Shown here piece by piece: positions 1 through 64,000 of a DNA stretch of 64,000 nucleotides; positions within the stretch are counted from its first letter, which is position 1; the number at the start of each line of letters is the position of its first letter. The stretch spans positions 1-64,000 of the forward strand of contig NZ_BMRZ01000014.1 in NCBI RefSeq assembly GCF_014648895.1, given 5' to 3'. Source of the DNA: Streptomyces tanashiensis. GTDB taxonomy: Bacteria; Actinomycetota; Actinomycetes; Streptomycetales; Streptomycetaceae. The position numbers and the translations under genes are program-made. The notes below the pieces were generated by a model. It searched no databases. It saw only the letters and a program-made list of their open reading frames with translations, and had not been told where the DNA came from.

Positions 1-2116
1 GCAGCTGCATCTGCCCCGAGCCGAACAGCTCGCCGACGGTCTTCATGCCGTCGAGGAGGGTGTCGTTGACGATGTCGAGGGCCGGGCGGGTCTCCAGGGC
101 CTCGTCGAGGTCGGCCTCCAGGCCGTTCTTCTCGCCGTCGACGATCCGCCGCTTGAGGCGCTCGTCCAGCGGCAGCGCGAGGAGCTCCTCGGTCTTGCCG
201 GCCTTCATCGACTTGGTGGTGGCGCCCTCGAAGAGGGCCATCAGCTTCTGCAGCGGGTCGTAGCCCTCGGCGCGCCGGTCGTAGATCAGGTCGAGGGCGG
301 TGGTGACCTGCTCCTCGTCGAAGCGGGCGATGGGCAGGATCTTCGACGCGTGGACGATCGCCGAGTCCAGGCCCGCCTTCACGCACTCGTCGAGGAAGAC
401 CGAGTTGAGCAGGATCCGGGCGGCCGGGTTGAGACCGAAGGAGATGTTCGACAGGCCCAGCGTGGTCTGGACGTCCGGGCGGCGGCGCTTCAGCTCGCGG
501 ATCGCCTCGATCGTGGCGATGCCGTCCTTCCGCGACTCCTCCTGGCCCGTGCAGATCGTGAAGGTCAGGGCGTCGATGAGGATGTCCGACTCGTGGATGC
601 CCCAGTTGCCGGTGAGGTCCTCGATGAGGCGCTCGGCCACGGCGACCTTGTGCTCGGTGCTACGGGCCTGACCCTCCTCGTCGATGGTGAGGGCGATGAG
701 GGCGGCGCCGTGCTCCTGGGCCAGTCGGGTGACCTTCGCGAAGCGGGACTCGGGTCCGTCGCCGTCCTCGTAGTTGACCGAGTTGATGACGGCCCGGCCG
801 CCGAGCTTCTCCAGGCCGGCCCGCAGGACGTCCACCTCGGTGGAGTCGAGGACGATCGGCAGGGTGGAGGCGGTGGCGAAGCGGCCGGCGAGCTCCTCCA
901 TGTCGGCGACGCCGTCGCGGCCCACGTAGTCCACGCAGAGGTCGAGCATGTGCGCGCCCTCGCGGATCTGGTCGCGGGCCATCTCGACGCAGTCGTCCCA
1001 GCGGCCTTCGAGCATGGCCTCGCGGAACTTCTTCGAACCGTTGGCGTTCGTCCGCTCGCCGATCGCCATGTACGAGGTGTCCTGCCGGAACGGGACGGTC
1101 TGGTACAGCGAGGCGGCGCCCGGCTCGGGGCGCGGGGAGCGCTCGGGGGGCGTGAGGCCCTGGACCCGCTCGACGACGTGGCGCAGGTGCTCGGGCGTCG
1201 AGCCGCAGCAGCCGCCGACCAGGGACAGGCCGTAGTCGCGGACGAAGTTCTCCTGCGCGTCGGCCATCTCGGGGGCCGTGAGCGGGAAGTACGCGCCGTC
1301 CTTGGTGAGGATGGGCAGGCCGGCGTTCGGCATGCACATGAGCGGCGTGCGCGAGTGGCGGGCGAGGTAGCGCAGGTGCTCGCTCATCTCGGCCGGGCCG
1401 GTCGAGCAGTTCAGGCCGATGAGGTCGATGCCGAGGGGCTCCAGGGCGGTCAGCGCCGCCCCGATCTCGGAGCCGAGCAGCATGACGCCGGTGGTCTCGA
1501 AGGCGAGCGAACAGATCAGCGGCACGTCCACGCCGAGGGCGTCCATCGCGCGGCGCGCGCCGATGATGCTGGACTTGGTCTGCAGCAGGTCCTGGGTCGT
1601 CTCCACGATCAGGGCGTCGGCGCCGCCGGCCAGCAGGCCCTCGGCGTTCTGCTGGTAGCCGTCGCGCAGCACGCCGTACCCGATGTGGCCGAGGGAGGGC
1701 AGCTTGGTGCCCGGGCCGATCGAGCCGAGCACCCAGCGCTGGCGGCCGTCCTTGGCGCCGAACTCGTCGGCGACCTCGCGGGCGATCCGGGCACCGGCCT
1801 CGGAGAGCTCGAAGATCCGGTCCGCGATCTCGTACTCGCCCGCGGCCGAGTGGTTGGAGCCGAACGTGTTGGTCTCGACGCAGTCGACGCCGACCTCGAA
1901 GTACGCCTCGTGCACCGAACGGACGATGTCGGGCCGCGTGACGTTCAGGATCTCGTTGCATCCTTCGAGGTTCTGGAAGTCCTCGAGGGTGGGGTCCTGG
2001 GCCTGGAGCATGGTGCCCATGGCTCCGTCGGCGACGACGACTCGGCTGGCGAGTGCCTCGCGGAGTGCGGCGGCGCGGGTCCGGCTGTCAGCGGAAGGGG
2101 TCGGCAACGAGGCCAT
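1..2116 (-). CDS. metH: Cobalamin-dependent methionine synthase (5' part, cut by window edge)
   Basis: Transfers a methyl group from 5-methyltetrahydrofolate through cobalamin to homocysteine to make methionine in the cytoplasm. About 705 N-terminal residues of an expected ~1170 are present; the rest lies left of position 1. The reading frame begins MASLPTPSADSRTR and soon shows the homocysteine-binding start VVADGAMGTMLQ. The zinc-site motif GGCCGSTPEH is near residue 310, followed by the pterin-binding barrel (GERTNANGSKKF, then LDLCVDY and NSVNYEDG) and the beginning of the cobalamin cap domain at the edge. The ATG at 2116 is preceded by GGGAG about 12 nt upstream. It is divergent from gylR. 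A TACGCT -10 box at 2181-2186 would place the mRNA start near 2174, giving a leader of about 57 nt that opens with a hairpin. The identity is firm; only completeness of the C-terminus cannot be seen. Confidence 0.96.
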   Translation of the reverse strand, partial: MASLPTPSADSRTRAAALREALASRVVVADGAMGTMLQAQDPTLEDFQNLEGCNEILNVTRPDIVRSVHEAYFEVGVDCVETNTFGSNHSAAGEYEIADRIFELSEAGARIAREVADEFGAKDGRQRWVLGSIGPGTKLPSLGHIGYGVLRDGYQQNAEGLLAGGADALIVETTQDLLQTKSSIIGARRAMDALGVDVPLICSLAFETTGVMLLGSEIGAALTALEPLGIDLIGLNCSTGPAEMSEHLRYLARHSRTPLMCMPNAGLPILTKDGAYFPLTAPEMADAQENFVRDYGLSLVGGCCGSTPEHLRHVVERVQGLTPPERSPRPEPGAASLYQTVPFRQDTSYMAIGERTNANGSKKFREAMLEGRWDDCVEMARDQIREGAHMLDLCVDYVGRDGVADMEELAGRFATASTLPIVLDSTEVDVLRAGLEKLGGRAVINSVNYEDGDGPESRFAKVTRLAQEHGAALIALTIDEEGQARSTEHKVAVAERLIEDLTGNWGIHESDILIDALTFTICTGQEESRKDGIATIEAIRELKRRRPDVQTTLGLSNISFGLNPAARILLNSVFLDECVKAGLDSAIVHASKILPIARFDEEQVTTALDLIYDRRAEGYDPLQKLMALFEGATTKSMKAGKTEELLALPLDERLKRRIVDGEKNGLEADLDEALETRPALDIVNDTLLDGMKTVGELFGSGQMQL

Positions 2117-2151
2117 GGATGAGCTCCCTGGGATGCGACGGCTGTCGGCTT

Positions 2152-2173
2152 TGCACCCTCGGGGGAGGGTGCA
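2152..2173 (-). promoter_or_regulatory. Hairpin at the 5' end of the metH leader
   Basis: A perfect 9-bp inverted repeat (TGCACCCTC / GAGGGTGCA) with a 4-nt loop. A TACGCT -10 box lies just upstream at 2186-2181, so the hairpin would be almost the first thing in the transcript. There is no run of T after it, so it does not look like a terminator. It may stabilise the 5' end or be part of a small control element; I recognise no riboswitch consensus here. Confidence 0.4.
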
Positions 2174-2287
2174 CGGGGCCAGCGTAACCGCGTGGGGGCC
2201 GGGGTGGACACGGCGTCCCACGGGCCGGACGGCATCCTGTGTGCGGGGACTCCCGGTCCTGCCCCTCCTTGGCCGACACTGTGTGGT

Positions 2288-2334
2288 GTGACGCAAGGTC
2301 GGCATCGACCGATAGTGTTCAGCATTGTCGAACA
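2288..2334 (+). promoter_or_regulatory. gylR promoter and putative GylR operator
   Basis: GTGACG (2288-2293) and GATAGT (2311-2316) are separated by 17 bp and form a plausible promoter. At the expected transcription start lies TGTTC-N9-GAACA (2316-2334). It contains the 12-mer CATTGTCGAACA (2323-2334), which is found again in front of glpF at 3268-3279. This arrangement fits autoregulation by an IclR-type repressor. Binding by GylR is inferred, not shown. Confidence 0.55.
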
Positions 2335-2360
2335 GTATGAGAAGGGTGAGGGGCCGGGCG

Positions 2361-3125
2361 ATGGCGAAGAACATCCAGTCGCTTGAAAGAGCGGCGGCCA
2401 TGCTGCGACTGCTCGCGGGCGGCGAGCGCCGGCTCGGCCTGTCCGACATCGCGTCCTCGATCGGACTCGCCAAGGGGACGGCCCACGGCATCCTGCGCAC
2501 CCTCCAGGCGGAGGGCTTCGTGGAGCAGGACGCCGCCTCGGGCCGCTACCAGCTGGGCGCGGAGCTGCTGCGCCTCGGCAACAGCTATCTGGACGTGCAC
2601 GAGCTGCGGGCGCGCGCCCTGGTCTGGACGGACGATCTGGCGCGGTCCAGCGGCGAGAGCGTGCACCTGGGGGTGCTGCACCAGAAGGGTGTGCTGATCG
2701 TGCACCACGTCTTCCGGCCGGACGACAGCCGTCAGGTCCTGGAGGTGGGGGCCATGCAGCCGCTGCACTCCACGGCGCTGGGCAAGGTCCTGTCGGCGTA
2801 CGACCCGGTGGCGCACAGCGAGGTGCTGGAGGTCGACCGGGAGGCGTTCACGCCCCGGACGACCACGGAGCTGGTCGACTTCGAGTCGCTGCTCGACATG
2901 ACGCGGGCCCGGGGCTGGGCGGCGGACGTGGAGGAGACCTGGGAGGGCGTGGCGTCGGTGGCGGCGCCGATCCACGACCGGCGGCGGATGCCGGTGGGCG
3001 CGGTGGCGGTCACGGGCGCCGTGGAGCGGGTCTGTCCGGGCGGGGAGCTGCGTCCGGAGCTGGTGGCCGCCGTGCGGGACTGCGCCCGCGCGGTCTCCCG
3101 GGACCTGGGGGCCGGCCGCTTCTGA
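2361..3125 (+). CDS. gylR: IclR-family regulator of glycerol catabolism, GylR
   Basis: DNA-binding regulator of the adjacent glycerol operon. The 254-residue product starts MAKNIQSLERAAAML; residues about 5-65 form the winged helix-turn-helix (LSDIASSIGLAKGTAHGILRTLQAEGF). The IclR effector domain follows (GESVHLGVL, then MQPLHSTALGKVLSAY, a typical IclR C-terminal motif). The ATG at 2361 is chosen because GAAGGGTGAGG lies just upstream and the length equals that of the S. coelicolor GylR; an in-frame TTG at 2325 is too early and lies in the operator. It is divergent from metH, and is followed by a strong terminator and then by glpF. In Streptomyces GylR represses glpF/glpK/glpD in the absence of glycerol; the ligand is thought to be glycerol-3-phosphate. 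Confidence 0.94.
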   Translation: MAKNIQSLERAAAMLRLLAGGERRLGLSDIASSIGLAKGTAHGILRTLQAEGFVEQDAASGRYQLGAELLRLGNSYLDVHELRARALVWTDDLARSSGESVHLGVLHQKGVLIVHHVFRPDDSRQVLEVGAMQPLHSTALGKVLSAYDPVAHSEVLEVDREAFTPRTTTELVDFESLLDMTRARGWAADVEETWEGVASVAAPIHDRRRMPVGAVAVTGAVERVCPGGELRPELVAAVRDCARAVSRDLGAGRF

Positions 3126-3170
3126 CCGCCCGTACGCGCGGCGGCCCCGACCGCCCGCCGTACAGAACCG

Positions 3171-3207
3171 AACCCGCCGGTAACGATCGCGTTATCGGCG
3201 GGTTTTT
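3171..3207 (+). terminator. Intrinsic terminator after gylR
   Basis: Stem AACCCGCCGGTAACG (3171-3185) pairs with 3190-3204 with one G-U wobble and a 4-nt loop, and is followed by TTTTT. It separates gylR transcription from the glpF promoter. Confidence 0.85.
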
Positions 3208-3221
3208 CACTTCCCAGACCC

Positions 3222-3303
3222 TTGACGCGCTGTTAACCCGGGGGCAAAACTTCCGTTCATCGGTCGGCATTGTCGAACACCTAACGGCAATACACGCTAG
3301 AGT
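3222..3303 (+). promoter_or_regulatory. glpF operon promoter region with repeated GylR-type box
   Basis: A TTGACG hexamer at 3222-3227 may belong to one promoter, and TAGAGT at 3298-3303 looks like the -10 of another. The 12-mer CATTGTCGAACA (3268-3279), identical to the copy at gylR, lies where it would cover the -35 region of the downstream promoter. The leader to glpF would be about 95 nt. Two glycerol-operon promoters are known in S. coelicolor; which sequences here are used is inference. Confidence 0.5.
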
Positions 3304-3404
3304 GTGGCAGTGCCAAGGGCCGGCAACGCCCTCACACGAGGGCGCGGACCACCGGAGGGACCCGGGGTTCGCCTTCCCCTGGACGAAGGACAAAGGAGTC
3401 GCGG

Positions 3405-4163
3405 GTGTCCAGCTCCGACATCTTCCTCGGCGAGACCATCGGTACCGCCGTTCTCATTCTGCTCGGCGGCGGTGTGTGCGCCGCCGTCACGCTCAAGAGC
3501 TCCAAGGCCCGCAACGCGGGCTGGCTCGCGATCACCTTCGGGTGGGGCTTCGCCGTCATGACGGCCGTCTACATGACCGCTTCCCTCTCGGGCGCCCATC
3601 TGAACCCCGCCGTCACGGTCGGAATCGCGATCAAGGACGGGGAGTGGGACAACGTCCCCGTCTACATCGCCGGCCAGATGCTCGGCGCGATGATCGGCGC
3701 GGCGTTGGTCTGGGTGGCCTACTACGGCCAGTTCCGGGCCCACCTCACGGACCCGGAGACCGTCGGCGAGACGCCGATCGAGGGCCCCGGCCCGGTGCTC
3801 GGCGTCTTCTCCACGGGCCCCGAGATCCGTAACACCTGGCAGAACCTGGCCACCGAGATCATCGGCACCGTCGTGCTGGTCCTGGCCGTGCTCACCCAGG
3901 GCCTCAACGACAGCGGCAAGGGCCTCGGCGTCATCGGCGCCCTGATCACCGCGTTCGTCGTGGTCTCCATCGGCCTCTCGCTCGGCGGCCCGACCGGTTA
4001 CGCCATCAACCCGGCCCGTGACCTCGGCCCGCGCATCGTGCACGCCCTGCTCCCGCTGCCGAACAAGGGCGGCTCCGACTGGAGCTACGCCTGGATCCCG
4101 GTCGCCGGTCCGCTGATCGGTGGCGCCCTCGCCGCGGGTATCTACAACATCGCGTTCGCCTGA
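3405..4163 (+). CDS. glpF: Glycerol facilitator (aquaglyceroporin)
   Basis: Membrane channel for glycerol uptake. The 252-residue product has six hydrophobic segments and both NPA-type loops of the MIP family: HLNPAVT near residue 65 and [10 protein letters not shown] near residue 204. The Asp-Leu-Gly-Pro-Arg after the second NPA is typical of glycerol rather than water channels. The GTG start has AAAGGAG 7 nt upstream. It is the first gene of the glpF-glpK-glpD operon, with 35 nt to glpK, so glycerol entry, phosphorylation and oxidation are encoded together. Called gylC in older S. coelicolor nomenclature. Confidence 0.95.
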
Positions 4164-4198
4164 GCCGTCCTTCTTCCAGACTTCCCTTGGAGCACACC

Positions 4199-5725
4199 GT
4201 GACCGACGCACACACCTCCGGCCCCTTCATCGCGGCCATCGACCAGGGCACCACCTCCTCGCGCTGCATCGTCTTCGACAAGGACGGCCGGATCGTCTCG
4301 GTCGACCAGAAGGAGCACGAGCAGATCTTCCCGAAGCCGGGCTGGGTCGAGCACGACGCCGCCGAGATCTGGGCCAACGTCCAGGAGGTCGTCACCGGCG
4401 CCCTGGAGAAGGCGGAGATCACCGCCGCCGACGTCAAGGCCATCGGCATCACCAACCAGCGCGAGACCACGCTGCTCTGGGACAAGAACACCGGTGAGCC
4501 CGTCCACAACGCCCTCGTCTGGCAGGACACCCGCACCGACGCCCTCTGCAAGGAGCTCGGCCGCAACGTCGGCCAGGACCGCTTCCGCCGCGAGACCGGC
4601 CTGCCGCTGGCGAGCTACTTCTCCGGCCCGAAGGTCCGCTGGCTGCTGGACAACGTCGAGGGCCTGCGCGAGCGCGCCGAGCGCGGCGACATCCTCTTCG
4701 GCACCATGGACTCCTGGGTCATCTGGAACCTCACGGGCGGCGTCGACGGCGGCCACCACGTCACCGACGTCACCAACGCCTCCCGCACCATGCTCATGAA
4801 CCTCCACACCATGAGCTGGGACGAGAAGATCCTCCAGTCCATGGAGATCCCGGCCGCCGTGCTGCCGGAGATCCGCTCCTCCGCCGAGGTGTACGGCGCG
4901 GTCAAGGGCGGCATCCTCGACGGCGTCCCGGTCGCCTCCGCGCTCGGCGACCAGCAGGCCGCCCTGTTCGGCCAGACGTGTTTCGCCGAGGGCGAGGCCA
5001 AGTCCACGTACGGCACCGGCACCTTCATGCTGATGAACACCGGCGACAAGATCATCAACTCCTACAGCGGCCTGCTGACCACGGTCGGCTACCAGATCGG
5101 CGACGCGAAGCCGGTCTACGCCCTGGAGGGCTCGATCGCCGTCACCGGTTCGCTGGTGCAGTGGATGCGCGACCAGATGGGCCTGATCAAGTCCGCCGCC
5201 GAGATCGAGACCCTCGCGTCCTCGGTCGAGGACAACGGCGGCGCCTACTTCGTGCCGGCCTTCTCCGGCCTGTTCGCCCCGTACTGGCGCTCCGACGCGC
5301 GCGGTGTCATCGCCGGCCTCACCCGGTACGTCACCAAGGCGCACATCGCCCGCGCCGTCCTGGAGGCCACCGCCTGGCAGACCCGCGAGATCACCGACGC
5401 CATGACGAAGGACTCCGGCGTCGAGCTGACCGCGCTCAAGGTCGACGGCGGCATGACCTCCAACAACCTGCTGATGCAGACCCTCTCGGACTTCCTGGAC
5501 GCGCCCGTCGTGCGTCCGATGGTCGCCGAGACCACCTGCCTCGGCGCCGCCTACGCCGCCGGCCTGGCCGTCGGCTTCTGGCCGGACACCGACGCGCTGC
5601 GCGCCAACTGGCGCCGGGCGGCGGAATGGACCCCTCGCATGGACGCCGACAAGCGTGACCGCGAGTACAAGAGCTGGCTCAAGGCCGTCGAGCGGACCAT
5701 GGGCTGGATCGAGGACGAGGAGTAA
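4199..5725 (+). CDS. glpK: Glycerol kinase
   Basis: ATP-dependent phosphorylation of glycerol to sn-glycerol-3-phosphate in the cytoplasm. The 508-residue product has the FGGY-kinase features in order: N-terminal phosphate-binding loop [15 protein letters not shown], substrate-side [12 protein letters not shown], hinge motif [12 protein letters not shown] near residue 245, and the C-terminal [17 protein letters not shown]. The GTG at 4199 is preferred over an in-frame TTG at 4187, because that TTG overlaps the TTGGAG ribosome-binding site. Length is normal for the family. It lies 6 nt before glpD, so the two are probably translated from one message. gylA in older literature. Confidence 0.96.
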
Positions 5726-5731
5726 TACGAG

Positions 5732-7336
5732 ATGACCACCCTGCAGAGCGTCCCTGCCCTGGGGACGCACCCGGCTGCCGGTTCCCTGCCGAGCCGCGCC
5801 GAGACCCGGGAACAGCTTTCCAAGGCGACGTACGACCTCCTGGTGATCGGCGGCGGCATCCTGGGCATCTCCACCGCCTGGCACGCCGCGCAGTCGGGCC
5901 TGCGGGTGGCCCTGGTGGACGCCGGCGACTTCGCCGGCGCCACCTCCTCCGCCTCCTCCAAGCTGCTCCACGGCGGCCTGCGCTACCTGCAGACCGGCGC
6001 GGTGAAGCTGGTGGCGGAGAACCACTTCGAGCGGCGTGCGGTCTCGCGCCAGGTGGCACCGCACCTCGCCAACCCGCTCACCTTCTACCTGCCCGTCTAC
6101 AAGGGCGGCCCGCACGGCGCGGCCAAGCTCGGTGCCGGTGTCTTCGCCTACAGCGCCCTCTCGGCCTTCGGCGACGGCGTCGGGCACCTGCTCTCCCCCG
6201 CCAAGGCCGCACAGGACGTGCCGGAGCTGCGCACCGACAACCTGAAGGCCGTCGCCGTCTACGGCGACGACCAGATGAACGACGCCCGCATGGCGCTGAT
6301 GACGGTCCGCGCCGCCGTCGACGCCGGTGCCACCGTCCTCAACCACGCCGAGGTCACCGGCCTGCGCTTCACCCGGGGCCGGGTCACCGGCGCGGAGCTG
6401 AAGGACCGCACCACCGGCGACGAGTTCGGCGTGAGCGCCCGGCTCGTGCTCAACGCGACCGGCCCGTGGGTCGACCACCTGCGCAGGATGGAGGACCCGA
6501 ACGCGGCCCCCTCCATCCGCCTCTCCAAGGGTGCGCACCTGGTCCTCAAGCGGACCTCGCCGTGGAAGGCCGCGCTGGCCACCCCGATCGACAAGTACCG
6601 CATCACCTTCGCCCTCCCCTGGGAGGACATGCTGCTCCTCGGCACCACCGACGAGGAGTACGAGGGCGACCCCGGTCAGGTCGAGGTCACCGAGAAGGAC
6701 ACCGCCCAGATCCTGGACGAGGCCGCCTTCTCCATCCGCGACCAGCAGCTCTCGCGCGACCTGATCACGTACTCCTTCGCCGGTCTGCGGGTGCTCCCGG
6801 GCGGTCCCGGCGACACCTCGAAGGCCAAGCGCGAGACGGTCGTCACCGAGGGCCGCGGCGGCATGCTGTCCGTGGCCGGCGGCAAGTGGACGACCTTCCG
6901 CCACATCGGCCGCACGGTGATGAAGAAGCTGGAGCAGCTCCCCGGCCACCCGCTCGGCGAGGACTACGAGCCGGTGTCCGCGCTGCCGAAGCGGCTGCCG
7001 CTGCCCGGCATAGCCAACCCGAACGCGGTCGCCCACCGGCTGCTCGTCGACGGTCCGGCGCCCGGCCCGCGCATGGCCGCCGACACCGCCAAGCACCTGG
7101 CCACGCACTACGGCTCGCTCTCCTTCGACATCGCCCGGATGGCGAACGAGAACCCGGAGCTGGCCCGCCGGATCCACCCGGACGCGCCGGAGATCTGGGC
7201 GCAGGTGGCCTACGCCCGCGACCACGAGTGGGCCGAGACGGCGGACGACGTGCTGCGCCGCCGGACGACGCTGACCATCCGCGGTCTCGCGACGGACGAG
7301 ATCCGCGCCGGGGTCGAGTCGATGCTGCGCAAGTAA
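5732..7336 (+). CDS. glpD: Aerobic glycerol-3-phosphate dehydrogenase
   Basis: FAD-dependent oxidation of glycerol-3-phosphate to dihydroxyacetone phosphate, passing electrons to the quinone pool at the membrane. The 534-residue product has the FAD dinucleotide fold DLLVIGGGILGISTAW (about residues 34-49), the family motif SSASSKLLHGGLRYL, a substrate-domain HLVLKRTSPWK, and AGGKWTTFRHIGRTVM near residue 385. The C-terminal helical DAO_C domain follows. Only 6 nt separate it from glpK. It ends the operon at a hairpin terminator. gylB in older literature. Confidence 0.95.
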   Translation: MTTLQSVPALGTHPAAGSLPSRAETREQLSKATYDLLVIGGGILGISTAWHAAQSGLRVALVDAGDFAGATSSASSKLLHGGLRYLQTGAVKLVAENHFERRAVSRQVAPHLANPLTFYLPVYKGGPHGAAKLGAGVFAYSALSAFGDGVGHLLSPAKAAQDVPELRTDNLKAVAVYGDDQMNDARMALMTVRAAVDAGATVLNHAEVTGLRFTRGRVTGAELKDRTTGDEFGVSARLVLNATGPWVDHLRRMEDPNAAPSIRLSKGAHLVLKRTSPWKAALATPIDKYRITFALPWEDMLLLGTTDEEYEGDPGQVEVTEKDTAQILDEAAFSIRDQQLSRDLITYSFAGLRVLPGGPGDTSKAKRETVVTEGRGGMLSVAGGKWTTFRHIGRTVMKKLEQLPGHPLGEDYEPVSALPKRLPLPGIANPNAVAHRLLVDGPAPGPRMAADTAKHLATHYGSLSFDIARMANENPELARRIHPDAPEIWAQVAYARDHEWAETADDVLRRRTTLTIRGLATDEIRAGVESMLRK

Positions 7337-7362
7337 CTCGCGCACGCAACTCCCTTGCGCAC

Positions 7363-7393
7363 AGGGGCGGTTCCTCTCCGAGGGGCCGCCCCT
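7363..7393 (+). terminator. Terminator of the glycerol operon
   Basis: AGGGGCGG (7363-7370) pairs with CCGCCCCT (7386-7393), with an inner CCTC/GAGG stem. There is no T-run, as is common for Streptomyces terminators. Confidence 0.6.
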
Positions 7394-7449
7394 CACGCGT
7401 GCCATGCGCCGTCCACACGCCCGCAACACTCGGCGCGCAGAGTTGAGAC

Positions 7450-8511
7450 ATGAAGTTTCAGGTGCTCTCGATCGTCCACCACTCCCCGCACCCGCTCACC
7501 GGCGAACTGCTGTCCGCCGCCGACCGGTTGGAGCAGGTCGTCACGCTCGGCGAGACCGCCGAACGGCTCGGCTTCGACGCGTACGCGGTCGGCGAGCGGC
7601 ACGCGGGCGCGTTCCTCTCCTCGTCGCCGACCGTGCTGCTCGCCGCGCTGGCCGCCCGCACCAGCCGGATCAGGCTGCTCACCGGCGTCACCGTGGTCGC
7701 GATCCTCGACCCCGTCCGGGTCGCCGAGGACTACGCGACGCTCGACCAGCTCTCCCGCGGCCGGCTCGAACTCGTCGTCGGCAAGGGGGCGGAGGCCGGT
7801 CACTTCGACCTCTTCGGCCTGGACGAGGAGCGGCAGTGGGACCTCCAGAAGGAGAAGTACGAGCTGCTCCGCCGTCTCTGGACGGAGGAGGGCGTCGACT
7901 GGGAGGGCGAGTTCCGGCCTCCGCTGAAGAACGTGACCACGGTCCCCCGGCCGTACGCGGGTCCGCCCCGGATCTGGCACGGCTCGGCCACCAGCCTCAA
8001 CTCCCCCGAGCTCGCGGCGATCCACGGTGACCCGCTCTTCACCGCCAACGCGATCCAGCCGCGCGAGGCGTACGCGAAGCTCATCGCCCACTACCGCGAG
8101 AAGTTCGAGGAGTACGGGCACGATCCCGCCCACGCGCGCGTGGCGGCCGGTTCCGGCGGGCTCCTCATCGCCGACACCCCCGAGCAGGCGGTCGCCCGGT
8201 ACAAGGAGCTGTACGAGGCGAAGGTGCGGCAGAGCTTCAAGCCGCACCTGGAGGGCAAGGCGGGGTACAACACGCCGTTCCGGACGATCGAGGACGCGAT
8301 CGCCGGCGGCCCCCAGCTGATCGGCTCGCCGCAGCAGATCATCGACAAGATCCTCGGCTACCACGAGCACTACGGGCACGACCTGCAGTCCGTCACGGTC
8401 GACACCTTCGGCCAGTCGACGGCCGAGCAGGAGGAGACGCTCCAGCGCTTCGCCGAGGAGATCGCGCCGGTCGTGCGGAGGGAGGCTCCGAGCACTCTGT
8501 GGGAGGAGTGA
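7450..8511 (+). CDS. LLM-class flavin-dependent oxidoreductase
   Basis: Bacterial luciferase-like monooxygenase family protein of 353 residues, cytoplasmic, using FMN or F420; substrate unknown. The sequence shows the typical barrel start (LSIVHHSPHPLTGELLSAADRLEQVV), AERLGFDAYAVGERHAG, SRIRLLTGVTVVAILDPVRVAEDYATLDQLSRGRLELVVGKG, and the late segment LIGSPQQIIDKILGYHEHYGHD. There is no strong ribosome-binding site before the ATG. It stands alone between the glycerol operon terminator and the ParJ-like gene. In the S. coelicolor order that I recall, glpD and parJ are neighbours, so this gene may be an addition at this spot; that needs a comparison. Confidence 0.8.
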   Translation: MKFQVLSIVHHSPHPLTGELLSAADRLEQVVTLGETAERLGFDAYAVGERHAGAFLSSSPTVLLAALAARTSRIRLLTGVTVVAILDPVRVAEDYATLDQLSRGRLELVVGKGAEAGHFDLFGLDEERQWDLQKEKYELLRRLWTEEGVDWEGEFRPPLKNVTTVPRPYAGPPRIWHGSATSLNSPELAAIHGDPLFTANAIQPREAYAKLIAHYREKFEEYGHDPAHARVAAGSGGLLIADTPEQAVARYKELYEAKVRQSFKPHLEGKAGYNTPFRTIEDAIAGGPQLIGSPQQIIDKILGYHEHYGHDLQSVTVDTFGQSTAEQEETLQRFAEEIAPVVRREAPSTLWEE

Positions 8512-8653
8512 CACCGCCGTGTGCGGAGGTGAGTTCCTGGGTAGTCGATCAAGGCCGCACGGGTTTTCGGGGAAGTCCGGGGACTGCGGGCGGCCCGCCG
8601 GAAAGCCGTAAGGTGGGGCCGTACGACAGGAACTTCGAATAAGGAGGCGCTGG

Positions 8654-9778
8654 GTGATCGAGCTCGAGGGGGTACCCGAGCTGATCGACCCGGTCATGGT
8701 GGCCGCGTTCGAGGGCTGGAACGACGCCGGCGACGCCGCCTCCACCGCGGTCGCCCATCTCGACCGGGAATGGAAGGGCGAGGTGTTCGCGGCGCTCGAC
8801 GCCGAGGACTACTACGACTTCCAGGTCAACCGCCCCACGGTCTTCCTGGACAACGGGGTCAGAAAGATCACCTGGCCGACGACCCGGCTCTCGGTGGTCC
8901 GGGTCGGCGGCGACAAGCCCCGCGACCTGGTGCTCGTGCGCGGGATCGAGCCCTCGATGCGCTGGCGCTCCTTCTGCAACGAGCTGCTCGCCTTCGCGCA
9001 CGAGCTGGGCGTGGAGATGGTGGTGATCCTGGGCGCGCTGCTCGGCGACACCCCGCACACCCGGCCGGTCCCGGTCAGCGGGGTGACCTCCGATCCGGAC
9101 CTGGCGCGGACGATGGACCTGGAGGAGACCCGGTACGAGGGCCCGACGGGCATCGTGGGGATCCTCCAGGAGGCGTGCACGCACGCGGGCGTGCCGGCGG
9201 TGAGTCTGTGGGCGGCGGTGCCGCACTACGTGTCGCAGCCGCCGAACCCGAAGGCGACCCTGGCGCTCCTCAACCGCCTGGAGGACCTGATCGGGCTGCG
9301 CATCCCGCTCGGCGAGCTGCCGGAGGACGCGCGGGCCTGGCAGCTGGGCGTGGACCAGCTGGCCGCCGAGGACAGCGAGGTCGCCGAGTACGTGCAGACC
9401 CTGGAGGAGGCGCGGGACACGGCGGAGCTGCCGGAGGCCTCGGGCGAGGCGATCGCCCGCGAGTTCGAGCGGTATCTGCGGCGGCGCGAGCCCGGCTCCG
9501 GGCCGGGGCTGGCGACGGAGGGCGGCGACACGGCGTTCCTGCGGGACCCGGGGAGCGGCCGGACCCGCCCGCCGAAGCCGGTGCAGCCGGGCCCCGAGTC
9601 GGTCCCGGGGGCGGACGCCGCCGAGGGGCCGGCCGAGGAACCCGGCGAGGAACGCGGCGAGGGACCGGCCGAGGGTTCCGCCGACGTATCCGGGGACGGA
9701 CCCGCCGAGGCTTCCGCCGACGGGCCCGAGGGGCCCGAAGGCCCGTCGCCCGACGTGGACGGCGGGGCCGGGAAGTAG
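8654..9778 (+). CDS. PAC2-family protein, probable ParJ (ParA partner)
   Basis: The 374-residue product has a PAC2 (proteasome assembly chaperone-like) domain over residues ~1-280: ELIDPVMVAAFEGWNDAGDAAS, then VVILGALLGDTPHTRPVPVSG, then LWAAVPHYVSQPPNPKATLALL. A low-complexity acidic tail (EGPAEEPGEERGEGP and similar) ends the protein. In S. coelicolor the PAC2 gene between the glycerol operon and mshC is parJ, whose product binds ParA and affects its polymerisation during sporulation. The same domain and position suggest orthology, but this is inferred from context. The GTG at 8654 has a perfect AAGGAGG 7 nt upstream. A strong terminator follows. Confidence 0.8.
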   Translation: MIELEGVPELIDPVMVAAFEGWNDAGDAASTAVAHLDREWKGEVFAALDAEDYYDFQVNRPTVFLDNGVRKITWPTTRLSVVRVGGDKPRDLVLVRGIEPSMRWRSFCNELLAFAHELGVEMVVILGALLGDTPHTRPVPVSGVTSDPDLARTMDLEETRYEGPTGIVGILQEACTHAGVPAVSLWAAVPHYVSQPPNPKATLALLNRLEDLIGLRIPLGELPEDARAWQLGVDQLAAEDSEVAEYVQTLEEARDTAELPEASGEAIAREFERYLRRREPGSGPGLATEGGDTAFLRDPGSGRTRPPKPVQPGPESVPGADAAEGPAEEPGEERGEGPAEGSADVSGDGPAEASADGPEGPEGPSPDVDGGAGK

Positions 9779-9798
9779 CGGCTCGGAGCAGCGGACGG

Positions 9799-9832
9799 AA
9801 CGGGAGGGGTGCCCGAGGGCGCCCCTCCCGTT
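9799..9832. terminator. Bidirectional terminator between parJ-like and GH31 genes
   Basis: Outer stem AACGGGAGGGG / CCCCTCCCGTT (9799-9809 and 9822-9832) with an inner GCCC/GGGC stem. It lies between two convergent genes and is symmetric enough to serve both strands. Confidence 0.75.
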
Positions 9833-9838
9833 CGTGCG

Positions 9839-12800
9839 TCAGGCGCAGCCGAACCGGGCCGCCGCCCAGTCGCCGTGGTCCCCGCTCTTCGACCCGTTGG
9901 TGTCCGTGATCCGGAGCCGGACGTGCCGGGCGCCGGTCACGTCGACGTTCACGGGCAGGGTCGCGGAGGCCCCGGTCAGCCGGGGCGAGGTCCACAGCAC
10001 CCGGCCGTCCGCCTCGACGGAGAAGGCCACGTCCCCGTAGCCGTTGATCTCGTCGTCGATGCCGACGTCGGCGGTGAAGGTGGTGCAGCGGCCGCCGAGG
10101 TAGACCTCGATGTCGGAGTCGGCGTGGCCGCCGATGCCCTTCTCGTAGGTCTTTCCGGCCAGGGTGAGCGCGCGGCCGTCGGCGGCGCCGGACTCGCCGT
10201 TGGAGCGGTCGCGTTCGGGCGGTCCCCAGCCGTTGGTGGAGCGCAGCCAGACGAGGTCGCTCGCCCAGGCGTCGCCGGTCGGTGCCGGGGGCATCACCCC
10301 GAGTGCGAAGCGCTGGACGGCCGTGCGGTCGGTGCCCGCGGCGCGGTGCCGGACGGTGGCCGTGAGCGTGGCCTCGCCGGGCTTCGCCTCGGCCGCCGGG
10401 GTGACGGCCACCTCGACCCGCCGGGTGGTGCCGGCCGGGACGCGGGAGATCGGGGCGGCCGGGGTGACCTGCCAGCCGGCGGGGGCGTCGAGGGAGACGC
10501 GTACGTCGGTGGCGTCCCGGGTGCCCGCGGTGACGTCCACGGCGACGGTGCCGGGCGTCCCGGCGCCGAGCTCCTGCCCGGCGGGGGCGGCGAGGACGGC
10601 GGAGGCGCCGGGGACGGCCCCGCCGACGGCGCTGGTGTCGGTCAGGCGCAGCTCGAAGCCGCGGGCGGTGGACCGGTCGGCGGTCTTGATCCGGACCACT
10701 CCCCCGCGCTCGTCGCGGTCGTACCACCAGCCCTCGGCCGCCGCGTCGAAGGCGGCGCGCGAGGTGAGGCCGGGCAGCTTGCGCCCGTCGAGCCTCACCG
10801 TGCCGGGGGCGTCGCCGGTGTGGACGGTGAAGGCGTACGGCCGGGCGGCCGGCTTGCCGGTGTACGTGCCGGTGCTCGCGCCGATGCGGACGGTGACGTC
10901 ACCGGGGCCGGCCTGCGGGGCGCGGACCTCGGCACGCTGGGTGGCGTACTTCCCGGTGCGGTGCTCGCGGGTGACGCCGTCGTCCTCGTACAGCTCGAAG
11001 GAGGAGCTGCCCTTCGGGTAGACGTCCCAGGCGATCGGGTCGCCGGGGGCGCGGTCCTGGTACGAGCGGATGGAGCCGGGCCACATGGGGACGACCGCCC
11101 CGGCCCGGACGAAGAGGGGCAGGGTGTCGAGCGGGGCGCTGTAGTCGTCGACGGTGACGGGGCCCCGGTAGGTGCGCCCGCTCCAGTAGTCGATCCAGGT
11201 GCCCTCGGGGAGGTAGATGCCGTCGCGCTCGACGGCGTCCTGGTAGACGGGGGCGACGAGGAAGTCCTCCCCGCTGAGGAACTCGTACTTCGCGGCCTCG
11301 GTCGCGGCCTTCGGGTCGTCCGGGTACTCCAGGGCGAGCGGCCGGGCGAGGCCCACGCCGGTCTTCGTGGCCCGGTGGGCGTGGCTGTAGATGTACGGGA
11401 GCAGGGACTCGTGGAGCTTGAGCGAGGCGCGGTTGATGCTGGTGTACGGCTCGCCGTACCGGAAGGGCTGCTTGTCGTTGGCGGCCCAGCCGTCCATGGT
11501 CATGGTGACGGGCAGGAAGGTCTTCCACTGGAGGTCGCGGGTGTACGTCTTGGCGCTGCCGCCGAAGATGCCGTCGACGTCTCCGGTGGTGTAGGCGAGT
11601 CCGGACATGGACGCGCCCGCGTAGGTCGGGATCTGCCAGCGGATGTACTCCCAGCTGCCGGACTGGTCGCCGGACCACTGGACGCCGCAGCGCTGGGCGC
11701 CGGACCAGCTCTCGGGGGCCCAGGTGAAGCCGCGGGCGTCGCTGTTGGCCTCGATGCCGGCGTGGGCGTCCTTGCAGCCGTCGAGGGCGAACTTGTAGCC
11801 CTCGCCGACCCAGGCGACGTCGAGCTTGGCGACCCGCTGGCCGGCCTTGACCTGATCGCCGAGGCGGTCGATGCCGTCCTCGGTCCACAGGCCGAGCTTC
11901 ATGTTCCGCTCGCCCAGGCCGGTGGAGGCCTCGGCGAGGTTCTCGTAGCCGCAGCCGTAGCCGTCGTTGACGAGCATCCAGCCGTTGGGCATGTCGTTCT
12001 CGACGTAGCCGTCGGCGACCTTCAGGGCGTCTAGGGTGCGGCGCTCGCCCCGGTTGGCGTTGTGGAGGTAGCAGTCGGCGTCGCCTATCTCCAGGCCGTA
12101 CACGGGCGGCAGGAAGGGCTTGCCGGTGAGCTTGGTGTACTGCCCGATGACGTCCTTGAGGGCGTCCCGGCCGCTGCCGGCGAAGTAGTAGGCGTCGAAG
12201 CGCTGTTCCTTCGCGCTGGTGGTGACGGGCTCGGTGAAGGCGTAGGTGTTGGGGGCGTAGGTGTTGCGGTAGACGCCGTAGCCCGCGGAGGAGAGGTAGA
12301 AGGGGACGGAGTTGGGGTGGCCGCCGTCGTTCCAGTTGTAGTCGACGCCGACCTCGACGGTCTTGTCGCGGTGGGAGGTGTTGCCGCGGCCGTTCTGCAT
12401 GCCGGCGCCGTAGAACTGCTCGTCGGCGCCGCGGGCGAGGGTCTGGACGGTGCGGTCCTGGTTCCAGGTGAGGCCCTGGGTCTCGGTCCAGAGCGGGGTG
12501 CCGTCGGCGCGCACGGCCGAGAACCGCAGCGGTGACTTGGTGGCGCGCAGGGTCACCCGGGAGGTGGCGAGTTCGTAGCGGTCGCCGAGGTCGCGCCAGC
12601 GGGTGGCCGGCGGCGGGCCCTGGGGCAGCGTGATGTCGGTGCCGGTGGGGTCGGTGAACCTGCCGTCGGGGGCGAGTTCGATGCGGAAGGTGTCGGCGGT
12701 GACGAAGGAGACGCGGGCCTCCGTGTGCCCGGCGGTCAGCCGGTAGACGGCTCCGTCGGCGGCGAAGCCGGTGATGTCGCCGACGGTGGTGTCGGTGGAT

Positions 12801-12910
12801 GGGGTGTCGGTGGGGGTGGCCGACGCGGTGGAGCCGGGTCCCGCGAAGGCCGCGAGGAGCCCGAGGACGGCCCCGGCAAGTGCAACTTTCATGCGCGATG
12901 ATGATTGCAT
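9839..12910 (-). CDS. Secreted GH31-family glycosidase with C-terminal NPCBM domain
   Basis: Predicted extracellular alpha-glycosidase of 1023 residues. A signal peptide is visible (MKVALAGAVLGLLAAFAG...ASA, about residues 7-32). Residues ~45-230 are the GH31 N-terminal beta-sandwich, including GADEQFYGAGMQNGR. The catalytic barrel runs ~255-590, with VAKLDVAWVGEG (probable nucleophile Asp) and WSGDQSGSWEYIRWQIP (probable acid/base Asp). DUF5110-like beta domains follow (~600-770), then an NEW3-type linker domain, then an NPCBM carbohydrate-binding module at the end (YEKGIGGHADSDIEVYLGG...). The exact sugar is not evident; oligosaccharides with alpha-linked glucose, galactose or xylose are possible. 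The start is uncertain: ATG at 12910 or 12892, neither with a clear ribosome-binding site. Confidence 0.87.
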   Translation of the reverse strand: MQSSSRMKVALAGAVLGLLAAFAGPGSTASATPTDTPSTDTTVGDITGFAADGAVYRLTAGHTEARVSFVTADTFRIELAPDGRFTDPTGTDITLPQGPPPATRWRDLGDRYELATSRVTLRATKSPLRFSAVRADGTPLWTETQGLTWNQDRTVQTLARGADEQFYGAGMQNGRGNTSHRDKTVEVGVDYNWNDGGHPNSVPFYLSSAGYGVYRNTYAPNTYAFTEPVTTSAKEQRFDAYYFAGSGRDALKDVIGQYTKLTGKPFLPPVYGLEIGDADCYLHNANRGERRTLDALKVADGYVENDMPNGWMLVNDGYGCGYENLAEASTGLGERNMKLGLWTEDGIDRLGDQVKAGQRVAKLDVAWVGEGYKFALDGCKDAHAGIEANSDARGFTWAPESWSGAQRCGVQWSGDQSGSWEYIRWQIPTYAGASMSGLAYTTGDVDGIFGGSAKTYTRDLQWKTFLPVTMTMDGWAANDKQPFRYGEPYTSINRASLKLHESLLPYIYSHAHRATKTGVGLARPLALEYPDDPKAATEAAKYEFLSGEDFLVAPVYQDAVERDGIYLPEGTWIDYWSGRTYRGPVTVDDYSAPLDTLPLFVRAGAVVPMWPGSIRSYQDRAPGDPIAWDVYPKGSSSFELYEDDGVTREHRTGKYATQRAEVRAPQAGPGDVTVRIGASTGTYTGKPAARPYAFTVHTGDAPGTVRLDGRKLPGLTSRAAFDAAAEGWWYDRDERGGVVRIKTADRSTARGFELRLTDTSAVGGAVPGASAVLAAPAGQELGAGTPGTVAVDVTAGTRDATDVRVSLDAPAGWQVTPAAPISRVPAGTTRRVEVAVTPAAEAKPGEATLTATVRHRAAGTDRTAVQRFALGVMPPAPTGDAWASDLVWLRSTNGWGPPERDRSNGESGAADGRALTLAGKTYEKGIGGHADSDIEVYLGGRCTTFTADVGIDDEINGYGDVAFSVEADGRVLWTSPRLTGASATLPVNVDVTGARHVRLRITDTNGSKSGDHGDWAAARFGCA

Positions 12911-12957
12911 GGAGCTTATTTAGCGCAGGAACGAGCATCCCCGCCAGGACAAAACGG

Positions 12958-12996
12958 AACCGCCCCTGGACTTCGACGAGAAGTCCAGGGGCGGTT
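12958..12996 (-). terminator. Terminator of mshC
   Basis: Perfect 16-bp stem (12958-12973 with 12981-12996), 7-nt loop, followed on the minus strand by CCGTTTTG. It isolates mshC from the GH31 gene. Confidence 0.85.
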
Positions 12997-13026
12997 GCCT
13001 GAAAGGGAGTTGTGCGGTCCTGCTCG

Positions 13027-14256
13027 CTACAGGGCCACACCGAGCAGTGCGTCGACAGCGCGCGAGACGAGGCCGGGAGCGGACTCGTCCTCACCGCCCT
13101 CGGCCGTCTGGAGCTCGGCCCAGCGGTCGACCGCGGCGAGCGCGGTGGGCGTGTCGAGGTCGTCGGAGAGGGCCTCGCGGAGCTCCTCGACGAGCGCGTC
13201 GGCGGACGGGCCGTCGGGACGCGAGACGGCGGCGCGCCAGCGGCCGAGACGCTCCACGGCCGTCTCCAGGACCTGGTCGGTCCACTCCCAGTCGTCGCGG
13301 TAGCGGTGCGAGAGCAGCGCGAGCCGGATGGCGGCCGGGTCGACTCCGTCCCGACGGAGCTTGGAGACGAAGACCAGGTTGCCCTTGGACTTCGACATCT
13401 TCTCGCCGTGCAGGGCGACCATGCCGGCGTGGACGTACGCCTTGGCCATGGGGAACTCGCCCGTGAGGGCCTGGGCGTGGGAGGCGCCCATCTCGTGGTG
13501 CGGGAAGATCAGGTCGGAGCCGCCGCCCTGCACGTCGAAGCCCATGCCGAGGTGATCGAGGGCGATGGCGACGCACTCGATGTGCCAGCCGGGGCGGCCT
13601 GCGCCGAGGCTGCCGCCGTCCCAGCTCGGCTCGCCCTCACGGGCAGCCATCCAGAGCATCGGGTCGAGCGGGTTCTTCTTGCCCGGACGGTCCGGGTCGC
13701 CGCCGCGCTCGGCGGAGAGGTGGCGCATCAGCTCGGTGTCGTAGTGCGAGACCTGACCGAAGTGCGGGTCGGCCTCGACGGAGAAGTAGATGTCGCCGTC
13801 GAGCTCGTACGCGGCGCCTGAGTCCCGGAGGCGCTCGACGAGCGGGACGATGCCCGGTATGGCCTCGACCGCGCCGATGTAGTGCTGCGGGGGCAGCATC
13901 CGCAGGGCCGTCATGTCCTCGCGGAAGAGGGCGGTCTCGCGCTCGGCGAGGCCGACCCAGTCGACGCCGTCGCGGATCGCGCGCTCCAGGAGCGGATCGT
14001 CCACGTCCGTCACGTTCTGGACGTAGTGCACCTGCCGCTTGGTGTCGAGCCACACGCGCTGAACGAGGTCGAACGCGTTGTAGGTCGCCGCGTGACCCAT
14101 GTGGGTCGCGTCGTACGGCGTGATGCCGCAGACGTAGATACGGGCGACGGGACCGGGGGCGAGGGTGACTCGTCCACCGGTCGCGGTGTCGTGGATCCGG
14201 AGGTCGCGGCCCTTGCCGGGAAGGGCGGGGACCTCAGAAGCGGGCCAGGCATGCAT
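13027..14256 (-). CDS. mshC: Mycothiol cysteine ligase MshC
   Basis: ATP-dependent ligation of L-cysteine to 1-D-myo-inosityl 2-amino-2-deoxy-alpha-D-glucopyranoside, the third step of mycothiol synthesis. The 409-residue product is a shortened cysteinyl-tRNA synthetase-like protein. It has the N-terminal [19 protein letters not shown] (zinc-ligand Cys and HIGH-like motif), [13 protein letters not shown], and the KMSKS loop [15 protein letters not shown] near residue 290. It lacks the anticodon-binding extension, which separates MshC from CysS. The ATG at 14256 matches the family length. A TACGCT -10 box sits 6 nt upstream and no Shine-Dalgarno is present, so the mRNA is probably leaderless. 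It is separated from the upstream SCO1664-type operon by a hairpin. Confidence 0.95.
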
Positions 14257-14380
14257 GACCCGAGCGTAACCGGACAGGTGTTCCGGATACGAACCGGATC
14301 CGGGATCTTGACCGATTAGGCGCTCTTGCGGGTCGGAGGCGTGCGTGCATACCCCCCAGGGGTGCCTACCCCTCCGACGG

Positions 14381-14406
14381 CCTTGGCCGAAACCTTTCGG
14401 CCAAGG
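14381..14406 (-). terminator. Hairpin after the SCO1664-type gene
   Basis: CCTTGGCCGAAA (14381-14392) and TTTCGGCCAAGG (14395-14406) form a near-perfect 12-bp palindrome starting 2 nt after the stop codon. It probably ends the three-gene operon upstream of mshC. Confidence 0.65.
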
Positions 14407-14408
14407 AA

Positions 14409-15212
14409 TCAGACCGGCGGCCAGGGGATCGAGGGCCACTGCCCCGAGGGTTCCGGGTGCCGTCCGGTGGTGCGCAGCGCCTCCACGCGGGCGCGTACGG
14501 CCGCGACCTCGGCGCCGGTCAGGAGTTCCGCCAGTCGGGTGGCGAGCGGCGCTCCCGGGGCCAGGGACCGGTCGAGCGAGTCGAGCACGGCGGCCGCCTC
14601 GGCGGGCAGCTCCTCGCCCGCCCAGCCCCACAGCAGCGTGCGCAGCTTGTCCTCGACGTGGAAGGTCACCCCGTGGTCGATGCCGTACAGGCGTCCGCCC
14701 GGGGCCGGCAGCAGGTGCCCGCCCTTGCGGTCACCGTTGTTGATGACGGCGTCCAGGACGGCGAGGCGGCGCAGCTCGGGGGTGTCGGCGTGGACGAGGA
14801 GCGCGGTGCGGTCCTCGTCGATCTGCGCGGGCCCCACGGCCTTCCACCCTTCGCCCGCCTCCTCGTCCTCGGTGAGGGCCAGCAGCCGAGCCCCGGGATC
14901 GGCCTCGATCCACAGCTGGACCATGCCCTCCCCGTACGGCCCGTCGCGGAGCACGGTCGGCGGGACCAGGCCCCAGCCGGTCGCCTCGGAGATCTCGTAC
15001 GCGGCGACCTCGCGCTGGGCGAGGGTGCCGTCGGGGAAGTCCCACAGGGGCTGCTCCCCCGCGACCGGCTTGTAGACGCAGGCGGCCTCGCGGCCCTCGT
15101 GGGCGACGGAGCAGTACAGCACGGCGTTGGACGCCTCGCGGACCCGTCCGCGCACGGTCAGCTCACCGCGCGCGAGGAGCTCCGTGTCGCGCGGGCTCTC
15201 GGGGCTGCTCAT
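14409..15212 (-). CDS. SCO1664-family conserved protein (PI3/4-kinase-like fold)
   Basis: 267 residues, function not established. The sequence looks like an atypical kinase: [15 protein letters not shown] and [17 protein letters not shown] (possible nucleotide loop with Lys), [19 protein letters not shown] (catalytic-loop-like, D...N) and [10 protein letters not shown] (metal-binding Asp) correspond to the usual order in PI3/4-kinase-like proteins. Its ATG overlaps the TGA of the DUF3090 gene (ATGA), so the two are translationally coupled. The family is named after the S. coelicolor gene in this same place, and it travels with mshC and DUF3090 in many actinobacteria. Phosphoryl transfer is an inference from motifs. 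Confidence 0.8.
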
Positions 15213-15799
15213 GCTCCGCGGCGGTATCCGTTCTGGCGCGGGCAGACGTGCCCCTCGGGGTCGAGCGGCAGGCTGCACAGCGGGCAGGGCGGGCGGCCCG
15301 CGTTGACGACGTCCAGGGCCCGCTTGGCGAAGGCCCGGGCCTGGGCACCGCTGAGGCGGACCCGGAGCATCGGCGGACCGTTCTCCTCGTCCTGCAGCAG
15401 CCGCTCCTCGGCCTCGGCGAGGTCCTCCTCGGAGTCCGCGTCGAGCTCGACGAGCGCCTGCGCCTCGACGATCATGCGCTGCTCCTCGCCGTCCCAGGCG
15501 AGGGCCATGGTCCCGACCCTGAACTCCTCCTCGACGGGCACGTCGAGGGGGGCGGTGTCCGCGATCTCGGCGGGGGCGACGGCGGGCACCGGCGCGTTGC
15601 CCCCGGTGCGGCGCACGACCTCGTCGAGCAGTTCGTCGATGCGCTCGGCGAGGGCCGCGACCTGGGTCTTCTCCAGCGCGACGCTGGTGACCCGGCCGCC
15701 GGCGGACGCCTGGAGGAAGAACGTACGGCGGCCAGGCAGCCCGACCGTACCGGCCACGAAACGCTCCGGTGGGTCGTAGAGGAACACCTGACGGGACAC
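15209..15799 (-). CDS. DUF3090 family protein with C-terminal zinc-ribbon-like motif
   Basis: 196 residues, unknown function, cytoplasmic. The N-terminus VFLYDPPERFVAGTVGLPGRRTFFLQA is the hallmark of the family. The C-terminus CPLCSLPLDPEGHVCPRQNGYRR has three Cys and one His spaced like a metal-binding knuckle. Starts at GTG 15799 with AAGGGAG about 8 nt upstream, 67 nt after the phosphatase gene, and overlaps the next gene by 4 nt. The three genes probably form one operon. Confidence 0.87.
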   Translation of the reverse strand: MSRQVFLYDPPERFVAGTVGLPGRRTFFLQASAGGRVTSVALEKTQVAALAERIDELLDEVVRRTGGNAPVPAVAPAEIADTAPLDVPVEEEFRVGTMALAWDGEEQRMIVEAQALVELDADSEEDLAEAEERLLQDEENGPPMLRVRLSGAQARAFAKRALDVVNAGRPPCPLCSLPLDPEGHVCPRQNGYRRGA

Positions 15800-15866
15800 G
15801 TTCCCGGCTCCCTTGAGTCTCGACAGTCGTACTACAGCGGCGCGTCCACCCTACTGCGCGCGGGGA

Positions 15867-16556
15867 TCACGGTGCGCCCGCACCACCACCGACCTCGGCC
15901 GTCCCACCGCCGCCGGGGTGCTCCCGGGGGGCGAACCCGGCGAAGTCCCCGGTGTCGCCGAGGCGGAGGAGGAAGGGGCGCAGGCGCGTGTAGCGGATCG
16001 CGGTGACCGAGCAGGGGTCGACGTGGATGCGCTGGAAGAGGTCGAGGTGGAGCCCGAGGGCGTCGGCGACGATCGCCTTCACGATGTCCCCGTGGGAGCA
16101 CATCAGGTACGTGGCGTCCTCGCCGTGCTCGGCCTCCACGCGGGCGTTCCAGTCGCGCACGGCCTCGACGGCGCGGTTCTGCATGGCGCGCATGGACTCG
16201 CCGCCGGGGAAGGCGGCCGCCGAGGCGTGTCCCTGGACGATCTCCATCAGCGGTTCGTCGGCCAGCTCGGCCAGTTTGCGGCCGGACCAGTCGCCGTAGT
16301 CGCACTCGCTGATCCGGTCCTCGACGTGGAGCGGGAGGCCGGGGCGGGCGTCCAGGAGCGGCCGCAGGGTCTCCCGGCAGCGCTGGAGGGGGCTGGTGAC
16401 GACCGCGGCGAGCGGGACGTCCGCGAGGCGCCCGGGGAGGGCGGCGGCCTGGGCGGCCCCGCGCTCGTCGAGCGCGATCCCGGGCGTGCGCCCGGCGAGG
16501 ACCCCGGAGGTGTTGGCGGTGGAGCGTCCGTGCCGGACGAGGATCAGGGTGGCCAT
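15867..16556 (-). CDS. Histidine phosphatase family protein (phosphoglycerate mutase-like)
   Basis: 229 residues of the MSMEG_4193-type branch of the histidine phosphatase superfamily. It has the catalytic LVRHGRST at residues 5-12, SPLQRCRETL, acid residue region ECDYGDWSGR, FPGGESMRAMQNR, and the second catalytic His in YLMCSHGDIVKAI. Substrate unknown. It is first in an operon with the DUF3090 and SCO1664-family genes. A TAGGCT -10 box lies 7 nt before the ATG with no ribosome-binding site, which suggests a leaderless transcript. Confidence 0.87.
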   Translation of the reverse strand: MATLILVRHGRSTANTSGVLAGRTPGIALDERGAAQAAALPGRLADVPLAAVVTSPLQRCRETLRPLLDARPGLPLHVEDRISECDYGDWSGRKLAELADEPLMEIVQGHASAAAFPGGESMRAMQNRAVEAVRDWNARVEAEHGEDATYLMCSHGDIVKAIVADALGLHLDLFQRIHVDPCSVTAIRYTRLRPFLLRLGDTGDFAGFAPREHPGGGGTAEVGGGAGAP

Positions 16557-16784
16557 GCGGTCCAGCCTAGGCGGTGCCGATGCGGCGGGGCGGGCGCACG
16601 GGACGACGGGGGCGGGGGCCGGTGCGCGGGATGCCGGAGGCCGGGCCGGGCGCGCGCGGCGACGGGGGCGGGGGCACTCGGCGACGGGAACGGAGGGCGG
16701 GTGCACGCGTGCGGGGTGGTGCCGACGGGCCGCGGCTGCCGCACACGCGTGCGTGGCGGCGGCGTTCGGGGGAGAATGCGCGGC

Positions 16785-17768
16785 GTGATCGTGGACTCTG
16801 CCATCTACCGGGACGGGCGCCGTACGGACGGCCCCGCCGACCTCTCCGACGCCCTGGACGAGGCGCGGGCGACGGGGGACGCGTTCCTGTGGGTCGGGCT
16901 GCACGAGCCGTCGGAGGCGGAGTTCGCCCATGTCGCCTCGGAGTTCGCGCTGCACCCGCTGGCCGTCGAGGACGCCCTCAAGGCCCACCAGCGGCCCAAG
17001 CTGGAGGTCTACGACGACTCGCTCTTCGTGGTGCTCAAGCCGATCGTGTACGAGCCGGAGAGCGACCGGGTGTCCTCGGGCGAACTGATGGTGTTCATGG
17101 GCGACTCGTTCGTCGTGACGGTCCGGCACGGTGAGGGCGCCCCCCTCGCGGCGGTGCGCCGGCGCCTGGAGGCCGACCGGGAGGTCCTGAAGCACGGGCC
17201 GACGGCGGTGCTGTACGCGGTGAGCGACGCGATCGTGGACCACTACCTCGATGTGGCGGGCGAGCTCCAGGTCGACCTGGAGGAGCTGGAGGCGGACGTC
17301 TTCGCGCCGAGCGGCGGCAATCCGGCCAACACGGCGGAACGGATCTACACGGCGAAGCGGCAGGTCCTGGAGTTCCGGCGGGCGAGCGGTCCGCTGGCCG
17401 GGCCGGTGGCGCGGCTGACGGCCGGTTCGGTGCCGTTCGTGAACGAGCGCGCGCAGCCCTTCTTCCGTGACGTCAACGACCATCTGCTGCGCTCCAACGA
17501 GCAGGTGGAGGGCCTCGACCGGCTCCTGTCCGACGTGCTGTCGGCCCATCTCGCGCAGATGGGGGTCCGGCAGAACGACGACATGCGGAAGATCTCGGCG
17601 TGGGCGGCCATGGCCGCGGTCCCCACGATGGTCGCGGGGATCTACGGGATGAACTTCGACCACATGCCGGAGCTGCGCTGGGAGGGCTCGTACCCGGTGG
17701 TGATCGTGGTGATGGCGGGCATCGTCGCCGGGCTGTACCGGGTGTTCAAGCGGCGCGGCTGGATGTGA
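16785..17768 (+). CDS. corA: CorA-family magnesium/cobalt transporter
   Basis: Inner-membrane divalent cation channel of about 327 residues. A long cytoplasmic N-terminal domain (IVDSAIYRDGRRTDGPADL... to ~270) contains the alpha/beta and long-helix regions. Two C-terminal transmembrane helices follow, with the signature YGMNF at the end of the first (near residue 289) and a short basic tail KRRGWM. The GTG at 16785 is preferred because GGGGGAG lies 10 nt upstream; an ATG at 16776 is nearly touching that site. Divergent from the phosphatase gene. The metal preference cannot be told from sequence. Confidence 0.88.
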   Translation: MIVDSAIYRDGRRTDGPADLSDALDEARATGDAFLWVGLHEPSEAEFAHVASEFALHPLAVEDALKAHQRPKLEVYDDSLFVVLKPIVYEPESDRVSSGELMVFMGDSFVVTVRHGEGAPLAAVRRRLEADREVLKHGPTAVLYAVSDAIVDHYLDVAGELQVDLEELEADVFAPSGGNPANTAERIYTAKRQVLEFRRASGPLAGPVARLTAGSVPFVNERAQPFFRDVNDHLLRSNEQVEGLDRLLSDVLSAHLAQMGVRQNDDMRKISAWAAMAAVPTMVAGIYGMNFDHMPELRWEGSYPVVIVVMAGIVAGLYRVFKRRGWM

Positions 17769-17790
17769 GCCCCGTCGGCGCCGGGCGGCC

Positions 17791-18576
17791 TCAGAAGGCG
17801 GGGGCGGGGGTCGCGGGGCCGCCGAGGGCGTTCAGCCGCTCGGGCATCCGCAGGTCGACCATCTTGTGCCAGCCGGCGGCGCGCTCGTACGCGTACGTGG
17901 TGTGGATCCCTGCGACGAGGACGGCCGCCTTGGGCTTCGGCCAGTTCAGGATGCGGCCCATGTGGCGCATCACGGCGAGGCTGACGTCGCGGTAGACCTG
18001 GATCTCGGCCAGGGCGGACTCGCGCAGGGTCCGCTGGATGAGTCGGCCGTGGCCCTGACGGGCGAGCCGGAGCAGTTCCTCGTGGCAGTAGGCGAGATGG
18101 TTCACCTCGTCGTTGTCGATCATGTGGATGGCCTTGCCCAGTTCGGGATGGTCCCCGAAGTACCTGACGAGCATGTCCATCTGGTCGGCGGCGCGCTGCT
18201 CGGTGACCCGGCTGTGGGCGAGGTAGACGACGACGTCCTCCTCGGTCAGCGGCCGGTCGGCGCGGAGCTTCTCGTGCGCGAGGCCGATGCCGCGGTGCTC
18301 CAGCAGCATCGTGTAGTCGGTGTCGGGCGGCACGGGGACGGGTTCGAGGCCGCGTTTCCTCATCAGCGCGTTGAAGATCCGGCCGTGCTTGTCCTCGTCG
18401 GCGCCGTGCCGGGTGATCTTGGGCGCGAGGGAGCGCATGCCGGGCGCGACGAGGGCCGCGATCCGGGCGTTCTCCCAGCCGCCCTGCGACTCGCCGCTCG
18501 CGGCGATGGAGCAGAAGAGCCGGAAGGACTCGTCGTTGTCGATGATTTCCTGGAACAGGCCCTTGGCCGTGAGCAT
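17791..18576 (-). CDS. Ferritin-like diiron-domain protein
   Basis: 261 residues, all-helical. Residues ~20-190 carry carboxylate/histidine pairs of a ferritin-like four-helix bundle: E at SGESQGGWENA, DEDKHGRIFN (E-x2-H), HSRVTEQRA and DEVNHLAYCHEE (E-x2-H). These can hold two irons. Its substrate is not known; it could be an oxidase or a desaturase-like enzyme. GGAGGT lies 6 nt before the ATG. It converges with corA with only 22 nt between. The identity as a ferritin-like protein is fairly safe, the activity is not. Confidence 0.75.
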   Translation of the reverse strand: MLTAKGLFQEIIDNDESFRLFCSIAASGESQGGWENARIAALVAPGMRSLAPKITRHGADEDKHGRIFNALMRKRGLEPVPVPPDTDYTMLLEHRGIGLAHEKLRADRPLTEEDVVVYLAHSRVTEQRAADQMDMLVRYFGDHPELGKAIHMIDNDEVNHLAYCHEELLRLARQGHGRLIQRTLRESALAEIQVYRDVSLAVMRHMGRILNWPKPKAAVLVAGIHTTYAYERAAGWHKMVDLRMPERLNALGGPATPAPAF

Positions 18577-18893
18577 CGCCGCCACCTCCGTGCGGACGTC
18601 CGTACTCCGGTACGTCCGGGGAGATCGAGTCAAGTCGGGTCCCGGGCGGCGGGCAACAGGAGGGCGTGGCGACTCGGCCGAAAGAGTGAGACCCGAGGGC
18701 GTAACCGGGGGCCCCGTGGAGCGTTGTGCTGCATGACGGCCGTGGCGGGGAAGACCCCCGAGCCCCCACCACGGCCGCAGACCTCTCTTCGTCGTCGACG
18801 GCGCCCTCGCACCGATCGGCCCCTGGGGGCTCACGGGCTTCGACCGCCTGCGCCGGACTCCGTCCGCCGGGGTCCGGCGCCGCGCTCCCGCGG
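18577..18893. other. 317-bp intergenic stretch without a gene
   Basis: Lies between the ferritin-like gene (its 5' side) and the end of the next LLM gene, both on the minus strand. It holds a hairpin GCGCCGGAC (18850-18858) / GTCCGGCGC (18872-18880), which is probably the LLM gene's terminator without a T-run. It presumably also carries the promoter of the ferritin-like gene near 18600-18650. No convincing small gene or RNA was seen. Confidence 0.5.
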
Positions 18894-19943
18894 TCAGGCC
18901 AGTCCGGCCCGCTCCATCGCCTCGACGCCCGCCCGCAGCGCCGCCAGCCGCTCGTCCAGGGTGAAGCCGGCCGGGGCGAGGGTGAGGGTGGTGACCCCGG
19001 CCTCCGCGTAGGCCGTCATCCGCTCGGCGATCCGCTCGACGGAGCCGAGCAGCGTGGTCTGGTCGATCAGGGAGTGGGGCACCGCGGCCGCGGCCCCGGT
19101 CTTGTCGCCGGCCAGGTACTTGTCCTGGATCTCGGCGGCCTCCTTCTCGTACCCCATGCGCTGGGCGAGCTGGTTGTAGAAGTTCTGCTTGCGGCTGCCC
19201 ATGCCGCCGACGTAGAGCGCGGTGTACGGCCGGAACACGTCGGCCAGCGCGTTCACGTCGTCGCCGAGGGCGAGCGGCAGGGTCGGACAGACGTCGAAGC
19301 CGTCCATGGTCAGGCCGGCCTTCTCGCGGCCCGCGCGCAGGTGCCGGAGCGCGGTCTCCTCCAGGTGCTCGGCGGAGGGGAAGATCAGCAGGGCGCCGTC
19401 GGCGATCTCGCCCGTCTGCTCCAGGTTCTTGGGCCCGATCGCGGCGATGTAGAGCGGGATGTGCTCGCGCTGCGGGTGGACGGTGAGCTTGATGGGCTTG
19501 CCGGGGCCGCCGGGCAGCGGCAGGGTCCAGTGCTCGCCGTCGTAGCTGAGCCGCTCACGGGTCATGGCCTTGCGGACGATCTCGACGTACTCGCGGGTCC
19601 GGGCGAGCGGCTTGTCGAACTTCACGCCGTACCAGCCCTCGGAGACCTGCGGTCCCGAGACGCCGAGGCCGAGGCGGAAACGGCCGCCGGTCAGCGAGTC
19701 GAGGGTGGCCGCCGTCATCGCCGTCATGGCGGGCTGCCGGGCCGGGATCTGCATGATCGCGGAGCCGACGTCGATCCGCTCGGTCTTCGCCGCGACCCAG
19801 GCCAGGACGGTGGGTGCGTCGGAGCCGTAGGCCTCGGCGGCCCAGCACACGTCGTAGCCGAGGCGGTCCGCCTCCTGGGCGACGGCGAGGTTGTCGCCGT
19901 CCATGCCGGCGCCCCAGTAGCCGAGGTTGATGCCGAGCCGCAT
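18894..19943 (-). CDS. F420-dependent LLM-class oxidoreductase
   Basis: 349 residues, luciferase-like barrel enzyme, probably using cofactor F420. Visible family stretches are RLGINLGYWGAGMDGDNLAVAQEADRLG at the start, VGSAIMQIPARQPAMTAMTAATLDSLTGGRFRLGLGVSGPQVSEGWYG, and YIAAIGPKNLEQTGEIADG. Substrate unknown. The ATG at 19943 is chosen over an in-frame GTG at 19952 because AAGGGG lies 8 nt before it. It shares its upstream region with the divergent aldo/keto reductase gene. Confidence 0.85.
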   Translation of the reverse strand: MRLGINLGYWGAGMDGDNLAVAQEADRLGYDVCWAAEAYGSDAPTVLAWVAAKTERIDVGSAIMQIPARQPAMTAMTAATLDSLTGGRFRLGLGVSGPQVSEGWYGVKFDKPLARTREYVEIVRKAMTRERLSYDGEHWTLPLPGGPGKPIKLTVHPQREHIPLYIAAIGPKNLEQTGEIADGALLIFPSAEHLEETALRHLRAGREKAGLTMDGFDVCPTLPLALGDDVNALADVFRPYTALYVGGMGSRKQNFYNQLAQRMGYEKEAAEIQDKYLAGDKTGAAAAVPHSLIDQTTLLGSVERIAERMTAYAEAGVTTLTLAPAGFTLDERLAALRAGVEAMERAGLA

Positions 19944-20071
19944 TCCACACACCCCTTACCCATCGGTAACGTCACGTGGGGCGGACTCTAGCGCGCGTGC
20001 GGGCCATCCGTCAGGACGCGGTTGTCCACAGGCTCTCTCCGCGTGGTGCCCTGGCCAGTACTCTCGCGCCC

Positions 20072-21049
20072 ATGGAGCAGAGGCATCTCGGACGTACCGG
20101 CCTGCGTGTGTCGCGCATCGGACTCGGCACCCTCACCTGGGGCCGGGACACCGACGAGCACGACGCCGCCGAGCAGTTGAAGGCGTTCTGGGACGCGGGC
20201 GGCACGCTCGTGGACACCGCCGACGTGTACGGCGGGGGCGAGGCGGAGTATCTGCTCGGGCGTCTGATGGAGCGCCTGGTGCCCCGGCAGGACCTCGTCC
20301 TGTCGACCAAGGCGGGCAGCGTCCCGGACCCCGACCGGCGCACGGACGGCTCGCGCGGGCACCTGCTCGCCGCCCTCGACGCCTCCCTCGCCCGCCTGGG
20401 CACCGACCACGTCGACCTGTGGCAGCTGCACGCCTTCGACCCGTACACGCCCCTGGAGGAGTCGCTCCAGGCCCTCGACATCGCCGTACGCAGCGGCCGG
20501 GCGCGGTACGCGGGGGTGGCCAACTTCTGCGGCTGGCAGCTCGCCAAGGCGGGCACCTGGCAGCTCGGCGGCGACCGGACCCGGCTCGCGGGGGCCCAGC
20601 TCGAGTACTCGCTGCTCCAACGGGGCGTCGAGCGTGAGGTGCTGCCGGCCGCGCAGGACCTCGGCATAGGTCTGCTGCCCTCCTCGCCGCTGGGACGCGG
20701 GGTCCTGACGGGGAAGTACCGCAGCGGCACGCCGAACGACTCGCGGGGCGCCTCGGAGACGATGGCGCCGTTCGTGGAGCCGTACCTGGACGAGGCGGCG
20801 AGCCGGATCGTGGACGCCGTGGCGACGGCGGCCGACGGGCTCGCGACGACCCCGCTCCACGTGGCGCTCGCCTGGGTCCGCGACCGGCCCGGGGTGACCG
20901 CGCCGATCGTCGGCGCGCGCACGGCGCGCCAGCTCACGACCGCGTTGTCAGTGGAGGCCCTTAGTCTTCCTGACGAGATCTGTCGGGCGCTGGACGATGT
21001 GTCGGCGCCCGTGCACCGCTATCCGGATCACGACTGGAGCACCTTGTGA
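20072..21049 (+). CDS. Aldo/keto reductase
   Basis: NADPH-dependent carbonyl reductase of 325 residues, (beta/alpha)8 barrel. The catalytic tetrad is visible: Asp and Tyr in DTADVYGGG, Lys in VLSTKAG and His in LWQLHAFDPYTP. The cofactor-binding segment GLLPSSPLGRGVLTGKY and the C-terminal APIVGARTARQL are typical. Physiological substrate unknown. A TACTCT -10 box lies 7 nt before the ATG and no Shine-Dalgarno is seen, so it is probably leaderless. Its stop overlaps the start of the RecD2-like gene (GTGA), implying coupled translation. Confidence 0.88.
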   Translation: MEQRHLGRTGLRVSRIGLGTLTWGRDTDEHDAAEQLKAFWDAGGTLVDTADVYGGGEAEYLLGRLMERLVPRQDLVLSTKAGSVPDPDRRTDGSRGHLLAALDASLARLGTDHVDLWQLHAFDPYTPLEESLQALDIAVRSGRARYAGVANFCGWQLAKAGTWQLGGDRTRLAGAQLEYSLLQRGVEREVLPAAQDLGIGLLPSSPLGRGVLTGKYRSGTPNDSRGASETMAPFVEPYLDEAASRIVDAVATAADGLATTPLHVALAWVRDRPGVTAPIVGARTARQLTTALSVEALSLPDEICRALDDVSAPVHRYPDHDWSTL

Positions 21050-23433
21050 CCGAGCCTTCCGGGGAGACCGCGCCCGAGGCCGTGGAGCCCGCCGCCGAGG
21101 ACCTGCGGGAGGGAGCCGCCGGGGCTCCGGCCCCGGGCCCCGAAGCGACCGAAGAGCCGACGCCGTCCGAGGAGCCCGTCCCGGCCGAAGAGCCGGCCAC
21201 CACCGAGGAACCGGGCGCGGGCGATGAGCCCAGCGCAGGCGAAGTGCCCGGCGCGGGCGAGGAACCCAGCACGGCCGCGGGCGCGGGCGAGCAGCCGGAC
21301 GCGGGCGAGCAGCCCGGCACCGGCGAAGAGCCGGACGCGGCCGACGAGCCCAGCCCCCGTGAAGAGCCCGGCGCGGGCGAGGAGCACGGTGCGGGCGAAG
21401 AGCCCGGCACGGCGCAGGAGGCCGGCGGCGGGCAGGGTGACGCCGGGGCGTCGGGCGGCGACGCGCCCGAGTTGAGTGACGCGCAGGCCGAGCTCGCCGC
21501 GCAGCGGGAGCTGCGGGCGAGGATCGAGGCCCGCAAGGCCGAGAAGAGCGGCCCCCTCACGAGCGGGGCCAAGCTGAGCGGCACCGCCGCCGACCTCCTC
21601 GCGGCCGTCCGGGCCGTGGAGGGAGGCTCCGCCTCGGGCAGCACGTTCTACGAGGCCCCCGAGCCCGCACCCCGCCGCCCCGCCGCCGAGACCGCCCCGG
21701 CGATGACCGTGCGGCCCCCCGCACCGGAGCGGCCGACGGCTCCGGCGCCCGGGACCACGGCCGCCGTCCGCGAGGTCCTCGCCGAGGGCGGCGCCCCGGA
21801 GGCGCTGGCCGGTCAGGTCGCCGCCGCGCTCGGCGAGGGCGCGGCCACGGCGCTCCGCGAGGACCCGTGGCAGCTGCTCACGGTCTCCGGGGTCCGGCCG
21901 GAGCAGGCCGACGGTTTCGCGCGGGCGCTGCTGGGCTCCGCGTGCGGCCCGGGCGACCCGCGCCGCACGGTCGCCCTGACCGTGTGGCTCCTGGAGCGGG
22001 CCGCCCTCCAGGGGCACACGGCCCTGGAGATCCAGACCGTGCGCGCCGGACTCGCCGGGCACGCGGTGCCGGACCCGGAGGAGGCCGTGGAGACGGCGGT
22101 CTCCGAGGCCGCGGTCCTCGTCTTCCAGGAGGAGGAGACGGCGGAGGAGCCCGACGGCGACGAGGACGCCGGGGAGGAGAGCTCCGCGCCGGAGCAGGAG
22201 CCCGCCGCTCCCGTCCTGCTCGGGCTCGACCGGTACGCGCTGGCGGAGGAGAGCCTCGCGGACGGCCTCGCCCGGCTGGTCAGGACGGCGACCGCCGACA
22301 CCTGGGAGGGCGGCGAGCTGGAGCGCGCCGCCGGTGCGCACGGGCTCGTCCTCCACACCGGTGGAGAGGCCTCCCGCGCCGAGCCGGTGGCGCTCGCCGC
22401 GGCGGCCCGTGAGCGCGGACTGCGCACCCTGGTCGCCGTCCACGCGGGCGACGGGCGGCGCGCCGCCGGCCTGGACGCGGTCACGGTCGCCGATCTGCTC
22501 TCCGGGACGGCCGGTCCGGGCCGCGACGAGGAGGGCGCCCTCGCCCTGGACCTCCTCGTGGTGCTCGACGCGCCGCAGCTGGACGTGGAGACCGGCGCGA
22601 TGCTCGTGGAGTCGCTGCCGGACGGCTGCCGGCTGGTGCTGAGCGGCGACCCGGAGGTGCTCGGCGCACCGGGCGCGGGCCGGGTCTTCGCGGACGTGCT
22701 CGCGGCGCGGGTGTGCCCGAGGATCGCCTCCCGCGTCCCCGATCCCGGACCGCTCGGCGAGCTGGTGTCGGGCATCGGCGTCGGCGAGCTGAACCAGGTC
22801 GAGGCCCCGGGCAAGGAGGTCGTGATCGTCCCGGTGCGGGACGCGGGCGAGGCCGTGCACCGCACGGTCCAGCTGGTCGCGGACTCGGTGCCCCGGGCGA
22901 TCGGGGTGCCGTCCGAGCAGACGCAGGTCGTCACGGTCGGCCACGGCGGCTCCGCCGGTACGCGCGCGCTGAACGCGGCCCTCAAGCAGCGGCTGAACCC
23001 CGGCCCCGGCCGGTTCGGCGGCTACGACATCGGCGACCGGGTGGCCTACGCGCCCGCGCCGGGGCACACGGTGACGGGCACGGTCCTCTCGGCCGACACC
23101 GACGGGCTGCGGCTGCGCTGCGGGGACGACGAGCTCCTCGTACCGAGGGAGCGTGTGGAGTCGGCGCTGCGGCACGGCTGGGCGCTCACGGCGCACCAGG
23201 CGGCCGGGGCGCGCTGGCCCGCGGTGGTCGTGGTGCTGCCCGGGGACGCCGCGGGCGGCCTGAGCCGGCCTTGGGTGTACACGGCGTTCGGCCGGGCGGA
23301 GCGCCATCTCTCGGTCGTGCACGGCGTGGACCAGGCGCTGGCCCGCGCGGTGGCCGAGGGGGTGGCGCCGGAGCGTACGACGCGGCTGCGGCCGCTCCTG
23401 GAGGGGCTGCTGGCCGTCGGCGGCGAGGAGTAG
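21046..23433 (+). CDS. RecD2-like protein with helix-hairpin-helix and eroded ATPase motifs
   Basis: 795 residues. Residues ~1-150 are a Glu/Pro/Gly-rich low-complexity tail with repeats like GAGEEPG. Residues ~230-360 match the RecD2 HhH region (DPWQLLTVSGVRPEQADGFAR, then DPRRTVALTVWLLERAALQGHTAL). The helicase core is recognisable but lacks key residues. The Walker A position reads LHTGGEASRAEP, without GKT. The Walker B position reads LLVVLDAPQLD, where active RecD2 has DE. The motif VI region reads WVYTAFGRAERHL. The C-terminal SH3-like insertion and UvrD_C_2 region remain (DIGDRVAYAPAPGHTVTG and LTAHQAAGARWPAVVVVLPG). It therefore probably binds DNA or a partner without ATP hydrolysis. 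Coupled to the aldo/keto reductase by a GTGA overlap. Confidence 0.72.
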   Translation: MTEPSGETAPEAVEPAAEDLREGAAGAPAPGPEATEEPTPSEEPVPAEEPATTEEPGAGDEPSAGEVPGAGEEPSTAAGAGEQPDAGEQPGTGEEPDAADEPSPREEPGAGEEHGAGEEPGTAQEAGGGQGDAGASGGDAPELSDAQAELAAQRELRARIEARKAEKSGPLTSGAKLSGTAADLLAAVRAVEGGSASGSTFYEAPEPAPRRPAAETAPAMTVRPPAPERPTAPAPGTTAAVREVLAEGGAPEALAGQVAAALGEGAATALREDPWQLLTVSGVRPEQADGFARALLGSACGPGDPRRTVALTVWLLERAALQGHTALEIQTVRAGLAGHAVPDPEEAVETAVSEAAVLVFQEEETAEEPDGDEDAGEESSAPEQEPAAPVLLGLDRYALAEESLADGLARLVRTATADTWEGGELERAAGAHGLVLHTGGEASRAEPVALAAAARERGLRTLVAVHAGDGRRAAGLDAVTVADLLSGTAGPGRDEEGALALDLLVVLDAPQLDVETGAMLVESLPDGCRLVLSGDPEVLGAPGAGRVFADVLAARVCPRIASRVPDPGPLGELVSGIGVGELNQVEAPGKEVVIVPVRDAGEAVHRTVQLVADSVPRAIGVPSEQTQVVTVGHGGSAGTRALNAALKQRLNPGPGRFGGYDIGDRVAYAPAPGHTVTGTVLSADTDGLRLRCGDDELLVPRERVESALRHGWALTAHQAAGARWPAVVVVLPGDAAGGLSRPWVYTAFGRAERHLSVVHGVDQALARAVAEGVAPERTTRLRPLLEGLLAVGGEE

Positions 23434-23461
23434 CGGCCACCTGAGCGGCCACATGGACGAC

Positions 23462-23499
23462 GGAGGGCCCGGACACCGCACACGGTGTCCGGGCCCTCC
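23462..23499. terminator. Bidirectional terminator
   Basis: A 17-bp perfect stem (23462-23478 with 23483-23499) and 4-nt loop between two convergent genes. Confidence 0.8.
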
Positions 23500-23508
23500 C
23501 GCGTCCCG

Positions 23509-24171
23509 TCAGGCGTCCGCGCCGGGGGCCGCCGCGTCCACGGGCCCGTCCTCGTCCTCCTCCTCGTCGAAGACGGAGCTGACGTCGAAGCGGCAGACGA
23601 TCCGCTCGGGATCGGCGTGGTCGAAGGGGGCGCCCAGCCACTCCCCCGGTTCCGGGAGTTCCTCGGCGGCGGTGACCCAGAGCGTGGAGTCCCCCTCCTC
23701 CAGGCCGAACTCCTTGTGCCGGGAGGCGATCTCGTCCGGTTCGTACTCGCCGAAGAGCACGCCGAGCGCGGCGAGCGGCGAGACGCCCGCCTTGGCGGCG
23801 GCCCCGGTGTCCGCTTCGCTGTCGAGCTCGGCGACGCGGCGGGCCTGGGCCAGCAGGCGTTGCGGTTCGGCCACGGCGTAGTCGCGGCGGATCAGGAGGC
23901 TGAGGGCGTGGGGTTCGTCAGGTCCGGTGTACGGCGGCAGGTTGCCGTCGGCTCCGGGGATCTCGAAGGGGGTGACCTCGTCGTAGCGGTCGTAGAGGAG
24001 TTCGTCGTACGCCTCGGCCGCCGTGGCGAGGGCGTTGAACGCTTCGTAGACGGCCGTGTCGTCGTCTCCCGTGCGGCGTTCGACCGCCGCGAGGTGACGG
24101 TCCAGTGCGGCTTTGACCGCCTCGGCGGCGGCACGTACCTCGGCAGCGGTGGGCTGCGCAGCATCAGACAT
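23509..24171 (-). CDS. Conserved hypothetical protein, acidic C-terminus
   Basis: 220 residues, not recognised as a named family. The N-terminal half is helical (AAEVRAAAEAVKAALDRHLAAVERR, then AVYEAFNALATAAEAYDELLYDRYDEVTPFEIPG). A middle segment LSLLIRRDYAVAEPQRLLAQARRVAEL is followed by a strongly acidic tail (FDEEEDEDGP). No membrane segment or signal. The start at 24171 has a TAGCGT -10 box 7 nt upstream and no ribosome-binding site, so it is probably leaderless; the longer reading from 24210 would pass through the promoter. It is divergent from the small DUF5703 gene. Confidence 0.72.
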   Translation of the reverse strand: MSDAAQPTAAEVRAAAEAVKAALDRHLAAVERRTGDDDTAVYEAFNALATAAEAYDELLYDRYDEVTPFEIPGADGNLPPYTGPDEPHALSLLIRRDYAVAEPQRLLAQARRVAELDSEADTGAAAKAGVSPLAALGVLFGEYEPDEIASRHKEFGLEEGDSTLWVTAAEELPEPGEWLGAPFDHADPERIVCRFDVSSVFDEEEDEDGPVDAAAPGADA

Positions 24172-24218
24172 GGGACAGACGCTATCCGTACCGGGCCCGT
24201 GCCCGCACAATAGATGCG

Positions 24219-24407
24219 ATGCCGGAATACGAATTTGTCGACGTGTACGTGCCGCGCGGTGTCTCCCGCAAGGAGGCGACGCGGCTCCTGACCGACCATG
24301 CCGAGTACGGACACTGGGAGTTGGACCGTCTGAGCCTGCACCGGGACGGGAGCCGCAGAGTGCGGCTGAAGCGGCGGATCATCCGCCAGGTCAGGGCGAC
24401 CTGGTAG
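24219..24407 (+). CDS. DUF5703 family small protein
   Basis: 62 residues, basic C-terminus. MPEYEFVDVYVPRGVSRKEATRLL and AEYGHWELDRLSLHRDGSRRVRLKRRII are typical of a small conserved streptomycete family of unknown function. A possible -10 box CACAAT (24206-24211) lies 7 nt before the ATG with no ribosome-binding site. The opposite-strand neighbour starts only 47 nt away, so the two promoters overlap. Confidence 0.8.
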   Translation: MPEYEFVDVYVPRGVSRKEATRLLTDHAEYGHWELDRLSLHRDGSRRVRLKRRIIRQVRATW

Positions 24408-24427
24408 GGAGAAGTGGATCGACGAGA

Positions 24428-24454
24428 AGGGGCCCCGCGGTGTGCGGGGCCCCT
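24428..24454. terminator. Bidirectional terminator
   Basis: AGGGGCCCCGC (24428-24438) and GCGGGGCCCCT (24444-24454) with a 5-nt loop, between the convergent DUF5703 and chpC genes. Confidence 0.75.
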
Positions 24455-24480
24455 GTGCGTGGTGCGTGACCGCCGCGGGC

Positions 24481-25320
24481 TCAGGCGGCGCTGCGGGCGC
24501 GTCGGTAGATCAGCGAACCGGCGAGCAGCATCCCGGCACCTGCGGGAAGGATCACACCGAGCGAACCGGAGCCGGTCTCGGCGAGCTCCTCGACGGCACG
24601 CGGCGGAGTGACCTGGTGCGCACCGGGAGTGTTCGGCCCACCCTCGTTGCCGGGAGTACCGGGGGTGCCAGGGGTACCGGGAGTACCCGGGGTACCAGGA
24701 GTGCCAGGGGTACCAGGGTTGCCGGGCGTACCAGGGTTCCCCGGAGTGCCGGGGTTACCAGGGTTGCCCGGGTTACCGGGGTTGCCCGGATTCCCAGGGT
24801 TACCCGGGTTACCGGGATTGCCAGGGTTGCCCGGGTTCCCAGGGTTACCGGGGTTGCCCGGGTTACCGGGATTGCCCGGCTCCTCCTCCCCGTAGCCCGT
24901 GTCCCCGCCGTTGGCGCAGTCGTTGCCCGTGACGGCGTTGCCCAGGCCGACGCCCGTGACACTGTTGCCGCACACGTTGACCGGGACGTCGACCGGCACC
25001 TGGACGTTGTTGCCGGAGCCCACGCCCGGGGAGTTGCTCGTGTGCCCGCCGGCGGAGGAGCCGCCGCCGTACGGGGACCTGTTGGCGCACTTGTTGGCGA
25101 AGGCCGGATTGAGCACTCCGACGACATTGACGGTGTTTCCGCAGGCGTTCACCGGTACGTGCACCGGGACCTGGACGGAATTTCCGGACGCGACGCCCGG
25201 GGAATTCGTGGCCGTACCGTTCGCGCCGGAATCGGCGTGCGCATATCCGCCGCCGACGGCGGCGAAAACGCCTCCGGCGGCCGCGACGGTGATAAGGCCC
25301 TTGCGCGTGACCTGTCGCAT
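24481..25320 (-). CDS. chpC: Long chaplin with sortase signal and collagen-like repeat (ChpC-type)
   Basis: 279 residues. Order: signal peptide (~1-30, ending AHA), two chaplin domains (residues ~35-75 and ~88-133, each with the two spaced Cys, [22 protein letters not shown] and [22 protein letters not shown]), a stretch of 26 Pro-Gly-Asn/Thr triplets, then the cell-wall anchor LAETG, a hydrophobic helix and a basic tail RRARSAA. The sortase links it to peptidoglycan, and the chaplin domains form the hydrophobic amyloid sheath of aerial hyphae. Neighbouring chpH and gene order match S. coelicolor chpC-chpH. The ATG at 25320 has AGGGAAC upstream; the earlier in-frame start would spoil the signal peptide. 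Confidence 0.9.
24646..24879 (-). repeat. 26 tandem 9-bp units coding Pro-Gly-Asn/Thr
   Basis: Exactly 234 bp encode 26 triplets PGN or PGT in the wall-spanning part of ChpC. The units are near-identical 9-mers with synonymous variation, so length changes by slippage are expected. A collagen-like extended spacer is the likely role. Confidence 0.9.
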
Positions 25321-25389
25321 AGCTTGTTCCCTGCCTGCTCGGCTTCGAAAGAGTGCCACCGGGCGGACGGCCCGGGGCGGAAATGGCCA

Positions 25390-25426
25390 CCGGCCCCGGA
25401 GTGCATGGCACGCACTCCGGGGCCGG
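25390..25426 (-). terminator. Hairpin between chpH and chpC
   Basis: A 15-bp stem (25390-25404 with 25412-25426), followed on the minus strand by GGCCATTTCC. It may end or attenuate chpH transcription before chpC. Confidence 0.6.
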
Positions 25427-25460
25427 ACCGGCTCACACCCTCACGGGGCGAGGCACAACG

Positions 25461-25694
25461 TCAGGCGTTGACGCAGGTGTTGCCGAAGGCGGGGTTCAGC
25501 AGGCCGATCACGGAGACCGTGTTGCCGCACACGTTCACGGGGACGTGAACCGGCACCTGGACGACGTTGCCCGAGAGCACGCCGGGGGAACCGATGGCGG
25601 CACCCTGGGCACCCGCGTCGGCAACGGCCATGCCCGCACCCGCGAGAACGAGACCGCCGGTGGCAGCCGCAGCAGCGACGACCTTCTTGAGCAT
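25461..25694 (-). CDS. chpH: Short chaplin, ChpH
   Basis: 77 residues: a signal peptide (MLKKVVAAAAATGGLVLAGAG...VADA) and one chaplin domain with two Cys (VNVCGNTVSVIGLLNPAFGNTC). The sequence closely resembles S. coelicolor ChpH. It is secreted and assembles into amyloid fibres at the air interface for aerial growth. AGGAGG lies 7 nt before the ATG. A good match to a sigma-BldN promoter is found at 25770-25743, in line with the known dependence of chaplin genes on BldN. It lies upstream of chpC on the same strand. Confidence 0.95.
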   Translation of the reverse strand: MLKKVVAAAAATGGLVLAGAGMAVADAGAQGAAIGSPGVLSGNVVQVPVHVPVNVCGNTVSVIGLLNPAFGNTCVNA

Positions 25695-25742
25695 TATTCC
25701 TCCTAGTTGACAATGCGGCCCCAGCCGCGGACCGCATCACCT

Positions 25743-25770
25743 GTAACGAGGGGGAATGGTGGGGGCTACG
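25743..25770 (-). promoter_or_regulatory. Putative sigma-BldN promoter of chpH
   Basis: On the minus strand CGTAGC - 16 bp - CGTTAC, compared with the known BldN consensus CGTAAC-N16-CGTTGA. It lies about 50 nt upstream of the chpH start codon. Spacing is exact and 9 of 12 bases agree. Confidence 0.6.
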
Positions 25771-25822
25771 AGTGCCCGAGTTCATTCACTCTTTCCGGTC
25801 ACATGCAAACGCGCGGTCGAAT

Positions 25823-27148
25823 TCAGCAGGCGTCGAGGAAGCGGTCCAGGACGCGGACGCCGAACTTGAGGCCGTCCACCGGGACCCGCTCGTCCACGCC
25901 GTGGAACATGCCGGCGAAGTCGAGCTCCGGCGGCAGCTGGAGCGGCGCGAAGCCGAAGCAGCGGATGCCGAGGTCGTCGAAGGACTTGGCGTCGGTGCCG
26001 CCCGAGAGCATGTACGGCACGGCGCGGGCGATCGGGTCCTCGGCGCGCAGCGCCAGCTGCATGGCGTCCACCAGGGCGCCGTCGAAGCTGGTCTCCAGGG
26101 CCTTGTCGCCGTGCACGTCCTCGCGCTTCACGCGGGGCCCGAGGATCCGGTCGAGGTCGGCCAGGAACTCCTGCTCGTACCCGGGCAGGAAGCGGCCGTC
26201 GACGTGGGCCGTGGCCTGGCCGGGGATCACGTTCACCTTGTAGCCGGCACCCAGCATCGTCGGGGCGGCCGAGTTGCGGAGGGTGGCGCCGACCATCTTG
26301 GCGATGCCGCCGAGCTTGGCGAGGGTGCCGTCCATGTCCTCGGGGTCGAGCGGGGTGCCCAGGGCGTCCGAGAGCTCGTCCAGGAAGGACCGCACGGTCT
26401 TGGTGACCCTCACCGGCCACTGGTGGCGGCCGAGGCGGCCCACGGCCTCGCAGAGCTCCGTGATGGCGTTGTCGTCATTGGTCATGGAGCCGTGGCCCGC
26501 CGTGCCCTCGACGGTCAGCCGCATCCAGTGCATGCCCTTCTGGGCCGTCTCGACCAGGTAGAGCCGCAGGTTCTCGTTGACGGTGAAGGAGAAGCCGCCG
26601 ACCTCGCCGATCGCCTCCGTGACCCCGTCGAAGAGGTCGCGGTGCTTGTCGACCAGGTGCCGGGCGCCGTAGGTGCCGCCGGCCTCCTCGTCGGCGAGGA
26701 AGGCGAGGACGATGTCGCGCGGGGGCTTGCGGCCGCTGCGCAGCCGGTCCCGGACGACCGCGAGGGTCATCGCGTCCATGTCCTTCATGTCGACGGCCCC
26801 GCGGCCCCAGACGCAGCCGTCGGCGATCTCGCCCGAGAAGGGGTGGTGGGTCCAGTCCTCGGCGTTGGCCGGGACGACGTCGGTGTGACCGTGGATGAGC
26901 AGGGCCGGACGCGACGGGTCCTCGCCCTCGATCCGGGCGACGGTGGAGGCCCGCCCCTTGTGCGACTCGATGATCTTCGGCTCGAGGCCGACCTCCGCGA
27001 GCTTCTCGGCGACGTACTCGGCCGCCGCCCGCTCTCCCGGTCCGGAGTGGTCGCCGTAGTTGCTGGTGTCGATGCGGATGAGGTCGCGACAGAGGTCCAC
27101 CACCTCGTCCTCGCCGCTGACGTTCCGGGTCGTGTTCGACTCGCTCAC
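25823..27148 (-). CDS. M20 family metallopeptidase (dipeptidase/deacylase type)
   Basis: 441 residues, cytoplasmic zinc hydrolase acting on small peptides or N-acyl amino acids. Metal ligands are visible: His-x-Asp in LLIHGHTDVVP (~100), GAVDMKDMDAM (bridging Asp), catalytic Glu and ligand in FLADEEAGG (~175), and a late His in GMFHGVDERV. The dimerisation domain starts with GMHWMRLTVEGTAGHGS. The GTG at 27148 has GGAGGAAG 6 nt upstream. Stands alone between chpH and tRNA-Leu; substrate not evident. Confidence 0.88.
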   Translation of the reverse strand: MSESNTTRNVSGEDEVVDLCRDLIRIDTSNYGDHSGPGERAAAEYVAEKLAEVGLEPKIIESHKGRASTVARIEGEDPSRPALLIHGHTDVVPANAEDWTHHPFSGEIADGCVWGRGAVDMKDMDAMTLAVVRDRLRSGRKPPRDIVLAFLADEEAGGTYGARHLVDKHRDLFDGVTEAIGEVGGFSFTVNENLRLYLVETAQKGMHWMRLTVEGTAGHGSMTNDDNAITELCEAVGRLGRHQWPVRVTKTVRSFLDELSDALGTPLDPEDMDGTLAKLGGIAKMVGATLRNSAAPTMLGAGYKVNVIPGQATAHVDGRFLPGYEQEFLADLDRILGPRVKREDVHGDKALETSFDGALVDAMQLALRAEDPIARAVPYMLSGGTDAKSFDDLGIRCFGFAPLQLPPELDFAGMFHGVDERVPVDGLKFGVRVLDRFLDAC

Positions 27149-27356
27149 GCTGCTTCCTCCCACTCCGTGCCCCACGTGATTCCTTGTGATCTCCCCCATC
27201 CTCCCGCGTGGCCCCCTCGGCGCCCAAGGGCGCCGGTCGGCCGACACGCTGCTGTCACATGCCGGAGGCCGACCGGGGGTGGTGATCGACCACTCCGAAT
27301 GTTTGCTATGGTTTTCCTCGTCGGAAGGGCCCAGCGGCCAGGAAGACAGACACCTT

Positions 27357-27444
27357 GTCCGGGTGGCGGAATGGCAGACGCGCTAGCTTGAGGTGCTAGT
27401 GCCCTTTATCGGGCGTGGGGGTTCAAGTCCCCCCTCGGACACCA
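27357..27444 (+). tRNA. tRNA-Leu (anticodon GAG)
   Basis: 88 nt including an encoded CCA. The acceptor GTCCGGG pairs with CTCGGAC (one G-U). The anticodon stem CTAGC/GCTAG encloses the loop TTGAGGT, so the anticodon is GAG. A long variable arm and the T-arm with GTTCAAGTC are present, as expected for a class II leucine tRNA. A TATGGT box at 27307-27312 is a likely -10. A strong terminator follows at once. Confidence 0.95.
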
Positions 27445-27447
27445 GCG

Positions 27448-27480
27448 AAGGACCCCACATCTTGTGGGGTCCTTCTTGTT
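27448..27480 (+). terminator. Terminator of tRNA-Leu
   Basis: AAGGACCCCACA (27448-27459) pairs with TGTGGGGTCCTT (27463-27474), 3-nt loop, then CTTGTT. Confidence 0.85.
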
Positions 27481-27507
27481 ACGGCGGCAGGACTCACGGC
27501 GGTACCG

Positions 27508-28434
27508 GTGCGACGCAGATCCAAGGCCCCTTCCTCGCCCCTCCCCCAGCGGCTCGGGATCGATCCCGTGCGGGTGCGGTTGCCGGAGGATCCCGAGGAG
27601 GGCTGGACGACCGTCCGGGAGTATCTGGTCGGACGGTACGGGGCCGCCGTCGGGGCCGGGCGGGTCGAGGAGATGCTGCGGGACGGGCGGTTCGTCGGGG
27701 TCGACGGGCCGGTCGGCGCGGACGAGCCGTACGTCGCGGGGCGGTACCTCTGGTTCCACCGGGACTTTCCGGCCGAGACGCCCGTGCCCTTCGAGGTCGC
27801 GGTCGTGCACCGGGACGAGCGGATCGTGGTGGCCGACAAGCCGCACTTCCTGGCGACCATGCCCCGGGGGCGGCATGTGACGGAGACCGCGCTCGCCCGG
27901 CTACGGCGTGACCTGGGGCTTCCGTTCCTTCAGCCCGCGCACCGGCTGGACCGGCTGACGGCGGGGCTCGTGCTGTTCGTCGTACGGCCGGAGGACCGGG
28001 GGGCGTACCAGACGCTGTTCCGGGACCGGGCCGTGCGCAAGGAGTACGAGGCGGTGGCGCCGTACGACCCGGCGGTCGAGCTGCCGGTGACCGTGCGGAG
28101 CCGGATCGAGAAGGAGCGCGGGGTGATGGCCGCCCGGGAGGTGCCGGGCGAGCCGAACGCCGAGAGCCGGATCGAGCTGGTGGCGCACGCGGGCGGGCTC
28201 GGGCGGTACCGGCTGGTGCCCGTGACCGGGCGGACCCATCAGCTGCGGGTGCACATGAACGCCCTGGGGCTGCCGATCCTCGACGATCCGGTCTATCCGG
28301 TGGTCCGTGAGGACGGGCCGGAGGACTTCTCGCGTCCGCTGCGACTGCTCGCGCGGACGCTGGAGTTCACCGACCCGTTCACGGGCGATGCCAGGAGCTT
28401 CGGGAGCCGGCTGCGGCTCAGTGGCCCCTGCTGA
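27508..28434 (+). CDS. RluA-family RNA pseudouridine synthase
   Basis: 308 residues; converts uridine to pseudouridine in rRNA or tRNA. The catalytic motif HRLDRLTAGLVLFV (Asp in HRLDR) is near residue 140, preceded by VVADKPHFLATMPRG, with GRTHQLRVHMNALGLPILDDPVYP further on, all typical of RluA. The target base cannot be inferred. The GTG at 27508 is a guess; no strong ribosome-binding site is seen and there are no better starts downstream before the domain. It begins 33 nt after the tRNA-Leu terminator. Its last 17 nt overlap the end of the convergent MBL gene. Confidence 0.87.
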   Translation: MRRRSKAPSSPLPQRLGIDPVRVRLPEDPEEGWTTVREYLVGRYGAAVGAGRVEEMLRDGRFVGVDGPVGADEPYVAGRYLWFHRDFPAETPVPFEVAVVHRDERIVVADKPHFLATMPRGRHVTETALARLRRDLGLPFLQPAHRLDRLTAGLVLFVVRPEDRGAYQTLFRDRAVRKEYEAVAPYDPAVELPVTVRSRIEKERGVMAAREVPGEPNAESRIELVAHAGGLGRYRLVPVTGRTHQLRVHMNALGLPILDDPVYPVVREDGPEDFSRPLRLLARTLEFTDPFTGDARSFGSRLRLSGPC

Positions 28435-29047
28435 TCCACTCCTCCAGGTGGGGGGCCTCGGCGCCGATCGTGGTGGTGTCGCCGTGGCCGGTGCGGACGA
28501 CCGTCTCCGGCGGCAGGGTCAGGAGCTTCTCGCGGATCGAGTCCACGATCGTCGGGAAGTCCGAGTAGGACCGGCCGGTCGCGCCGGGGCCGCCCTGGAA
28601 GAGGGTGTCGCCGGTGAAGACCGTGCCGAGGTCGGGGGCGTGCAGGGAGACCGCCCCGGGGGCGTGGCCCGGGGTGTGGAGGACCGTGAGGTCCGTGCCT
28701 GCGATGGTGAGGACCTGGCCGTCGGCGAGCTCGCCGTCCGGGCTGTGGTCGGGGTGGGTGAGCTTCCACAGCGGCTGGTCGGCCGGGTGGAGGAGGATCC
28801 GGGCGCCGGTGGCGGCGGCGAGGGCCGGGGCGGCGTCGATGTGGTCGTCGTGGGCGTGCGTGCAGACGATGGCGCGCAGGGCCCGGCCGTCCAGCGCCGC
28901 GAGGATCGCCTCGGCGTCGTGGGCGGCGTCGATGACGAGGGCCTCGGTGTCGTCGCCGACGATCCAGACGTTGTTGTCGACGTCCCAGGTGCCGCCGTCG
29001 AGGCTGAACGTTCCGGAGGTGACCAGGTGGTCGATGCGGACGGACAT
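28418..29047 (-). CDS. Metallo-beta-lactamase-fold hydrolase coupled to formaldehyde dehydrogenase
   Basis: 209 residues, glyoxalase II-like. Metal motif CTHAHDDHIDAAPAL near residue 63, further His in LHTPGHAPGAVSLH and Asp in VFTGDTLFQGGPG, last His in VVRTGHGDTT. The start codon overlaps the stop of the upstream dehydrogenase gene by one base (TGATG), so expression is coupled. An orthologous pair exists in mycobacteria (mscR/adhE2 with an MBL neighbour). A thioesterase role on the S-formyl-mycothiol product is a reasonable inference and untested here. Confidence 0.85.
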   Translation of the reverse strand: MSVRIDHLVTSGTFSLDGGTWDVDNNVWIVGDDTEALVIDAAHDAEAILAALDGRALRAIVCTHAHDDHIDAAPALAAATGARILLHPADQPLWKLTHPDHSPDGELADGQVLTIAGTDLTVLHTPGHAPGAVSLHAPDLGTVFTGDTLFQGGPGATGRSYSDFPTIVDSIREKLLTLPPETVVRTGHGDTTTIGAEAPHLEEWISRGH

Positions 29048-30132
29048 CAGAGGACCACCACCGAGCGGAGGACGTCGCCCTCGTGCATGCGGGCGAAGGC
29101 CTTCTCGACGTCGCCGAGGCCGATGGTCTCGGTGACGAAGGCGGCGAGGTCGATGCGCCCCTGCTGGTGCAGGTCGATGAGCATCGGGAAGTCGCGCGAC
29201 GGCAGACAGTCCCCGTACCAGGAGGACTTGAGCGAGCCGCCGCGGCCGAAGACGTCGAGGAGCGGGAGTTCCAGCTTCATCTCGGGGCTGGGGACGCCGA
29301 CGAGGACGACGGTGCCGGCGAGGTCGCGGGCGTAGAAGGCCTGCTCGTACGTCTCGGGGCGGCCGACGGCCTCGATGACGACGTCGGCGCCGAAGCCGCC
29401 GGTGAGCTCGCGGATCGCCTCGACGGCGTCGGCGGTGCGGGAGTTGACGGTGTGGGTGGCGCCCATCTCCCGGGCCTTGTCGAGCTTCCGGTCGTCGATG
29501 TCGACGGCGATGATCTTCGCGGCTCCGGCGAGGCGGGCGCCGACGACGGCCGCGTCGCCGACGCCGCCGCAGCCGATGACGGCGACGGTGTCGCCGCGGC
29601 CGACGTTCCCGGTGTTGATCGCGGCGCCGATGCCGGCCATCACGCCGCAGCCGAGGAGGCCCGCGACCTCGGGCGCGACGGCCGGGTCGACCTTGGTGCA
29701 CTGGCCGGCGGCGACGAGGGTCTTCTCGGCGAAGGCGCCGATGCCGAGGGCCGGGGAGAGCTCCGTCCCGTCGAGCAGGGTCATCTTCTGCTTCGCGTTG
29801 TGGGTGGCGAAGCAGTACCAGGGACGGCCGCGGAGACAGGCACGGCAGGTCCCGCAGACGGCGCGCCAGTTGAGGATCACGAAGTCGCCGGGGACGACGT
29901 CGGTGACGCCCTCGCCGACGGACTCGACGATTCCCGCGGCCTCGTGGCCGAGCAGGAAGGGGAACTCGTCGTTGATCGCGCCCTGCTTGTAGTGCAGATC
30001 GGTGTGGCAGACGCCGCAGGCCTGGATCTTCACGACGGCCTCGCCGGGGCCGGGATCGGGGATCACGATGGTCTCGACGCGTACCGGTTCGTTCCTGCCC
30101 GGGGCGATGACCCCCTGGACGTGCTGCGGCAT
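29047..30132 (-). CDS. S-(hydroxymethyl)mycothiol dehydrogenase
   Basis: NAD-dependent formaldehyde dehydrogenase that uses mycothiol; homologues also reduce S-nitrosomycothiol. The 361-residue zinc alcohol dehydrogenase has the catalytic Zn ligands [11 protein letters not shown] and [15 protein letters not shown], structural Zn cysteines [15 protein letters not shown], and the NAD fold [15 protein letters not shown] near residue 190. High similarity to the actinobacterial mycothiol branch is clear from the N-terminal [13 protein letters not shown]. The start ATG has GGAGGAAGGGAAG upstream. First gene of a two-gene operon with the MBL hydrolase. Links functionally to mshC, which makes the thiol cofactor. 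Confidence 0.92.
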
Positions 30133-30202
30133 CGCGAACTTCCCTTCCTCCGAGCGGATCTTGTAAGGCTCTTGCGTACCACTATCTCCTGACAAAAGGC
30201 GA

Positions 30203-30231
30203 GACCCCCGCAGGCCGTGCCTGTGGGGGTC
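30203..30231 (-). terminator. Terminator of the amino-acid permease gene
   Basis: GACCCCCGCAGGC / GCCTGTGGGGGTC with a 3-nt loop, followed on the minus strand by TCGCCTTTTG. It lies between the permease and the dehydrogenase promoter. Confidence 0.8.
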
Positions 30232-30255
30232 CCGCCGTCTCCCGTGGGGGGAGTC

Positions 30256-31716
30256 TCAGTCCTGGTGTGCCGCGGAGGTGGTGCGGACCCGGCGGCGGAC
30301 CAGGAACCAGCCGCCGACGAGCGCCGCGGCGATGAGCGGCAGGCAGTTCACGGTGGTGCGGCCGATGCCGCCGTCCATCCACATCAGGACGAGGACGGAG
30401 GCGAGGAAGCCCAGGGTCACGATCTGGGTGTACGGGGCCCAGGGCAGGTTGTAGCCGGGGCGGGTGACCCGGCCCTTCTCGGCGCTGCGCCAGAAGAGCA
30501 GCGAGCAGACCATGATCATGGCCCAGGTGCCGATGATGCCGATGGAGGCGAAGTTGAGGACCAGTTCGAAGGCCTCGCCGGGCATGACGTAGTTGAGGGC
30601 TACGCCGAGGACGCCGAAGCCCGCGGTGAGCAGGATGCCGCCGTAGGGGACGCCGCCCTTGTTCATGACGCCGGTGAACTTGGGCGCGGAGCCGGCGAGC
30701 GACATGGAGCGCAGGATGCGGCCGGTGGAGTAGAGGCCCGAGTTGAGGCTGGAGAGGGCGGCGGTGAGGACGACGAGGTTCATCACGCCGGCGGCGCCGG
30801 GGATGCCCAGCTTGTCGAAGACGGTGACGAAGGGGCTCTGGTCACCGGAGTACGCGGTGTACGGGAGGATCAGGGCGAGCAGGATCACGGAGCCGACGTA
30901 GAAGAGGCCCACGCGCCACATGATCGAGTTGATCGCCTTCGGCATGATCTTCTCGGGGTTCTCGGTCTCGCCTGCGGCGACGCCGCAGAGTTCGACGGAG
31001 GCGTAGGCGAAGACGACGCCCTGGATGAGCAGCAGCATCGGCATCATGCCGTTGGGGAAGATGCCGCCGTTGTCGGTGATGTTGGCGAGGCCCGGGGTGT
31101 GGCCGCCGACGTCGTGCGAGGTGACGACGAGGAAGATGCCGACGAGCATGAAGGCGACCAGGGCGGCGACCTTGATGATGGCGAACCAGAACTCCATCTC
31201 GCCGAAGTACTTCACGGAGATGAGGTTGGCGGCGAGGACGACCGCGAGGGCGATGAGGGCGAGGACCCACTGGGGGACGTCGCTGAACATGGCCCAGAAG
31301 TGGGCGTAGGTGGCGGCCGCGGTGATGTCGGCGACGGCGGTGGTCGACCAGTTGAGGAAGTACAGCCAGCCGGCCGTGTAGGCGCCCTTCTCGCCCATGA
31401 ACTCACGGGCGTAGGAGACGAAGGCGCCGGAGGAGGGACGGTAGAGCACCAGCTCGCCGAGGGCGCGCACCACGAAGAAGGCGAAGACGCCGCAGACGGC
31501 GTACGCGATGAAGAGCGACGGGCCCGCCTGGGACATGCGGCCGCCGGCGCCCAGGAAGAGGCCGGTACCGATGGCGCCGCCGATCGCGATCATGTTGATG
31601 TGCCGGGACTTGAGGTCCTTGCGGTATCCGGCGTCGCCTGCGTCGACGTGGGGGGAGGCGGCCGGGTTCGCCGGAGCGGCGGACAGCGGCTCGGCCGCGG
31701 TGACGCGGTCAGTCAT
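30256..31716 (-). CDS. Amino acid permease (APC family, asparagine/GABA type)
   Basis: 486 residues, about 12 transmembrane helices, proton-coupled amino-acid uptake. The family start HINMIAIGGAIGTGLFLGAGG (helix 1), FFVVRALGELVLYRPSSGAFVSYAREFMG, and VFAYASVELCGVAAGETENPEKIMPKAIN (helix 6 region) are characteristic of the AnsP/GabP/CycA branch. Closest in my recollection to L-asparagine permeases, but specificity is not provable here. The ATG at 31716 has an AAGG upstream. Monocistronic, with its own terminator. Confidence 0.86.
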   Translation of the reverse strand: MTDRVTAAEPLSAAPANPAASPHVDAGDAGYRKDLKSRHINMIAIGGAIGTGLFLGAGGRMSQAGPSLFIAYAVCGVFAFFVVRALGELVLYRPSSGAFVSYAREFMGEKGAYTAGWLYFLNWSTTAVADITAAATYAHFWAMFSDVPQWVLALIALAVVLAANLISVKYFGEMEFWFAIIKVAALVAFMLVGIFLVVTSHDVGGHTPGLANITDNGGIFPNGMMPMLLLIQGVVFAYASVELCGVAAGETENPEKIMPKAINSIMWRVGLFYVGSVILLALILPYTAYSGDQSPFVTVFDKLGIPGAAGVMNLVVLTAALSSLNSGLYSTGRILRSMSLAGSAPKFTGVMNKGGVPYGGILLTAGFGVLGVALNYVMPGEAFELVLNFASIGIIGTWAMIMVCSLLFWRSAEKGRVTRPGYNLPWAPYTQIVTLGFLASVLVLMWMDGGIGRTTVNCLPLIAAALVGGWFLVRRRVRTTSAAHQD

Positions 31717-31896
31717 GGAGTTGTTCGCCTTCGTGAGGGGGCTGTGCGGTACCCGGCCGTACCTGGATGGGGGGTGTCCCCGGCACGGCCAGCGCACATA
31801 CTCACGGCAACGGCGCCCCACTGACTGTGACGCATGTCACTGAACGCCCATATTTGAGCTAGTTCAGAGCTTACGGACGGGTAACGCCCGGATGAA

Positions 31897-32598
31897 CTAC
31901 GGGGCGAGGACGTCCAGCTCCTGGAGGGCGCCGACGGCGATCTGACGCGTGAGCTCCTCGGCGCGCGCCGCGTCCCGCTCCCGTACGGCCTCGGCGACCT
32001 GGACGTGGAGGGTGACGGCGGCCGGGTCGGGGTCCTCGAACATCACGTGGTGGTGGGTGCGGCCGGTGAGGACCTCGGCGACGACGTCGCCGAGCCGGGC
32101 GAACATCTCGTTCCCGGAGGCGTTGAGCACGACCCGGTGGAAGGCGATGTCGTGGACGAGGTACTCCTCCAGGCGCCGGCCGCGCGAAGTGGCGACCATG
32201 CCGAGGGCCTGCTCGGTGAGTTCGCGGCACTGCTCGGGGGTGGCGTGCAGGGCGGCCAGTCCGGCGGCGACCGGCTCGACGGCCGAGCGGAGCACGGTGA
32301 GCGAGCGGAGCTGGCGGGGGCGGTCGGCGCCGGCGAGGCGCCAGCGGATGACCTGGGGGTCGTACACGTTCCAGCTGGCCGTGGGGAGCACGGTCACACC
32401 GACGCGGCGGCGCGACTCGACGAGGTGCATGGACTCCAGGACCCGCACGACCTCGCGGACCACGGTCCGGGAGACGTCGAAGCGTTGGGCGAGCTCGTCG
32501 GTGCGCAGCACGGTGCCCGGCGGGTACTCCCCGGCGGTGATCGCGAGACCCAGGGTGGCCAGGACGTGTGAGTGGAGCCCCTGGGCCGGTGTCGTCAT
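31897..32598 (-). CDS. gntR: FadR-type GntR regulator of gluconate use
   Basis: 233-residue repressor. Residues ~5-75 form the winged HTH (LATLGLAITAGEYPPGTVLRTDELAQRFDVSRTVVREVVRVLESMHLV); residues ~90-230 are the helical FCD ligand domain with metal-binding-type residues (HDIAFHRVVLNASGN, TLHVQVAEAV). Divergent from gntK-gntP, with which it shares a 158-bp control region. A TAGGCT -10 box lies 7 nt before the ATG, so its mRNA is probably leaderless. Same position and partners as the S. coelicolor gluconate regulator, so gluconate or 6-phosphogluconate is the expected ligand. Confidence 0.9.
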   Translation of the reverse strand: MTTPAQGLHSHVLATLGLAITAGEYPPGTVLRTDELAQRFDVSRTVVREVVRVLESMHLVESRRRVGVTVLPTASWNVYDPQVIRWRLAGADRPRQLRSLTVLRSAVEPVAAGLAALHATPEQCRELTEQALGMVATSRGRRLEEYLVHDIAFHRVVLNASGNEMFARLGDVVAEVLTGRTHHHVMFEDPDPAAVTLHVQVAEAVRERDAARAEELTRQIAVGALQELDVLAP

Positions 32599-32645
32599 GG
32601 CGATCAGCCTATGCGCGCGGGACCCCGTGGCCACACCCGGGAATG

Positions 32646-32660
32646 AAAAGTACGACTTTT
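32646..32660. promoter_or_regulatory. Putative GntR operator
   Basis: The palindrome AAAAGT-ACG-ACTTTT has the GT-N3-AC core seen at FadR-type GntR sites. A second GT-N3-AC (GTCGTAC, 32682-32688) lies 25 bp further toward gntK. Both are in the divergent gntR/gntK control region. Confidence 0.6.
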
Positions 32661-32756
32661 ACGTCACAGACTCTTGAATACGTCGTACCCAATGGGTTTC
32701 ATGAGCGCGACGGATTCACCGAATCGATGTCGATGAAGACAGCGAGGCACCCCCCC

Positions 32757-33290
32757 ATGAGCACCACCCCCCTCTCCGCTCCCCCGGTCGTCGTCGTGAT
32801 GGGCGTCGCCGGGACCGGCAAGACCACCATCGGTCCGCTGGTCGCGGAGGCGCTCGGCCTGCCGTACGCCGAGGGCGACGACTTCCACCCGGCGGCCAAC
32901 GTCGCCAAGATGTCGGCCGGCGTCCCGCTGGACGACACGGACCGGGGGCCCTGGCTCGACGCCATCGGGGAGTGGGCGCACGGCCGGGCCGGGCTCGGCG
33001 GGGTCGTGAGCAGCTCGGCGCTCAAGCGGGTCTACCGGGACCGGCTGCGTGCCGCCGCGCCCGGGGTCGTCTTCCTGCATCTGACCGGTGACCGGGAGCT
33101 GATCGAGGGGCGGATGGCCGCGCGCAAGGGCCACTTCATGCCCACGGCGCTCCTCGACTCCCAGTTCGCCACCCTGCAGCCGCTGCAGGACGACGAGGCC
33201 GGCGTCGCCGTCGACGTCTCCGGCACGCCGGAGGAGATCACCGCCCGTGCCGTCGCCGCCCTGCGCGGCCTGGACGGCCTGGACGGCTGA
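32757..33290 (+). CDS. gntK: Gluconokinase
   Basis: ATP-dependent phosphorylation of D-gluconate to 6-phosphogluconate. 177 residues, P-loop kinase: VVVVMGVAGTGKTTIGPLVAEALG near residue 12, substrate motif YAEGDDFHPAANVAKMSAGVPLDDTDRGPWLD, then SSSALKRVYRDRLR and a lid segment ARKGHFMP. Normal length for the GntK/IdnK family. The ATG at 32757 has a weak GCGAGG upstream. An in-frame ATG at 32727 is possible but lacks any site. 63 nt before gntP, likely one operon. Confidence 0.93.
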   Translation: MSTTPLSAPPVVVVMGVAGTGKTTIGPLVAEALGLPYAEGDDFHPAANVAKMSAGVPLDDTDRGPWLDAIGEWAHGRAGLGGVVSSSALKRVYRDRLRAAAPGVVFLHLTGDRELIEGRMAARKGHFMPTALLDSQFATLQPLQDDEAGVAVDVSGTPEEITARAVAALRGLDGLDG

Positions 33291-33353
33291 CTCTCCCCCG
33301 TACTCCCCCGCACCCCCGCCCCCCCTTCCTGCCCGTACGAAGGACACACCACC

Positions 33354-34751
33354 GTGACCAGTCTCAGCGTCGAGACCCTGGCAGCGGACGCCGCCGAACC
33401 GATCACCTCGGCAGGCAACGCCCAGCTCGGGATCGCCGTGCTCGCCGGCATCGCCGTCATCGTCCTGCTCATCACCAAGTTCAAGCTGCACGCGTTCCTG
33501 GCGCTGACCATCGGGTCGCTGGCGCTCGGCGCGTTCGCGGGTGCCCCGCTCGCGGACACCATCAAGTCGTTCAGCACCGGACTCGGCAACACCGTGGCCG
33601 GTGTGGGCGTGCTCATCGCGCTCGGCGCGATCCTCGGCAAGCTGCTCGCCGACTCCGGCGGCGCCGACCAGATCGTGGACACGATCCTGGCGAAGACCGG
33701 CAAGCGGGCCATGCCGTGGGCGATGGTCCTGATCGCCTCCGTGATCGGTCTGCCGCTCTTCTTCGAGGTCGGCATCGTGCTGCTGATCCCGGTGGTCCTC
33801 ATGGTCGCCAAGCGCGGCAACTACTCGCTGATGCGCATCGGCATCCCGGCCCTGGCCGGACTGTCCGTGATGCACGGCCTCATCCCGCCGCACCCCGGCC
33901 CGCTCGTCGCGATCGACGCGGTCGGCGCCAACCTGGGCGTGACCCTCGCGCTCGGCCTGGTCGTCGCCGTCCCCACCGTGATCATCGCCGGCCCGGTCTT
34001 CTCCAGGTACGCCGCCCGCTGGGTGGACATCCAGGCCCCGGAGAGCATGATCCCGACCCGCCCCTCCGAGGACCTGGAGAAGCGTCCCGGCTTCGGCGCC
34101 ACCGTCGCGACCATCCTGCTGCCCGTCGTCCTGATGCTGGTCAAGGCGCTCGTCGACATCGTGGTCGACGACCCCGAGAACGGCGTGCAGAAGGTCACCG
34201 ACGTCATCGGCTCCCCGCTGATCGCCCTGCTCGCGGCCGTCATAGTCGGGATGTTCACGCTGGGCCGGGCGGCCGGCTTCACCAAGGAGCGGCTGAACTC
34301 GACCGTCGAGAAGTCCCTCGCTCCCATCGCCGGCATCCTGCTGATCGTCGGCGCGGGCGGCGGCTTCAAGCAGACCCTGATCGACATCGGCGTCGGCCAG
34401 ATGATCCTCGACTTCTCGAAGAACTGGTCGATCCCGGCCCTGCTGCTCGCCTGGCTGATCGCGGTCGCGATCCGGCTCGCGACCGGCTCGGCCACCGTGG
34501 CGACGATCTCGGCGGCCGGCCTGGTGGCCCCGCTCGCCGAGGGCATGTCGACCGGTGAGGTCTCGCTGCTCGTCCTCGCCATCGGTGCCGGCTCGCTCTT
34601 CTTCAGCCACGTCAACGACGCCGGGTTCTGGCTGGTGAAGGAGTACTTCGGCATGAACGTCGGCCAGACGATCAAGACCTGGTCGGTGATGGAGACGATC
34701 ATCTCGGTCGTGGGCATCGTGTTCGTGCTGCTGCTGTCGCTGGTGCTGTAG
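33354..34751 (+). CDS. gntP: Gluconate:H+ symporter, GntP family
   Basis: 465 residues, about 12 to 14 hydrophobic helices, inner membrane gluconate uptake. Family signatures are LHAFLALTIGSLALG, GNTVAGVGVLIALGAILGKLLADSGGAD, SVIGLPLFFEVGIVLLIPV and LSVMHGLIPPHPGPLVAIDAVGANLG, and the late LFFSHVNDAGFWLVKEYFG. The GTG at 33354 has GAAGGAC 8 nt upstream. Follows gntK, regulated with it by GntR. A strong terminator follows. Confidence 0.94.
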   Translation: MTSLSVETLAADAAEPITSAGNAQLGIAVLAGIAVIVLLITKFKLHAFLALTIGSLALGAFAGAPLADTIKSFSTGLGNTVAGVGVLIALGAILGKLLADSGGADQIVDTILAKTGKRAMPWAMVLIASVIGLPLFFEVGIVLLIPVVLMVAKRGNYSLMRIGIPALAGLSVMHGLIPPHPGPLVAIDAVGANLGVTLALGLVVAVPTVIIAGPVFSRYAARWVDIQAPESMIPTRPSEDLEKRPGFGATVATILLPVVLMLVKALVDIVVDDPENGVQKVTDVIGSPLIALLAAVIVGMFTLGRAAGFTKERLNSTVEKSLAPIAGILLIVGAGGGFKQTLIDIGVGQMILDFSKNWSIPALLLAWLIAVAIRLATGSATVATISAAGLVAPLAEGMSTGEVSLLVLAIGAGSLFFSHVNDAGFWLVKEYFGMNVGQTIKTWSVMETIISVVGIVFVLLLSLVL

Positions 34752-34765
34752 GCGAGCCCGTACGT

Positions 34766-34799
34766 GCGGAGGGGCCCCGGAGATCCGGGGCCCCTCCGC
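34766..34799. terminator. Bidirectional terminator
   Basis: A 15-bp perfect stem (34766-34780 with 34785-34799), 4-nt loop, between convergent gntP and an LLM gene. Confidence 0.8.
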
Positions 34800-34804
34800 C
34801 GTGC

Positions 34805-35689
34805 TCAGCCCCGCAGCAGGCCCAGGACCTTCACCCCGAGTTCCAGGGCCTCTTCGGGCGAGTCGACGGACTGCTGGAGGTCGACGAAGCAGCCGTCGGC
34901 GCCGGTGTCGCGCACGCCCGAGAGGACGCCGGCGATCGCGTCCGCCGTGGCTCCGGGGGCGGGGTTGTGGCGGATCTGACGGCGCAGCGCCTCCGGGTCG
35001 CGGCCCGCCTCGTCGGCGGCGCGCCGGGCCACGTCCCACAGGCCCTCGGCCGCGCCGGGCGGCAGGACGGCGCCGACCCAGCCGGCGGCGCGGCGGCCGA
35101 CCCGGCGCAGGGCGGCCGGGCTGAAGCCGCCGAGGTAGACGGGCGGTCCGGCGGGCTGGACGGGGCGGAGGCCGACGTACGAGACGGGGATCGTCCAGCG
35201 GGGCCCCTCGTGTCCGAACTCCTCCCGGGTCCAGATGCCGTCGAGGACGTCGAGCAGCTCGTCCAGGAGGGCGCCGCGCCGGCCGAAGTCGGCGCCGACG
35301 GCGGTGTACTCGTCCCGCAGCCAGCCGATGCCGAGGCCGACGTCGAGGCGTCCGCCGCTGACCTGGTCGAGCGAGGTGAGGGAGCGGGCGAGCAGGGCCG
35401 GCGGGTACCACGGGCCGTTGAGGGTGCTCATGCCGAGCCGGGCGCGGGAGGTCGCGCCGGCGGCGACGGTGAGCACGGTCAGCGGGTCGAGGAAGGTCTT
35501 GTACTGAGGGGGGTACGGGTTCTCCGGTGTGTGCCCCGGATAGAGGTCGCTGGGGGCGACCGGGGTCAGGGCGCGGTCGCCGACCCAGAACGAGTCGAAC
35601 CCGGCGTCCTCGGCGTCCCGCGCGAAGGCCGCGATGCGGTCGGCGCGGGCGTGGGTGCCGTACTGGGGCAGTGCGATGCCTATCTCCAT
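34805..35689 (-). CDS. F420-type LLM-class oxidoreductase
   Basis: 294 residues, luciferase-like barrel. Shows EIGIALPQYGTHARADRIAAFARDAEDAGFDSFWVGDRAL, LDPLTVLTVAAGATSRARLGMSTLNGPWYPPALLARSLTSLDQVSGGRLDVGLGIGW and PVYLGGFSPAALRRVGRRAAGWVG. Substrate unknown. The ATG at 35689 is chosen because family proteins start with MEIGI; the longer GTG reading from 35752 adds only basic residues. Separate from its neighbours and not evidently regulated. Confidence 0.85.
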   Translation of the reverse strand: MEIGIALPQYGTHARADRIAAFARDAEDAGFDSFWVGDRALTPVAPSDLYPGHTPENPYPPQYKTFLDPLTVLTVAAGATSRARLGMSTLNGPWYPPALLARSLTSLDQVSGGRLDVGLGIGWLRDEYTAVGADFGRRGALLDELLDVLDGIWTREEFGHEGPRWTIPVSYVGLRPVQPAGPPVYLGGFSPAALRRVGRRAAGWVGAVLPPGAAEGLWDVARRAADEAGRDPEALRRQIRHNPAPGATADAIAGVLSGVRDTGADGCFVDLQQSVDSPEEALELGVKVLGLLRG

Positions 35690-35777
35690 GGCCTCATCCT
35701 GGCCGTCGTGACGGGCCGCGACACGAAGGGCTCGGCGTGTGACCCGCGCCACACGCCCCGGCGGGCCGGGTCCGCCG

Positions 35778-37433
35778 TCAGCTCACCGCCCGCGCCGCCG
35801 CTCTGCCCGCCGCGCGGCCCGAGAAGATGCAGCCGCCGAGGAAGGTGCCTTCGAGGGAGCGGTAGCCGTGGACTCCGCCGCCGCCGAAGCCGGCCGCCTC
35901 GCCCGCCGCGTACAGGCCGTCCAGGGGTTCGCCGCCCTCCGTCAGGACGCGGGAGTCGAGGTCGGTCTCCAGGCCGCCGAGGGACTTGCGGGTGAGGATG
36001 TTGAGGCGGACCGCGATCAGCGGGCCCGCCTTCGGGTCGAGGATGCGGTGCGGGGACGCCGTGCGGATGAGCTTGTCGCCCAGGTACCTGCGGGCGCCCC
36101 GCATCGCCGTGACCTGGAGGTCCTTGGTGAAGGGGTTGGCGATCTCGCGGTCGCGGGCGGTGATCTCGCGGCGCAGGGCGGCCTCGTCGATGAGGGGTTC
36201 GTCGGTGAGCGCGTTCATGCCGCGGACGAGGGCGGAGAGGTCGTTCTCGACGACGAAGTCGACGCCGTGGTCCATGAAGGCGCGCACGGGGGCCGGCACG
36301 TCGGCGCGGGCGCGGCCGAGGACGTCACGGACGGACTTGCCCGTGAGGTCGGGGTTCTGTTCGGAGCCGGAGAGGGCGAACTCCTTGCCGATGATGCGCT
36401 TGTCGAGGACGAACCAGGTGTGGTCGTGGCCGGTCCGCATGATGTGTTCGAGGGTGCCGAGGGTGTCGAAGCCCGGGAAGAGCGGGACGGGCAGCCGCTT
36501 GCCGGTCGCGTCCAGCCAGAGGGAGGACGGTCCGGGCAGGATGCGGATGCCGTGGCGGGCCCAGATGGGGTTCCAGTTCTCGATGCCCTCGGTGTAGTGC
36601 CACATCCGGTCGCGGTTGATGTGGCGGGCGCCGGCCTTCTCGGCGACGCCGAGCATCAGTCCGTCGACGTGGGCGGGGACGCCGGAGAGCAGCTTGGCGG
36701 GCGGGGTGCCGAGCCGGGCGGGCCACTGCGCGCGGACGAGGTCGTGGTTGCCGCCGATGCCGCCGGAGGTGACGATCACGGCCTGGGCCCGCAGTTCGAA
36801 GGCGCCCGTGGTCTCGCGGCTCGACGCGGTGCCGCGGGCGGCCGTGGAGGGGGCCAGGATCTCGCCGGAGACCGTGTCGACCGTTCCGGCCGTGCGGCCG
36901 AGACCGGTGACGCGGTGGCGGAAGCGGAGGTCGACGAGGCCGCGGGCGGCACCCTCGCGGACCTTGCGCTCGAAGGGGGCGACGAGGCCGGGTCCGGTGC
37001 CCCAGGTGATGTGGAAGCGGGGGACGGAGTTGCCGTGGCCGTTCGCGTCGTAGCCGCCGCGCTCGGCCCATCCGACGACGGGGAAGAAGCGCACCCCGCG
37101 CGCGTGGAGCCAGGCGCGCTTCTCGCCGGCGGCGAAGTCGACGTACGCCTCGGCCCACTTCCTCGGCCAGTGGTCCTCGGTGCGGTCGAAGCCCGCGGTG
37201 CCGAACCAGTCCTGGAGGGCCAGGGCGTGGCTGTCCTTGACGCGCATCCTGCGCTGTTCGGGCGAGTCGACGAGGAACAGGCCGCCGAAGGACCAGTGGG
37301 CCTGGCCGCCGAGGGACTGCTCGGGTTCCTGGTCGAGGAGGATCACGGTGCGGCCGGCGTCCACCAGCTCGGCGGTGGCGACGAGGCCGGCGAGGCCCGC
37401 CCCGATCACGATCACATCAGCGTCGTAGGACAT
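35778..37433 (-). CDS. FAD-binding dehydrogenase of the 3-ketosteroid dehydrogenase/fumarate reductase type
   Basis: 551 residues. The N-terminal FAD fold is DADVIVIGAGLAGLVATAELVDAG, followed by the ADP-binding segment LLDQEPEQSLGGQAHWSFGG. The C-terminal FAD motif is LYAAGEAAGFGGGGVHGYRSLEGTFLGGCIFSGRAAGRAAA. The middle has a substrate-domain insert. Related proteins oxidise steroids or similar rings; the exact reaction is not proved. The divergent TetR and the neighbouring 20-beta-HSD suggest steroid-like substrates. The promoter is unusually clear: TTGACT and CAAGAT boxes 17 bp apart with a palindrome filling the spacer, and the ATG 7 nt after the -10, which implies a leaderless mRNA. Confidence 0.82.
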   Translation of the reverse strand: MSYDADVIVIGAGLAGLVATAELVDAGRTVILLDQEPEQSLGGQAHWSFGGLFLVDSPEQRRMRVKDSHALALQDWFGTAGFDRTEDHWPRKWAEAYVDFAAGEKRAWLHARGVRFFPVVGWAERGGYDANGHGNSVPRFHITWGTGPGLVAPFERKVREGAARGLVDLRFRHRVTGLGRTAGTVDTVSGEILAPSTAARGTASSRETTGAFELRAQAVIVTSGGIGGNHDLVRAQWPARLGTPPAKLLSGVPAHVDGLMLGVAEKAGARHINRDRMWHYTEGIENWNPIWARHGIRILPGPSSLWLDATGKRLPVPLFPGFDTLGTLEHIMRTGHDHTWFVLDKRIIGKEFALSGSEQNPDLTGKSVRDVLGRARADVPAPVRAFMDHGVDFVVENDLSALVRGMNALTDEPLIDEAALRREITARDREIANPFTKDLQVTAMRGARRYLGDKLIRTASPHRILDPKAGPLIAVRLNILTRKSLGGLETDLDSRVLTEGGEPLDGLYAAGEAAGFGGGGVHGYRSLEGTFLGGCIFSGRAAGRAAARAVS

Positions 37434-37440
37434 GGACCGC

Positions 37441-37469
37441 ATCTTGGATACACGAATGTATCGAGTCAA
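37441..37469 (-). promoter_or_regulatory. Promoter of the flavoprotein gene with operator in the spacer
   Basis: On the minus strand: TTGACT (37469-37464), 17-bp spacer, CAAGAT (37446-37441). The spacer contains the perfect inverted repeat GATACA-N4-TGTATC (37447-37462). A repressor bound there would block RNA polymerase entirely. The divergent TetR gene is the obvious candidate. Confidence 0.75.
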
Positions 37470-37490
37470 CAGTCCGGCCTTTTCCTTTCC

Positions 37491-37505
37491 TAATGTCGAG
37501 CATTA
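37491..37505. promoter_or_regulatory. Second palindrome at the tetR promoter
   Basis: TAATG-N5-CATTA overlaps the TAATAT -10 box (37504-37509) of the TetR gene. It differs in sequence from the GATACA repeat, so it may be an unrelated site or a weak autoregulatory one. Confidence 0.4.
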
Positions 37506-37515
37506 ATATGACGGT

Positions 37516-38935
<1,420 letters not shown>

Positions 38936-38947
38936 TTTCATGGGGGC

Positions 38948-39478
38948 ATGAGCGCCTCCGAGGAGATTCTCGACGTCGTCGACGAGCACGACCGGGTGGT
39001 CGGGCGGGCCCCGCGCGGCGAGGTCTACGCACGGGGCCTGATCCATCGCTGCGTCTTCGTCCGGGTCCGCGACGCCGGGGGCAGGGTCTTCGTCCACCGC
39101 AGGACGCCGACGAAGCTGGTCTTCCCCTCGATGTACGACATGTTCGTCGGCGGGGTCGTCGGCGCGGGCGAGTCCTACGACGAGGCCGCGCTGCGGGAGG
39201 CCGAGGAGGAGCTCGGGGTCTCCGGGCTGCCCCGCCCCGAGCCGGTGCTGCGCTTCCTGTACGACTCCGGGGGCGTGGCCGGGAAGTGGTGGTCTGCGGT
39301 CTACGAGGTGCGCTGCGAGCTGCCGGTCAGCCCGCAGGTGGAGGAGGTCGCCTGGCACGGCTTCCTCACCGACGGGGAGCTGGCCGAGCGGCTGCCCGGC
39401 GAGCCGGGCGCCTGGGAGTGGGTGCCGGACGGCCTCGCCGCGTACGAGCTGCTGCGCGGTGCGCGTCCGGCGGGGTGA
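38948..39478 (+). CDS. Nudix hydrolase (IDI-like branch)
   Basis: 176 residues. The Nudix box is complete: GGVVGAGESYDEAALREAEEELGV (two segments of the 23-residue motif; Glu residues of REAEEEL bind metal). The N-terminus EEILDVVDEHDRVVGRAPRGEVYARGLIHRCVFV resembles isopentenyl-diphosphate isomerase-like Nudix proteins. The substrate is unknown. Starts 12 nt after the SDR stop, so probably in the same transcript. Confidence 0.85.
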   Translation: MSASEEILDVVDEHDRVVGRAPRGEVYARGLIHRCVFVRVRDAGGRVFVHRRTPTKLVFPSMYDMFVGGVVGAGESYDEAALREAEEELGVSGLPRPEPVLRFLYDSGGVAGKWWSAVYEVRCELPVSPQVEEVAWHGFLTDGELAERLPGEPGAWEWVPDGLAAYELLRGARPAG

Positions 39479-39502
39479 TCGTCCGGCCGTTAGGGTGCAC
39501 GG

Positions 39503-39898
39503 GTGAGCGATTTCGTGCAGAGCCTGCGGCTGTGGTTCGCGCCGCAGCGGATCCGGGACGAGGGCGAGACCCCCGACTACCGGTTCTCCCTCGCCAACGA
39601 ACGGACCTTCCTGGCCTGGATCCGGACCGCGCTCGCCCTCGTCGGCGGAGGCTTCGCCGTCGACCAGTTCCTGCCGGACCTGCGCTGGGGCGTGCGCGTC
39701 GGGCTCGCGCTCGCGCTGCTGGCCGGCGGCGTGCTGTGCGCCCTGCGGGCGGTGAACCACTGGGTGCGCTGCGAGCGGGCGATGCGGCGCGGCGAGGACC
39801 TGCCGGTGTCCCGGTTCCCGGCGGTGCTCAGCCTCTCCGTGGCCGTCGTGGCGCTGGCGATGGTGGTCCTCGTCGTCTTCGGCTGGGCCGGGCGGTGA
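39503..39898 (+). CDS. DUF202 (YidH-type) membrane protein
   Basis: 131 residues, three hydrophobic segments. The motif RFSLANERTFLAWIRTALALVGGG defines the DUF202 family. Function unknown. The GTG has a weak upstream site. Its last 4 nt overlap the next DUF202 gene (GTGA), so the pair is probably translated together and may form a heteromer. Confidence 0.85.
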   Translation: MSDFVQSLRLWFAPQRIRDEGETPDYRFSLANERTFLAWIRTALALVGGGFAVDQFLPDLRWGVRVGLALALLAGGVLCALRAVNHWVRCERAMRRGEDLPVSRFPAVLSLSVAVVALAMVVLVVFGWAGR

Positions 39899-40212
39899 AC
39901 GCGGCGGCCGAGGCCCGGGATCCCGGGCTCCAGCCGGAGCGGACCCGGCTCGCGTGGCGGCGTACGACCCTGTCGTGCACGGTCGTCGCGGTGCTCGCCG
40001 TGAAGCTGACCGTCAGCGACGAGATCACGGCGAAGGAACTGACCGGGCTCGCGCTCTCGTCCCTGGTGTGGGTCGCCTTCCTGGCCGTGGCCCACCGCCG
40101 GATCCGTGCCCTGGGGGCGGCGCGGCCGCTCCCGCTCTCCCACCGGGGCGCGCTGCTCGCGGCGGTGTGCACGATCGCGCTCGCGGTCTTCGGGGCGGCG
40201 GTGATCTGGTGA
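39895..40212 (+). CDS. Second, diverged DUF202 membrane protein
   Basis: 105 residues, three hydrophobic segments (about 25-45, 52-72, 83-103). It shares the start QPERTRLAWRRTTLSCTVVAVL, the DUF202 box in shorter form. Overlaps the preceding DUF202 gene by 4 nt. Converges with the oxidoreductase gene 42 nt away. Confidence 0.8.
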   Translation: MNAAAEARDPGLQPERTRLAWRRTTLSCTVVAVLAVKLTVSDEITAKELTGLALSSLVWVAFLAVAHRRIRALGAARPLPLSHRGALLAAVCTIALAVFGAAVIW

Positions 40213-40254
40213 GGCGGTCCTGGGGCGAGCCAGGCGGGACTTTCCGGACACGTC

Positions 40255-41190
40255 CTACGGGACGGTCACCACGACCTTGCCGTTGAGGCCGCCCGCCGCG
40301 TTGGCGCGCTGGGCCTCGGCCGCCTGTTCCAGGGGGAACGACCTGGCCACCCGTACGGTGAGGACGCCCGCGTCGGCCAGATCGGCGAGGGCCGCGAGGT
40401 CGGCGGCGTCGGGGCGGACCCAGAAGTAGCGGCCGCCGAGGGCGAGGACCTCGCCGTCGGCGATCGAGGCCAGGCGTCCCTGCGGGGCGAGGAGCCGGGC
40501 GGAGAGCTTCAGGAACGGGCCCCCGATGGTGTCGAGCACGGCGTCCACGCCCAGCGGGGCGAGGGCCCGGACCTGGTCGGAGAACGTCTCCTCGTCGTAG
40601 CGGACGGGCTCGGCGCCGAGCTCCGCGACCCGCTCCAGGCCGGCGTCCCTGGCCGCGCCGATGACCCGGCAGCCGAGGTGGCGGGCGATCTGCACGGCCA
40701 TCGAGCCGACCCCGCCGGCCGCCGCGTGCACGAGGACGGTCTCGCCGGGGCGTACCGCGAGGGCCTGGTCCTGATGCAGCACCTGGTACGCGGTGAGGCC
40801 GGCGAGCGGGAGGGCCGCGGCCTCCTCGAAGTCGAAGGTGCGGGGCTTGCGGGCGAGGGTGCGGACGGGGGCGGCGACGTACTCGGCGAAGGTGCCCCGG
40901 GAGAGGAAGTCCTCGCGGACGTACCCCATGACCTCGTCGCCGACGGCGAACTCGGGTACGGAGACGCCGAGCCGGACGACGACGCCGGAGACGTCCCAGC
41001 CGGGGACGACGGGGAAGACCGCGTCCATCATGCCGTCGAGGTATCCGGCCTGGCACTTCCAGTCGACCGGGTTCACGGCGGCCGCCCGCACCTCGATCAG
41101 GACCGCGTCCGGTCCGATCTTGGGCTCGGGCAGCTCGCCGTACTCCAGGACCTCGGGCCCGCCGTACCGCCTGTAGCTGATCGCCTTCAT
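40255..41190 (-). CDS. NADPH:quinone/zinc-free MDR-type oxidoreductase
   Basis: 311 residues of the medium-chain dehydrogenase superfamily, without zinc-site cysteines. N-terminal GroES-like domain MKAISYRRYGGPEVLEYGELPEPKIGPDAVLIEVRAAAVNPVDWK; cofactor fold VLVHAAAGGVGSMAVQIARHLG near residue 150; end LNGKVVVTVP. Reduces quinones or enones with NADPH; substrate unknown. The ATG at 41190 is the family start; the earlier in-frame codons have no ribosome-binding site. Confidence 0.87.
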   Translation of the reverse strand: MKAISYRRYGGPEVLEYGELPEPKIGPDAVLIEVRAAAVNPVDWKCQAGYLDGMMDAVFPVVPGWDVSGVVVRLGVSVPEFAVGDEVMGYVREDFLSRGTFAEYVAAPVRTLARKPRTFDFEEAAALPLAGLTAYQVLHQDQALAVRPGETVLVHAAAGGVGSMAVQIARHLGCRVIGAARDAGLERVAELGAEPVRYDEETFSDQVRALAPLGVDAVLDTIGGPFLKLSARLLAPQGRLASIADGEVLALGGRYFWVRPDAADLAALADLADAGVLTVRVARSFPLEQAAEAQRANAAGGLNGKVVVTVP

Positions 41191-41247
41191 ACCTCCGACC
41201 CTCGGTGCGTCCGGTCCCGTCCGCAAGCCGGGGCGGCGGCCGTCCCG

Positions 41248-41883
41248 TCAGCCGCCGAGTGCCGCCGGCGGCGGGAGCATGGCGCGCGGGTCGCGGCCCG
41301 AGGTCCAGAGGCCGATGAGGAAGGCGGTGGCCGCCTCCAGGAGGTCCGCGTGGGCCAGCGGGCCGGCGACGAAGGGGGCGCAGCCCAGGTCGGAGGCGAG
41401 GGTGGAGACGAGCGCGAGCGCCTCCTCGTCGTCCCCGCAGAGGGGGACGGCGACCGGTCCGTCCGCGAAGACGGGCGGGGTACGGCTCCACACCGCGGGC
41501 GTGAGGTGGTTGAAGGCCTTGACCACCCGGGCGCCGGTGGCGGCGGCGAGCGCCCGTGCGGCGCCGGGGCCCTCTCCGGTGGTGAGGACGGGGCCCGGGC
41601 CGACCGCGTTGGTGCAGTCGATCAGGATCCGCCCGTCGAACGAGCCTGCGGTCCCCGCCGTCCCGAGGACCGGCAGGACCGCGTCGTACGGCAGCGCCAG
41701 GAGGCTCGCCTCGCCGAAGCGGGCGGCCTCGGCGAGGGTGCCCGGCCTGGCCCCCGTGCTCGCGGCCAGCGCGGCGGTCCGCTCCGCGTCCCGTCCGCCG
41801 ACGAGCACCTCGTGGCCCGCCCGGGCCCATCCTCCGCCGAGCGCCCGTGCCATCGCTCCCGTGCCCAGTACTCCCACCCGCAT
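41248..41883 (-). CDS. NAD(P)-binding, F420-dependent NADP reductase-like protein
   Basis: 211 residues. Rossmann start MRVGVLGTGAMARALGGGWARAGHEVLVGGRD, Ile/Leu-rich strands up to LIDCTNAVG, and VVKAFNHLTPAVW, the same order as in F420-NADP oxidoreductases (NADPH-F420 reductase family). Whether it binds F420 cannot be seen. Divergent from the HxlR regulator gene, so the two are likely linked by regulation. Confidence 0.78.
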   Translation of the reverse strand: MRVGVLGTGAMARALGGGWARAGHEVLVGGRDAERTAALAASTGARPGTLAEAARFGEASLLALPYDAVLPVLGTAGTAGSFDGRILIDCTNAVGPGPVLTTGEGPGAARALAAATGARVVKAFNHLTPAVWSRTPPVFADGPVAVPLCGDDEEALALVSTLASDLGCAPFVAGPLAHADLLEAATAFLIGLWTSGRDPRAMLPPPAALGG

Positions 41884-41953
41884 GGGGCGTCCTCCCTCAC
41901 GTACCGTTGTGCGTGCTGTCGTGAACGACCGTAGGCAGGGGGCGACTTACCGC

Positions 41954-42313
41954 ATGGTTCCCGACCGGCTTCTCGCGGACTGCCGGGCGCGGCTCGGCTT
42001 CGACCTGCTCGCCCACACCTGGAACGGGGTCGTGCTGTACGCGCTCGCGGAGGGGCCGCGCCGGCCCGGCGAGCTGCGGACGGCGATCGGCGGGATCAGC
42101 GCGAAGGTGCTGACGCAGACGCTGCGGCGCCTCGAGGGGTACGCGCTGGTGGAACGGCGGGCGTTCGAGGAGACGCCGCCCCGGGTCGAGTACGCGCTGA
42201 CCGCGCTCGGGCGTTCGCTGCTCGGGCCGATCGAGGCGCTGGGCCGGTGGTCGGCGGAGTACGGGGACGCGTTCGTGGCGGCGCAGGGGTGGGACGAGGA
42301 GGAAGCGGGATGA
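41954..42313 (+). CDS. HxlR-family transcriptional regulator
   Basis: 119 residues from ATG 41954. Winged helix of the HxlR/MarR-like type with WNGVVLYALAEGPRRPGELRTAIGGISAKVLTQTLRRLEGYALVERRAFEETPPRVEYALTALG split over residues 23-87; Cys10 (LLADCRARLG) is at the place of the redox Cys found in several HxlR proteins. The start is uncertain: an in-frame GTG at 41921 would add 11 residues, and both lack a clear ribosome-binding site. Likely controls the divergent dehydrogenase-like gene. Confidence 0.8.
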   Translation: MVPDRLLADCRARLGFDLLAHTWNGVVLYALAEGPRRPGELRTAIGGISAKVLTQTLRRLEGYALVERRAFEETPPRVEYALTALGRSLLGPIEALGRWSAEYGDAFVAAQGWDEEEAG

Positions 42314-42392
42314 ACGGTTCCGGGTTTTCAGCGGCGGGCGGCGCCTGGCACTCTTCCCCTGTCCAGTCGGGCTCTCATCCGGGGGAATTCCT

Positions 42393-43304
42393 TTGTCTGC
42401 CACCGATCCCTATGTGGTCGCGCTCGCTCCGCACGTGCACGCCTTCGTCCAGCCCGACGGCGGCTGGTGCCTGAACAACGCCGGGTTCATCGGCGACACG
42501 GACGAGTCGCTGCTCGTCGACACCGCCGCCACCGAACGCCGTGCGCGGCTGCTGCGCGAGGCGGTGCTCGCCGAGGGCCTGCCGCTGCCGCGGACCATCG
42601 TCACCACCCACCACCACGGCGACCACACCTACGGCAACGGGGTGTTCAGCCCGGAGGCGCGGATCGTGGGACACGAGAACTGCCGGTCCGAGCAGCTCGC
42701 GGCCGGGCACCAGCTCCATCTGCTGTGGCCGCAGACCGACTTCGGGCGGGTCGACATCCTGCCGCCCACCGTGACGTACAGCGAGCGGCTCACGCTGTAC
42801 GTCGGCGGGATCGAGGTGCGGGTGATCCACCCGGGCGCCGCGCACACCACGGGCGACTCGATCGTCCATCTCCCGGAGCAGGGCGTCGTGTTCACCGGCG
42901 ACCTGGTCTTCCACGGGGGGACGCCGTTCCTGCCGATGGGTTCGCTGGCCGGTTCGCTGCGCGCGCTCGACCTGCTGCGCTCCCTCGACGCGCCGACGGT
43001 GGTGCCGGGGCACGGGCGGGTGACCGACCCCTCGGTGTACGACACCACGGAGCGGTACCTGCGCTGGGTGGGGGAGCTGGCCTCCGAGGGGTACGCGAAG
43101 GGCGAGACGCCGCTGGAGACGGCACGGCGGGCGGAGCCGGGCGAGTTCGCGGCGTGGCGGGAGAGCGAGCGGCTCGTGGCGAACCTGCACCGTGCGTACG
43201 CGGAGCTGGAGGGGCTGCCGGAGGGCGCGCCGCTGGACCCGGTGGCGGTGTTCGGGGACATGGCGGCGATGAACGGCGGGGTTCCGGTGGCCTGTCACGC
43301 ATAG
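42393..43304 (+). CDS. Metallo-beta-lactamase-fold hydrolase
   Basis: 303 residues. Metal-binding motif TTHHHGDHTYGNGVF (HxHxDH) near residue 72, then GAAHTTGDSIVHLPEQGVVFTGDLVFHGG, and VVPGHGRVTD. The C-terminal extension has a helical region (RYLRWVGELASEGYAKGETPLETARR) common in the larger MBL hydrolases. Substrate unknown. It begins with TTG, 6 nt after GGGGGAA. It lies 80 nt after the HxlR gene on the same strand. Confidence 0.84.
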   Translation: MSATDPYVVALAPHVHAFVQPDGGWCLNNAGFIGDTDESLLVDTAATERRARLLREAVLAEGLPLPRTIVTTHHHGDHTYGNGVFSPEARIVGHENCRSEQLAAGHQLHLLWPQTDFGRVDILPPTVTYSERLTLYVGGIEVRVIHPGAAHTTGDSIVHLPEQGVVFTGDLVFHGGTPFLPMGSLAGSLRALDLLRSLDAPTVVPGHGRVTDPSVYDTTERYLRWVGELASEGYAKGETPLETARRAEPGEFAAWRESERLVANLHRAYAELEGLPEGAPLDPVAVFGDMAAMNGGVPVACHA

Positions 43305-43539
43305 TGGCCGGGCCGGGCCCGAATCGACAGGCCAGGTGGGCCGCGAGAGGATGGAAGGGCTTGAGGTCCCTCAGGGCCGCCACGGATGGGGTGGGCAGCC
43401 GTACGAGGACGGGGCCGTGGACGGCCCCACCCGCTCGCGTCGAAGAGACGCGGATACCTGTTCATCGCTGCGCCCCTCCGTGCCTTCAACCTCTCGGCCC
43501 GTGCCCGAGGGTGCGAGCCTGCCACCGGAGGGAAGAAAA

Positions 43540-44055
43540 GTGACCAGGAAAATCCGCTTGGCCGTGTTGGCTCCGCTGACCATCTCCTCGCTGCTGCTGG
43601 GGTCCGTGGCGCTCACCATGAGCTCGGCGCAGGCAGTGCCGTCGGCCACCTGCACGGTGACGGACAGCAAGACGGCGGGCAAGTTCGACGTCTCGGGCAA
43701 GGGCTGGAAGCCCGGGAAGACGATCTTCCTCGAAGCCAACAACACCCACACCTCGTCCCTGAAGACGAATGCCAACGGCGAGTTCTCCAGCACCGGCTTC
43801 TTCCCCGCGGGCGCCACGATCACGGCGCTCCAGCCCGGCGTTCCCGAGGCCACCTGCGGCACGGCCAAGGAGACCGACCAGAAGGACGCCCAGGAGCAGT
43901 ACCGGGCGGGCTACCGGCAGGGTGTCGCCGACACGAAGGCGGACTGCAAGAAGGACGCGCCCAAGCAGGGTGTGGCCGCGCTGGACCCGAACTACGAGAA
44001 GGGCTACAACGCGGGAGCGGCGGCCGTACTGGCGTCGGCGCTCTGCAAGAAGTAG
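43540..44055 (+). CDS. Secreted protein with two Tyr-Gly repeat units, function unknown
   Basis: 171 residues. Signal peptide: basic TRKIRLAVLAPLTISSLLLGSVALTMSSAQA, with cleavage near residue 31. The mature part has a short beta-rich domain (TCTVTDSKTAGKFDVSGKGWKPGKTIFLEAN ... ATITALQPGVPEATCG, with a probable disulfide between two Cys). A tail holds two related units, QYRAGYRQGVADTKADCKK and NYEKGYNAGAAAVLASALCKK, each Y-x2-GY-x2-G-x-A ending in Cys. GGAGGGAAG precedes the GTG start. I do not recognise the family. Isolated by 235 bp from the upstream gene. Confidence 0.78.
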   Translation: MTRKIRLAVLAPLTISSLLLGSVALTMSSAQAVPSATCTVTDSKTAGKFDVSGKGWKPGKTIFLEANNTHTSSLKTNANGEFSSTGFFPAGATITALQPGVPEATCGTAKETDQKDAQEQYRAGYRQGVADTKADCKKDAPKQGVAALDPNYEKGYNAGAAAVLASALCKK

Positions 44056-44140
44056 CACCCTGAAGAAGGAGCACGCCTCCGGGGCCCAGGTCGGACAGCG
44101 GTCCGGCCCGGGCCTGCCTTCTGCCCTCGACGGGCATCTT

Positions 44141-45406
44141 TCACCAGCGACTTGGGGTCCAGTCCGGATCCACCGCCCGCATCGCGGCCGCGTCGTCCCG
44201 GTCGCGGTACGTGCCGTCGTCCTCCAGCCAGCGGCGGTGCAGGACGGCCAGCGCCTCGCGGTCCAGGTCGACGCCGAGCCCGGGGGCGTCGGAGACCGCG
44301 AGGCGGCCCGCGCGGAAGACGGGGCGGGTGGTGACGACGTCCTCCGTCTGCCACGGGTAGTGGGTGTCGCAGGCGTGGTGGAGGCCGGGCAGGGTGGCGG
44401 CGACCTGGGTCATGGCGGCGAGGCTGATGCCCAGGTGGGTGTTGGAGTGCATGGAGAGCCCGACACCGAACGTCCGGCAGAGCGCGGCCAGTTCGCGGGT
44501 GCGGTGGAGTCCGCCCCAGTAGTGGTGGTCGCAGAGGACGATCCGTACCGCGTTCCCGGCGAAGGCGCGCGGGATCTCCTCGAAGGTGGTCACGCACATG
44601 TTGGTGGCGAGCGGGAGGTCCGTGCGGGCGGCGATCTCGGCCATGGCGGCGGTGCCGCTCGCCGGGTCCTCCAGGTACTCCAGGACGTCCTTCAGTTCAC
44701 GGGCGACGGCGAGCGAGGTCTCCACGGACCAGGCCCCGTTGGGGTCGAGGCGGAGCGGGCGGCCGGGGAAGGCCTCGGCGAGCGCCCGGATCGCGGCGAT
44801 CTCCCGCTCGGGCTCGAACACGCCGCCCTTGAGCTTGAAGGAGCGGAAGCCGTACTCCCGGTCGAAGCGGCGGGCCTGGGCGACCACGCCGGCCGGGTCG
44901 AGGGCGGCGCCCCAGTCGTCCGTGCCCGCCCACTTGTGGAAGAGGTACGCGCTGTACTCGACCTCGTCCCTGACCTTGCCGCCGAGGAGGGCGTGGACGG
45001 GCAGTCCGAGGGTCTTGCCGAGGGCGTCGAGGCAGGCGGTCTCGAAGGCGGAGACCACGGAGAGGCGGAGCTTGTCGGCGGTACGGACCCCGCGCAGGCC
45101 GCTCGCGTCGACCCCCGCGTCCGCGTCCTGCCGCGGCGCGCCCGCGGTCTCGGCCGCCAGAGCGAAGAGACCGTTCACATCCGTGACCATCCGGCCCGGA
45201 AGTGCCTCGGCCAGGGGCCGGGCGAGACCGAGGTAGACGCCGTCGCCGTACGTCTCGCCGAGTCCGCTCACCCCTCCCCTGGTGATCACTTCGACCACCA
45301 GTCGGGGCGTGAAGGGCTGGTGGACGCCCTGGGTGTTGAGGAGGGGCGGGTCGGAGATGAGGATCGGGGTCAGCCGGACTTCGTCGACGATCAGCTTCGC
45401 ATCCAT
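44141..45406 (-). CDS. Glucarate dehydratase-like enolase-superfamily enzyme
   Basis: Dehydrates acid sugars such as D-glucarate; magnesium-dependent, cytoplasmic. 421 residues. N-terminal capping domain followed by the barrel: KxK base motif in SFKLKGGV (~195), metal/acid region RLDPNGAWSVE, YLEDPAS, LATNMCVT, and the catalytic HSNTHLGISLAAM near residue 325. These match the glucarate dehydratase branch (GudD). No sugar kinase or permease is adjacent, so the pathway context is missing. TAGAGT lies 6 nt before the ATG, giving a probable leaderless mRNA. Confidence 0.82.
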   Translation of the reverse strand: MDAKLIVDEVRLTPILISDPPLLNTQGVHQPFTPRLVVEVITRGGVSGLGETYGDGVYLGLARPLAEALPGRMVTDVNGLFALAAETAGAPRQDADAGVDASGLRGVRTADKLRLSVVSAFETACLDALGKTLGLPVHALLGGKVRDEVEYSAYLFHKWAGTDDWGAALDPAGVVAQARRFDREYGFRSFKLKGGVFEPEREIAAIRALAEAFPGRPLRLDPNGAWSVETSLAVARELKDVLEYLEDPASGTAAMAEIAARTDLPLATNMCVTTFEEIPRAFAGNAVRIVLCDHHYWGGLHRTRELAALCRTFGVGLSMHSNTHLGISLAAMTQVAATLPGLHHACDTHYPWQTEDVVTTRPVFRAGRLAVSDAPGLGVDLDREALAVLHRRWLEDDGTYRDRDDAAAMRAVDPDWTPSRW

Positions 45407-45479
45407 ATGTGAACTCTATTCAGCCATGCGACCGACCACCAGAGCGCGGGACACGCTTTCCCGGCACCCCCCTGGACGA

Positions 45480-45497
45480 CATACCGACTGGTCGGTC
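45480..45497 (+). promoter_or_regulatory. TetR-type operator before the kinase/acyl-CoA dehydrogenase pair
   Basis: CATACCGACTGGTCGGTC, 42-59 nt upstream of the phosphotransferase start. It contains CCGAC-TG-GTCGG inverted repeats. It matches the minus-strand sequence at 53917-53900 in 15 of 18 positions, upstream of the SDR gene. The TetR encoded at 52387-52980 is the likely binder. Confidence 0.6.
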
Positions 45498-45538
45498 ATC
45501 ATGAACGCCGACCGAAGCCGATCCGGAGGTACGCACGC

Positions 45539-46561
45539 ATGAGTTCCGCCCCGCCGCCAGGACTCGACCCCGAGCAGCTGCGCCGATTCCTCGACCGCGA
45601 GCGGCCCGGACTGGTGTCCGGCCCCCTCGAAGCACGGCTGATCGAGGGCGGCCGGTCGAACCTGACGTACATCGTGAGCGACGGCACCGGCCGCTGGGTG
45701 GTCCGCCGGCCCCCGCTCGGCCACGTCCTCGCCACCGCCCACGACATGCGGCGCGAGCACCGCGTCATCAGCGCCCTGCACGCGACGGACGTGCCCGTGC
45801 CCGGGACGGTCCTGCTCTGCGAGGACGACTCGGTGCTCGGCGCGCCGTTCTACGTCATGGAGTTCGTCGACGGGACGCCGTACCGCTCGGCCCGCCAGCT
45901 CGCCCCGCTCGGCCCCGAGCGCACCCGTGCCGCCGTCCTCGGCCTGGTCGACACGCTCGTCGACCTGCACGCCGTCGACCCGGCGGCGGTGGGCCTGGGC
46001 GACTTCGGGCGCCCCGAGGGCTTCCTCGACCGGCAGCTCCGCCGCTGGGGCAAGCAGCTCGACGCCTCGCGCGGCCGCGAGCTCCCGGGAATCGAGGAGC
46101 TCCACGCGGCCCTCGGGCGCGCGCTGCCCGCCTCTCCCCCGCCGACCGTGATCCACGGCGACTACCGGCTCGACAACGTCCTGGTCGGCGAGGACGACCG
46201 GATCCGGGCCGTCCTCGACTGGGAGATGTCCACCCTCGGCGACCCGCTCACCGACCTCGGCCTCCTCGTCATGTACAGCACGCCGCTCGACCTGCCGGAC
46301 TCCCCCATCTCCACCACCGCCACGGCCCCCGGGCATCCGAGCGCCGCCGAGCTGGTCGAGCGCTACGCGGCCCGCTCGGGCCGCGACACCTCCGCCCTCG
46401 CCTGGTACACGGCCTTCGCCTGGTTCAAGCTCGCCGTGATCCTGGAGGGCATCCACTACCGGTGGACCCTCGGGCAGACCGTCGGCGCCGGCTTCGACCG
46501 CATCGGCGAACTCGTCCCCGTCTTCATCGAGCACGGCCTGACCACCCTTCAGGAGGGCTGA
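45539..46561 (+). CDS. Aminoglycoside-phosphotransferase-fold kinase (ACAD10/11-type partner)
   Basis: 340 residues. Kinase motifs: RLIEGGRSNLTYIVSDG (glycine-loop-like), VRRPPLGHVLATAHDMRREHRVI (Lys and Glu region), the catalytic VIHGDYRLDNVLVGED (HGD...N) and VLDWEMSTLGDPLTDLG (DFG-equivalent). Human ACAD10/ACAD11 carry the same kinase fused to an acyl-CoA dehydrogenase and act on 4-hydroxy fatty acyl-CoAs; here the two domains are separate, adjacent genes (6 nt gap). So this probably phosphorylates 4-hydroxyacyl-CoA or a similar substrate. GGAGGT sits 9 nt before the ATG. Confidence 0.83.
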   Translation: MSSAPPPGLDPEQLRRFLDRERPGLVSGPLEARLIEGGRSNLTYIVSDGTGRWVVRRPPLGHVLATAHDMRREHRVISALHATDVPVPGTVLLCEDDSVLGAPFYVMEFVDGTPYRSARQLAPLGPERTRAAVLGLVDTLVDLHAVDPAAVGLGDFGRPEGFLDRQLRRWGKQLDASRGRELPGIEELHAALGRALPASPPPTVIHGDYRLDNVLVGEDDRIRAVLDWEMSTLGDPLTDLGLLVMYSTPLDLPDSPISTTATAPGHPSAAELVERYAARSGRDTSALAWYTAFAWFKLAVILEGIHYRWTLGQTVGAGFDRIGELVPVFIEHGLTTLQEG

Positions 46562-46567
46562 CCCACC

Positions 46568-47782
46568 ATGGACTTCGCCTACGACGCGCGCACCGAGGAA
46601 CTGCGCGAGAAGCTCCTCGCCTTCATGGACGAGCACGTCCACCCCGCCGAGACCGTCGCCGAGGAGCAGCGCGCGCTGCTCGCCTCCCCCTGGGACACCC
46701 CGCCGGTCGTGGAGGAGCTCAAGGCCGAGGCCAAGCGGCAGGGCCTGTGGAACCTCTTCCTTCCCGACGCCGAGTACGGTGCCGGGCTGACCAACCTCCA
46801 GTACGCACCGCTCGCCGAGATCACCGGCCGCAGCCCGCAGCTCGCCCCGACCGCGCTCAACTGCGCCGCCCCGGACACCGGGAACATGGAGCTGCTCGCC
46901 CAGTTCGGCGACGAGGCCCAGAAGAAGCAGTGGCTGGAGCCGCTCCTCTCCGGCGAGATCCGCTCGGCCTTCGCGATGACCGAGCCCGAGGTCGCCTCCT
47001 CCGACGCGACCAACATCGAGACGCGGATCCGGCGGGACGGCGACGACTACGTCGTCGACGGCCGCAAGTGGTACATCTCCGGGGCCATGAACCCCGACTG
47101 CAGGATCTTCATCGTCATGGGCAAGACCGACCCCGACGGGCCGGACCTCCGCCGTCAGCAGTCGATGATCCTGGTGCCGCGCGACACCCCCGGCGTGGAG
47201 GTGCGGCGCGCGATGCGGGTCTACGGGTACGAGGACCACTACCACGGCGGCCACGCCGAGGTGATCTTCGACGGGGTCCGGGTCCCGGCGGCGAACATCG
47301 TCGGCGAGGAGGGCGGCGGCTTCGCCATCGCGCAGGCCCGGCTCGGCCCCGGCCGCATCCACCACTGCATGCGGCTCATCGGCATGGCGGAGCGGGCGGT
47401 CGAGCTGATGTGCCGGCGCGCCGTCTCCCGTACCGCCTTCGGCAAGACGCTCGCCCAGCAGGGCGTCGTGCAGAACTGGATCGCCGACGCCCGGGTCACC
47501 ATCGAGCAGCTGCGGCTCCTCGTCCTCAAGACGGCCTGGCTCATGGACACCGTCGGCAACCGGGGCGCGCACACCGAGATCCAGGCCATCAAGATCGCGA
47601 CCCCGCGCGCGGTCGTCGACATCATCGACAAGGCCGTGCAGGCGCACGGGGCGGGCGGAGTCTCGCAGGACACCCCGCTGGCCGAACTGTGGGCGGCGGC
47701 GCGGACGCTGAAGCTGGCGGACGGACCGGACGAGGTGCACCAGAGGTCCCTGGCGCGCCGGGAGCTGAAGAAGTACCTCTGA
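46568..47782 (+). CDS. Acyl-CoA dehydrogenase of the ACAD10/11 type
   Basis: 404 residues, FAD-dependent. Segments: MDFAYDARTEELREKLLAFMDEHVHPAE (start of the N-terminal helical domain), FAMTEPEVASSDATNIETRIRRDGDDYVVDGRKWYISGA (FAD/substrate middle domain), and QARLGPGRIHHCMRLIGMAERA, with AHGAGGVSQDTPLAELWAAARTLKLADGPDEVHQ near the end. In the usual catalytic Glu position of short-chain ACADs this branch has Asp (ADGPDEVH). Partner of the kinase gene upstream, likely using the phosphorylated product. Followed by 4 nt and the end of the large caspase gene on the other strand. Confidence 0.87.
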   Translation: MDFAYDARTEELREKLLAFMDEHVHPAETVAEEQRALLASPWDTPPVVEELKAEAKRQGLWNLFLPDAEYGAGLTNLQYAPLAEITGRSPQLAPTALNCAAPDTGNMELLAQFGDEAQKKQWLEPLLSGEIRSAFAMTEPEVASSDATNIETRIRRDGDDYVVDGRKWYISGAMNPDCRIFIVMGKTDPDGPDLRRQQSMILVPRDTPGVEVRRAMRVYGYEDHYHGGHAEVIFDGVRVPAANIVGEEGGGFAIAQARLGPGRIHHCMRLIGMAERAVELMCRRAVSRTAFGKTLAQQGVVQNWIADARVTIEQLRLLVLKTAWLMDTVGNRGAHTEIQAIKIATPRAVVDIIDKAVQAHGAGGVSQDTPLAELWAAARTLKLADGPDEVHQRSLARRELKKYL

Positions 47783-47786
47783 CGCC

Positions 47787-50700
47787 TCAGGACAGGCGCA
47801 GGCAGAGGATGCCCGTGGCGGTGTGGACGCAGAGCCGTTCGTCGTCGAGCCAGTCCATGCCCAGGATCTCCCCGCCGAGGTGGATCCGGTGCAGGACCTC
47901 CGTGGTGTCGGCGGCGAACAGCGTCAGGCCGCCGTCGGCACCGGCGGTCAGGACCGTCGGGCGGCCGTTCCTGGTCTGCAGCCGGAGGGCGGTGACACGG
48001 ACCCGGTCGGGGCGCGTGACGATGTCCGGCTTCCCCGCGTCCACCTTGAACGAGGCGGGGAACCGGGTGCGGACGGCGAGCTCGCCGTCGCTCGTGACGT
48101 AGCCCAGGACGGGGCCCCGCGGCCACCGGCCCAGGTCGTGGACGACCTCCACCGTCCTCAGGTGCATGGTGAAGCGGACCGTGTCGTCCGGCACCGAGCG
48201 CACCTCCAGGAAGGGCTCGGGCGGCGGCGCTTCGTCGCTGCTCCCGTCGCTCCGGTACCGGTACCCGACGACGACGGCGAAGACCCGGGCGCCGTCCGGC
48301 ACGAGCCGTACCGCACGGACCACGTTCAGTCCGACGTTCACGGCATCCTTCACGCGGCCGTCGGCCGTGTGCAGGGCGAGGTGGTGCTCGCCCTTCTCGT
48401 AGTGGGTGAAACAGGCGACGAACCGGGTGGGCCCGACGCCCGGTACGGGGAAGGCACCGGCCAGTCCTCGCATGGCGGGGAAGGAGACGGGCGGCCCGCT
48501 CGACCAGAACCGCACCCCGACCGCCTGCCGCTTCCGCTGCCTCTTCCTCCTGGCCGGCGGGTCCCGGAGAAGGACCGGGGCACCCGGGTGGGCGTCGACG
48601 ACCGGGCCGTCGTCCCGCGCCTCCATGCGGTCCAGCACGGCGCCGTTCGCGCCGTCCAGGAGACGCGTGCCGTCGGCGTCCCGCACGACGACGACGGGCC
48701 GGCCGGAGCGGTACCCGGCCCGGACGGTCGTCGCGGGATCGTCGGCGGCCTCCCCCTCCTCGGCCGGCGGTTCGAGGTGCCAGCCCTTGGCGGACCAGGC
48801 GTCGGCACCCAGGGAGACCAGCCGGAGCCCGTGGGGCCCCTGGCCGGCCGCGAGGAGGCGGCACACGGGCGCGTCGGTGCGGGTTCTGCCGAGGACGATG
48901 CCGTCGGCACCCCGGGCGGTCACGGCGTACTCCGTCGCCGAGAGGCACATCAGCCCGGCCCCGGACCGGGGACCGCCGGCACCCGGTCCGGACGCCGGTC
49001 CGTCGCCCGGGGCGATCAGCAGGGCGGGGCCGTGGGGGTGCCCCGACCACTCGACGAGGCGGACGGCGTCGGACCGGACGCTGGACCAGGTCCCCACCAG
49101 GGGCCCGGCCAGGGTGAGATGGGTGGCGACGGCGACCGTGTCCCGGTGGAGCGCGAGGGCCTCCACGTCACGGCCGCGCAGGGCGCGGTGCGACGTCCGC
49201 CCGACGGTCAGGGTGCCGGCGGACGCGCCGCCGAGCTCCCAGACCGTGAGGCGGGCCCTGCGCGACCTCTCGGTCCACCGGTGGACCCGGGTCACGGCCA
49301 CACGGAGCCGCCCCTCGTGGTGCGCGACGGCCAGCCGGTCGCCGTCGAAGGCGCGCCACAGGAGCGACCGGCGCGCGCCCGCCCGCAGGGTGAGCGGCAG
49401 GTGTTCGCCCGATGCCGTCATCAGGGTGACCGTGCCCCGCCGGTCGAGCGCGGCGATCAGGCACTCCCCCGCGAGGTCGGTGACCGCGCAGTCCACCGTG
49501 TGGGGCGGCGCGGCCGGGGCGCCGATCAGGTCGCGGCTCTCCACGTCCCAGATCCAGATCCGTTCGGCGGTCCTCAGGGCGGCCCAGGGACGGGTGGGGC
49601 AGCCGTGGACGGCGGCGATCCGGCCCAGGTCGCCGGGGAGTTCGGCGAGGAGTTCACCGCCCTCGGCGTCCCAGGCCCGTACGGGCCCCTCGCGCTCGGC
49701 GGTCACCAGGGCGGGGCGCCCGTGCGCGGCGACGACCGCGGCACCGTCCACGCCGCCGTCGAAGGTGCCGAGGGTGGTGTAGGGCACGGGGGCGAGTTCG
49801 GCCCACTCGGTGTCCCAGGGGAGCTCGGGATACCGGTGCCGCACGGCCGCGGCGAGCTCCACGGCGCCGGACTGGAAGGCGGAGAGGCGCAGTTGGGCGG
49901 CGCGGGTGCCGGGGTCGGTGCTGCTGCGCAGGAGGGCGGCGCAGTGGGCGACGGCGCGGGCGGCGGCCCGGGCGGGCTCGGTCGTGGCCCGGTTCAGGAC
50001 CCGCTGGAGGGCGGAGGTCCCGGCGGTGAGCAGGTACGCGGGGTCGAGGGCGAGGGCGTCGAGCAGCTCCGTACCCTCGGCGTGCTCGGCGAGATGGCGG
50101 CGTACGTACGGGGGCGCGGCGGCCCAGTCCCGGCGGGGCGGGCGGTCCTGGGGGCCGGGAGGGTCGTCGGGTCTGTGTGGAGCCTCGGGCCCTGGAGGGT
50201 CGTCGGGCCCGTGCGGGTGCTCCGGCCCGGGCGGGTCCTCGGGCACCTCCAGGTGCTCCCCGTGTGAGTCCTCGGGCACGTCCAGGTGCTCCCCGTGCGA
50301 GTCCTCCGGCCCGTCCAGGTCCTCCGGGGCCTGTCGGGTGTCCGGGACGAGGGCGGCCAGGGCGTGGGCGACGCGGGTGCGGGTCGTCGGGGCGAGCGTG
50401 GCGCGCAGGGCGTCCGCGTACGCCTGGTGGTAGAGCCGGTAGACGGAGCGCCCGTCGGGGTCGAGTTCCTCGACGAGGTGCTCGCCGACGGCGCCGAGCA
50501 GCCAGGCGATGTCGTCCCAGGCGAAGGCGGTGTCCGGTTCCGCCGCGCAGGCCGTCGCCATCGCGCGCCAGACGTGGTCCGGGGGAAGGCCGGGGCCCTC
50601 GGCGAGGGCGAGGGCGGACAGCAGGGCGAGGCCGCGTGCCGTGTCCGGGCCGAGCTGGTGGCGCAGGACGCGGAGGAAGGTGACGCCGGGGGTCTCCCCG

Positions 50701-52343
50701 ACCTCGGGCACGCGCGCGTGCCAGTCGGGTGCGGTGGTGTCGACGGGCTTGGCGGCGCGGCCCAGGTAGCGGGCGGCGATCCGGGCGGAGAGGAAGCTGC
50801 CGGCGGCCCGGGCGGCGATCTCCCGGGCCACGGTCTCGGCACCGGCGTCGTCGTAGGGGCCACGGCTGCCGGGTCCGTCGGGTGCCTGGAGCAGGCGGCG
50901 GGCGTAGTCGGCGACGTCCTGGCCGCTGCTGTCCCGGAAGGCGTCGAGGTCGAGGACGGCCGGTTCGCCGTCGAACGCGTCCAGGACGTGCGGGCGGGTG
51001 CCGACGAGGAGCCGGACGCAGGGGACGCGGAGCAGCGGGCGGAGCAGTTCCGTCGTGATCCGCCGGGCCTCGGTGTCGTCGCCGTGGGCCTCGCCGGCCT
51101 CGTCGAGGGCGTCGACGATGAGGTGGAGCGGGGTGCGGCGGGCGGCGAGGGCGCCGAGGAGGGCCTGGGGGGTGGTGGCGCTGCTCCCGGCGGCGTCGGC
51201 GACCGCGGTGACGAGGTCTTCGAGGAAGCGGTGCCGGGCGTGGACGGCGGTGGGCGCGGGGGTGTCGGCCGTGCGGGCCGTGGCGCGGAGCAGGAGCTTG
51301 CCGAGGAGGGCGGACTTGCCGACGCCGGGGCCGCCGGTGACGAGGACGCCGCGGCCCCATTCGGGGTCGCCGTGGGCCAGCCAGTGGCCGACGCGGTCGA
51401 GTTCGGCGGTGCGGCCGACGAAGTACGAGCCGTGCCGTCCGGGTGCCGCGTGCTCGAAGCCCTGGCCGCGCGGGGCGAAGTGGTTCTCCAGGTCGGCGCG
51501 GCGGCGCAGGCCCTCGGGGCCGGTGCGGGCGAGCCGGGCCGCCAGTTCGGCGACGTCGCCCTCGTCGTACCGGGCCTCGGGGCGGTAGCCGGTGTTCTCG
51601 AAGGAGAAGAAGGCGTAGCCCTCGGTCTCGACGTGGGCGCGGGCGGTCTGGCGCACGCCCGCGGTCCGGTAGACGTCGTTGACGGTGTCGACGACCTGTT
51701 CCACGGAGAGGTAGCGCTGTTTGTGGGAGACGGAGAGCCGGGCGAGCGCGGTCTCGAGGGCGGCGGCGAAGACCATCGGGGAGGCGGTCTCGCCGGCCCG
51801 CGCGACGGCTATCACCGCGAAGTCGGTGAGGCGTCGGCTGCCGGCGGCGCCCTGCCGGAGGGCGGTGCGCAGCCGTTCGGCGGCGCCGGCGGCGTCGGTG
51901 CCGCCCTGTCCCGCCCAGCAGGTGTCGATGACGAGGAGGACCCGGTCGGCGCCCGATTCGAGGACGTAGCGGGTGAGGTCCTCGGCGGCGAGGGCGGTTC
52001 CGGCGAGACGGTCGGGGTGGCTGTCGGAGCAGAGCAGGTAGTGCCGCCGGTCGGGGCCCGCGAGGCCGTGGCCGGTCCAGTAGACGGCGACGGCGGTGCC
52101 GGTGGGCCGTGTCCGGTAGGCCCAGTCGAGGAGCAGGTCGCGGGTCGCGCCGAGGCCGGTGTCGGCGATCCGCTCGTCGACGCGGTAGCCGAGTCCGCCG
52201 AAGAGCCGGACGGCGGCGCGCAACTCCTCGGCGGCTAGGGGCAGTTCGGGGGCGTGCCGGTAGTCGCCGGTGCCGACGAGGACGAGCCTGCGGTCGAGGT
52301 CGACCCGCTCGTCCGTCCCGTGCGCCCCGCCCGCCCCGTCCAC
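47787..52343 (-). CDS. Caspase-like protease fused to STAND NTPase and beta-propeller-like region
   Basis: 1518 residues. Residues ~18-150 are the caspase p20 domain: VLVGTGDYRHAPELPLAAEELRAAVRLF, AVYWTGHGLAGPDRRHYLLCSD with catalytic His92, and RVLLVIDTCWAGQGG with catalytic Cys142. Residues ~305-600 are a P-loop NTPase: YFVGRTAELDRV, GGPGVGKSALL (337-347), LHLIVDALDEAGE (Walker B, 414-415 DE) and VRLLVGTRPH. A winged-helix-like part follows (LVEELDPDGRSVYRLYHQAYADALR, ~640-660), then a Pro/Asp/His-rich linker (~670-737) with repeats. From ~860 to the end lies a WD-like region of repeated short strands (PVRAWDAEGGELLAELP, IWIWDVESRDL). Such architectures are proposed NLR-like immune or cell-death regulators in actinobacteria. 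Starts at GTG with TATAAC 7 nt upstream (leaderless). No adjacent partner gene is seen. Confidence 0.88.
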   Translation of the reverse strand: MDGAGGAHGTDERVDLDRRLVLVGTGDYRHAPELPLAAEELRAAVRLFGGLGYRVDERIADTGLGATRDLLLDWAYRTRPTGTAVAVYWTGHGLAGPDRRHYLLCSDSHPDRLAGTALAAEDLTRYVLESGADRVLLVIDTCWAGQGGTDAAGAAERLRTALRQGAAGSRRLTDFAVIAVARAGETASPMVFAAALETALARLSVSHKQRYLSVEQVVDTVNDVYRTAGVRQTARAHVETEGYAFFSFENTGYRPEARYDEGDVAELAARLARTGPEGLRRRADLENHFAPRGQGFEHAAPGRHGSYFVGRTAELDRVGHWLAHGDPEWGRGVLVTGGPGVGKSALLGKLLLRATARTADTPAPTAVHARHRFLEDLVTAVADAAGSSATTPQALLGALAARRTPLHLIVDALDEAGEAHGDDTEARRITTELLRPLLRVPCVRLLVGTRPHVLDAFDGEPAVLDLDAFRDSSGQDVADYARRLLQAPDGPGSRGPYDDAGAETVAREIAARAAGSFLSARIAARYLGRAAKPVDTTAPDWHARVPEVGETPGVTFLRVLRHQLGPDTARGLALLSALALAEGPGLPPDHVWRAMATACAAEPDTAFAWDDIAWLLGAVGEHLVEELDPDGRSVYRLYHQAYADALRATLAPTTRTRVAHALAALVPDTRQAPEDLDGPEDSHGEHLDVPEDSHGEHLEVPEDPPGPEHPHGPDDPPGPEAPHRPDDPPGPQDRPPRRDWAAAPPYVRRHLAEHAEGTELLDALALDPAYLLTAGTSALQRVLNRATTEPARAAARAVAHCAALLRSSTDPGTRAAQLRLSAFQSGAVELAAAVRHRYPELPWDTEWAELAPVPYTTLGTFDGGVDGAAVVAAHGRPALVTAEREGPVRAWDAEGGELLAELPGDLGRIAAVHGCPTRPWAALRTAERIWIWDVESRDLIGAPAAPPHTVDCAVTDLAGECLIAALDRRGTVTLMTASGEHLPLTLRAGARRSLLWRAFDGDRLAVAHHEGRLRVAVTRVHRWTERSRRARLTVWELGGASAGTLTVGRTSHRALRGRDVEALALHRDTVAVATHLTLAGPLVGTWSSVRSDAVRLVEWSGHPHGPALLIAPGDGPASGPGAGGPRSGAGLMCLSATEYAVTARGADGIVLGRTRTDAPVCRLLAAGQGPHGLRLVSLGADAWSAKGWHLEPPAEEGEAADDPATTVRAGYRSGRPVVVVRDADGTRLLDGANGAVLDRMEARDDGPVVDAHPGAPVLLRDPPARRKRQRKRQAVGVRFWSSGPPVSFPAMRGLAGAFPVPGVGPTRFVACFTHYEKGEHHLALHTADGRVKDAVNVGLNVVRAVRLVPDGARVFAVVVGYRYRSDGSSDEAPPPEPFLEVRSVPDDTVRFTMHLRTVEVVHDLGRWPRGPVLGYVTSDGELAVRTRFPASFKVDAGKPDIVTRPDRVRVTALRLQTRNGRPTVLTAGADGGLTLFAADTTEVLHRIHLGGEILGMDWLDDERLCVHTATGILCLRLS

Positions 52344-52386
52344 GGGGCCAGTTATACCGGCATCCCGCGCGGGGGTGGGAGGGGTC

Positions 52387-52980
52387 TCAGGGGCGGAGGG
52401 CCCGGAGGAGGAGGTCGGCGAGGTGGCCGGCGACCTCCTCGGGGGTGAGCGGGCCGTCCGGGCGGTACCAGGTGGAGAGGTGGTGCACGGAGCCGAAGTG
52501 GTAGTCGACGACGAGGTCGGCGGGGGTCGCGGTGGAGAACACCCCGGCCCGCTGGCCCTCTTCGATCAGCGCCCGGAAGCGCTCGTGGTAGCGGCGGCGC
52601 TCGGACCGCACCTGCTTGTTCTTCTCGGGGCTCAGGTGGTGCATGGAGCGGAAGAAGATGGCGGCGTCGTCGAGGTTCTCGATGGTGGTGACGACGACGT
52701 CGGCGGCGGCGGCGCGCAGCCGCTCCTCGACGGGCGCGTCGGCGTCCGCGAAGGCGTCGAGCCGCTCCTGCTGGAGGCGCAGGACCCGGGAGTAGACCTC
52801 CTGGAGGAGGTCCTCCTTGGAGCCGAAGTAGTGGTAGAGCGCACCCTTGGTGACCCCGGCGGCCTCGACGATCTCCTGGACGGAGGTGCGGTCGTAGCCC
52901 CGCTCGGCGAAGAGCCGGGTGGCGGCGGCGAGGAGTCGCTGGGGGACGGGTGCGCCGCTCCCGTCCGTCGTCCTGGCCAT
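52387..52980 (-). CDS. TetR-family regulator of the acyl-CoA locus
   Basis: 197 residues. N-terminal HTH (PQRLLAAATRLFAERGYDRTSVQEIVEAAGVTKGALYHYFGSKEDLLQEV), a C-terminal helical domain with FFRSMHHLSPEKNKQVRSERRRYHERFRALIEEG. The sequence resembles the TetR regulators of fatty-acid and steroid use in actinobacteria (KstR/FadR-like); ligand not known. It lies 78 bp downstream of the SDR gene on the same strand, with a 16-bp perfect palindrome upstream. The repeated operators flanking the caspase gene suggest it controls both the SDR gene and the kinase/ACAD operon. Confidence 0.84.
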   Translation of the reverse strand: MARTTDGSGAPVPQRLLAAATRLFAERGYDRTSVQEIVEAAGVTKGALYHYFGSKEDLLQEVYSRVLRLQQERLDAFADADAPVEERLRAAAADVVVTTIENLDDAAIFFRSMHHLSPEKNKQVRSERRRYHERFRALIEEGQRAGVFSTATPADLVVDYHFGSVHHLSTWYRPDGPLTPEEVAGHLADLLLRALRP

Positions 52981-52999
52981 GCTCCGCCACCTTCCTCAC

Positions 53000-53031
53000 T
53001 GATCGTTTTCGGTCACGGGAACGCGTTCCCG
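53000..53031. promoter_or_regulatory. Two palindromes upstream of the TetR gene
   Basis: TGATCG-N4-CGGTCA (53000-53015, imperfect) directly abuts the perfect 16-bp palindrome CGGGAACGCGTTCCCG (53016-53031). They lie 20-51 nt before the TetR start codon, in the 78-bp gap after the SDR gene. One may be a TetR operator; the other may be a hairpin or a second factor's site. Confidence 0.5.
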
Positions 53032-53058
53032 CCGGTAGATCTTCCCATCCGCCGGGGC

Positions 53059-53841
53059 CTACGGCTGACGGGTGCCCGTCTCCCAGGTCCGCTGGACGTG
53101 ATTCATCGTGCCGAGCCACCGCTCGGGGTCGGTGGCGCGATTGCGGTAGTAGCCGGCGACCTCGGGGTGGGGCAGGACGAGGAAGCGGTCGGCCCCGATG
53201 GCGTCGACGAGGGCGTCGGCGACGTCCTCGGGCTCGATGGCCGTGGGGGCGAGGACGAGCTCGCCGGCGGATCCGGCGGCCGTGAGCATGTCCGTACGGA
53301 CGCCCTGCGGGCAGATGGCGTGGACCTTGAGGCCGCGGTGGCGGTAGGTGAGGGAGAGCCATTCGGCGAAGGCGTACGCGCCGTGCTTGGAGACGCTGTA
53401 CGGCGCCGCGCCGATCATGGTGAGGAGTCCGGCGGCGGAGACGGTGGAGACGAAGCGGCCGCTGCCGCGCTCCAGCCACTCCGGGAGGAGGGCGCGGGCC
53501 GCGCGCACGTGGGCCATGACGTTGACGTCCCAGGCGGCGGCCCAGACGTCCTCGTCGGCGAAGGCGTCACCGGGCGAGGAGAGTCCGGCGTTGGCGCACC
53601 AGACGTCGACGGTGCCGCCGAGGGCCTCGCGGGCCTCGTCGACGACGGCGGAGGCGTCGCCGGGGACGGGGACGGCGCCGATCTCCTCGGCGACGGCCTT
53701 GGTGCGCCCGGGGTCGAGGTCGTTGACGACGACCCGGGCCCCCTCGGCGGCGAAGCGGCGGGCGAGGGCGGCGCCGATGCCGCCGCCCGCTCCGGTGACG
53801 ACGACACCGGCGCCCTGGAGCTCGTTCGTGTCCGCGGCCAT
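53059..53841 (-). CDS. Short-chain dehydrogenase/reductase
   Basis: 260 residues. Cofactor motif GVVVTGAGGGIGAALARRFAAEG, NDLDPGRT (acidic residue after the second strand, NAD preference), CANAGLSSPGDAF, catalytic Ser in STVSAAG, Tyr-x3-Lys in YSVSKHGAYAFAEW. Substrate unknown, possibly acyl-CoA derived because it shares an operator motif with the kinase/acyl-CoA dehydrogenase operon. Read in the same direction as the TetR gene downstream. Confidence 0.87.
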   Translation of the reverse strand: MAADTNELQGAGVVVTGAGGGIGAALARRFAAEGARVVVNDLDPGRTKAVAEEIGAVPVPGDASAVVDEAREALGGTVDVWCANAGLSSPGDAFADEDVWAAAWDVNVMAHVRAARALLPEWLERGSGRFVSTVSAAGLLTMIGAAPYSVSKHGAYAFAEWLSLTYRHRGLKVHAICPQGVRTDMLTAAGSAGELVLAPTAIEPEDVADALVDAIGADRFLVLPHPEVAGYYRNRATDPERWLGTMNHVQRTWETGTRQP

Positions 53842-53899
53842 GGACCCACCTCTCGGCTGTGACGGCGCGCCGTGACGGCACGCTGCGAAGACCGGGACA

Positions 53900-53917
53900 G
53901 ACTAACCGGTCGGTATG
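53900..53917 (-). promoter_or_regulatory. TetR-type operator before the SDR gene
   Basis: Minus-strand CATACCGACCGGTTAGTC, 59-76 nt before the SDR start. It differs at only three positions from the site at 45480-45497. Confidence 0.6.
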
Positions 53918-54008
53918 GAGAGGCGGAAGACCCGTTCCGCACGCCTCGTTCCCCGGGGCCGTCAGGAGCGCTAGCGTGCGTGCCCATGCCACACCGAGGA
54001 GGTCCCGC

Positions 54009-55256
54009 ATGAGCCTGTCGCGACGGAGTCTGCTGGCCGCCGGAGGCGCCCTCGGGGCGGCGGCGGCCACCACGGCCGCCCCCGCCTCCGCCGCGCCCGG
54101 GGGTCACGGCCATGTGCGGACCGGCTTCGAGCGGCTCGCGGCCGACGGATACGCCCTCCTCGCGGGCGAACGGGTCGGCGTCGTCACCAACCCGACCGGC
54201 ATCACCCTGGACGCGCGCCACATCGTGGACGTGATGCACGCCGACGAGCGGGTGGACCTGGTCGCCGTCTTCGGCCCCGAGCACGGCTTCCGGGGCACCG
54301 CCCAGGCGGGCGGCTCCGAGGGGCGGTACGACGACCCGGCGACCGGGCTGCCCGTCTACGACACGTATCTGAAGAGCGGGCAGCCGCTGGCGGACGCCTT
54401 CACCGCCTCCGGGGTGGACACGGTCGTCTTCGACATCCAGGACGTCGGCGCCCGCTTCTACACGTACATCTGGACGCTGTACGACTGCATGGCGGCCGCC
54501 GCCCTCGCAGGGAAGCGGTTCGTGGTCCTGGACCGGCCGAACCCGGTGACCGGACGGGCCGCGCTCGGTCCCGTCCTGGACCGGGCGTTCGCGACCTTCG
54601 TCGGGCGGGAGCCGATCGCGCAGGCGCACGGCATGACGGTCGCCGAGCTGGCCGGGCTGTTCGACCGCGAGTTCCTGGCCGCGCCCGTCGCCCTGGAGAC
54701 CGTACGGATGACGGGGTGGCGGCGGTCGGACTTCTTCGACGCGACCGGGCTGCCGTGGGTGCCGCCCAGCCCGAACATGCCGACGCCGGACACCGCGCTC
54801 GTGTACTCCGGCACGTGTCTCTTCGAGGGCACCAACCTCTCCGAGGGGCGGGGCACCACGCGCCCCTTCGAACTCCTCGGCGCCGAGGGGATCGACCGGC
54901 GGTGGGCGGAGGCGGCGAACGCCCTCGGCCTGCCCGGGGTCCGGTTCCGCGAGGCGTACTTCGCCCCGACCTTCTCCAAGTTCCAGGGGAAGACGGTCGG
55001 CGGCGTGCAGCTGCACGTCCACGACCGTGCGTCCTTCGACCCGGTACGGACGGGGATCGGGCTCCTGGTCACGGCCCGGAGCTCGTGGTCCGGCTTCGCC
55101 TGGCGGGCGGACCACTGGATCGACAAGCTGACCGGCTCGACCCGGGTGCGGACCCTGATCGACGCGGGCGCGGGCGTGGACGAGGTCGTCGGGGCGTGGG
55201 AGACGGACCTGGCGGCGTTCCGGTCGGTGCGCGAGGAGTATCTGCTGTACCGCTGA
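54009..55256 (+). CDS. Exo-beta-N-acetylmuramidase NamZ-type (DUF1343)
   Basis: 415 residues. Secreted by the Tat system: SRRSLLAAGGALGAAAATTAAPASA has the twin arginine. The DUF1343 body has AGERVGVVTNPTGITLD, VAVFGPEHGFRGTAQAG, VVFDIQDVGARFYTYIWTLYD, VLDRPNPVTG and TNLSEGRGTTRPFELLGA, typical of NamZ, which removes terminal N-acetylmuramic acid from peptidoglycan fragments. Recycling of wall material is its likely role. AGGAGG lies 6 nt before the ATG. Alone on its strand between two opposite genes. Confidence 0.88.
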   Translation: MSLSRRSLLAAGGALGAAAATTAAPASAAPGGHGHVRTGFERLAADGYALLAGERVGVVTNPTGITLDARHIVDVMHADERVDLVAVFGPEHGFRGTAQAGGSEGRYDDPATGLPVYDTYLKSGQPLADAFTASGVDTVVFDIQDVGARFYTYIWTLYDCMAAAALAGKRFVVLDRPNPVTGRAALGPVLDRAFATFVGREPIAQAHGMTVAELAGLFDREFLAAPVALETVRMTGWRRSDFFDATGLPWVPPSPNMPTPDTALVYSGTCLFEGTNLSEGRGTTRPFELLGAEGIDRRWAEAANALGLPGVRFREAYFAPTFSKFQGKTVGGVQLHVHDRASFDPVRTGIGLLVTARSSWSGFAWRADHWIDKLTGSTRVRTLIDAGAGVDEVVGAWETDLAAFRSVREEYLLYR

Positions 55257-55343
55257 CCGGTCTCGCCGGGTGGGGGTTGCCCCCCGTCCGGTACGGGTGC
55301 GGGCGGGATGTCCCCCGGGCGTCCCGCCGACCACGCTTGCCCC

Positions 55344-56681
55344 ATGAACCTCTCCTTACGACGCCGTCGTCTGCCGCTCGTCGGGCTCCTCCTCGCCGCC
55401 TGCCTGGGCTCCCTGGCGCCCGCCGCGGGCGCCGCCACCGCCCCGGCCGGCCCCGATCCCGCGCGCGAACTCGCTCGCTCCGCCCGGCCCCTGACCGATC
55501 TGCGCCCGCTGGACCGGATGATCGGCTCGGCCGAGGTCGTCGGCATCGGCGAGGCCACCCACAGCTCGGCGGACTTCTTCACCGCGAAGCACCGGATCTT
55601 CGAACACCTCGTGGAGTCCCGGGGCTTCACCACCTTCGCCCTGGAGGCCCCCTGGTCCACCGGGCTCCTCGTCGACGAGTGGGTCCGCACCGGCCGGGGC
55701 GACATCCGGGAGATCATGCGGGACGAATTCCAGGAGTCGTACCGCCTCTGGAACACCGAGGAGTACCTCGACCTGTTCCGGTGGATGCGGAGGTACAACC
55801 AGCTCCACCCCGGACACCAGGTCCGCTTCATGGGCAACGACCTCGGCTACGCGGGACCGAACCTCTTCGACGCCGTCACCTCGTACGTCGCCCGGGTCCA
55901 CCCGGCGCTCCTCCCCCGTTTCCGGGAGCTGTACCGGGACTCGCGCCCCACGGGCTCGGTGGAGGCCTGGATGAAGGGCTACATGGAGAAGCCGCGCCCC
56001 GAACGGCAGCGGATGGCCGGCGACGTGAACCGCGCCCTCGCCCTCCTGGAGCGGCAGAGCCCCGGCAAGGGCCCGGGAGCGCGGGAGGCGCACCTGTGGG
56101 CGGTGCAGCACGCGCGCGCGATCGCCCAGTCCGGCACCGAGTACGCCCACGACCTGACGACGCCGGAGGGGGTCGCCGCGGCGATGCTCTACCGCGACCG
56201 CATCATGGCCGAGAACACCGTGTGGTGGCAGCGGGCGACCGGCGACCGGATGGTGCTCTCCGCGCACAACGGGCACGTCGGCTACGAGACGGCGACGCCG
56301 GACCAGTACCCGCGGACCCAGGGCGCGTTCCTGCGGGACGCCCTCGGCCGGGACTACGTGACGGTGGGCGCCTCCTTCGGACAGGGCTCCTTCAACGCGC
56401 ACGACACCACGGCCCCCGGCGAACCGCTCCGGGCCTTCACCGTCGCCCCGCTCGGCCCCGGCAGCAGCGCCGACACCCTGGACCGGGTCGCGTCCGGCCC
56501 GTTCTACCTGGACCTGAGGCGTACGGCTCCGGCGGCGCGCGACTGGCTGGGCGTGCCCCGGCCGACCCGGCACATCGGGACGGCGTTCCCCTGGGAGGGC
56601 GACGTCGCGTCCGTGCGGTACTCCACCGCGTACGACCTCCTGATCCACTTCCCGAGGATCTCGGCGGCACGGCTGCGCTGA
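55344..56681 (+). CDS. Erythromycin esterase-family protein, secreted
   Basis: 445 residues. Signal peptide: basic LRRRRLPLVGLLLAACLGSLAPAAGA. The Ere-type core includes VVGIGEATHSSADFFTAKHRIFEHLVE (catalytic Glu/His region), FALEAPWSTGLLVDEWVRTG, FMGNDLGY and a late NGHVGYETATPDQYPRTQGAFLRDALGRDY. Members hydrolyse macrolides or have unknown esterase roles; a predicted export signal argues against a purely intracellular resistance enzyme. It could also act on another ester. No macrolide gene cluster is nearby. Confidence 0.82.
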   Translation: MNLSLRRRRLPLVGLLLAACLGSLAPAAGAATAPAGPDPARELARSARPLTDLRPLDRMIGSAEVVGIGEATHSSADFFTAKHRIFEHLVESRGFTTFALEAPWSTGLLVDEWVRTGRGDIREIMRDEFQESYRLWNTEEYLDLFRWMRRYNQLHPGHQVRFMGNDLGYAGPNLFDAVTSYVARVHPALLPRFRELYRDSRPTGSVEAWMKGYMEKPRPERQRMAGDVNRALALLERQSPGKGPGAREAHLWAVQHARAIAQSGTEYAHDLTTPEGVAAAMLYRDRIMAENTVWWQRATGDRMVLSAHNGHVGYETATPDQYPRTQGAFLRDALGRDYVTVGASFGQGSFNAHDTTAPGEPLRAFTVAPLGPGSSADTLDRVASGPFYLDLRRTAPAARDWLGVPRPTRHIGTAFPWEGDVASVRYSTAYDLLIHFPRISAARLR

Positions 56682-56798
56682 CGGTCCCTCGGACGTCTGG
56701 ACGGTCCCGTGCGCGGGCATGCTGGCCAAGGAGCCGCCGCCCGCGCACGGGGCGCACTCGGCGCTGCGGCCCCCTCGACGTGGAGGGACGGTCTGGTC

Positions 56799-58070
56799 GT
56801 GACCGGGATGAGTGTGGAGCCGTACCGGGAGATCACCTTCGACAAGGACGGCGACGGGCCGCCGGGCCAGGCCTCGGAGCTCGTCGCGCTGGCGCGCCGG
56901 GGCGTCGGCGACCTGGTGGTGTTCGCGCACGGGTGGAACAACTCCCCGTCGGGCGCCACCCGTCTCTGCTCCGACTTCTTCGAGCCCTTCCCCGGGCTGC
57001 TCGCGCCCGGGGTGGAGGCGGGGTACGCGGGGGTGATCTGGCCCTCGATGATGTTCACGGACGAGCCGGTGCCCGACTACCGGGCCCTGGTGACGGTCCT
57101 TCCGGAGAAGGAGCCGGTCATAGGGCGGCTCACGGAGCTGCTGGCCGCGGCGCCGCCGGAGGAGGCGGCGTTCGCCGAGTTCGGGGCGCTGCTGCGGGAA
57201 CTGATCGACGTGGGCGTGGAGGGCGTGGGCCTGGAGGGCGTGGGCCTGGAGGGCGTGGGCCTGGAGGGCGTGGGCCTGGAGGGCGTGGCCGTCCCGGATG
57301 CGGTTCCGGAGTTCCTGGTCGCGGACCCGGTGGAGGTGTGCGCCCTGTTCACCGAGGCCCTGGAGAGCGCCGGCACGCTCCCGGCGGAGGCCTTCGGCGG
57401 GGGCCTGAGGAAGTACTGGAAGGGCGCCAAGGAGGTGCTGCGGCAGGCCACGTACTACGTGATGAAGAAGCGGGCCGGGCGGGTCGGCGAGCAGGGGCTC
57501 GGACCGCTGCTCGGCGAGGTCGCGCGCGCCGCCCCCGGGCTCCGGGTCCACCTCGTGGGCCACAGCATGGGGGCCCGGCTCGTCGCGTACGCGCTGCGGG
57601 GGCTGCCCGCCGGGGCCCGGCCGGTGGCCTCCCTGACGCTCCTTCAGGGATCCCTCTCGCACTACGCGTTCGCGGCGCGGCTGCCGCACGACCCCGGCCG
57701 GTCCGGTTCGCTGCGGGACCTGCAGCACCGGGTGCGGGGGCCGGTGGTGGCCTGCTACTCGCGGCACGACACGGCGCTGGGGGTCATGTACCCGCTGGCG
57801 TCCCGGCTCGCGAACGACTCCGCGTCGCTGACCGGCACCGGGTCGGGGCTGATCGGCGCGGACGACCCGCGCTGGGGCGCGATCGGGCACGACGGCGTGC
57901 GGGCGGTGCCGGAGGGCGTGCGACGGGGCCTCGCGGACGTCCTGCGCGAGGGGGTGCCGGGCTCGGGGTGCGTGAGCGTGGACGTGGCCGACGTGGTCCG
58001 CTCGCACAGCGACATCTGCCGGCCGGAACTGGCCCGGGTGGTGGTCTCGGCGGCCCGGACGGGCCGCTAG
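56799..58070 (+). CDS. Alpha/beta hydrolase with VGLEG repeat insert
   Basis: 423 residues, cytoplasmic. N-terminal GDLVVFAHGWNNSPSGATRL (oxyanion region), nucleophile elbow VHLVGHSMGARLVAYALRGL near residue 252, and a late His in WGAIGHDGVRAVP. A large helical insert lies between, containing five tandem VG(V/L)EG units (residues ~138-162). Substrate unknown. The GTG at 56799 has GGAGGG 11 nt upstream; ATG at 56808 is further from it. It lies 117 nt after the Ere-type gene. Confidence 0.76.
   Translation: MTGMSVEPYREITFDKDGDGPPGQASELVALARRGVGDLVVFAHGWNNSPSGATRLCSDFFEPFPGLLAPGVEAGYAGVIWPSMMFTDEPVPDYRALVTVLPEKEPVIGRLTELLAAAPPEEAAFAEFGALLRELIDVGVEGVGLEGVGLEGVGLEGVGLEGVAVPDAVPEFLVADPVEVCALFTEALESAGTLPAEAFGGGLRKYWKGAKEVLRQATYYVMKKRAGRVGEQGLGPLLGEVARAAPGLRVHLVGHSMGARLVAYALRGLPAGARPVASLTLLQGSLSHYAFAARLPHDPGRSGSLRDLQHRVRGPVVACYSRHDTALGVMYPLASRLANDSASLTGTGSGLIGADDPRWGAIGHDGVRAVPEGVRRGLADVLREGVPGSGCVSVDVADVVRSHSDICRPELARVVVSAARTGR
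57210..57284 (+). repeat. Five 15-bp tandem repeats inside the hydrolase gene
   Basis: Unit GTGGGCCTGGAGGGC, five copies (the first with one base changed), each coding Val-Gly-Leu-Glu-Gly. It is in frame. The high identity points to recent duplication and possible strain-to-strain length changes. Confidence 0.92.
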
Positions 58071-58132
58071 AACCCACCGGACGCGCTGGTTCCGCAGGGT
58101 GACGGGCGTCTCTTCCACCCCGCTGATGGCTG

Positions 58133-58150
58133 CCATCGGAATTTCGATGG
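58133..58150. promoter_or_regulatory. Palindrome in front of the zinc-ribbon/BKACE operon
   Basis: CCATCG-N6-CGATGG in the 146-bp gap, 67-84 nt before the start of the next gene. It could be an operator. No regulator gene is adjacent. Confidence 0.4.
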
Positions 58151-58216
58151 AACACGGCGGGGCGCTCGTTCGTCCCTCTGATAGCGCGGAAGGACCAGCG
58201 GCGGAGGTGGCGAGTG

Positions 58217-58831
58217 ATGGCCGGTTTCCGGAGTCTCGCGAGACAGGTGCGCGATCCGGGGTGCGACACGGCGCTGCGCAGGTATTCACTGCGCAAGTGC
58301 CTGGAGAGGTTCGCGCCGTACGGACACCGTGCGACCTGGGACCATCTGTGCCGCAGGCACAGATTCGGTCCCGAGGACCGGGAGCTCGACCCGGGGCGGC
58401 TGGTGGCCGCGCTCGACGAGCTGGAGGAGGCGCGGGCCGTGTGGCTCGCGTACGAGGAGCGGTTCGCCGCCCGGCGGCGGCGCGAGAAGCACGAGGGGCT
58501 GCGCGGGCTCGGCGCGCTCGACGCATGGCACCGGCGCGTCTGGGGCGGGAACGGCGTGGTCCGCTGCGGCGACCCGGCGGTGCACCCCTCGGACCCGCTG
58601 CCGGAGGTGCTGCGGCGGCTGATCGGCGCCCTCGAACGGGGGCCGGGCGAGGCGTGTCCGGTGTGCGCGGGGCCGCGGATCGAGTGGGCCGGGCCGGGTG
58701 ACCCGTACGACCCGTGGCTCGGTCCGGTGTGCGGGGACTGCGGGGTGGGCGTCCCGCGTGCGGTGCTGACCTCGGGGGCGCTGGCCCGGGCGCGCGGGGA
58801 CCGGAGCCGGCCGCTGGCCTCGGCGGCGTGA
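58217..58831 (+). CDS. Conserved protein with C-terminal zinc-ribbon-like cysteines
   Basis: 204 residues. Basic helical N-terminal half (SLARQVRDPGCDTALRRYSLRKCLERFAPYGHRATWDHLCRRHRFG). The C-terminal part has CPVCAGPRIEWAGP...PVCGDCGVGVPRAVL, i.e. CxxC near residue 152 and CxxC near residue 177, a plausible zinc ribbon. Unknown function. The ATG has GGAGG 9 nt upstream; GTG at 58214 is also possible. The end overlaps the BKACE gene (GTGA), so the two are coupled. Confidence 0.7.
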   Translation: MAGFRSLARQVRDPGCDTALRRYSLRKCLERFAPYGHRATWDHLCRRHRFGPEDRELDPGRLVAALDELEEARAVWLAYEERFAARRRREKHEGLRGLGALDAWHRRVWGGNGVVRCGDPAVHPSDPLPEVLRRLIGALERGPGEACPVCAGPRIEWAGPGDPYDPWLGPVCGDCGVGVPRAVLTSGALARARGDRSRPLASAA

Positions 58832-59730
58832 GGCGGGCGTCGCCCGCGGTGCTGCAGGTGTGTCTCAACGGCTCGCGGGGGCCGGGGGATTCGGCGGTCG
58901 TCCCGATGTCGCCGGAGTCGCTCGCGGAGTCCGCGGCGCGGGCGGTGGCGGCGGGAGCCGGGGAGGTGCGGGTGCATCCCCGCACGCCGTGCGGCCGGAC
59001 CTCGCTCTCCCCCCGGGTGCTCGCGCCGGTCCTGGCGGAGCTGCGGCCGGCCGTGTCGGCGGTGGCGGGAGCCCCGGTGCCGGTCACGACGGCGGCGTCG
59101 GCCGAGCCCGAGCCCGGCCGCCGGGTGGAGCGGATCCGGTCCTGGACGGTGCTCCCCGATCTGGTGTCGGTCGACTGGCACGAGCCGGGTGCCGAGGCGG
59201 TGGTGGCAGCGCTCCTGGAGCGCGGGGTCGGGGTCGAGGCCGCGCTGTGGTCCGGTACGGACGGCCCGGAGCGGTTCGCGAGCTCCCCGCCGGCGCCGGG
59301 GGTGCGGCGGGTCCTGGTGAGGGTGACGGCAGCGGGCTCGGACGGCGATCCGGAGGCCGCGGCCCGCGCCCTGCTCTCGACGCTCGCCGTGCAGCCGGGG
59401 CGCCCGGCGCCGGCACACGGTCTCCCCGTGCCGCCGCACGGTCCCCCGGTACAGGTGCACGGTCCCCCGGCGCCGCCGCACGGTCTCCCGGTACAGGTGC
59501 ACAGTGCCCCCGCGCCGCCGCACGGCCTCCCGGTACAGGTGCACGGTCTCCCGGTTCTGCTGCACGGTGAGGAGGACGGCGCCTGGCCGGTGCTGCGGCT
59601 CGCCCGCCGCCTGGGTGCCGGTGCCCGGATCGGTCTGGAGGACACCCTGCTCCTGCCGGACGGCACCCCGGCGCGCTCCAACGCCGAACTGGTGACGGCG
59701 GCCCTCGCGTACGGGCGGACGGGCTTCTAG
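58828..59730 (+). CDS. BKACE (beta-keto acid cleavage enzyme, DUF849) homologue with histidine repeat
   Basis: 300 residues, TIM-barrel enzyme type that condenses a beta-keto acid with acetyl-CoA and cleaves it. N-terminal [51 protein letters not shown] matches the family, as does [25 protein letters not shown] (catalytic Glu region). The zinc-site HxH of the family is RVH here, so one His appears lost, and activity is doubtful. Seven tandem 7-residue units with His every seventh position are inserted before LLHGEED. Starts at GTG overlapping the previous gene. Ends in a 4-nt convergent overlap with soxR (CTAG). Confidence 0.75.
59416..59562 (+). repeat. Seven 21-bp tandem units, His every seventh residue
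   Basis: Units such as [14 protein letters not shown] and HGLPVQV, seven in a row (147 bp). They precede the conserved LLHGEED of the barrel and resemble it in part (HGLPVLL), so they probably arose by duplicating that segment. Confidence 0.85.
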
Positions 59731-60209
59731 TCGGCGGCGCCCTCGGCCGCCGGGCGGCGTACGGGGAGGAGGCGGGAGCCCGCCATCTGCTCGCCGAAGC
59801 GGTCGTCGGGGTTGGACAGGACGCAGGTCTCCAGGGACAGGCAGCCGCAGCCGATGCAGTCGGTCAGGTGGTCGCGCAGCCGGCCCAGCTGCTTGATGCG
59901 CTCGTCGAGTTCGGTGCGCCAGGCCCCGGAGAGGCGGGCCCAGTCCTCGTTCGTGGGGGTGCGCTCCTCGGGGAGCTGGGCCAGCGCCTCCCGGATGGTG
60001 GCCAGGGGGATGCCGACCCGCTGCGCGGCCCGGACGAAGGCGACCCGGCGGAGGGTGTCGCGGCCGTAGCGCCGCTGGTTGCCGGCGGTGCGGCGGCTGC
60101 TGATGAGCCCCTTCGCCTCGTAGAAGTGCAGGGCGGAGACGGCGGCCCCGCTGCGGGCGGACAGCTGGCCGACGGTGAGTTCGTGGATCTTCTCTGGAAT
60201 CTGCGGCAC
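59727..60209 (-). CDS. soxR: Redox-sensing MerR-family regulator SoxR
   Basis: 160 residues. The MerR-type HTH is at the start ([57 protein letters not shown]), followed by a dimerisation helix and the [2Fe-2S] loop [12 protein letters not shown] (C-x2-C-x-C-x5-C). In Streptomyces SoxR senses redox-active antibiotics such as actinorhodin rather than superoxide. The GTG at 60209 has a TAGGGT box 7 nt upstream and no ribosome-binding site (probably leaderless). Position matches S. coelicolor soxR as I recall it. Divergent from the MaoC gene. Confidence 0.92.
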
Positions 60210-60271
60210 TCGGGGAACCCTACTGGTCTGTCGTTGGCGGCCGTTGACAGCGGCCTCCGCAGCCCACATGC

Positions 60272-60288
60272 TGAGCAAGCGCTTAGAT
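60272..60288 (+). promoter_or_regulatory. TetR-type operator, copy 1, before maoC
   Basis: TGAGCAAGCGCTTAGAT, 42-58 nt before the MaoC start. It has the 8-bp perfect core AAGCGCTT. An identical 17-mer lies at 61458-61474. It resembles the KstR2-type box AnCAAGnnCTTGnT. A further ATACC-N8-GGTAT repeat lies at 60287-60304. Confidence 0.7.
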
Positions 60289-60329
60289 ACCGACCATTAG
60301 GTATGCCGTACGAGAAGGGACGAGGGAAC

Positions 60330-60791
60330 ATGGCCGAGCCGAGGATCTTCACCTCCGCCGAGGAGCTGCGCGCGGGGGTCGGCGAGCAGCTGGGGCACAG
60401 CGACTGGGTGGAGATCGACCAGAAGCGGATCGACCTCTTCGCCGAGGCGACCGGGGACCACCAGTGGATCCACGTGGACCCGGAGCGCGCCGCCGCCGGC
60501 CCCTTCGGCACGACGATCGCGCACGGCTACCTGACGCTGTCGCTGCTGCCGCTGTTCGTCCCGCAGGTGCTGCGGGTCGAGGGCATGAAGATGGGCCTCA
60601 ACTACGGGACGGAGAAGGTCCGCTTCCCCGCCCCGGTCCCGGTCGGCTCGCGACTGCGCGCCACCGCCGTCCTGACGAAGGTCGAGGAGGCGGGCGGCGG
60701 CGTGCAGGTGACGGCCGCGGTGACCGTGGAGCGCGAGGGCTCCGAGAAGCCCGTCTGCGTCGCCGAGTCGGTCTCCCGCTACTACTTCTGA
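60330..60791 (+). CDS. MaoC-type (R)-hydratase
   Basis: 153 residues, hot-dog fold enoyl-CoA hydratase. The catalytic Asp/His pair is visible in FAEATGDHQWIHVDPERAAAGPFGTTIAHGYLTLSL, followed by MKMGLNYGTEKVRFPAPVPVGSRLRA. It hydrates 2-enoyl-CoA in fatty-acid or steroid side-chain use. The start has GAGGGAAC 5 nt upstream. The last 10 nt overlap the convergent TetR gene, whose operator-like repeat lies in front of this gene. Confidence 0.9.
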   Translation: MAEPRIFTSAEELRAGVGEQLGHSDWVEIDQKRIDLFAEATGDHQWIHVDPERAAAGPFGTTIAHGYLTLSLLPLFVPQVLRVEGMKMGLNYGTEKVRFPAPVPVGSRLRATAVLTKVEEAGGGVQVTAAVTVEREGSEKPVCVAESVSRYYF

Positions 60792-61408
60792 GCGCCGGCC
60801 ATCCGCAGGACGAGGTCGGCGTAGAGCGCGCCGACCTCGTCGGCGGTCCGGCGGCCCTGCGTGTTGAACCAGCGCGAGACGTCGATGCAGAGGGAGAGCA
60901 CCGCGACCGTGGTGCCGGGCACGTCCGACACCGCGAACTCGCCCGCCGCGACGCCCTCGTTGATGATCCGCCGGATCACGGCCTCGGACTCGCGGCGCAG
61001 CTCGACGATCTCGGCGCGGTGCTCGGGGCCGAGGGCGTCGAGCTCGTACTGGACGACGCGCGCGGTCGTGTGGCGCTCGGCGTGCCAGCGGACGAAGGAG
61101 CGCACGGCGTCGGCGAGCCGCTCGGCGGCGGTGCCCTCGCCGTCGGCCGCGGCCCGGAGGATCTCCAGGGCCTTGTCGTGACCGATGCGGCTGATCCGGT
61201 GGAGCAGCTCTTCCTTGGTCTTGTAGTGGATGTAGAGCGCGGCCGGGCTCATCCCGGCGCGTCCCGCGATGTCCCGGGTGGTGGTGGCGTGGTAGCCGCG
61301 CTCGGCGAACGCCTCGACGGCGGCCACGAGCAGCCGCCGGGCCGCCTCGGGCGTGACCTCGCCCCAGGGCATGTCCTCGCCCCCGGGCGTCTCCTCCGCC
61401 GCGCTCAT
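60782..61408 (-). CDS. TetR-family regulator (KstR2-like)
   Basis: 208 residues. HTH at residues ~20-65 (ARRLLVAAVEAFAERGYHATTTRDIAGRAGMSPAALYIHYKTKEELL). C-terminal domain with VLSLCIDVSRWFNTQGRRTADEVGALYADLVLRM, found in actinobacterial TetRs of acyl-CoA and steroid metabolism. The same 17-bp palindrome lies upstream of it and of the convergent maoC gene, so it probably represses both. GGGAG precedes the ATG; the longer reading has no site. Ends in overlap with maoC. Confidence 0.86.
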   Translation of the reverse strand: MSAAEETPGGEDMPWGEVTPEAARRLLVAAVEAFAERGYHATTTRDIAGRAGMSPAALYIHYKTKEELLHRISRIGHDKALEILRAAADGEGTAAERLADAVRSFVRWHAERHTTARVVQYELDALGPEHRAEIVELRRESEAVIRRIINEGVAAGEFAVSDVPGTTVAVLSLCIDVSRWFNTQGRRTADEVGALYADLVLRMAGAQK

Positions 61409-61457
61409 CCCACACTCCCTCTCGGACCCCGTCAGGACGAACACCATACAACGAGGG

Positions 61458-61474
61458 TGAGCAAGCGCTTAGAT
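61458..61474 (-). promoter_or_regulatory. TetR-type operator, copy 2, before the TetR gene
   Basis: Exact second copy of TGAGCAAGCGCTTAGAT, 50-66 nt before the TetR start codon, implying autoregulation. Confidence 0.7.
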
Positions 61475-61499
61475 CTTCTCGGCCCGCGAGATCCCGCGC

Positions 61500-61787
61500 T
61501 CAGAGCTTCTGGAAGGGGTCGTGCTCGGCGAGGAGCTTCTCCAGGCGGGCCTGGTCCACCCGGCTGACGATCTGGCCGGCCTCCTGGCGGTCGCGGACGA
61601 CCTTGGCGAGGGTGAAGGCCGAGGTCGTGAGGTAGAGGACCGCGATGGCGAGGAAGGCCCGCACCCAGCCACTGGCGTCGAGCTGGTAGATCCCGACGGC
61701 CACGGCCGCGATCGCGATCCCGAAGGAGATGACCGCCTGCATGTAGTAGGCGGCGGTGTTCTGCTGCTTGACCGGTGTGTCGCTCAT
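61500..61787 (-). CDS. YiaAB-domain two-helix membrane protein
   Basis: 95 residues. Two transmembrane helices (AYYMQAVISFGIAIAAVAVGIYQL and VRAFLAIAVLYLTTSAFTLAKVV) joined by a short loop, the YiaA/YiaB type. Function unknown. The C-terminus is cytoplasmic and basic/acidic (DRQEAGQIVSRVDQARLEKLLAEHDPF). An in-frame ATG at 61799 is possible. Read in the same direction as the TetR gene, which begins 92 nt beyond its end. Confidence 0.8.
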   Translation of the reverse strand: MSDTPVKQQNTAAYYMQAVISFGIAIAAVAVGIYQLDASGWVRAFLAIAVLYLTTSAFTLAKVVRDRQEAGQIVSRVDQARLEKLLAEHDPFQKL

Positions 61788-61848
61788 GCCGCACAGCATC
61801 GGACGGATGTGGCCGGTGCCACATCCGTCCGCGTACTCAGCGAGGTAC

Positions 61849-63000
61849 TCAGAAGGCCGAGACCCCCGTCAGCGCGCGGCCGATGATGAGCTTCTGGATC
61901 TGGCTGGTGCCCTCGTACAGGGTCATGACGCGGGCGTCACGCACCAGCTTCCCGACCGGGTACTCGTCGATGTAGCCGTAGCCGCCGAAGACCTGGAGGG
62001 CGTTGTTCGCGGCGCGGACGGCGGCCTCGGAGGCGTACAGCTTGGCCTTGGAGGCGGCGGTGGCGAAGTCCTGGCCCCGGTCGATCAGGTCGGCGACCCG
62101 CCAGGTGAGCAGCCGGGCGGCGTCCACGTCGACGGCGATGTCGCTGAGGAGCTCCTGGACCAGCTGGTACGAGGCGATGGGCTTTCCGAACTGCTCGCGC
62201 TCCCCCGCGTACCGTACGGCCGCGTCGAGGGCCGCCTGGGCGATGCCGACGCAGCCGGCGGCGACCGACATGCGCCCCTTGGCGAGAGCGGACATGGCGA
62301 CGGCGAAGCCCTTGCCCTCGGGGCCCAGCATCGCTCCGGCCGGGACGCGGACGCCTTCCAGGACGAGTTCGGCGGTGGCCTGGCCGCGCAGGCCGAGCTT
62401 GCCGTGGACGGGGCGGCGGGTGAGGCCGGGGGTGTCGGTGGGGACGAGGAAGGCGGAGACGCCCTTGTGGCCGGGGGTGTCGTTCGTGCGGGCGAAGAGC
62501 AGTACGACATCGGCCCAGGTGCCGTTGGTGATGAACATCTTGCTGCCGTCGACGACGTACGCGTCGCCGTCCCGGACGGCGCGGGTGGCCAGGTTCCCGG
62601 CGTCGGAGCCGGTGCCCGGCTCGGTCAGGCCGAAGCAGCCGAGCGCCTCGCCGGACGCGAGCCGGGGCAGCCACTCCCGCTTCTGCTCCTCGGTGCCCCA
62701 GGAGGCGATCGTCTTGGCGACCAGGCCGAGGGAGACGGAGACGATGCCGCGGACGGAGGAGTCGCCGCGCCCCAGCTCCTCGGTGACGAGGCAGTACGCG
62801 AGGTGGTCGCCGCCCGAACCGCCGTACTCCTCCGGGATCGTGAGCCCGAGGAAGCCGACGGCGCCGAGCTTCTTCACGATGCCCCGGCCCACCTCCTCGG
62901 CGCGGTCCCACGCGACGGCGTGCGGGGTGACCTCACGTGCGACGAAGTCCTCGGCGAGCCGCCGTACGGCCTCCTGCTCCTCGCTCAGTTCCAGATTCAT
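61849..63000 (-). CDS. Acyl-CoA dehydrogenase (short/medium-chain type)
   Basis: FAD-dependent alpha,beta-dehydrogenation of acyl-CoA, 383 residues. Segments: FLGLTIPEEYGGSGGDHLAYCLVTEELGR, CFGLTEPGTGSDAGNLATRAVRDGDAYVVDGSKMFITNG (FAD/acyl binding), AKGRMSVAAGCVGIAQAALD, FGGYGYIDEYPVGKLVRDARVMTLYEGTSQIQK with the catalytic Glu. Normal length. Divergent from a TetR gene, from which it is separated by 70 bp, so it is probably controlled by it. Confidence 0.92.
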   Translation of the reverse strand: MNLELSEEQEAVRRLAEDFVAREVTPHAVAWDRAEEVGRGIVKKLGAVGFLGLTIPEEYGGSGGDHLAYCLVTEELGRGDSSVRGIVSVSLGLVAKTIASWGTEEQKREWLPRLASGEALGCFGLTEPGTGSDAGNLATRAVRDGDAYVVDGSKMFITNGTWADVVLLFARTNDTPGHKGVSAFLVPTDTPGLTRRPVHGKLGLRGQATAELVLEGVRVPAGAMLGPEGKGFAVAMSALAKGRMSVAAGCVGIAQAALDAAVRYAGEREQFGKPIASYQLVQELLSDIAVDVDAARLLTWRVADLIDRGQDFATAASKAKLYASEAAVRAANNALQVFGGYGYIDEYPVGKLVRDARVMTLYEGTSQIQKLIIGRALTGVSAF

Positions 63001-63070
63001 GCGGTGCCACCCCACTCGGCCATTTAATTACCACTGCTAGTTTTTGCTGTGCGGGCCTACTATGTGCGCC

Positions 63071-63751
63071 ATGGCCCGACCGCGCAAGCCCCTGCTCAGC
63101 CGAGAACGCATCGTCGAGACGGCGGGCGCGCTCGTGGACGCGGAGGGCCTCGCCGCGCTCTCCACCCGGCGGCTCGCCGCCGAACTCGGGGTGAGCGGGC
63201 CCTCGCTCTACAACCACTTCCGCACGAAGGACGAGATCCTCGACGCGATCGCTGACGCGGTGAGCGCGAAGATCGACCTGTCGATGTTCGCGGAGGACGA
63301 CGGCCGGGACTGGCGGACCGCCCTGCACGACTGGGCGGTCTCCTACCGCGCCGCCCTCGCCGACCACCCGCACATCGTCCCCGTGCTCGCCCAGGGCCCC
63401 GGCCGCCGCCCGGCCGGCCTGAAGGTCGCCGACGCCGTCTTCGGCGCGATGGTCCGCGCGGGATGGCCCCCGGCCCAGGCCACCTCCATCGGGGCGCTGA
63501 TGCGGTACTTCATCACCGGCTCCGCCCTCGGCTCCTTCGCCCGCGGCTTCGTCGACGACGAGACGGCCTACGACCCGGCCGACTACCCCCACCTCGGCCG
63601 GGCCCACCTCCTCGCGGAGCACCGCCAGAAGGTCGACGAGGGCGCCTTCGAGACGGGCCTGACGGCACTGCTCGACGGTCTGCGGCTCCAGTACGAGGCG
63701 CTCCCGGCCCGCCCCCGGACATCTCACAGTTCGGCCACCGCCGAAGCGTGA
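63071..63751 (+). CDS. TetR-family regulator
   Basis: 226 residues. HTH at ~10-55 (SRERIVETAGALVDAEGLAALSTRRLAAELGVSGPSLYNHFRTKDEILDAI), then a C-terminal ligand domain similar to the tetracycline-repressor C-terminal group (WRTALHDWAVSYRAALADHPHIVPVLAQG). A TACTAT -10 box lies 7 nt before the ATG (leaderless). Likely represses the divergent acyl-CoA dehydrogenase. Confidence 0.87.
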   Translation: MARPRKPLLSRERIVETAGALVDAEGLAALSTRRLAAELGVSGPSLYNHFRTKDEILDAIADAVSAKIDLSMFAEDDGRDWRTALHDWAVSYRAALADHPHIVPVLAQGPGRRPAGLKVADAVFGAMVRAGWPPAQATSIGALMRYFITGSALGSFARGFVDDETAYDPADYPHLGRAHLLAEHRQKVDEGAFETGLTALLDGLRLQYEALPARPRTSHSSATAEA

Positions 63752-63769
63752 GTGCGGCAGGCTTGAGCC

Positions 63770-64000
63770 ATGGCAGCCAGTGATCTCGCCGCGCTCGCGG
63801 CGCTCTTCGCGGACGAGAGCCGCGCCGCGTTCCTGCTCGCCCTGCTCGACGGCCGGGCCTGGACCGCCGGGGAGCTCGCCCGGCACGCCGGGGTGGCGCC
63901 GTCCACCGCCAGCGAGCACCTCGGGAAACTGGTCGCGGGCGGGGTGCTCGCGGAGGAACGGCAGGGACGGCACCGGTACGTGCGCCTCGCCGACCCCGGG
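63770..64000 (+). CDS. ArsR/SmtB-type HTH regulator (start only)
   Basis: 77 residues visible, cut by the window edge. DLAALAALFADESRAAFLLALLDGRAWTAGELARHAGVAPSTASEHLGKLVAGGVLAEERQGRHRYVRLAD is the winged helix of ArsR-type regulators. No metal-site Cys is in the part seen. Starts 18 nt after the TetR gene, so perhaps in one transcript. Confidence 0.82.
   Translation, partial: MAASDLAALAALFADESRAAFLLALLDGRAWTAGELARHAGVAPSTASEHLGKLVAGGVLAEERQGRHRYVRLADPG

What the first reader, a model, noticed from the sequence alone, without database searches (positions are those of the whole stretch)
47787..52343. Caspase-like protease, STAND NTPase and probable propeller in one 1518-residue protein
The gene has an intact His92 (TGHG) and Cys142 (DTCWAG) pair, Walker A GGPGVGKS and Walker B with DE, and a long C-terminal WD-like region. 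This layout equals animal and plant NLR/apoptosome logic: sensor, ATP switch, protease effector in one chain. Related actinobacterial proteins have been proposed as conflict or cell-death systems. This one has no dedicated partner gene, so it may be a single-gene abortive-infection or developmental death switch. Protease-dependent activity is inferred.
Basis: partly seen in the sequence, partly recalled or inferred. Interest (0 to 1): 0.85.

Follow-up and report, generated by a model that had tools for sequence, protein, structure and literature searches.

The report
Single-gene bacterial caspase–NLR-like protease switch
A Streptomyces gene encodes one large protein built like an animal apoptosome fused to its own caspase-like protease; its relatives usually come with a lipase-like partner gene that this lineage has lost, and the gene differs sharply between strains whose neighbouring DNA is nearly the same, as expected of a polymorphic immune gene, although no function has been tested.

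Summary
The gene is on the minus strand (47787-52343, 1518 aa), with the stated His92, Cys142, Walker A and Walker B. Structure prediction gives a caspase fold (best match the paracaspase MALT1, Z 21.6), a NACHT/STAND core, and a C-terminal helical domain plus two roughly seven-bladed propellers whose top Foldseek match is Apaf-1. This architecture (metacaspase-NACHT-WD40) is already in print. New here: (1) 16 of 20 more distant Streptomyces relatives, and 3 of 4 fetched places in other genera, have an alpha/beta-hydrolase gene beside the caspase-STAND gene. The window's clade (6 of 6 loci) lacks it; on a tree with other genera this is a loss. 'No partner gene' is right but derived. (2) The gene sits at one core site (between TetR and acyl-CoA dehydrogenase), most simply gained once and missing from two nested relatives. 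(3) In one strain pair with 2-10% divergent flanks the gene is 13-39% divergent, and gene and flank trees conflict, so alleles were probably exchanged. I read it as a polymorphic, NLR-like, protease-armed cell-death or anti-phage switch. Mechanism and function are inferred, not shown. New variant of a known kind.

The parts
47787..52343 (-). CDS, 1518 aa caspase-NACHT-helical-double propeller protein
   Evidence: orthologues
52351..52356 (-). conserved TATAAC 6-7 nt before the GTG start: likely -10 box of a leaderless promoter (inferred)
   Evidence: same arrangement in 6 of 6 clade members
51591..52298 (-). caspase-like peptidase domain, aa 16-251
   Evidence: model me7512875ffa1; MALT1 Z 21.6, rmsd 2.5, 202 aligned; NF047832 below cut-off
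52068..52070 (-). catalytic His92 codon
   Evidence: invariant, 26 of 26
51918..51920 (-). catalytic Cys142 codon
   Evidence: invariant, 26 of 26
51429..51590 (-). linker aa 252-305 with a conserved Arg-containing DLxxHFxPRGRG segment (possible autoprocessing site, speculative)
   Evidence: consensus of A1; low pLDDT at 298-306
50904..51428 (-). NACHT/STAND NTPase, aa 306-480
   Evidence: Pfam NACHT over cut-off, best stretch aa 333-475
51312..51335 (-). Walker A GGPGVGKS, aa 337-344
51099..51122 (-). Walker B LIVDALDE, aa 408-415
50334..50903 (-). helical/winged-helix part, aa 481-670, with invariant His639 (RLYH) as likely MHD-type switch residue (inferred)
   Evidence: invariant in A1 and in 28 of 28 rows; strands 623-627, 633-637 and helix 640-648 in the model
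50124..50333 (-). window-specific repeat linker, aa 671-740 (PEDSHGEHL / PPGP units)
   Evidence: tandem repeats 50144-50327; 65 residues more than in the other four orthologues aligned (counted)
49833..50123 (-). helical (HD2/ARM-like) domain, aa 741-837
   Evidence: model maaed71fa609c
48771..49817 (-). beta-propeller 1, aa 843-1191
   Evidence: 7qdr_C Z 22.1 over model 113-452
47790..48728 (-). beta-propeller 2, aa 1206-1518
48162..49208 (-). hypervariable part of the propellers, aa about 1046-1394
52387..52980 (-). flanking core gene: TetR regulator (59 of 60 sampled genomes)
46568..47782 (+). flanking core gene: acyl-CoA dehydrogenase, convergent

Best explanation
It is a single-chain, NLR/apoptosome-like protease switch. 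The two propellers (the most variable part) sense a ligand, presumably an invader or damage signal. ADP/ATP exchange in the NACHT core, gated by the winged-helix His639, opens the protein and lets it oligomerise. Clustering activates the N-terminal caspase-like protease (His92/Cys142), which is predicted to cut after Arg/Lys because acidic residues (Glu40, Asp140) sit where MALT1 has its S1 acids. In more distant relatives the protease is paired with an alpha/beta-hydrolase, probably its target or co-effector. The window lineage has lost that gene, so its protease must act on itself or on a substrate encoded elsewhere. The output is most likely growth arrest or death of the infected cell. Shown: domain anatomy (by sequence and predicted structure), invariant catalytic residues, hydrolase linkage in relatives and its absence here, fixed site, hyperdivergent alleles. 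Inferred: ligand sensing, oligomerisation, cleavage specificity, substrate, and the immune or death role.
For: Fold: caspase domain aligns to MALT1 Z 21.6, AtMCA4 Z 20.1, caspase-11 Z 19.9. The N-terminal model also matches ADP-bound Apaf-1 1z6t, NRC3/NRC4 resistosomes and CED-4 at E 1e-7 to 6e-7. C-terminal model: top Foldseek hit Apaf-1 3shf E 4.7e-16, TMq 0.53 to the apoptosome 5juy; 639 residues aligned to Apaf-1 495-1248, Z 20.8 but rmsd 8.3. H92, C142, K343, D411, E415, H639 invariant in 25 rows. Hydrolase next to the gene in 16 of 20 more distant Streptomyces relatives and 0 of 6 clade loci; also beside the relatives in Embleya, Nonomuraea and Rhodococcus ruber (3 of 4 fetched places; the fourth, R. 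opacus, has another N terminus). From the other side, 24 of 30 hydrolase loci have a caspase-like match within 1500 bp (4 of the 24 are weak, 11 are places already known from the caspase side, 13 are new), and 4 more lie by caspase-STAND genes in the same stretch. No hydrolase match at E 1e-30 in G000 or G004, while 14 of the 15 other genomes with a caspase hit have one. Window clade nested: 8-row clade with two hydrolase-bearing rows, 98/97, 100/99 with other genera added. Variability peaks in the propeller middle: dN/dS 0.52-0.92 against 0.08-0.21 in the four adjacent flank genes. Island of divergence and tree conflict.
Against: No experiment links this family to phage defence or death. Neighbours are ordinary metabolic genes, not a defence island, and cargo at the same site in other strains is not defence-like by reading of the translations (not family-scanned). 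Loss of the hydrolase could mean loss of the original output. Fast change is not confined to the sensor: the caspase domain itself reaches dN/dS 0.67 in pairs with L005. The propeller variation could be relaxed constraint: NG86 dN/dS stays below 1 in all domain comparisons except one 7-codon segment. The clear divergence island is one strain pair (L003/L004); window-L003 and window-L006 show none. Acidic residue 40 is not kept in 5 of 28 family rows, so the Arg/Lys prediction does not extend to every member. The viral-contig scan found no relative, so there is no direct phage link.
Confidence: 0.6

Rival explanations
1. A developmental or stress regulator: a STAND protease that triggers hyphal lysis or processes a host regulator during the Streptomyces life cycle, not an immune sensor.
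For: Present in a filamentous, multicellular bacterium; single gene with its own conserved promoter-like box; ordinary chromosomal neighbours.
Against: Found in only 3 of 219 sampled genus genomes at 68% identity or more and missing from two genomes nested among carriers, which does not fit an essential developmental role; sensor hypervariability and allele exchange.
Confidence: 0.17
2. A bacterial allorecognition (het-like) gene: divergent alleles at one locus let strains tell kin from non-kin, for example on fusion, conjugation or contact, and kill incompatible partners.
For: One fixed locus with strongly divergent alleles on near-identical flanks and signs of allele exchange; fungal hetero-incompatibility uses NACHT proteins with variable regions (passage of PMC7159879).
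Against: Only six loci examined; phage-driven diversification would look the same; no mating or contact data.
Confidence: 0.1
3. A decaying orphan: after loss of the hydrolase the gene is a non-functional remnant drifting under relaxed constraint.
For: Hydrolase absent here and present in relatives; raised dN/dS compared with the adjacent core genes, also in the caspase domain; two nested genomes lack the gene; lineage-specific repeat linker.
Against: Open frame in 6 of 6 clade loci; His, Cys, Walker A and B intact in 6 of 6; the N-terminal half and the first and last propeller parts are more conserved than the middle, less so in L005; conserved promoter-like box 6 of 6.
Confidence: 0.08

Closest known systems
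Metacaspase-NACHT-WD40 proteins (Asplund-Samuelsson et al. 2012, PMC3501461; passages read)
   Same: Same order of domains in one chain; described there as widely distributed, with NACHT in 15 metacaspase sequences from groups that include Actinobacteria.
   Different: PF00656 and WD40 models do not pick this gene up. The hydrolase pairing and its loss, and the allele island, were not in the passages that I read.
EACC1-caspase two-gene conflict system (Kaur et al. 2020, PMC7159879; section 33 read)
   Same: N-terminal caspase similar to the NCBIfam EACC1-associated type (E 7.9e-19), C-terminal variable domains including STAND NTPases, prevalent in actinobacteria.
   Different: The 5' gene is a TetR, not EACC1; score below the NCBIfam cut-off.
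Caspase plus alpha/beta-hydrolase pairing in VMAP ternary systems (PMC7159879; passages read)
   Same: There a caspase is stated to be always accompanied by a neighbouring alpha/beta-hydrolase gene; the window's more distant relatives mostly show such a pairing. Whether the two hydrolase families are the same was not tested.
   Different: Here the caspase is fused to NACHT and propellers; the window clade has no hydrolase.
Apaf-1 apoptosome and NLRs
   Same: STAND core, helical domain and two propellers in the same order; top fold match of the C-terminal model.
   Different: Carries its own caspase-fold protease at the N terminus instead of a CARD that recruits one (CARD recalled); sequence identity about 11%.
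Bacterial NACHT anti-phage proteins (bNACHT25, PMC12169576; passages read)
   Same: Tripartite effector-NACHT-sensor layout.
   Different: bNACHT25 has a DNase effector; the word caspase does not occur in that paper's main text; no phage test is known to me for the window protein.

Membership tests
Caspase-fold cysteine peptidase (clan CD / C14) | caspase fold | tested here: met
   MALT1 Z 21.6, rmsd 2.5, 202 aligned; metacaspase-4 and caspases Z about 19-20; predicted model, not solved
Caspase-fold cysteine peptidase (clan CD / C14) | His-Cys catalytic dyad | tested here: met
   H92 and C142 in 26 of 26 aligned members
Caspase-fold cysteine peptidase (clan CD / C14) | Pfam PF00656 match over cut-off | tested here: not met
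   own-genome search finds two other loci, not this gene; no PF00656 hit at E up to 1
Caspase-fold cysteine peptidase (clan CD / C14) | proteolytic activity | not testable with these tools
   needs biochemistry
STAND NTPase, NACHT clade | NACHT profile over cut-off with Walker A/B | tested here: met
   34.7 bits against 26.7; K343, D411, E415 invariant
STAND NTPase, NACHT clade | C-terminal superstructure-forming sensor | tested here: met
   helical domain and two propellers predicted, pLDDT 79, pTM 0.78
Metacaspase-NACHT-WD40 architecture | all three domains in one chain in this order | tested here: met
   propellers by structure only, no WD40 model passes its cut-off
EACC1-caspase two-gene system | EACC1 gene directly 5' of the caspase gene | tested here: not met
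   5' gene is a TetR regulator, in the same place in 4 of 4 named orthologue loci
EACC1-caspase two-gene system | NF047832 caspase model over its cut-off | tested here: not met
   68 bits against 140
Hydrolase + caspase-STAND pair (as seen in relatives here) | adjacent alpha/beta-hydrolase gene | tested here: not met
   0 of 6 clade loci, none at E 1e-30 in G000 (11 of 131 first-look candidates scored); 16 of 20 more distant relatives have it
Anti-phage NLR-like system | protects against phage, dependent on effector and NTPase | not testable with these tools
   no infection data

The most novel reading that the evidence does not exclude
A bacterial counterpart of polymorphic plant/fungal NLR loci: one fixed chromosomal site holds deeply divergent alleles of an apoptosome-like protease, moved between strains by recombination through the conserved flanks and so maintained for recognition diversity. 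In this lineage the receptor has dispensed with the lipase-like executor of its relatives, so that a single chain is sensor, switch and executioner.
Probability: 0.3. Interest if true: 0.8.

Novelty: new variant of a known kind. Interest (0 to 1): 0.55.

Why it matters
Caspase-NACHT-propeller proteins have been listed in bacteria for years, and the passages I read report no tested one. This case offers a tractable single gene with a natural set of alleles on near-isogenic flanks, natural gene-less strains, a defined active site, and relatives that keep a probable partner (the hydrolase). If the alleles decide which phages or partners trigger killing, it would be a direct bacterial test bed for how NLR recognition diversity evolves and for what the original caspase substrate of such systems is.

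Tried and rejected
Rejected: plus-strand reading of the coordinates (stops). Defence-island idea: neighbours are metabolic and regulatory genes, and other cargo at the same site looks like secreted peptidases, regulators and a transposase (by eye from translations, not family-scanned). EACC1 membership: not met. Phage or prophage origin: a scan of viral contigs with alignment A1 found no relative (patterns from two motifs only). Plasmids: 8 of 72,556 plasmid records have partial, remote matches under 60% identity. Gene tree with L003+L004 together, as in the flank tree: rejected by AU test, p 1.2e-5 (the group was named after seeing both trees). Hydrolase absence as the primitive state: unlikely, because relatives in three other genera also have it; this rests on placing the root among those. 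A face-by-face map of variable propeller residues was not made because I had no model coordinates in the scripts; only strand/loop averages were made (loops less conserved than strands in both propellers). The paper searches did not list a paper on this gene or on hydrolase loss; they cover only the held library, and I looked into seven of the listed papers. (Caulobacter LypABC, passages read) shows a CARD-NLR-like system whose peptidase domains and ATPase are involved in host cell lysis: an analogy, not a relative.

Limits: dN/dS and dS are NG86 counts at 70-77% GC and are rough; the hypervariable propeller alignment inflates both. The species tree is approximated by three flanking genes with an unsettled bootstrap. 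Genome-wide searches score only the best first-look candidates (7 per genome, 11), so remote matches can be missed. Domain boundaries come from models. The whole genomes of L003, L004 and L006 were not searched for the hydrolase. L138 is not in alignment A1 or its trees; L124, L127, L141 (long branches) and L175 were left out of the tree.
Full report
What is there. The stretch 47787-52343 holds one gene on the minus strand (GTG start at 52343; 1518 aa). The nucleotide signature is that of a coding frame, and four named Streptomyces records carry orthologues at 54-76% identity over nearly the whole length. In all six loci of this clade (window, L003-L006, L120) TATAAC stands 6-7 nt before a GTG start, which would give a leaderless transcript; this is inference, not a mapped start.

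Anatomy. Pfam NACHT passes its cut-off (34.7 against 26.7 bits). The caspase part matches NCBIfam caspase_w_EACC1 at E 7.9e-19, below that model's cut-off, and Pfam PF00656 does not match. The model of residues 1-860 (25 family rows; pLDDT 82, pTM 0.65) aligns over residues 13-251 to MALT1 with Z 21.6 and rmsd 2.5, to Arabidopsis metacaspase 4 with Z 20.1, and to caspases with Z about 19-20. The STAND part gives Foldseek matches to ADP-bound Apaf-1, NRC3/NRC4 resistosomes and CED-4. The model of residues 741-1518 (7 rows; pLDDT 79, pTM 0.78) is a helical domain followed by 29 and 26 strands of three or more residues, which I read as two propellers of about seven blades. Its top Foldseek hit is full-length Apaf-1 (E 4.7e-16). 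VIA-align pairs 639 residues with Apaf-1 495-1248, Z 20.8, but with rmsd 8.3, so the order of domains agrees while their arrangement does not. Single propellers such as that of the SKI complex score slightly higher (Z 22.1) over the first propeller alone.

Catalytic residues across the family. In 26 aligned Streptomyces members His and Cys never vary, and the P-loop is intact in 25; the exception is a broken frame. In the 25-row alignment H92, C142, K343, D411, E415 and H639 are invariant, and they are kept in three members from other genera. H639 sits between a strand and a helix in the predicted winged-helix part, where NLRs have their MHD-type histidine (position recalled, not from a call). 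D140 lies two residues before the catalytic Cys, as in MALT1, and E40 aligns with the Asp of MALT1's 'PLVD' segment. In MALT1 these two Asp form part of the S1 pocket for Arg (recalled). Hence the prediction of basic P1 specificity. D140 is kept in 28 of 28 rows, an acid at 40 in 23 of 28.

Where the gene sits. The upstream TetR gene is present in 59 of 60 sampled genus genomes. In 55 of 59 fetched loci the acyl-CoA dehydrogenase gene is its convergent neighbour. 29 of these have a gap of 270 bp or less, 24 carry some other short stretch (388-3813 bp), and only 2 carry the caspase-STAND gene; the remaining 4 of 59 show no dehydrogenase in the fetched stretch. The carriers (those 2, plus the window and three named loci; the fourth named locus, L005, is one of the 2) fall in one 8-row clade of the flank tree (99/96) together with two non-carriers, L050 (71 bp gap) and L051 (388 bp gap). 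This needs three changes: most simply one gain and two losses. At 68% identity or more the gene occurs in 3 of 219 genus genomes including its own; 18 of 219 have some relative at E 1e-40. Of 39 genomes outside the genus (order to class) none has a match at E 1e-100.

A partner gene that this lineage has lost. Reading the neighbours of 20 more distant Streptomyces relatives (26-45% identical over the N-terminal part for the 19 that are in alignment A1) shows a gene of about 300 aa beside 16 of them. It is upstream on the same strand in 12 (in L126 and L135 with a 4-nt overlap), downstream in 3 and divergent in 1. It is an alpha/beta-hydrolase: an [AG]HSLG motif with invariant Ser177, and invariant D241 and H272, with Pfam PGAP1/Abhydrolase matches below cut-off. 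Those without it are L124, L127, L131 and L141; L127 has a different lipase-like gene 19 bp downstream (LCAT-like by eye). Starting from the hydrolase, 24 of the 30 loci returned have a caspase-like match within 1500 bp. 11 of these are places already known from the caspase side and 13 are new; 4 matches are weak (L146, L168-L170). Four more (L147, L161, L163, L165) are the hydrolases of L130, L133, L137 and L123; L167 and L171 have none. The window clade has none in 6 of 6 loci. A genome-wide search finds none at E 1e-30 in G000 or G004, and only two weak, distant ones in G041; 14 of the 15 other genomes with a caspase hit have a hydrolase match. On the tree the clade is nested with two hydrolase-bearing rows (8-row clade 98/97; midpoint root). 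Because that root is arbitrary, I added relatives on plasmid records of other genera: Embleya, Nonomuraea and Rhodococcus ruber each have the hydrolase just upstream; the fourth place fetched (R. opacus, matching the NACHT part only) does not. With those rows the 8-row clade has 100/99, and a root among the other genera makes the absence a loss. The 'no partner' remark is therefore true and a derived state. Kaur et al. (PMC7159879, passage) state that caspases of VMAP systems always have an alpha/beta-hydrolase neighbour; such pairing is thus known in another setting.

Sensor variability and allele exchange. Among orthologues the N-terminal half and the last propeller part are the more conserved, while residues about 1046-1394 are hypervariable. 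Whole-gene dN/dS against the window is 0.41-0.61, and 0.08-0.21 for the four adjacent core genes. Two more outlying genes (g41, g42) reach 0.31-0.41, and the caspase domain reaches 0.67 in pairs with L005, so a raised ratio alone is neither special nor confined to the sensor. More telling, L003 and L004 differ by 2-10% in the 32 flank bins of 500 bp (dS 0.080 in four core genes) but by 13-39% in the nine bins of the gene (dS 0.37-0.58). L003-L005 and L004-L005 show a similar step, less cleanly, because some far flank bins reach 15-18%. Window-L004 shows it only in the propellers (up to 36%). The window-L003, window-L006 and L003-L006 pairs show no such step in the N-terminal half. The gene tree pairs L003 with L006 and L004 with L005 and rejects L003+L004 (AU p 1.2e-5), whereas the flank tree joins L003 with L004 (100/98). 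Replacement of the gene by recombination through the flanks explains this best. The window gene also has its own tandem-repeat linker (50144-50327), 65 residues longer than in the other four orthologues aligned.

How it most likely works. Ligand on the propellers, nucleotide exchange, oligomerisation, protease activation by proximity, and then cutting of a target, with death or arrest as output. Steps after the anatomy are inferred from Apaf-1/NLR knowledge. In relatives the hydrolase is the likely target or co-effector; in this lineage the substrate is unknown. An immune role is favoured over a developmental one by the patchy distribution, the losses, the variable sensor and the allele exchange, but no infection data exist.

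Known versus new. The architecture is described as widely distributed metacaspase-NACHT-WD40 (PMC3501461, passages), and conflict or cell-death roles have been proposed for related actinobacterial systems (PMC7159879, section 33 and passages; PMC8195603, passages). I saw no description of the hydrolase loss or of the allele island in the listings or in the passages read; one search returned none. Verdict: new variant of a known kind, interest 0.55.

Noticed in passing
L129:4359-5252, L126:5295-6140, L135:8276-9136 and 8 further rows of alignment A3: A ~300 aa alpha/beta-hydrolase family (Ser177, D241, H272 invariant in 11 rows) linked to caspase-NACHT genes across Streptomyces and other actinobacteria; two members gave only sub-cut-off generic Pfam matches and one no NCBIfam match.
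   Followed up: partly
G000:C8:261784-262488 (L001) and G000:C3:551899-552576 (L002): Two other PF00656 caspase-like genes in the same genome, in frames of 350 and 1785 aa.
   Followed up: no
L115/L138 (G119), L117/L140 (G111): Relatives with internal TGA stops reported in the match (2 and 1): possibly broken copies of the hydrolase-linked caspase-STAND gene, or assembly errors.
   Followed up: no
L127:9693-11018: A relative without the usual hydrolase has a different, LCAT-like (by eye) lipase gene 19 bp downstream, suggesting that lipase-type partners can be exchanged.
   Followed up: no
L175:4053-8138 (Rhodococcus opacus plasmid): A protein related by its NACHT part has, by eye, a trypsin-like N terminus instead of the caspase and no hydrolase beside it: the protease part seems to be swapped on the same switch.
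   Followed up: no
TetR-acyl-CoA dehydrogenase interval, e.g. L057, L058, L060, L062: The same convergent interval holds other lineage-specific cargo, often a secreted M28-type aminopeptidase by eye: a permissive small-insert site next to a core gene pair.
   Followed up: partly
window 53937-55253 and 55308-56678: NamZ-type exo-beta-N-acetylmuramidase and an erythromycin-esterase-family protein side by side.
   Followed up: no
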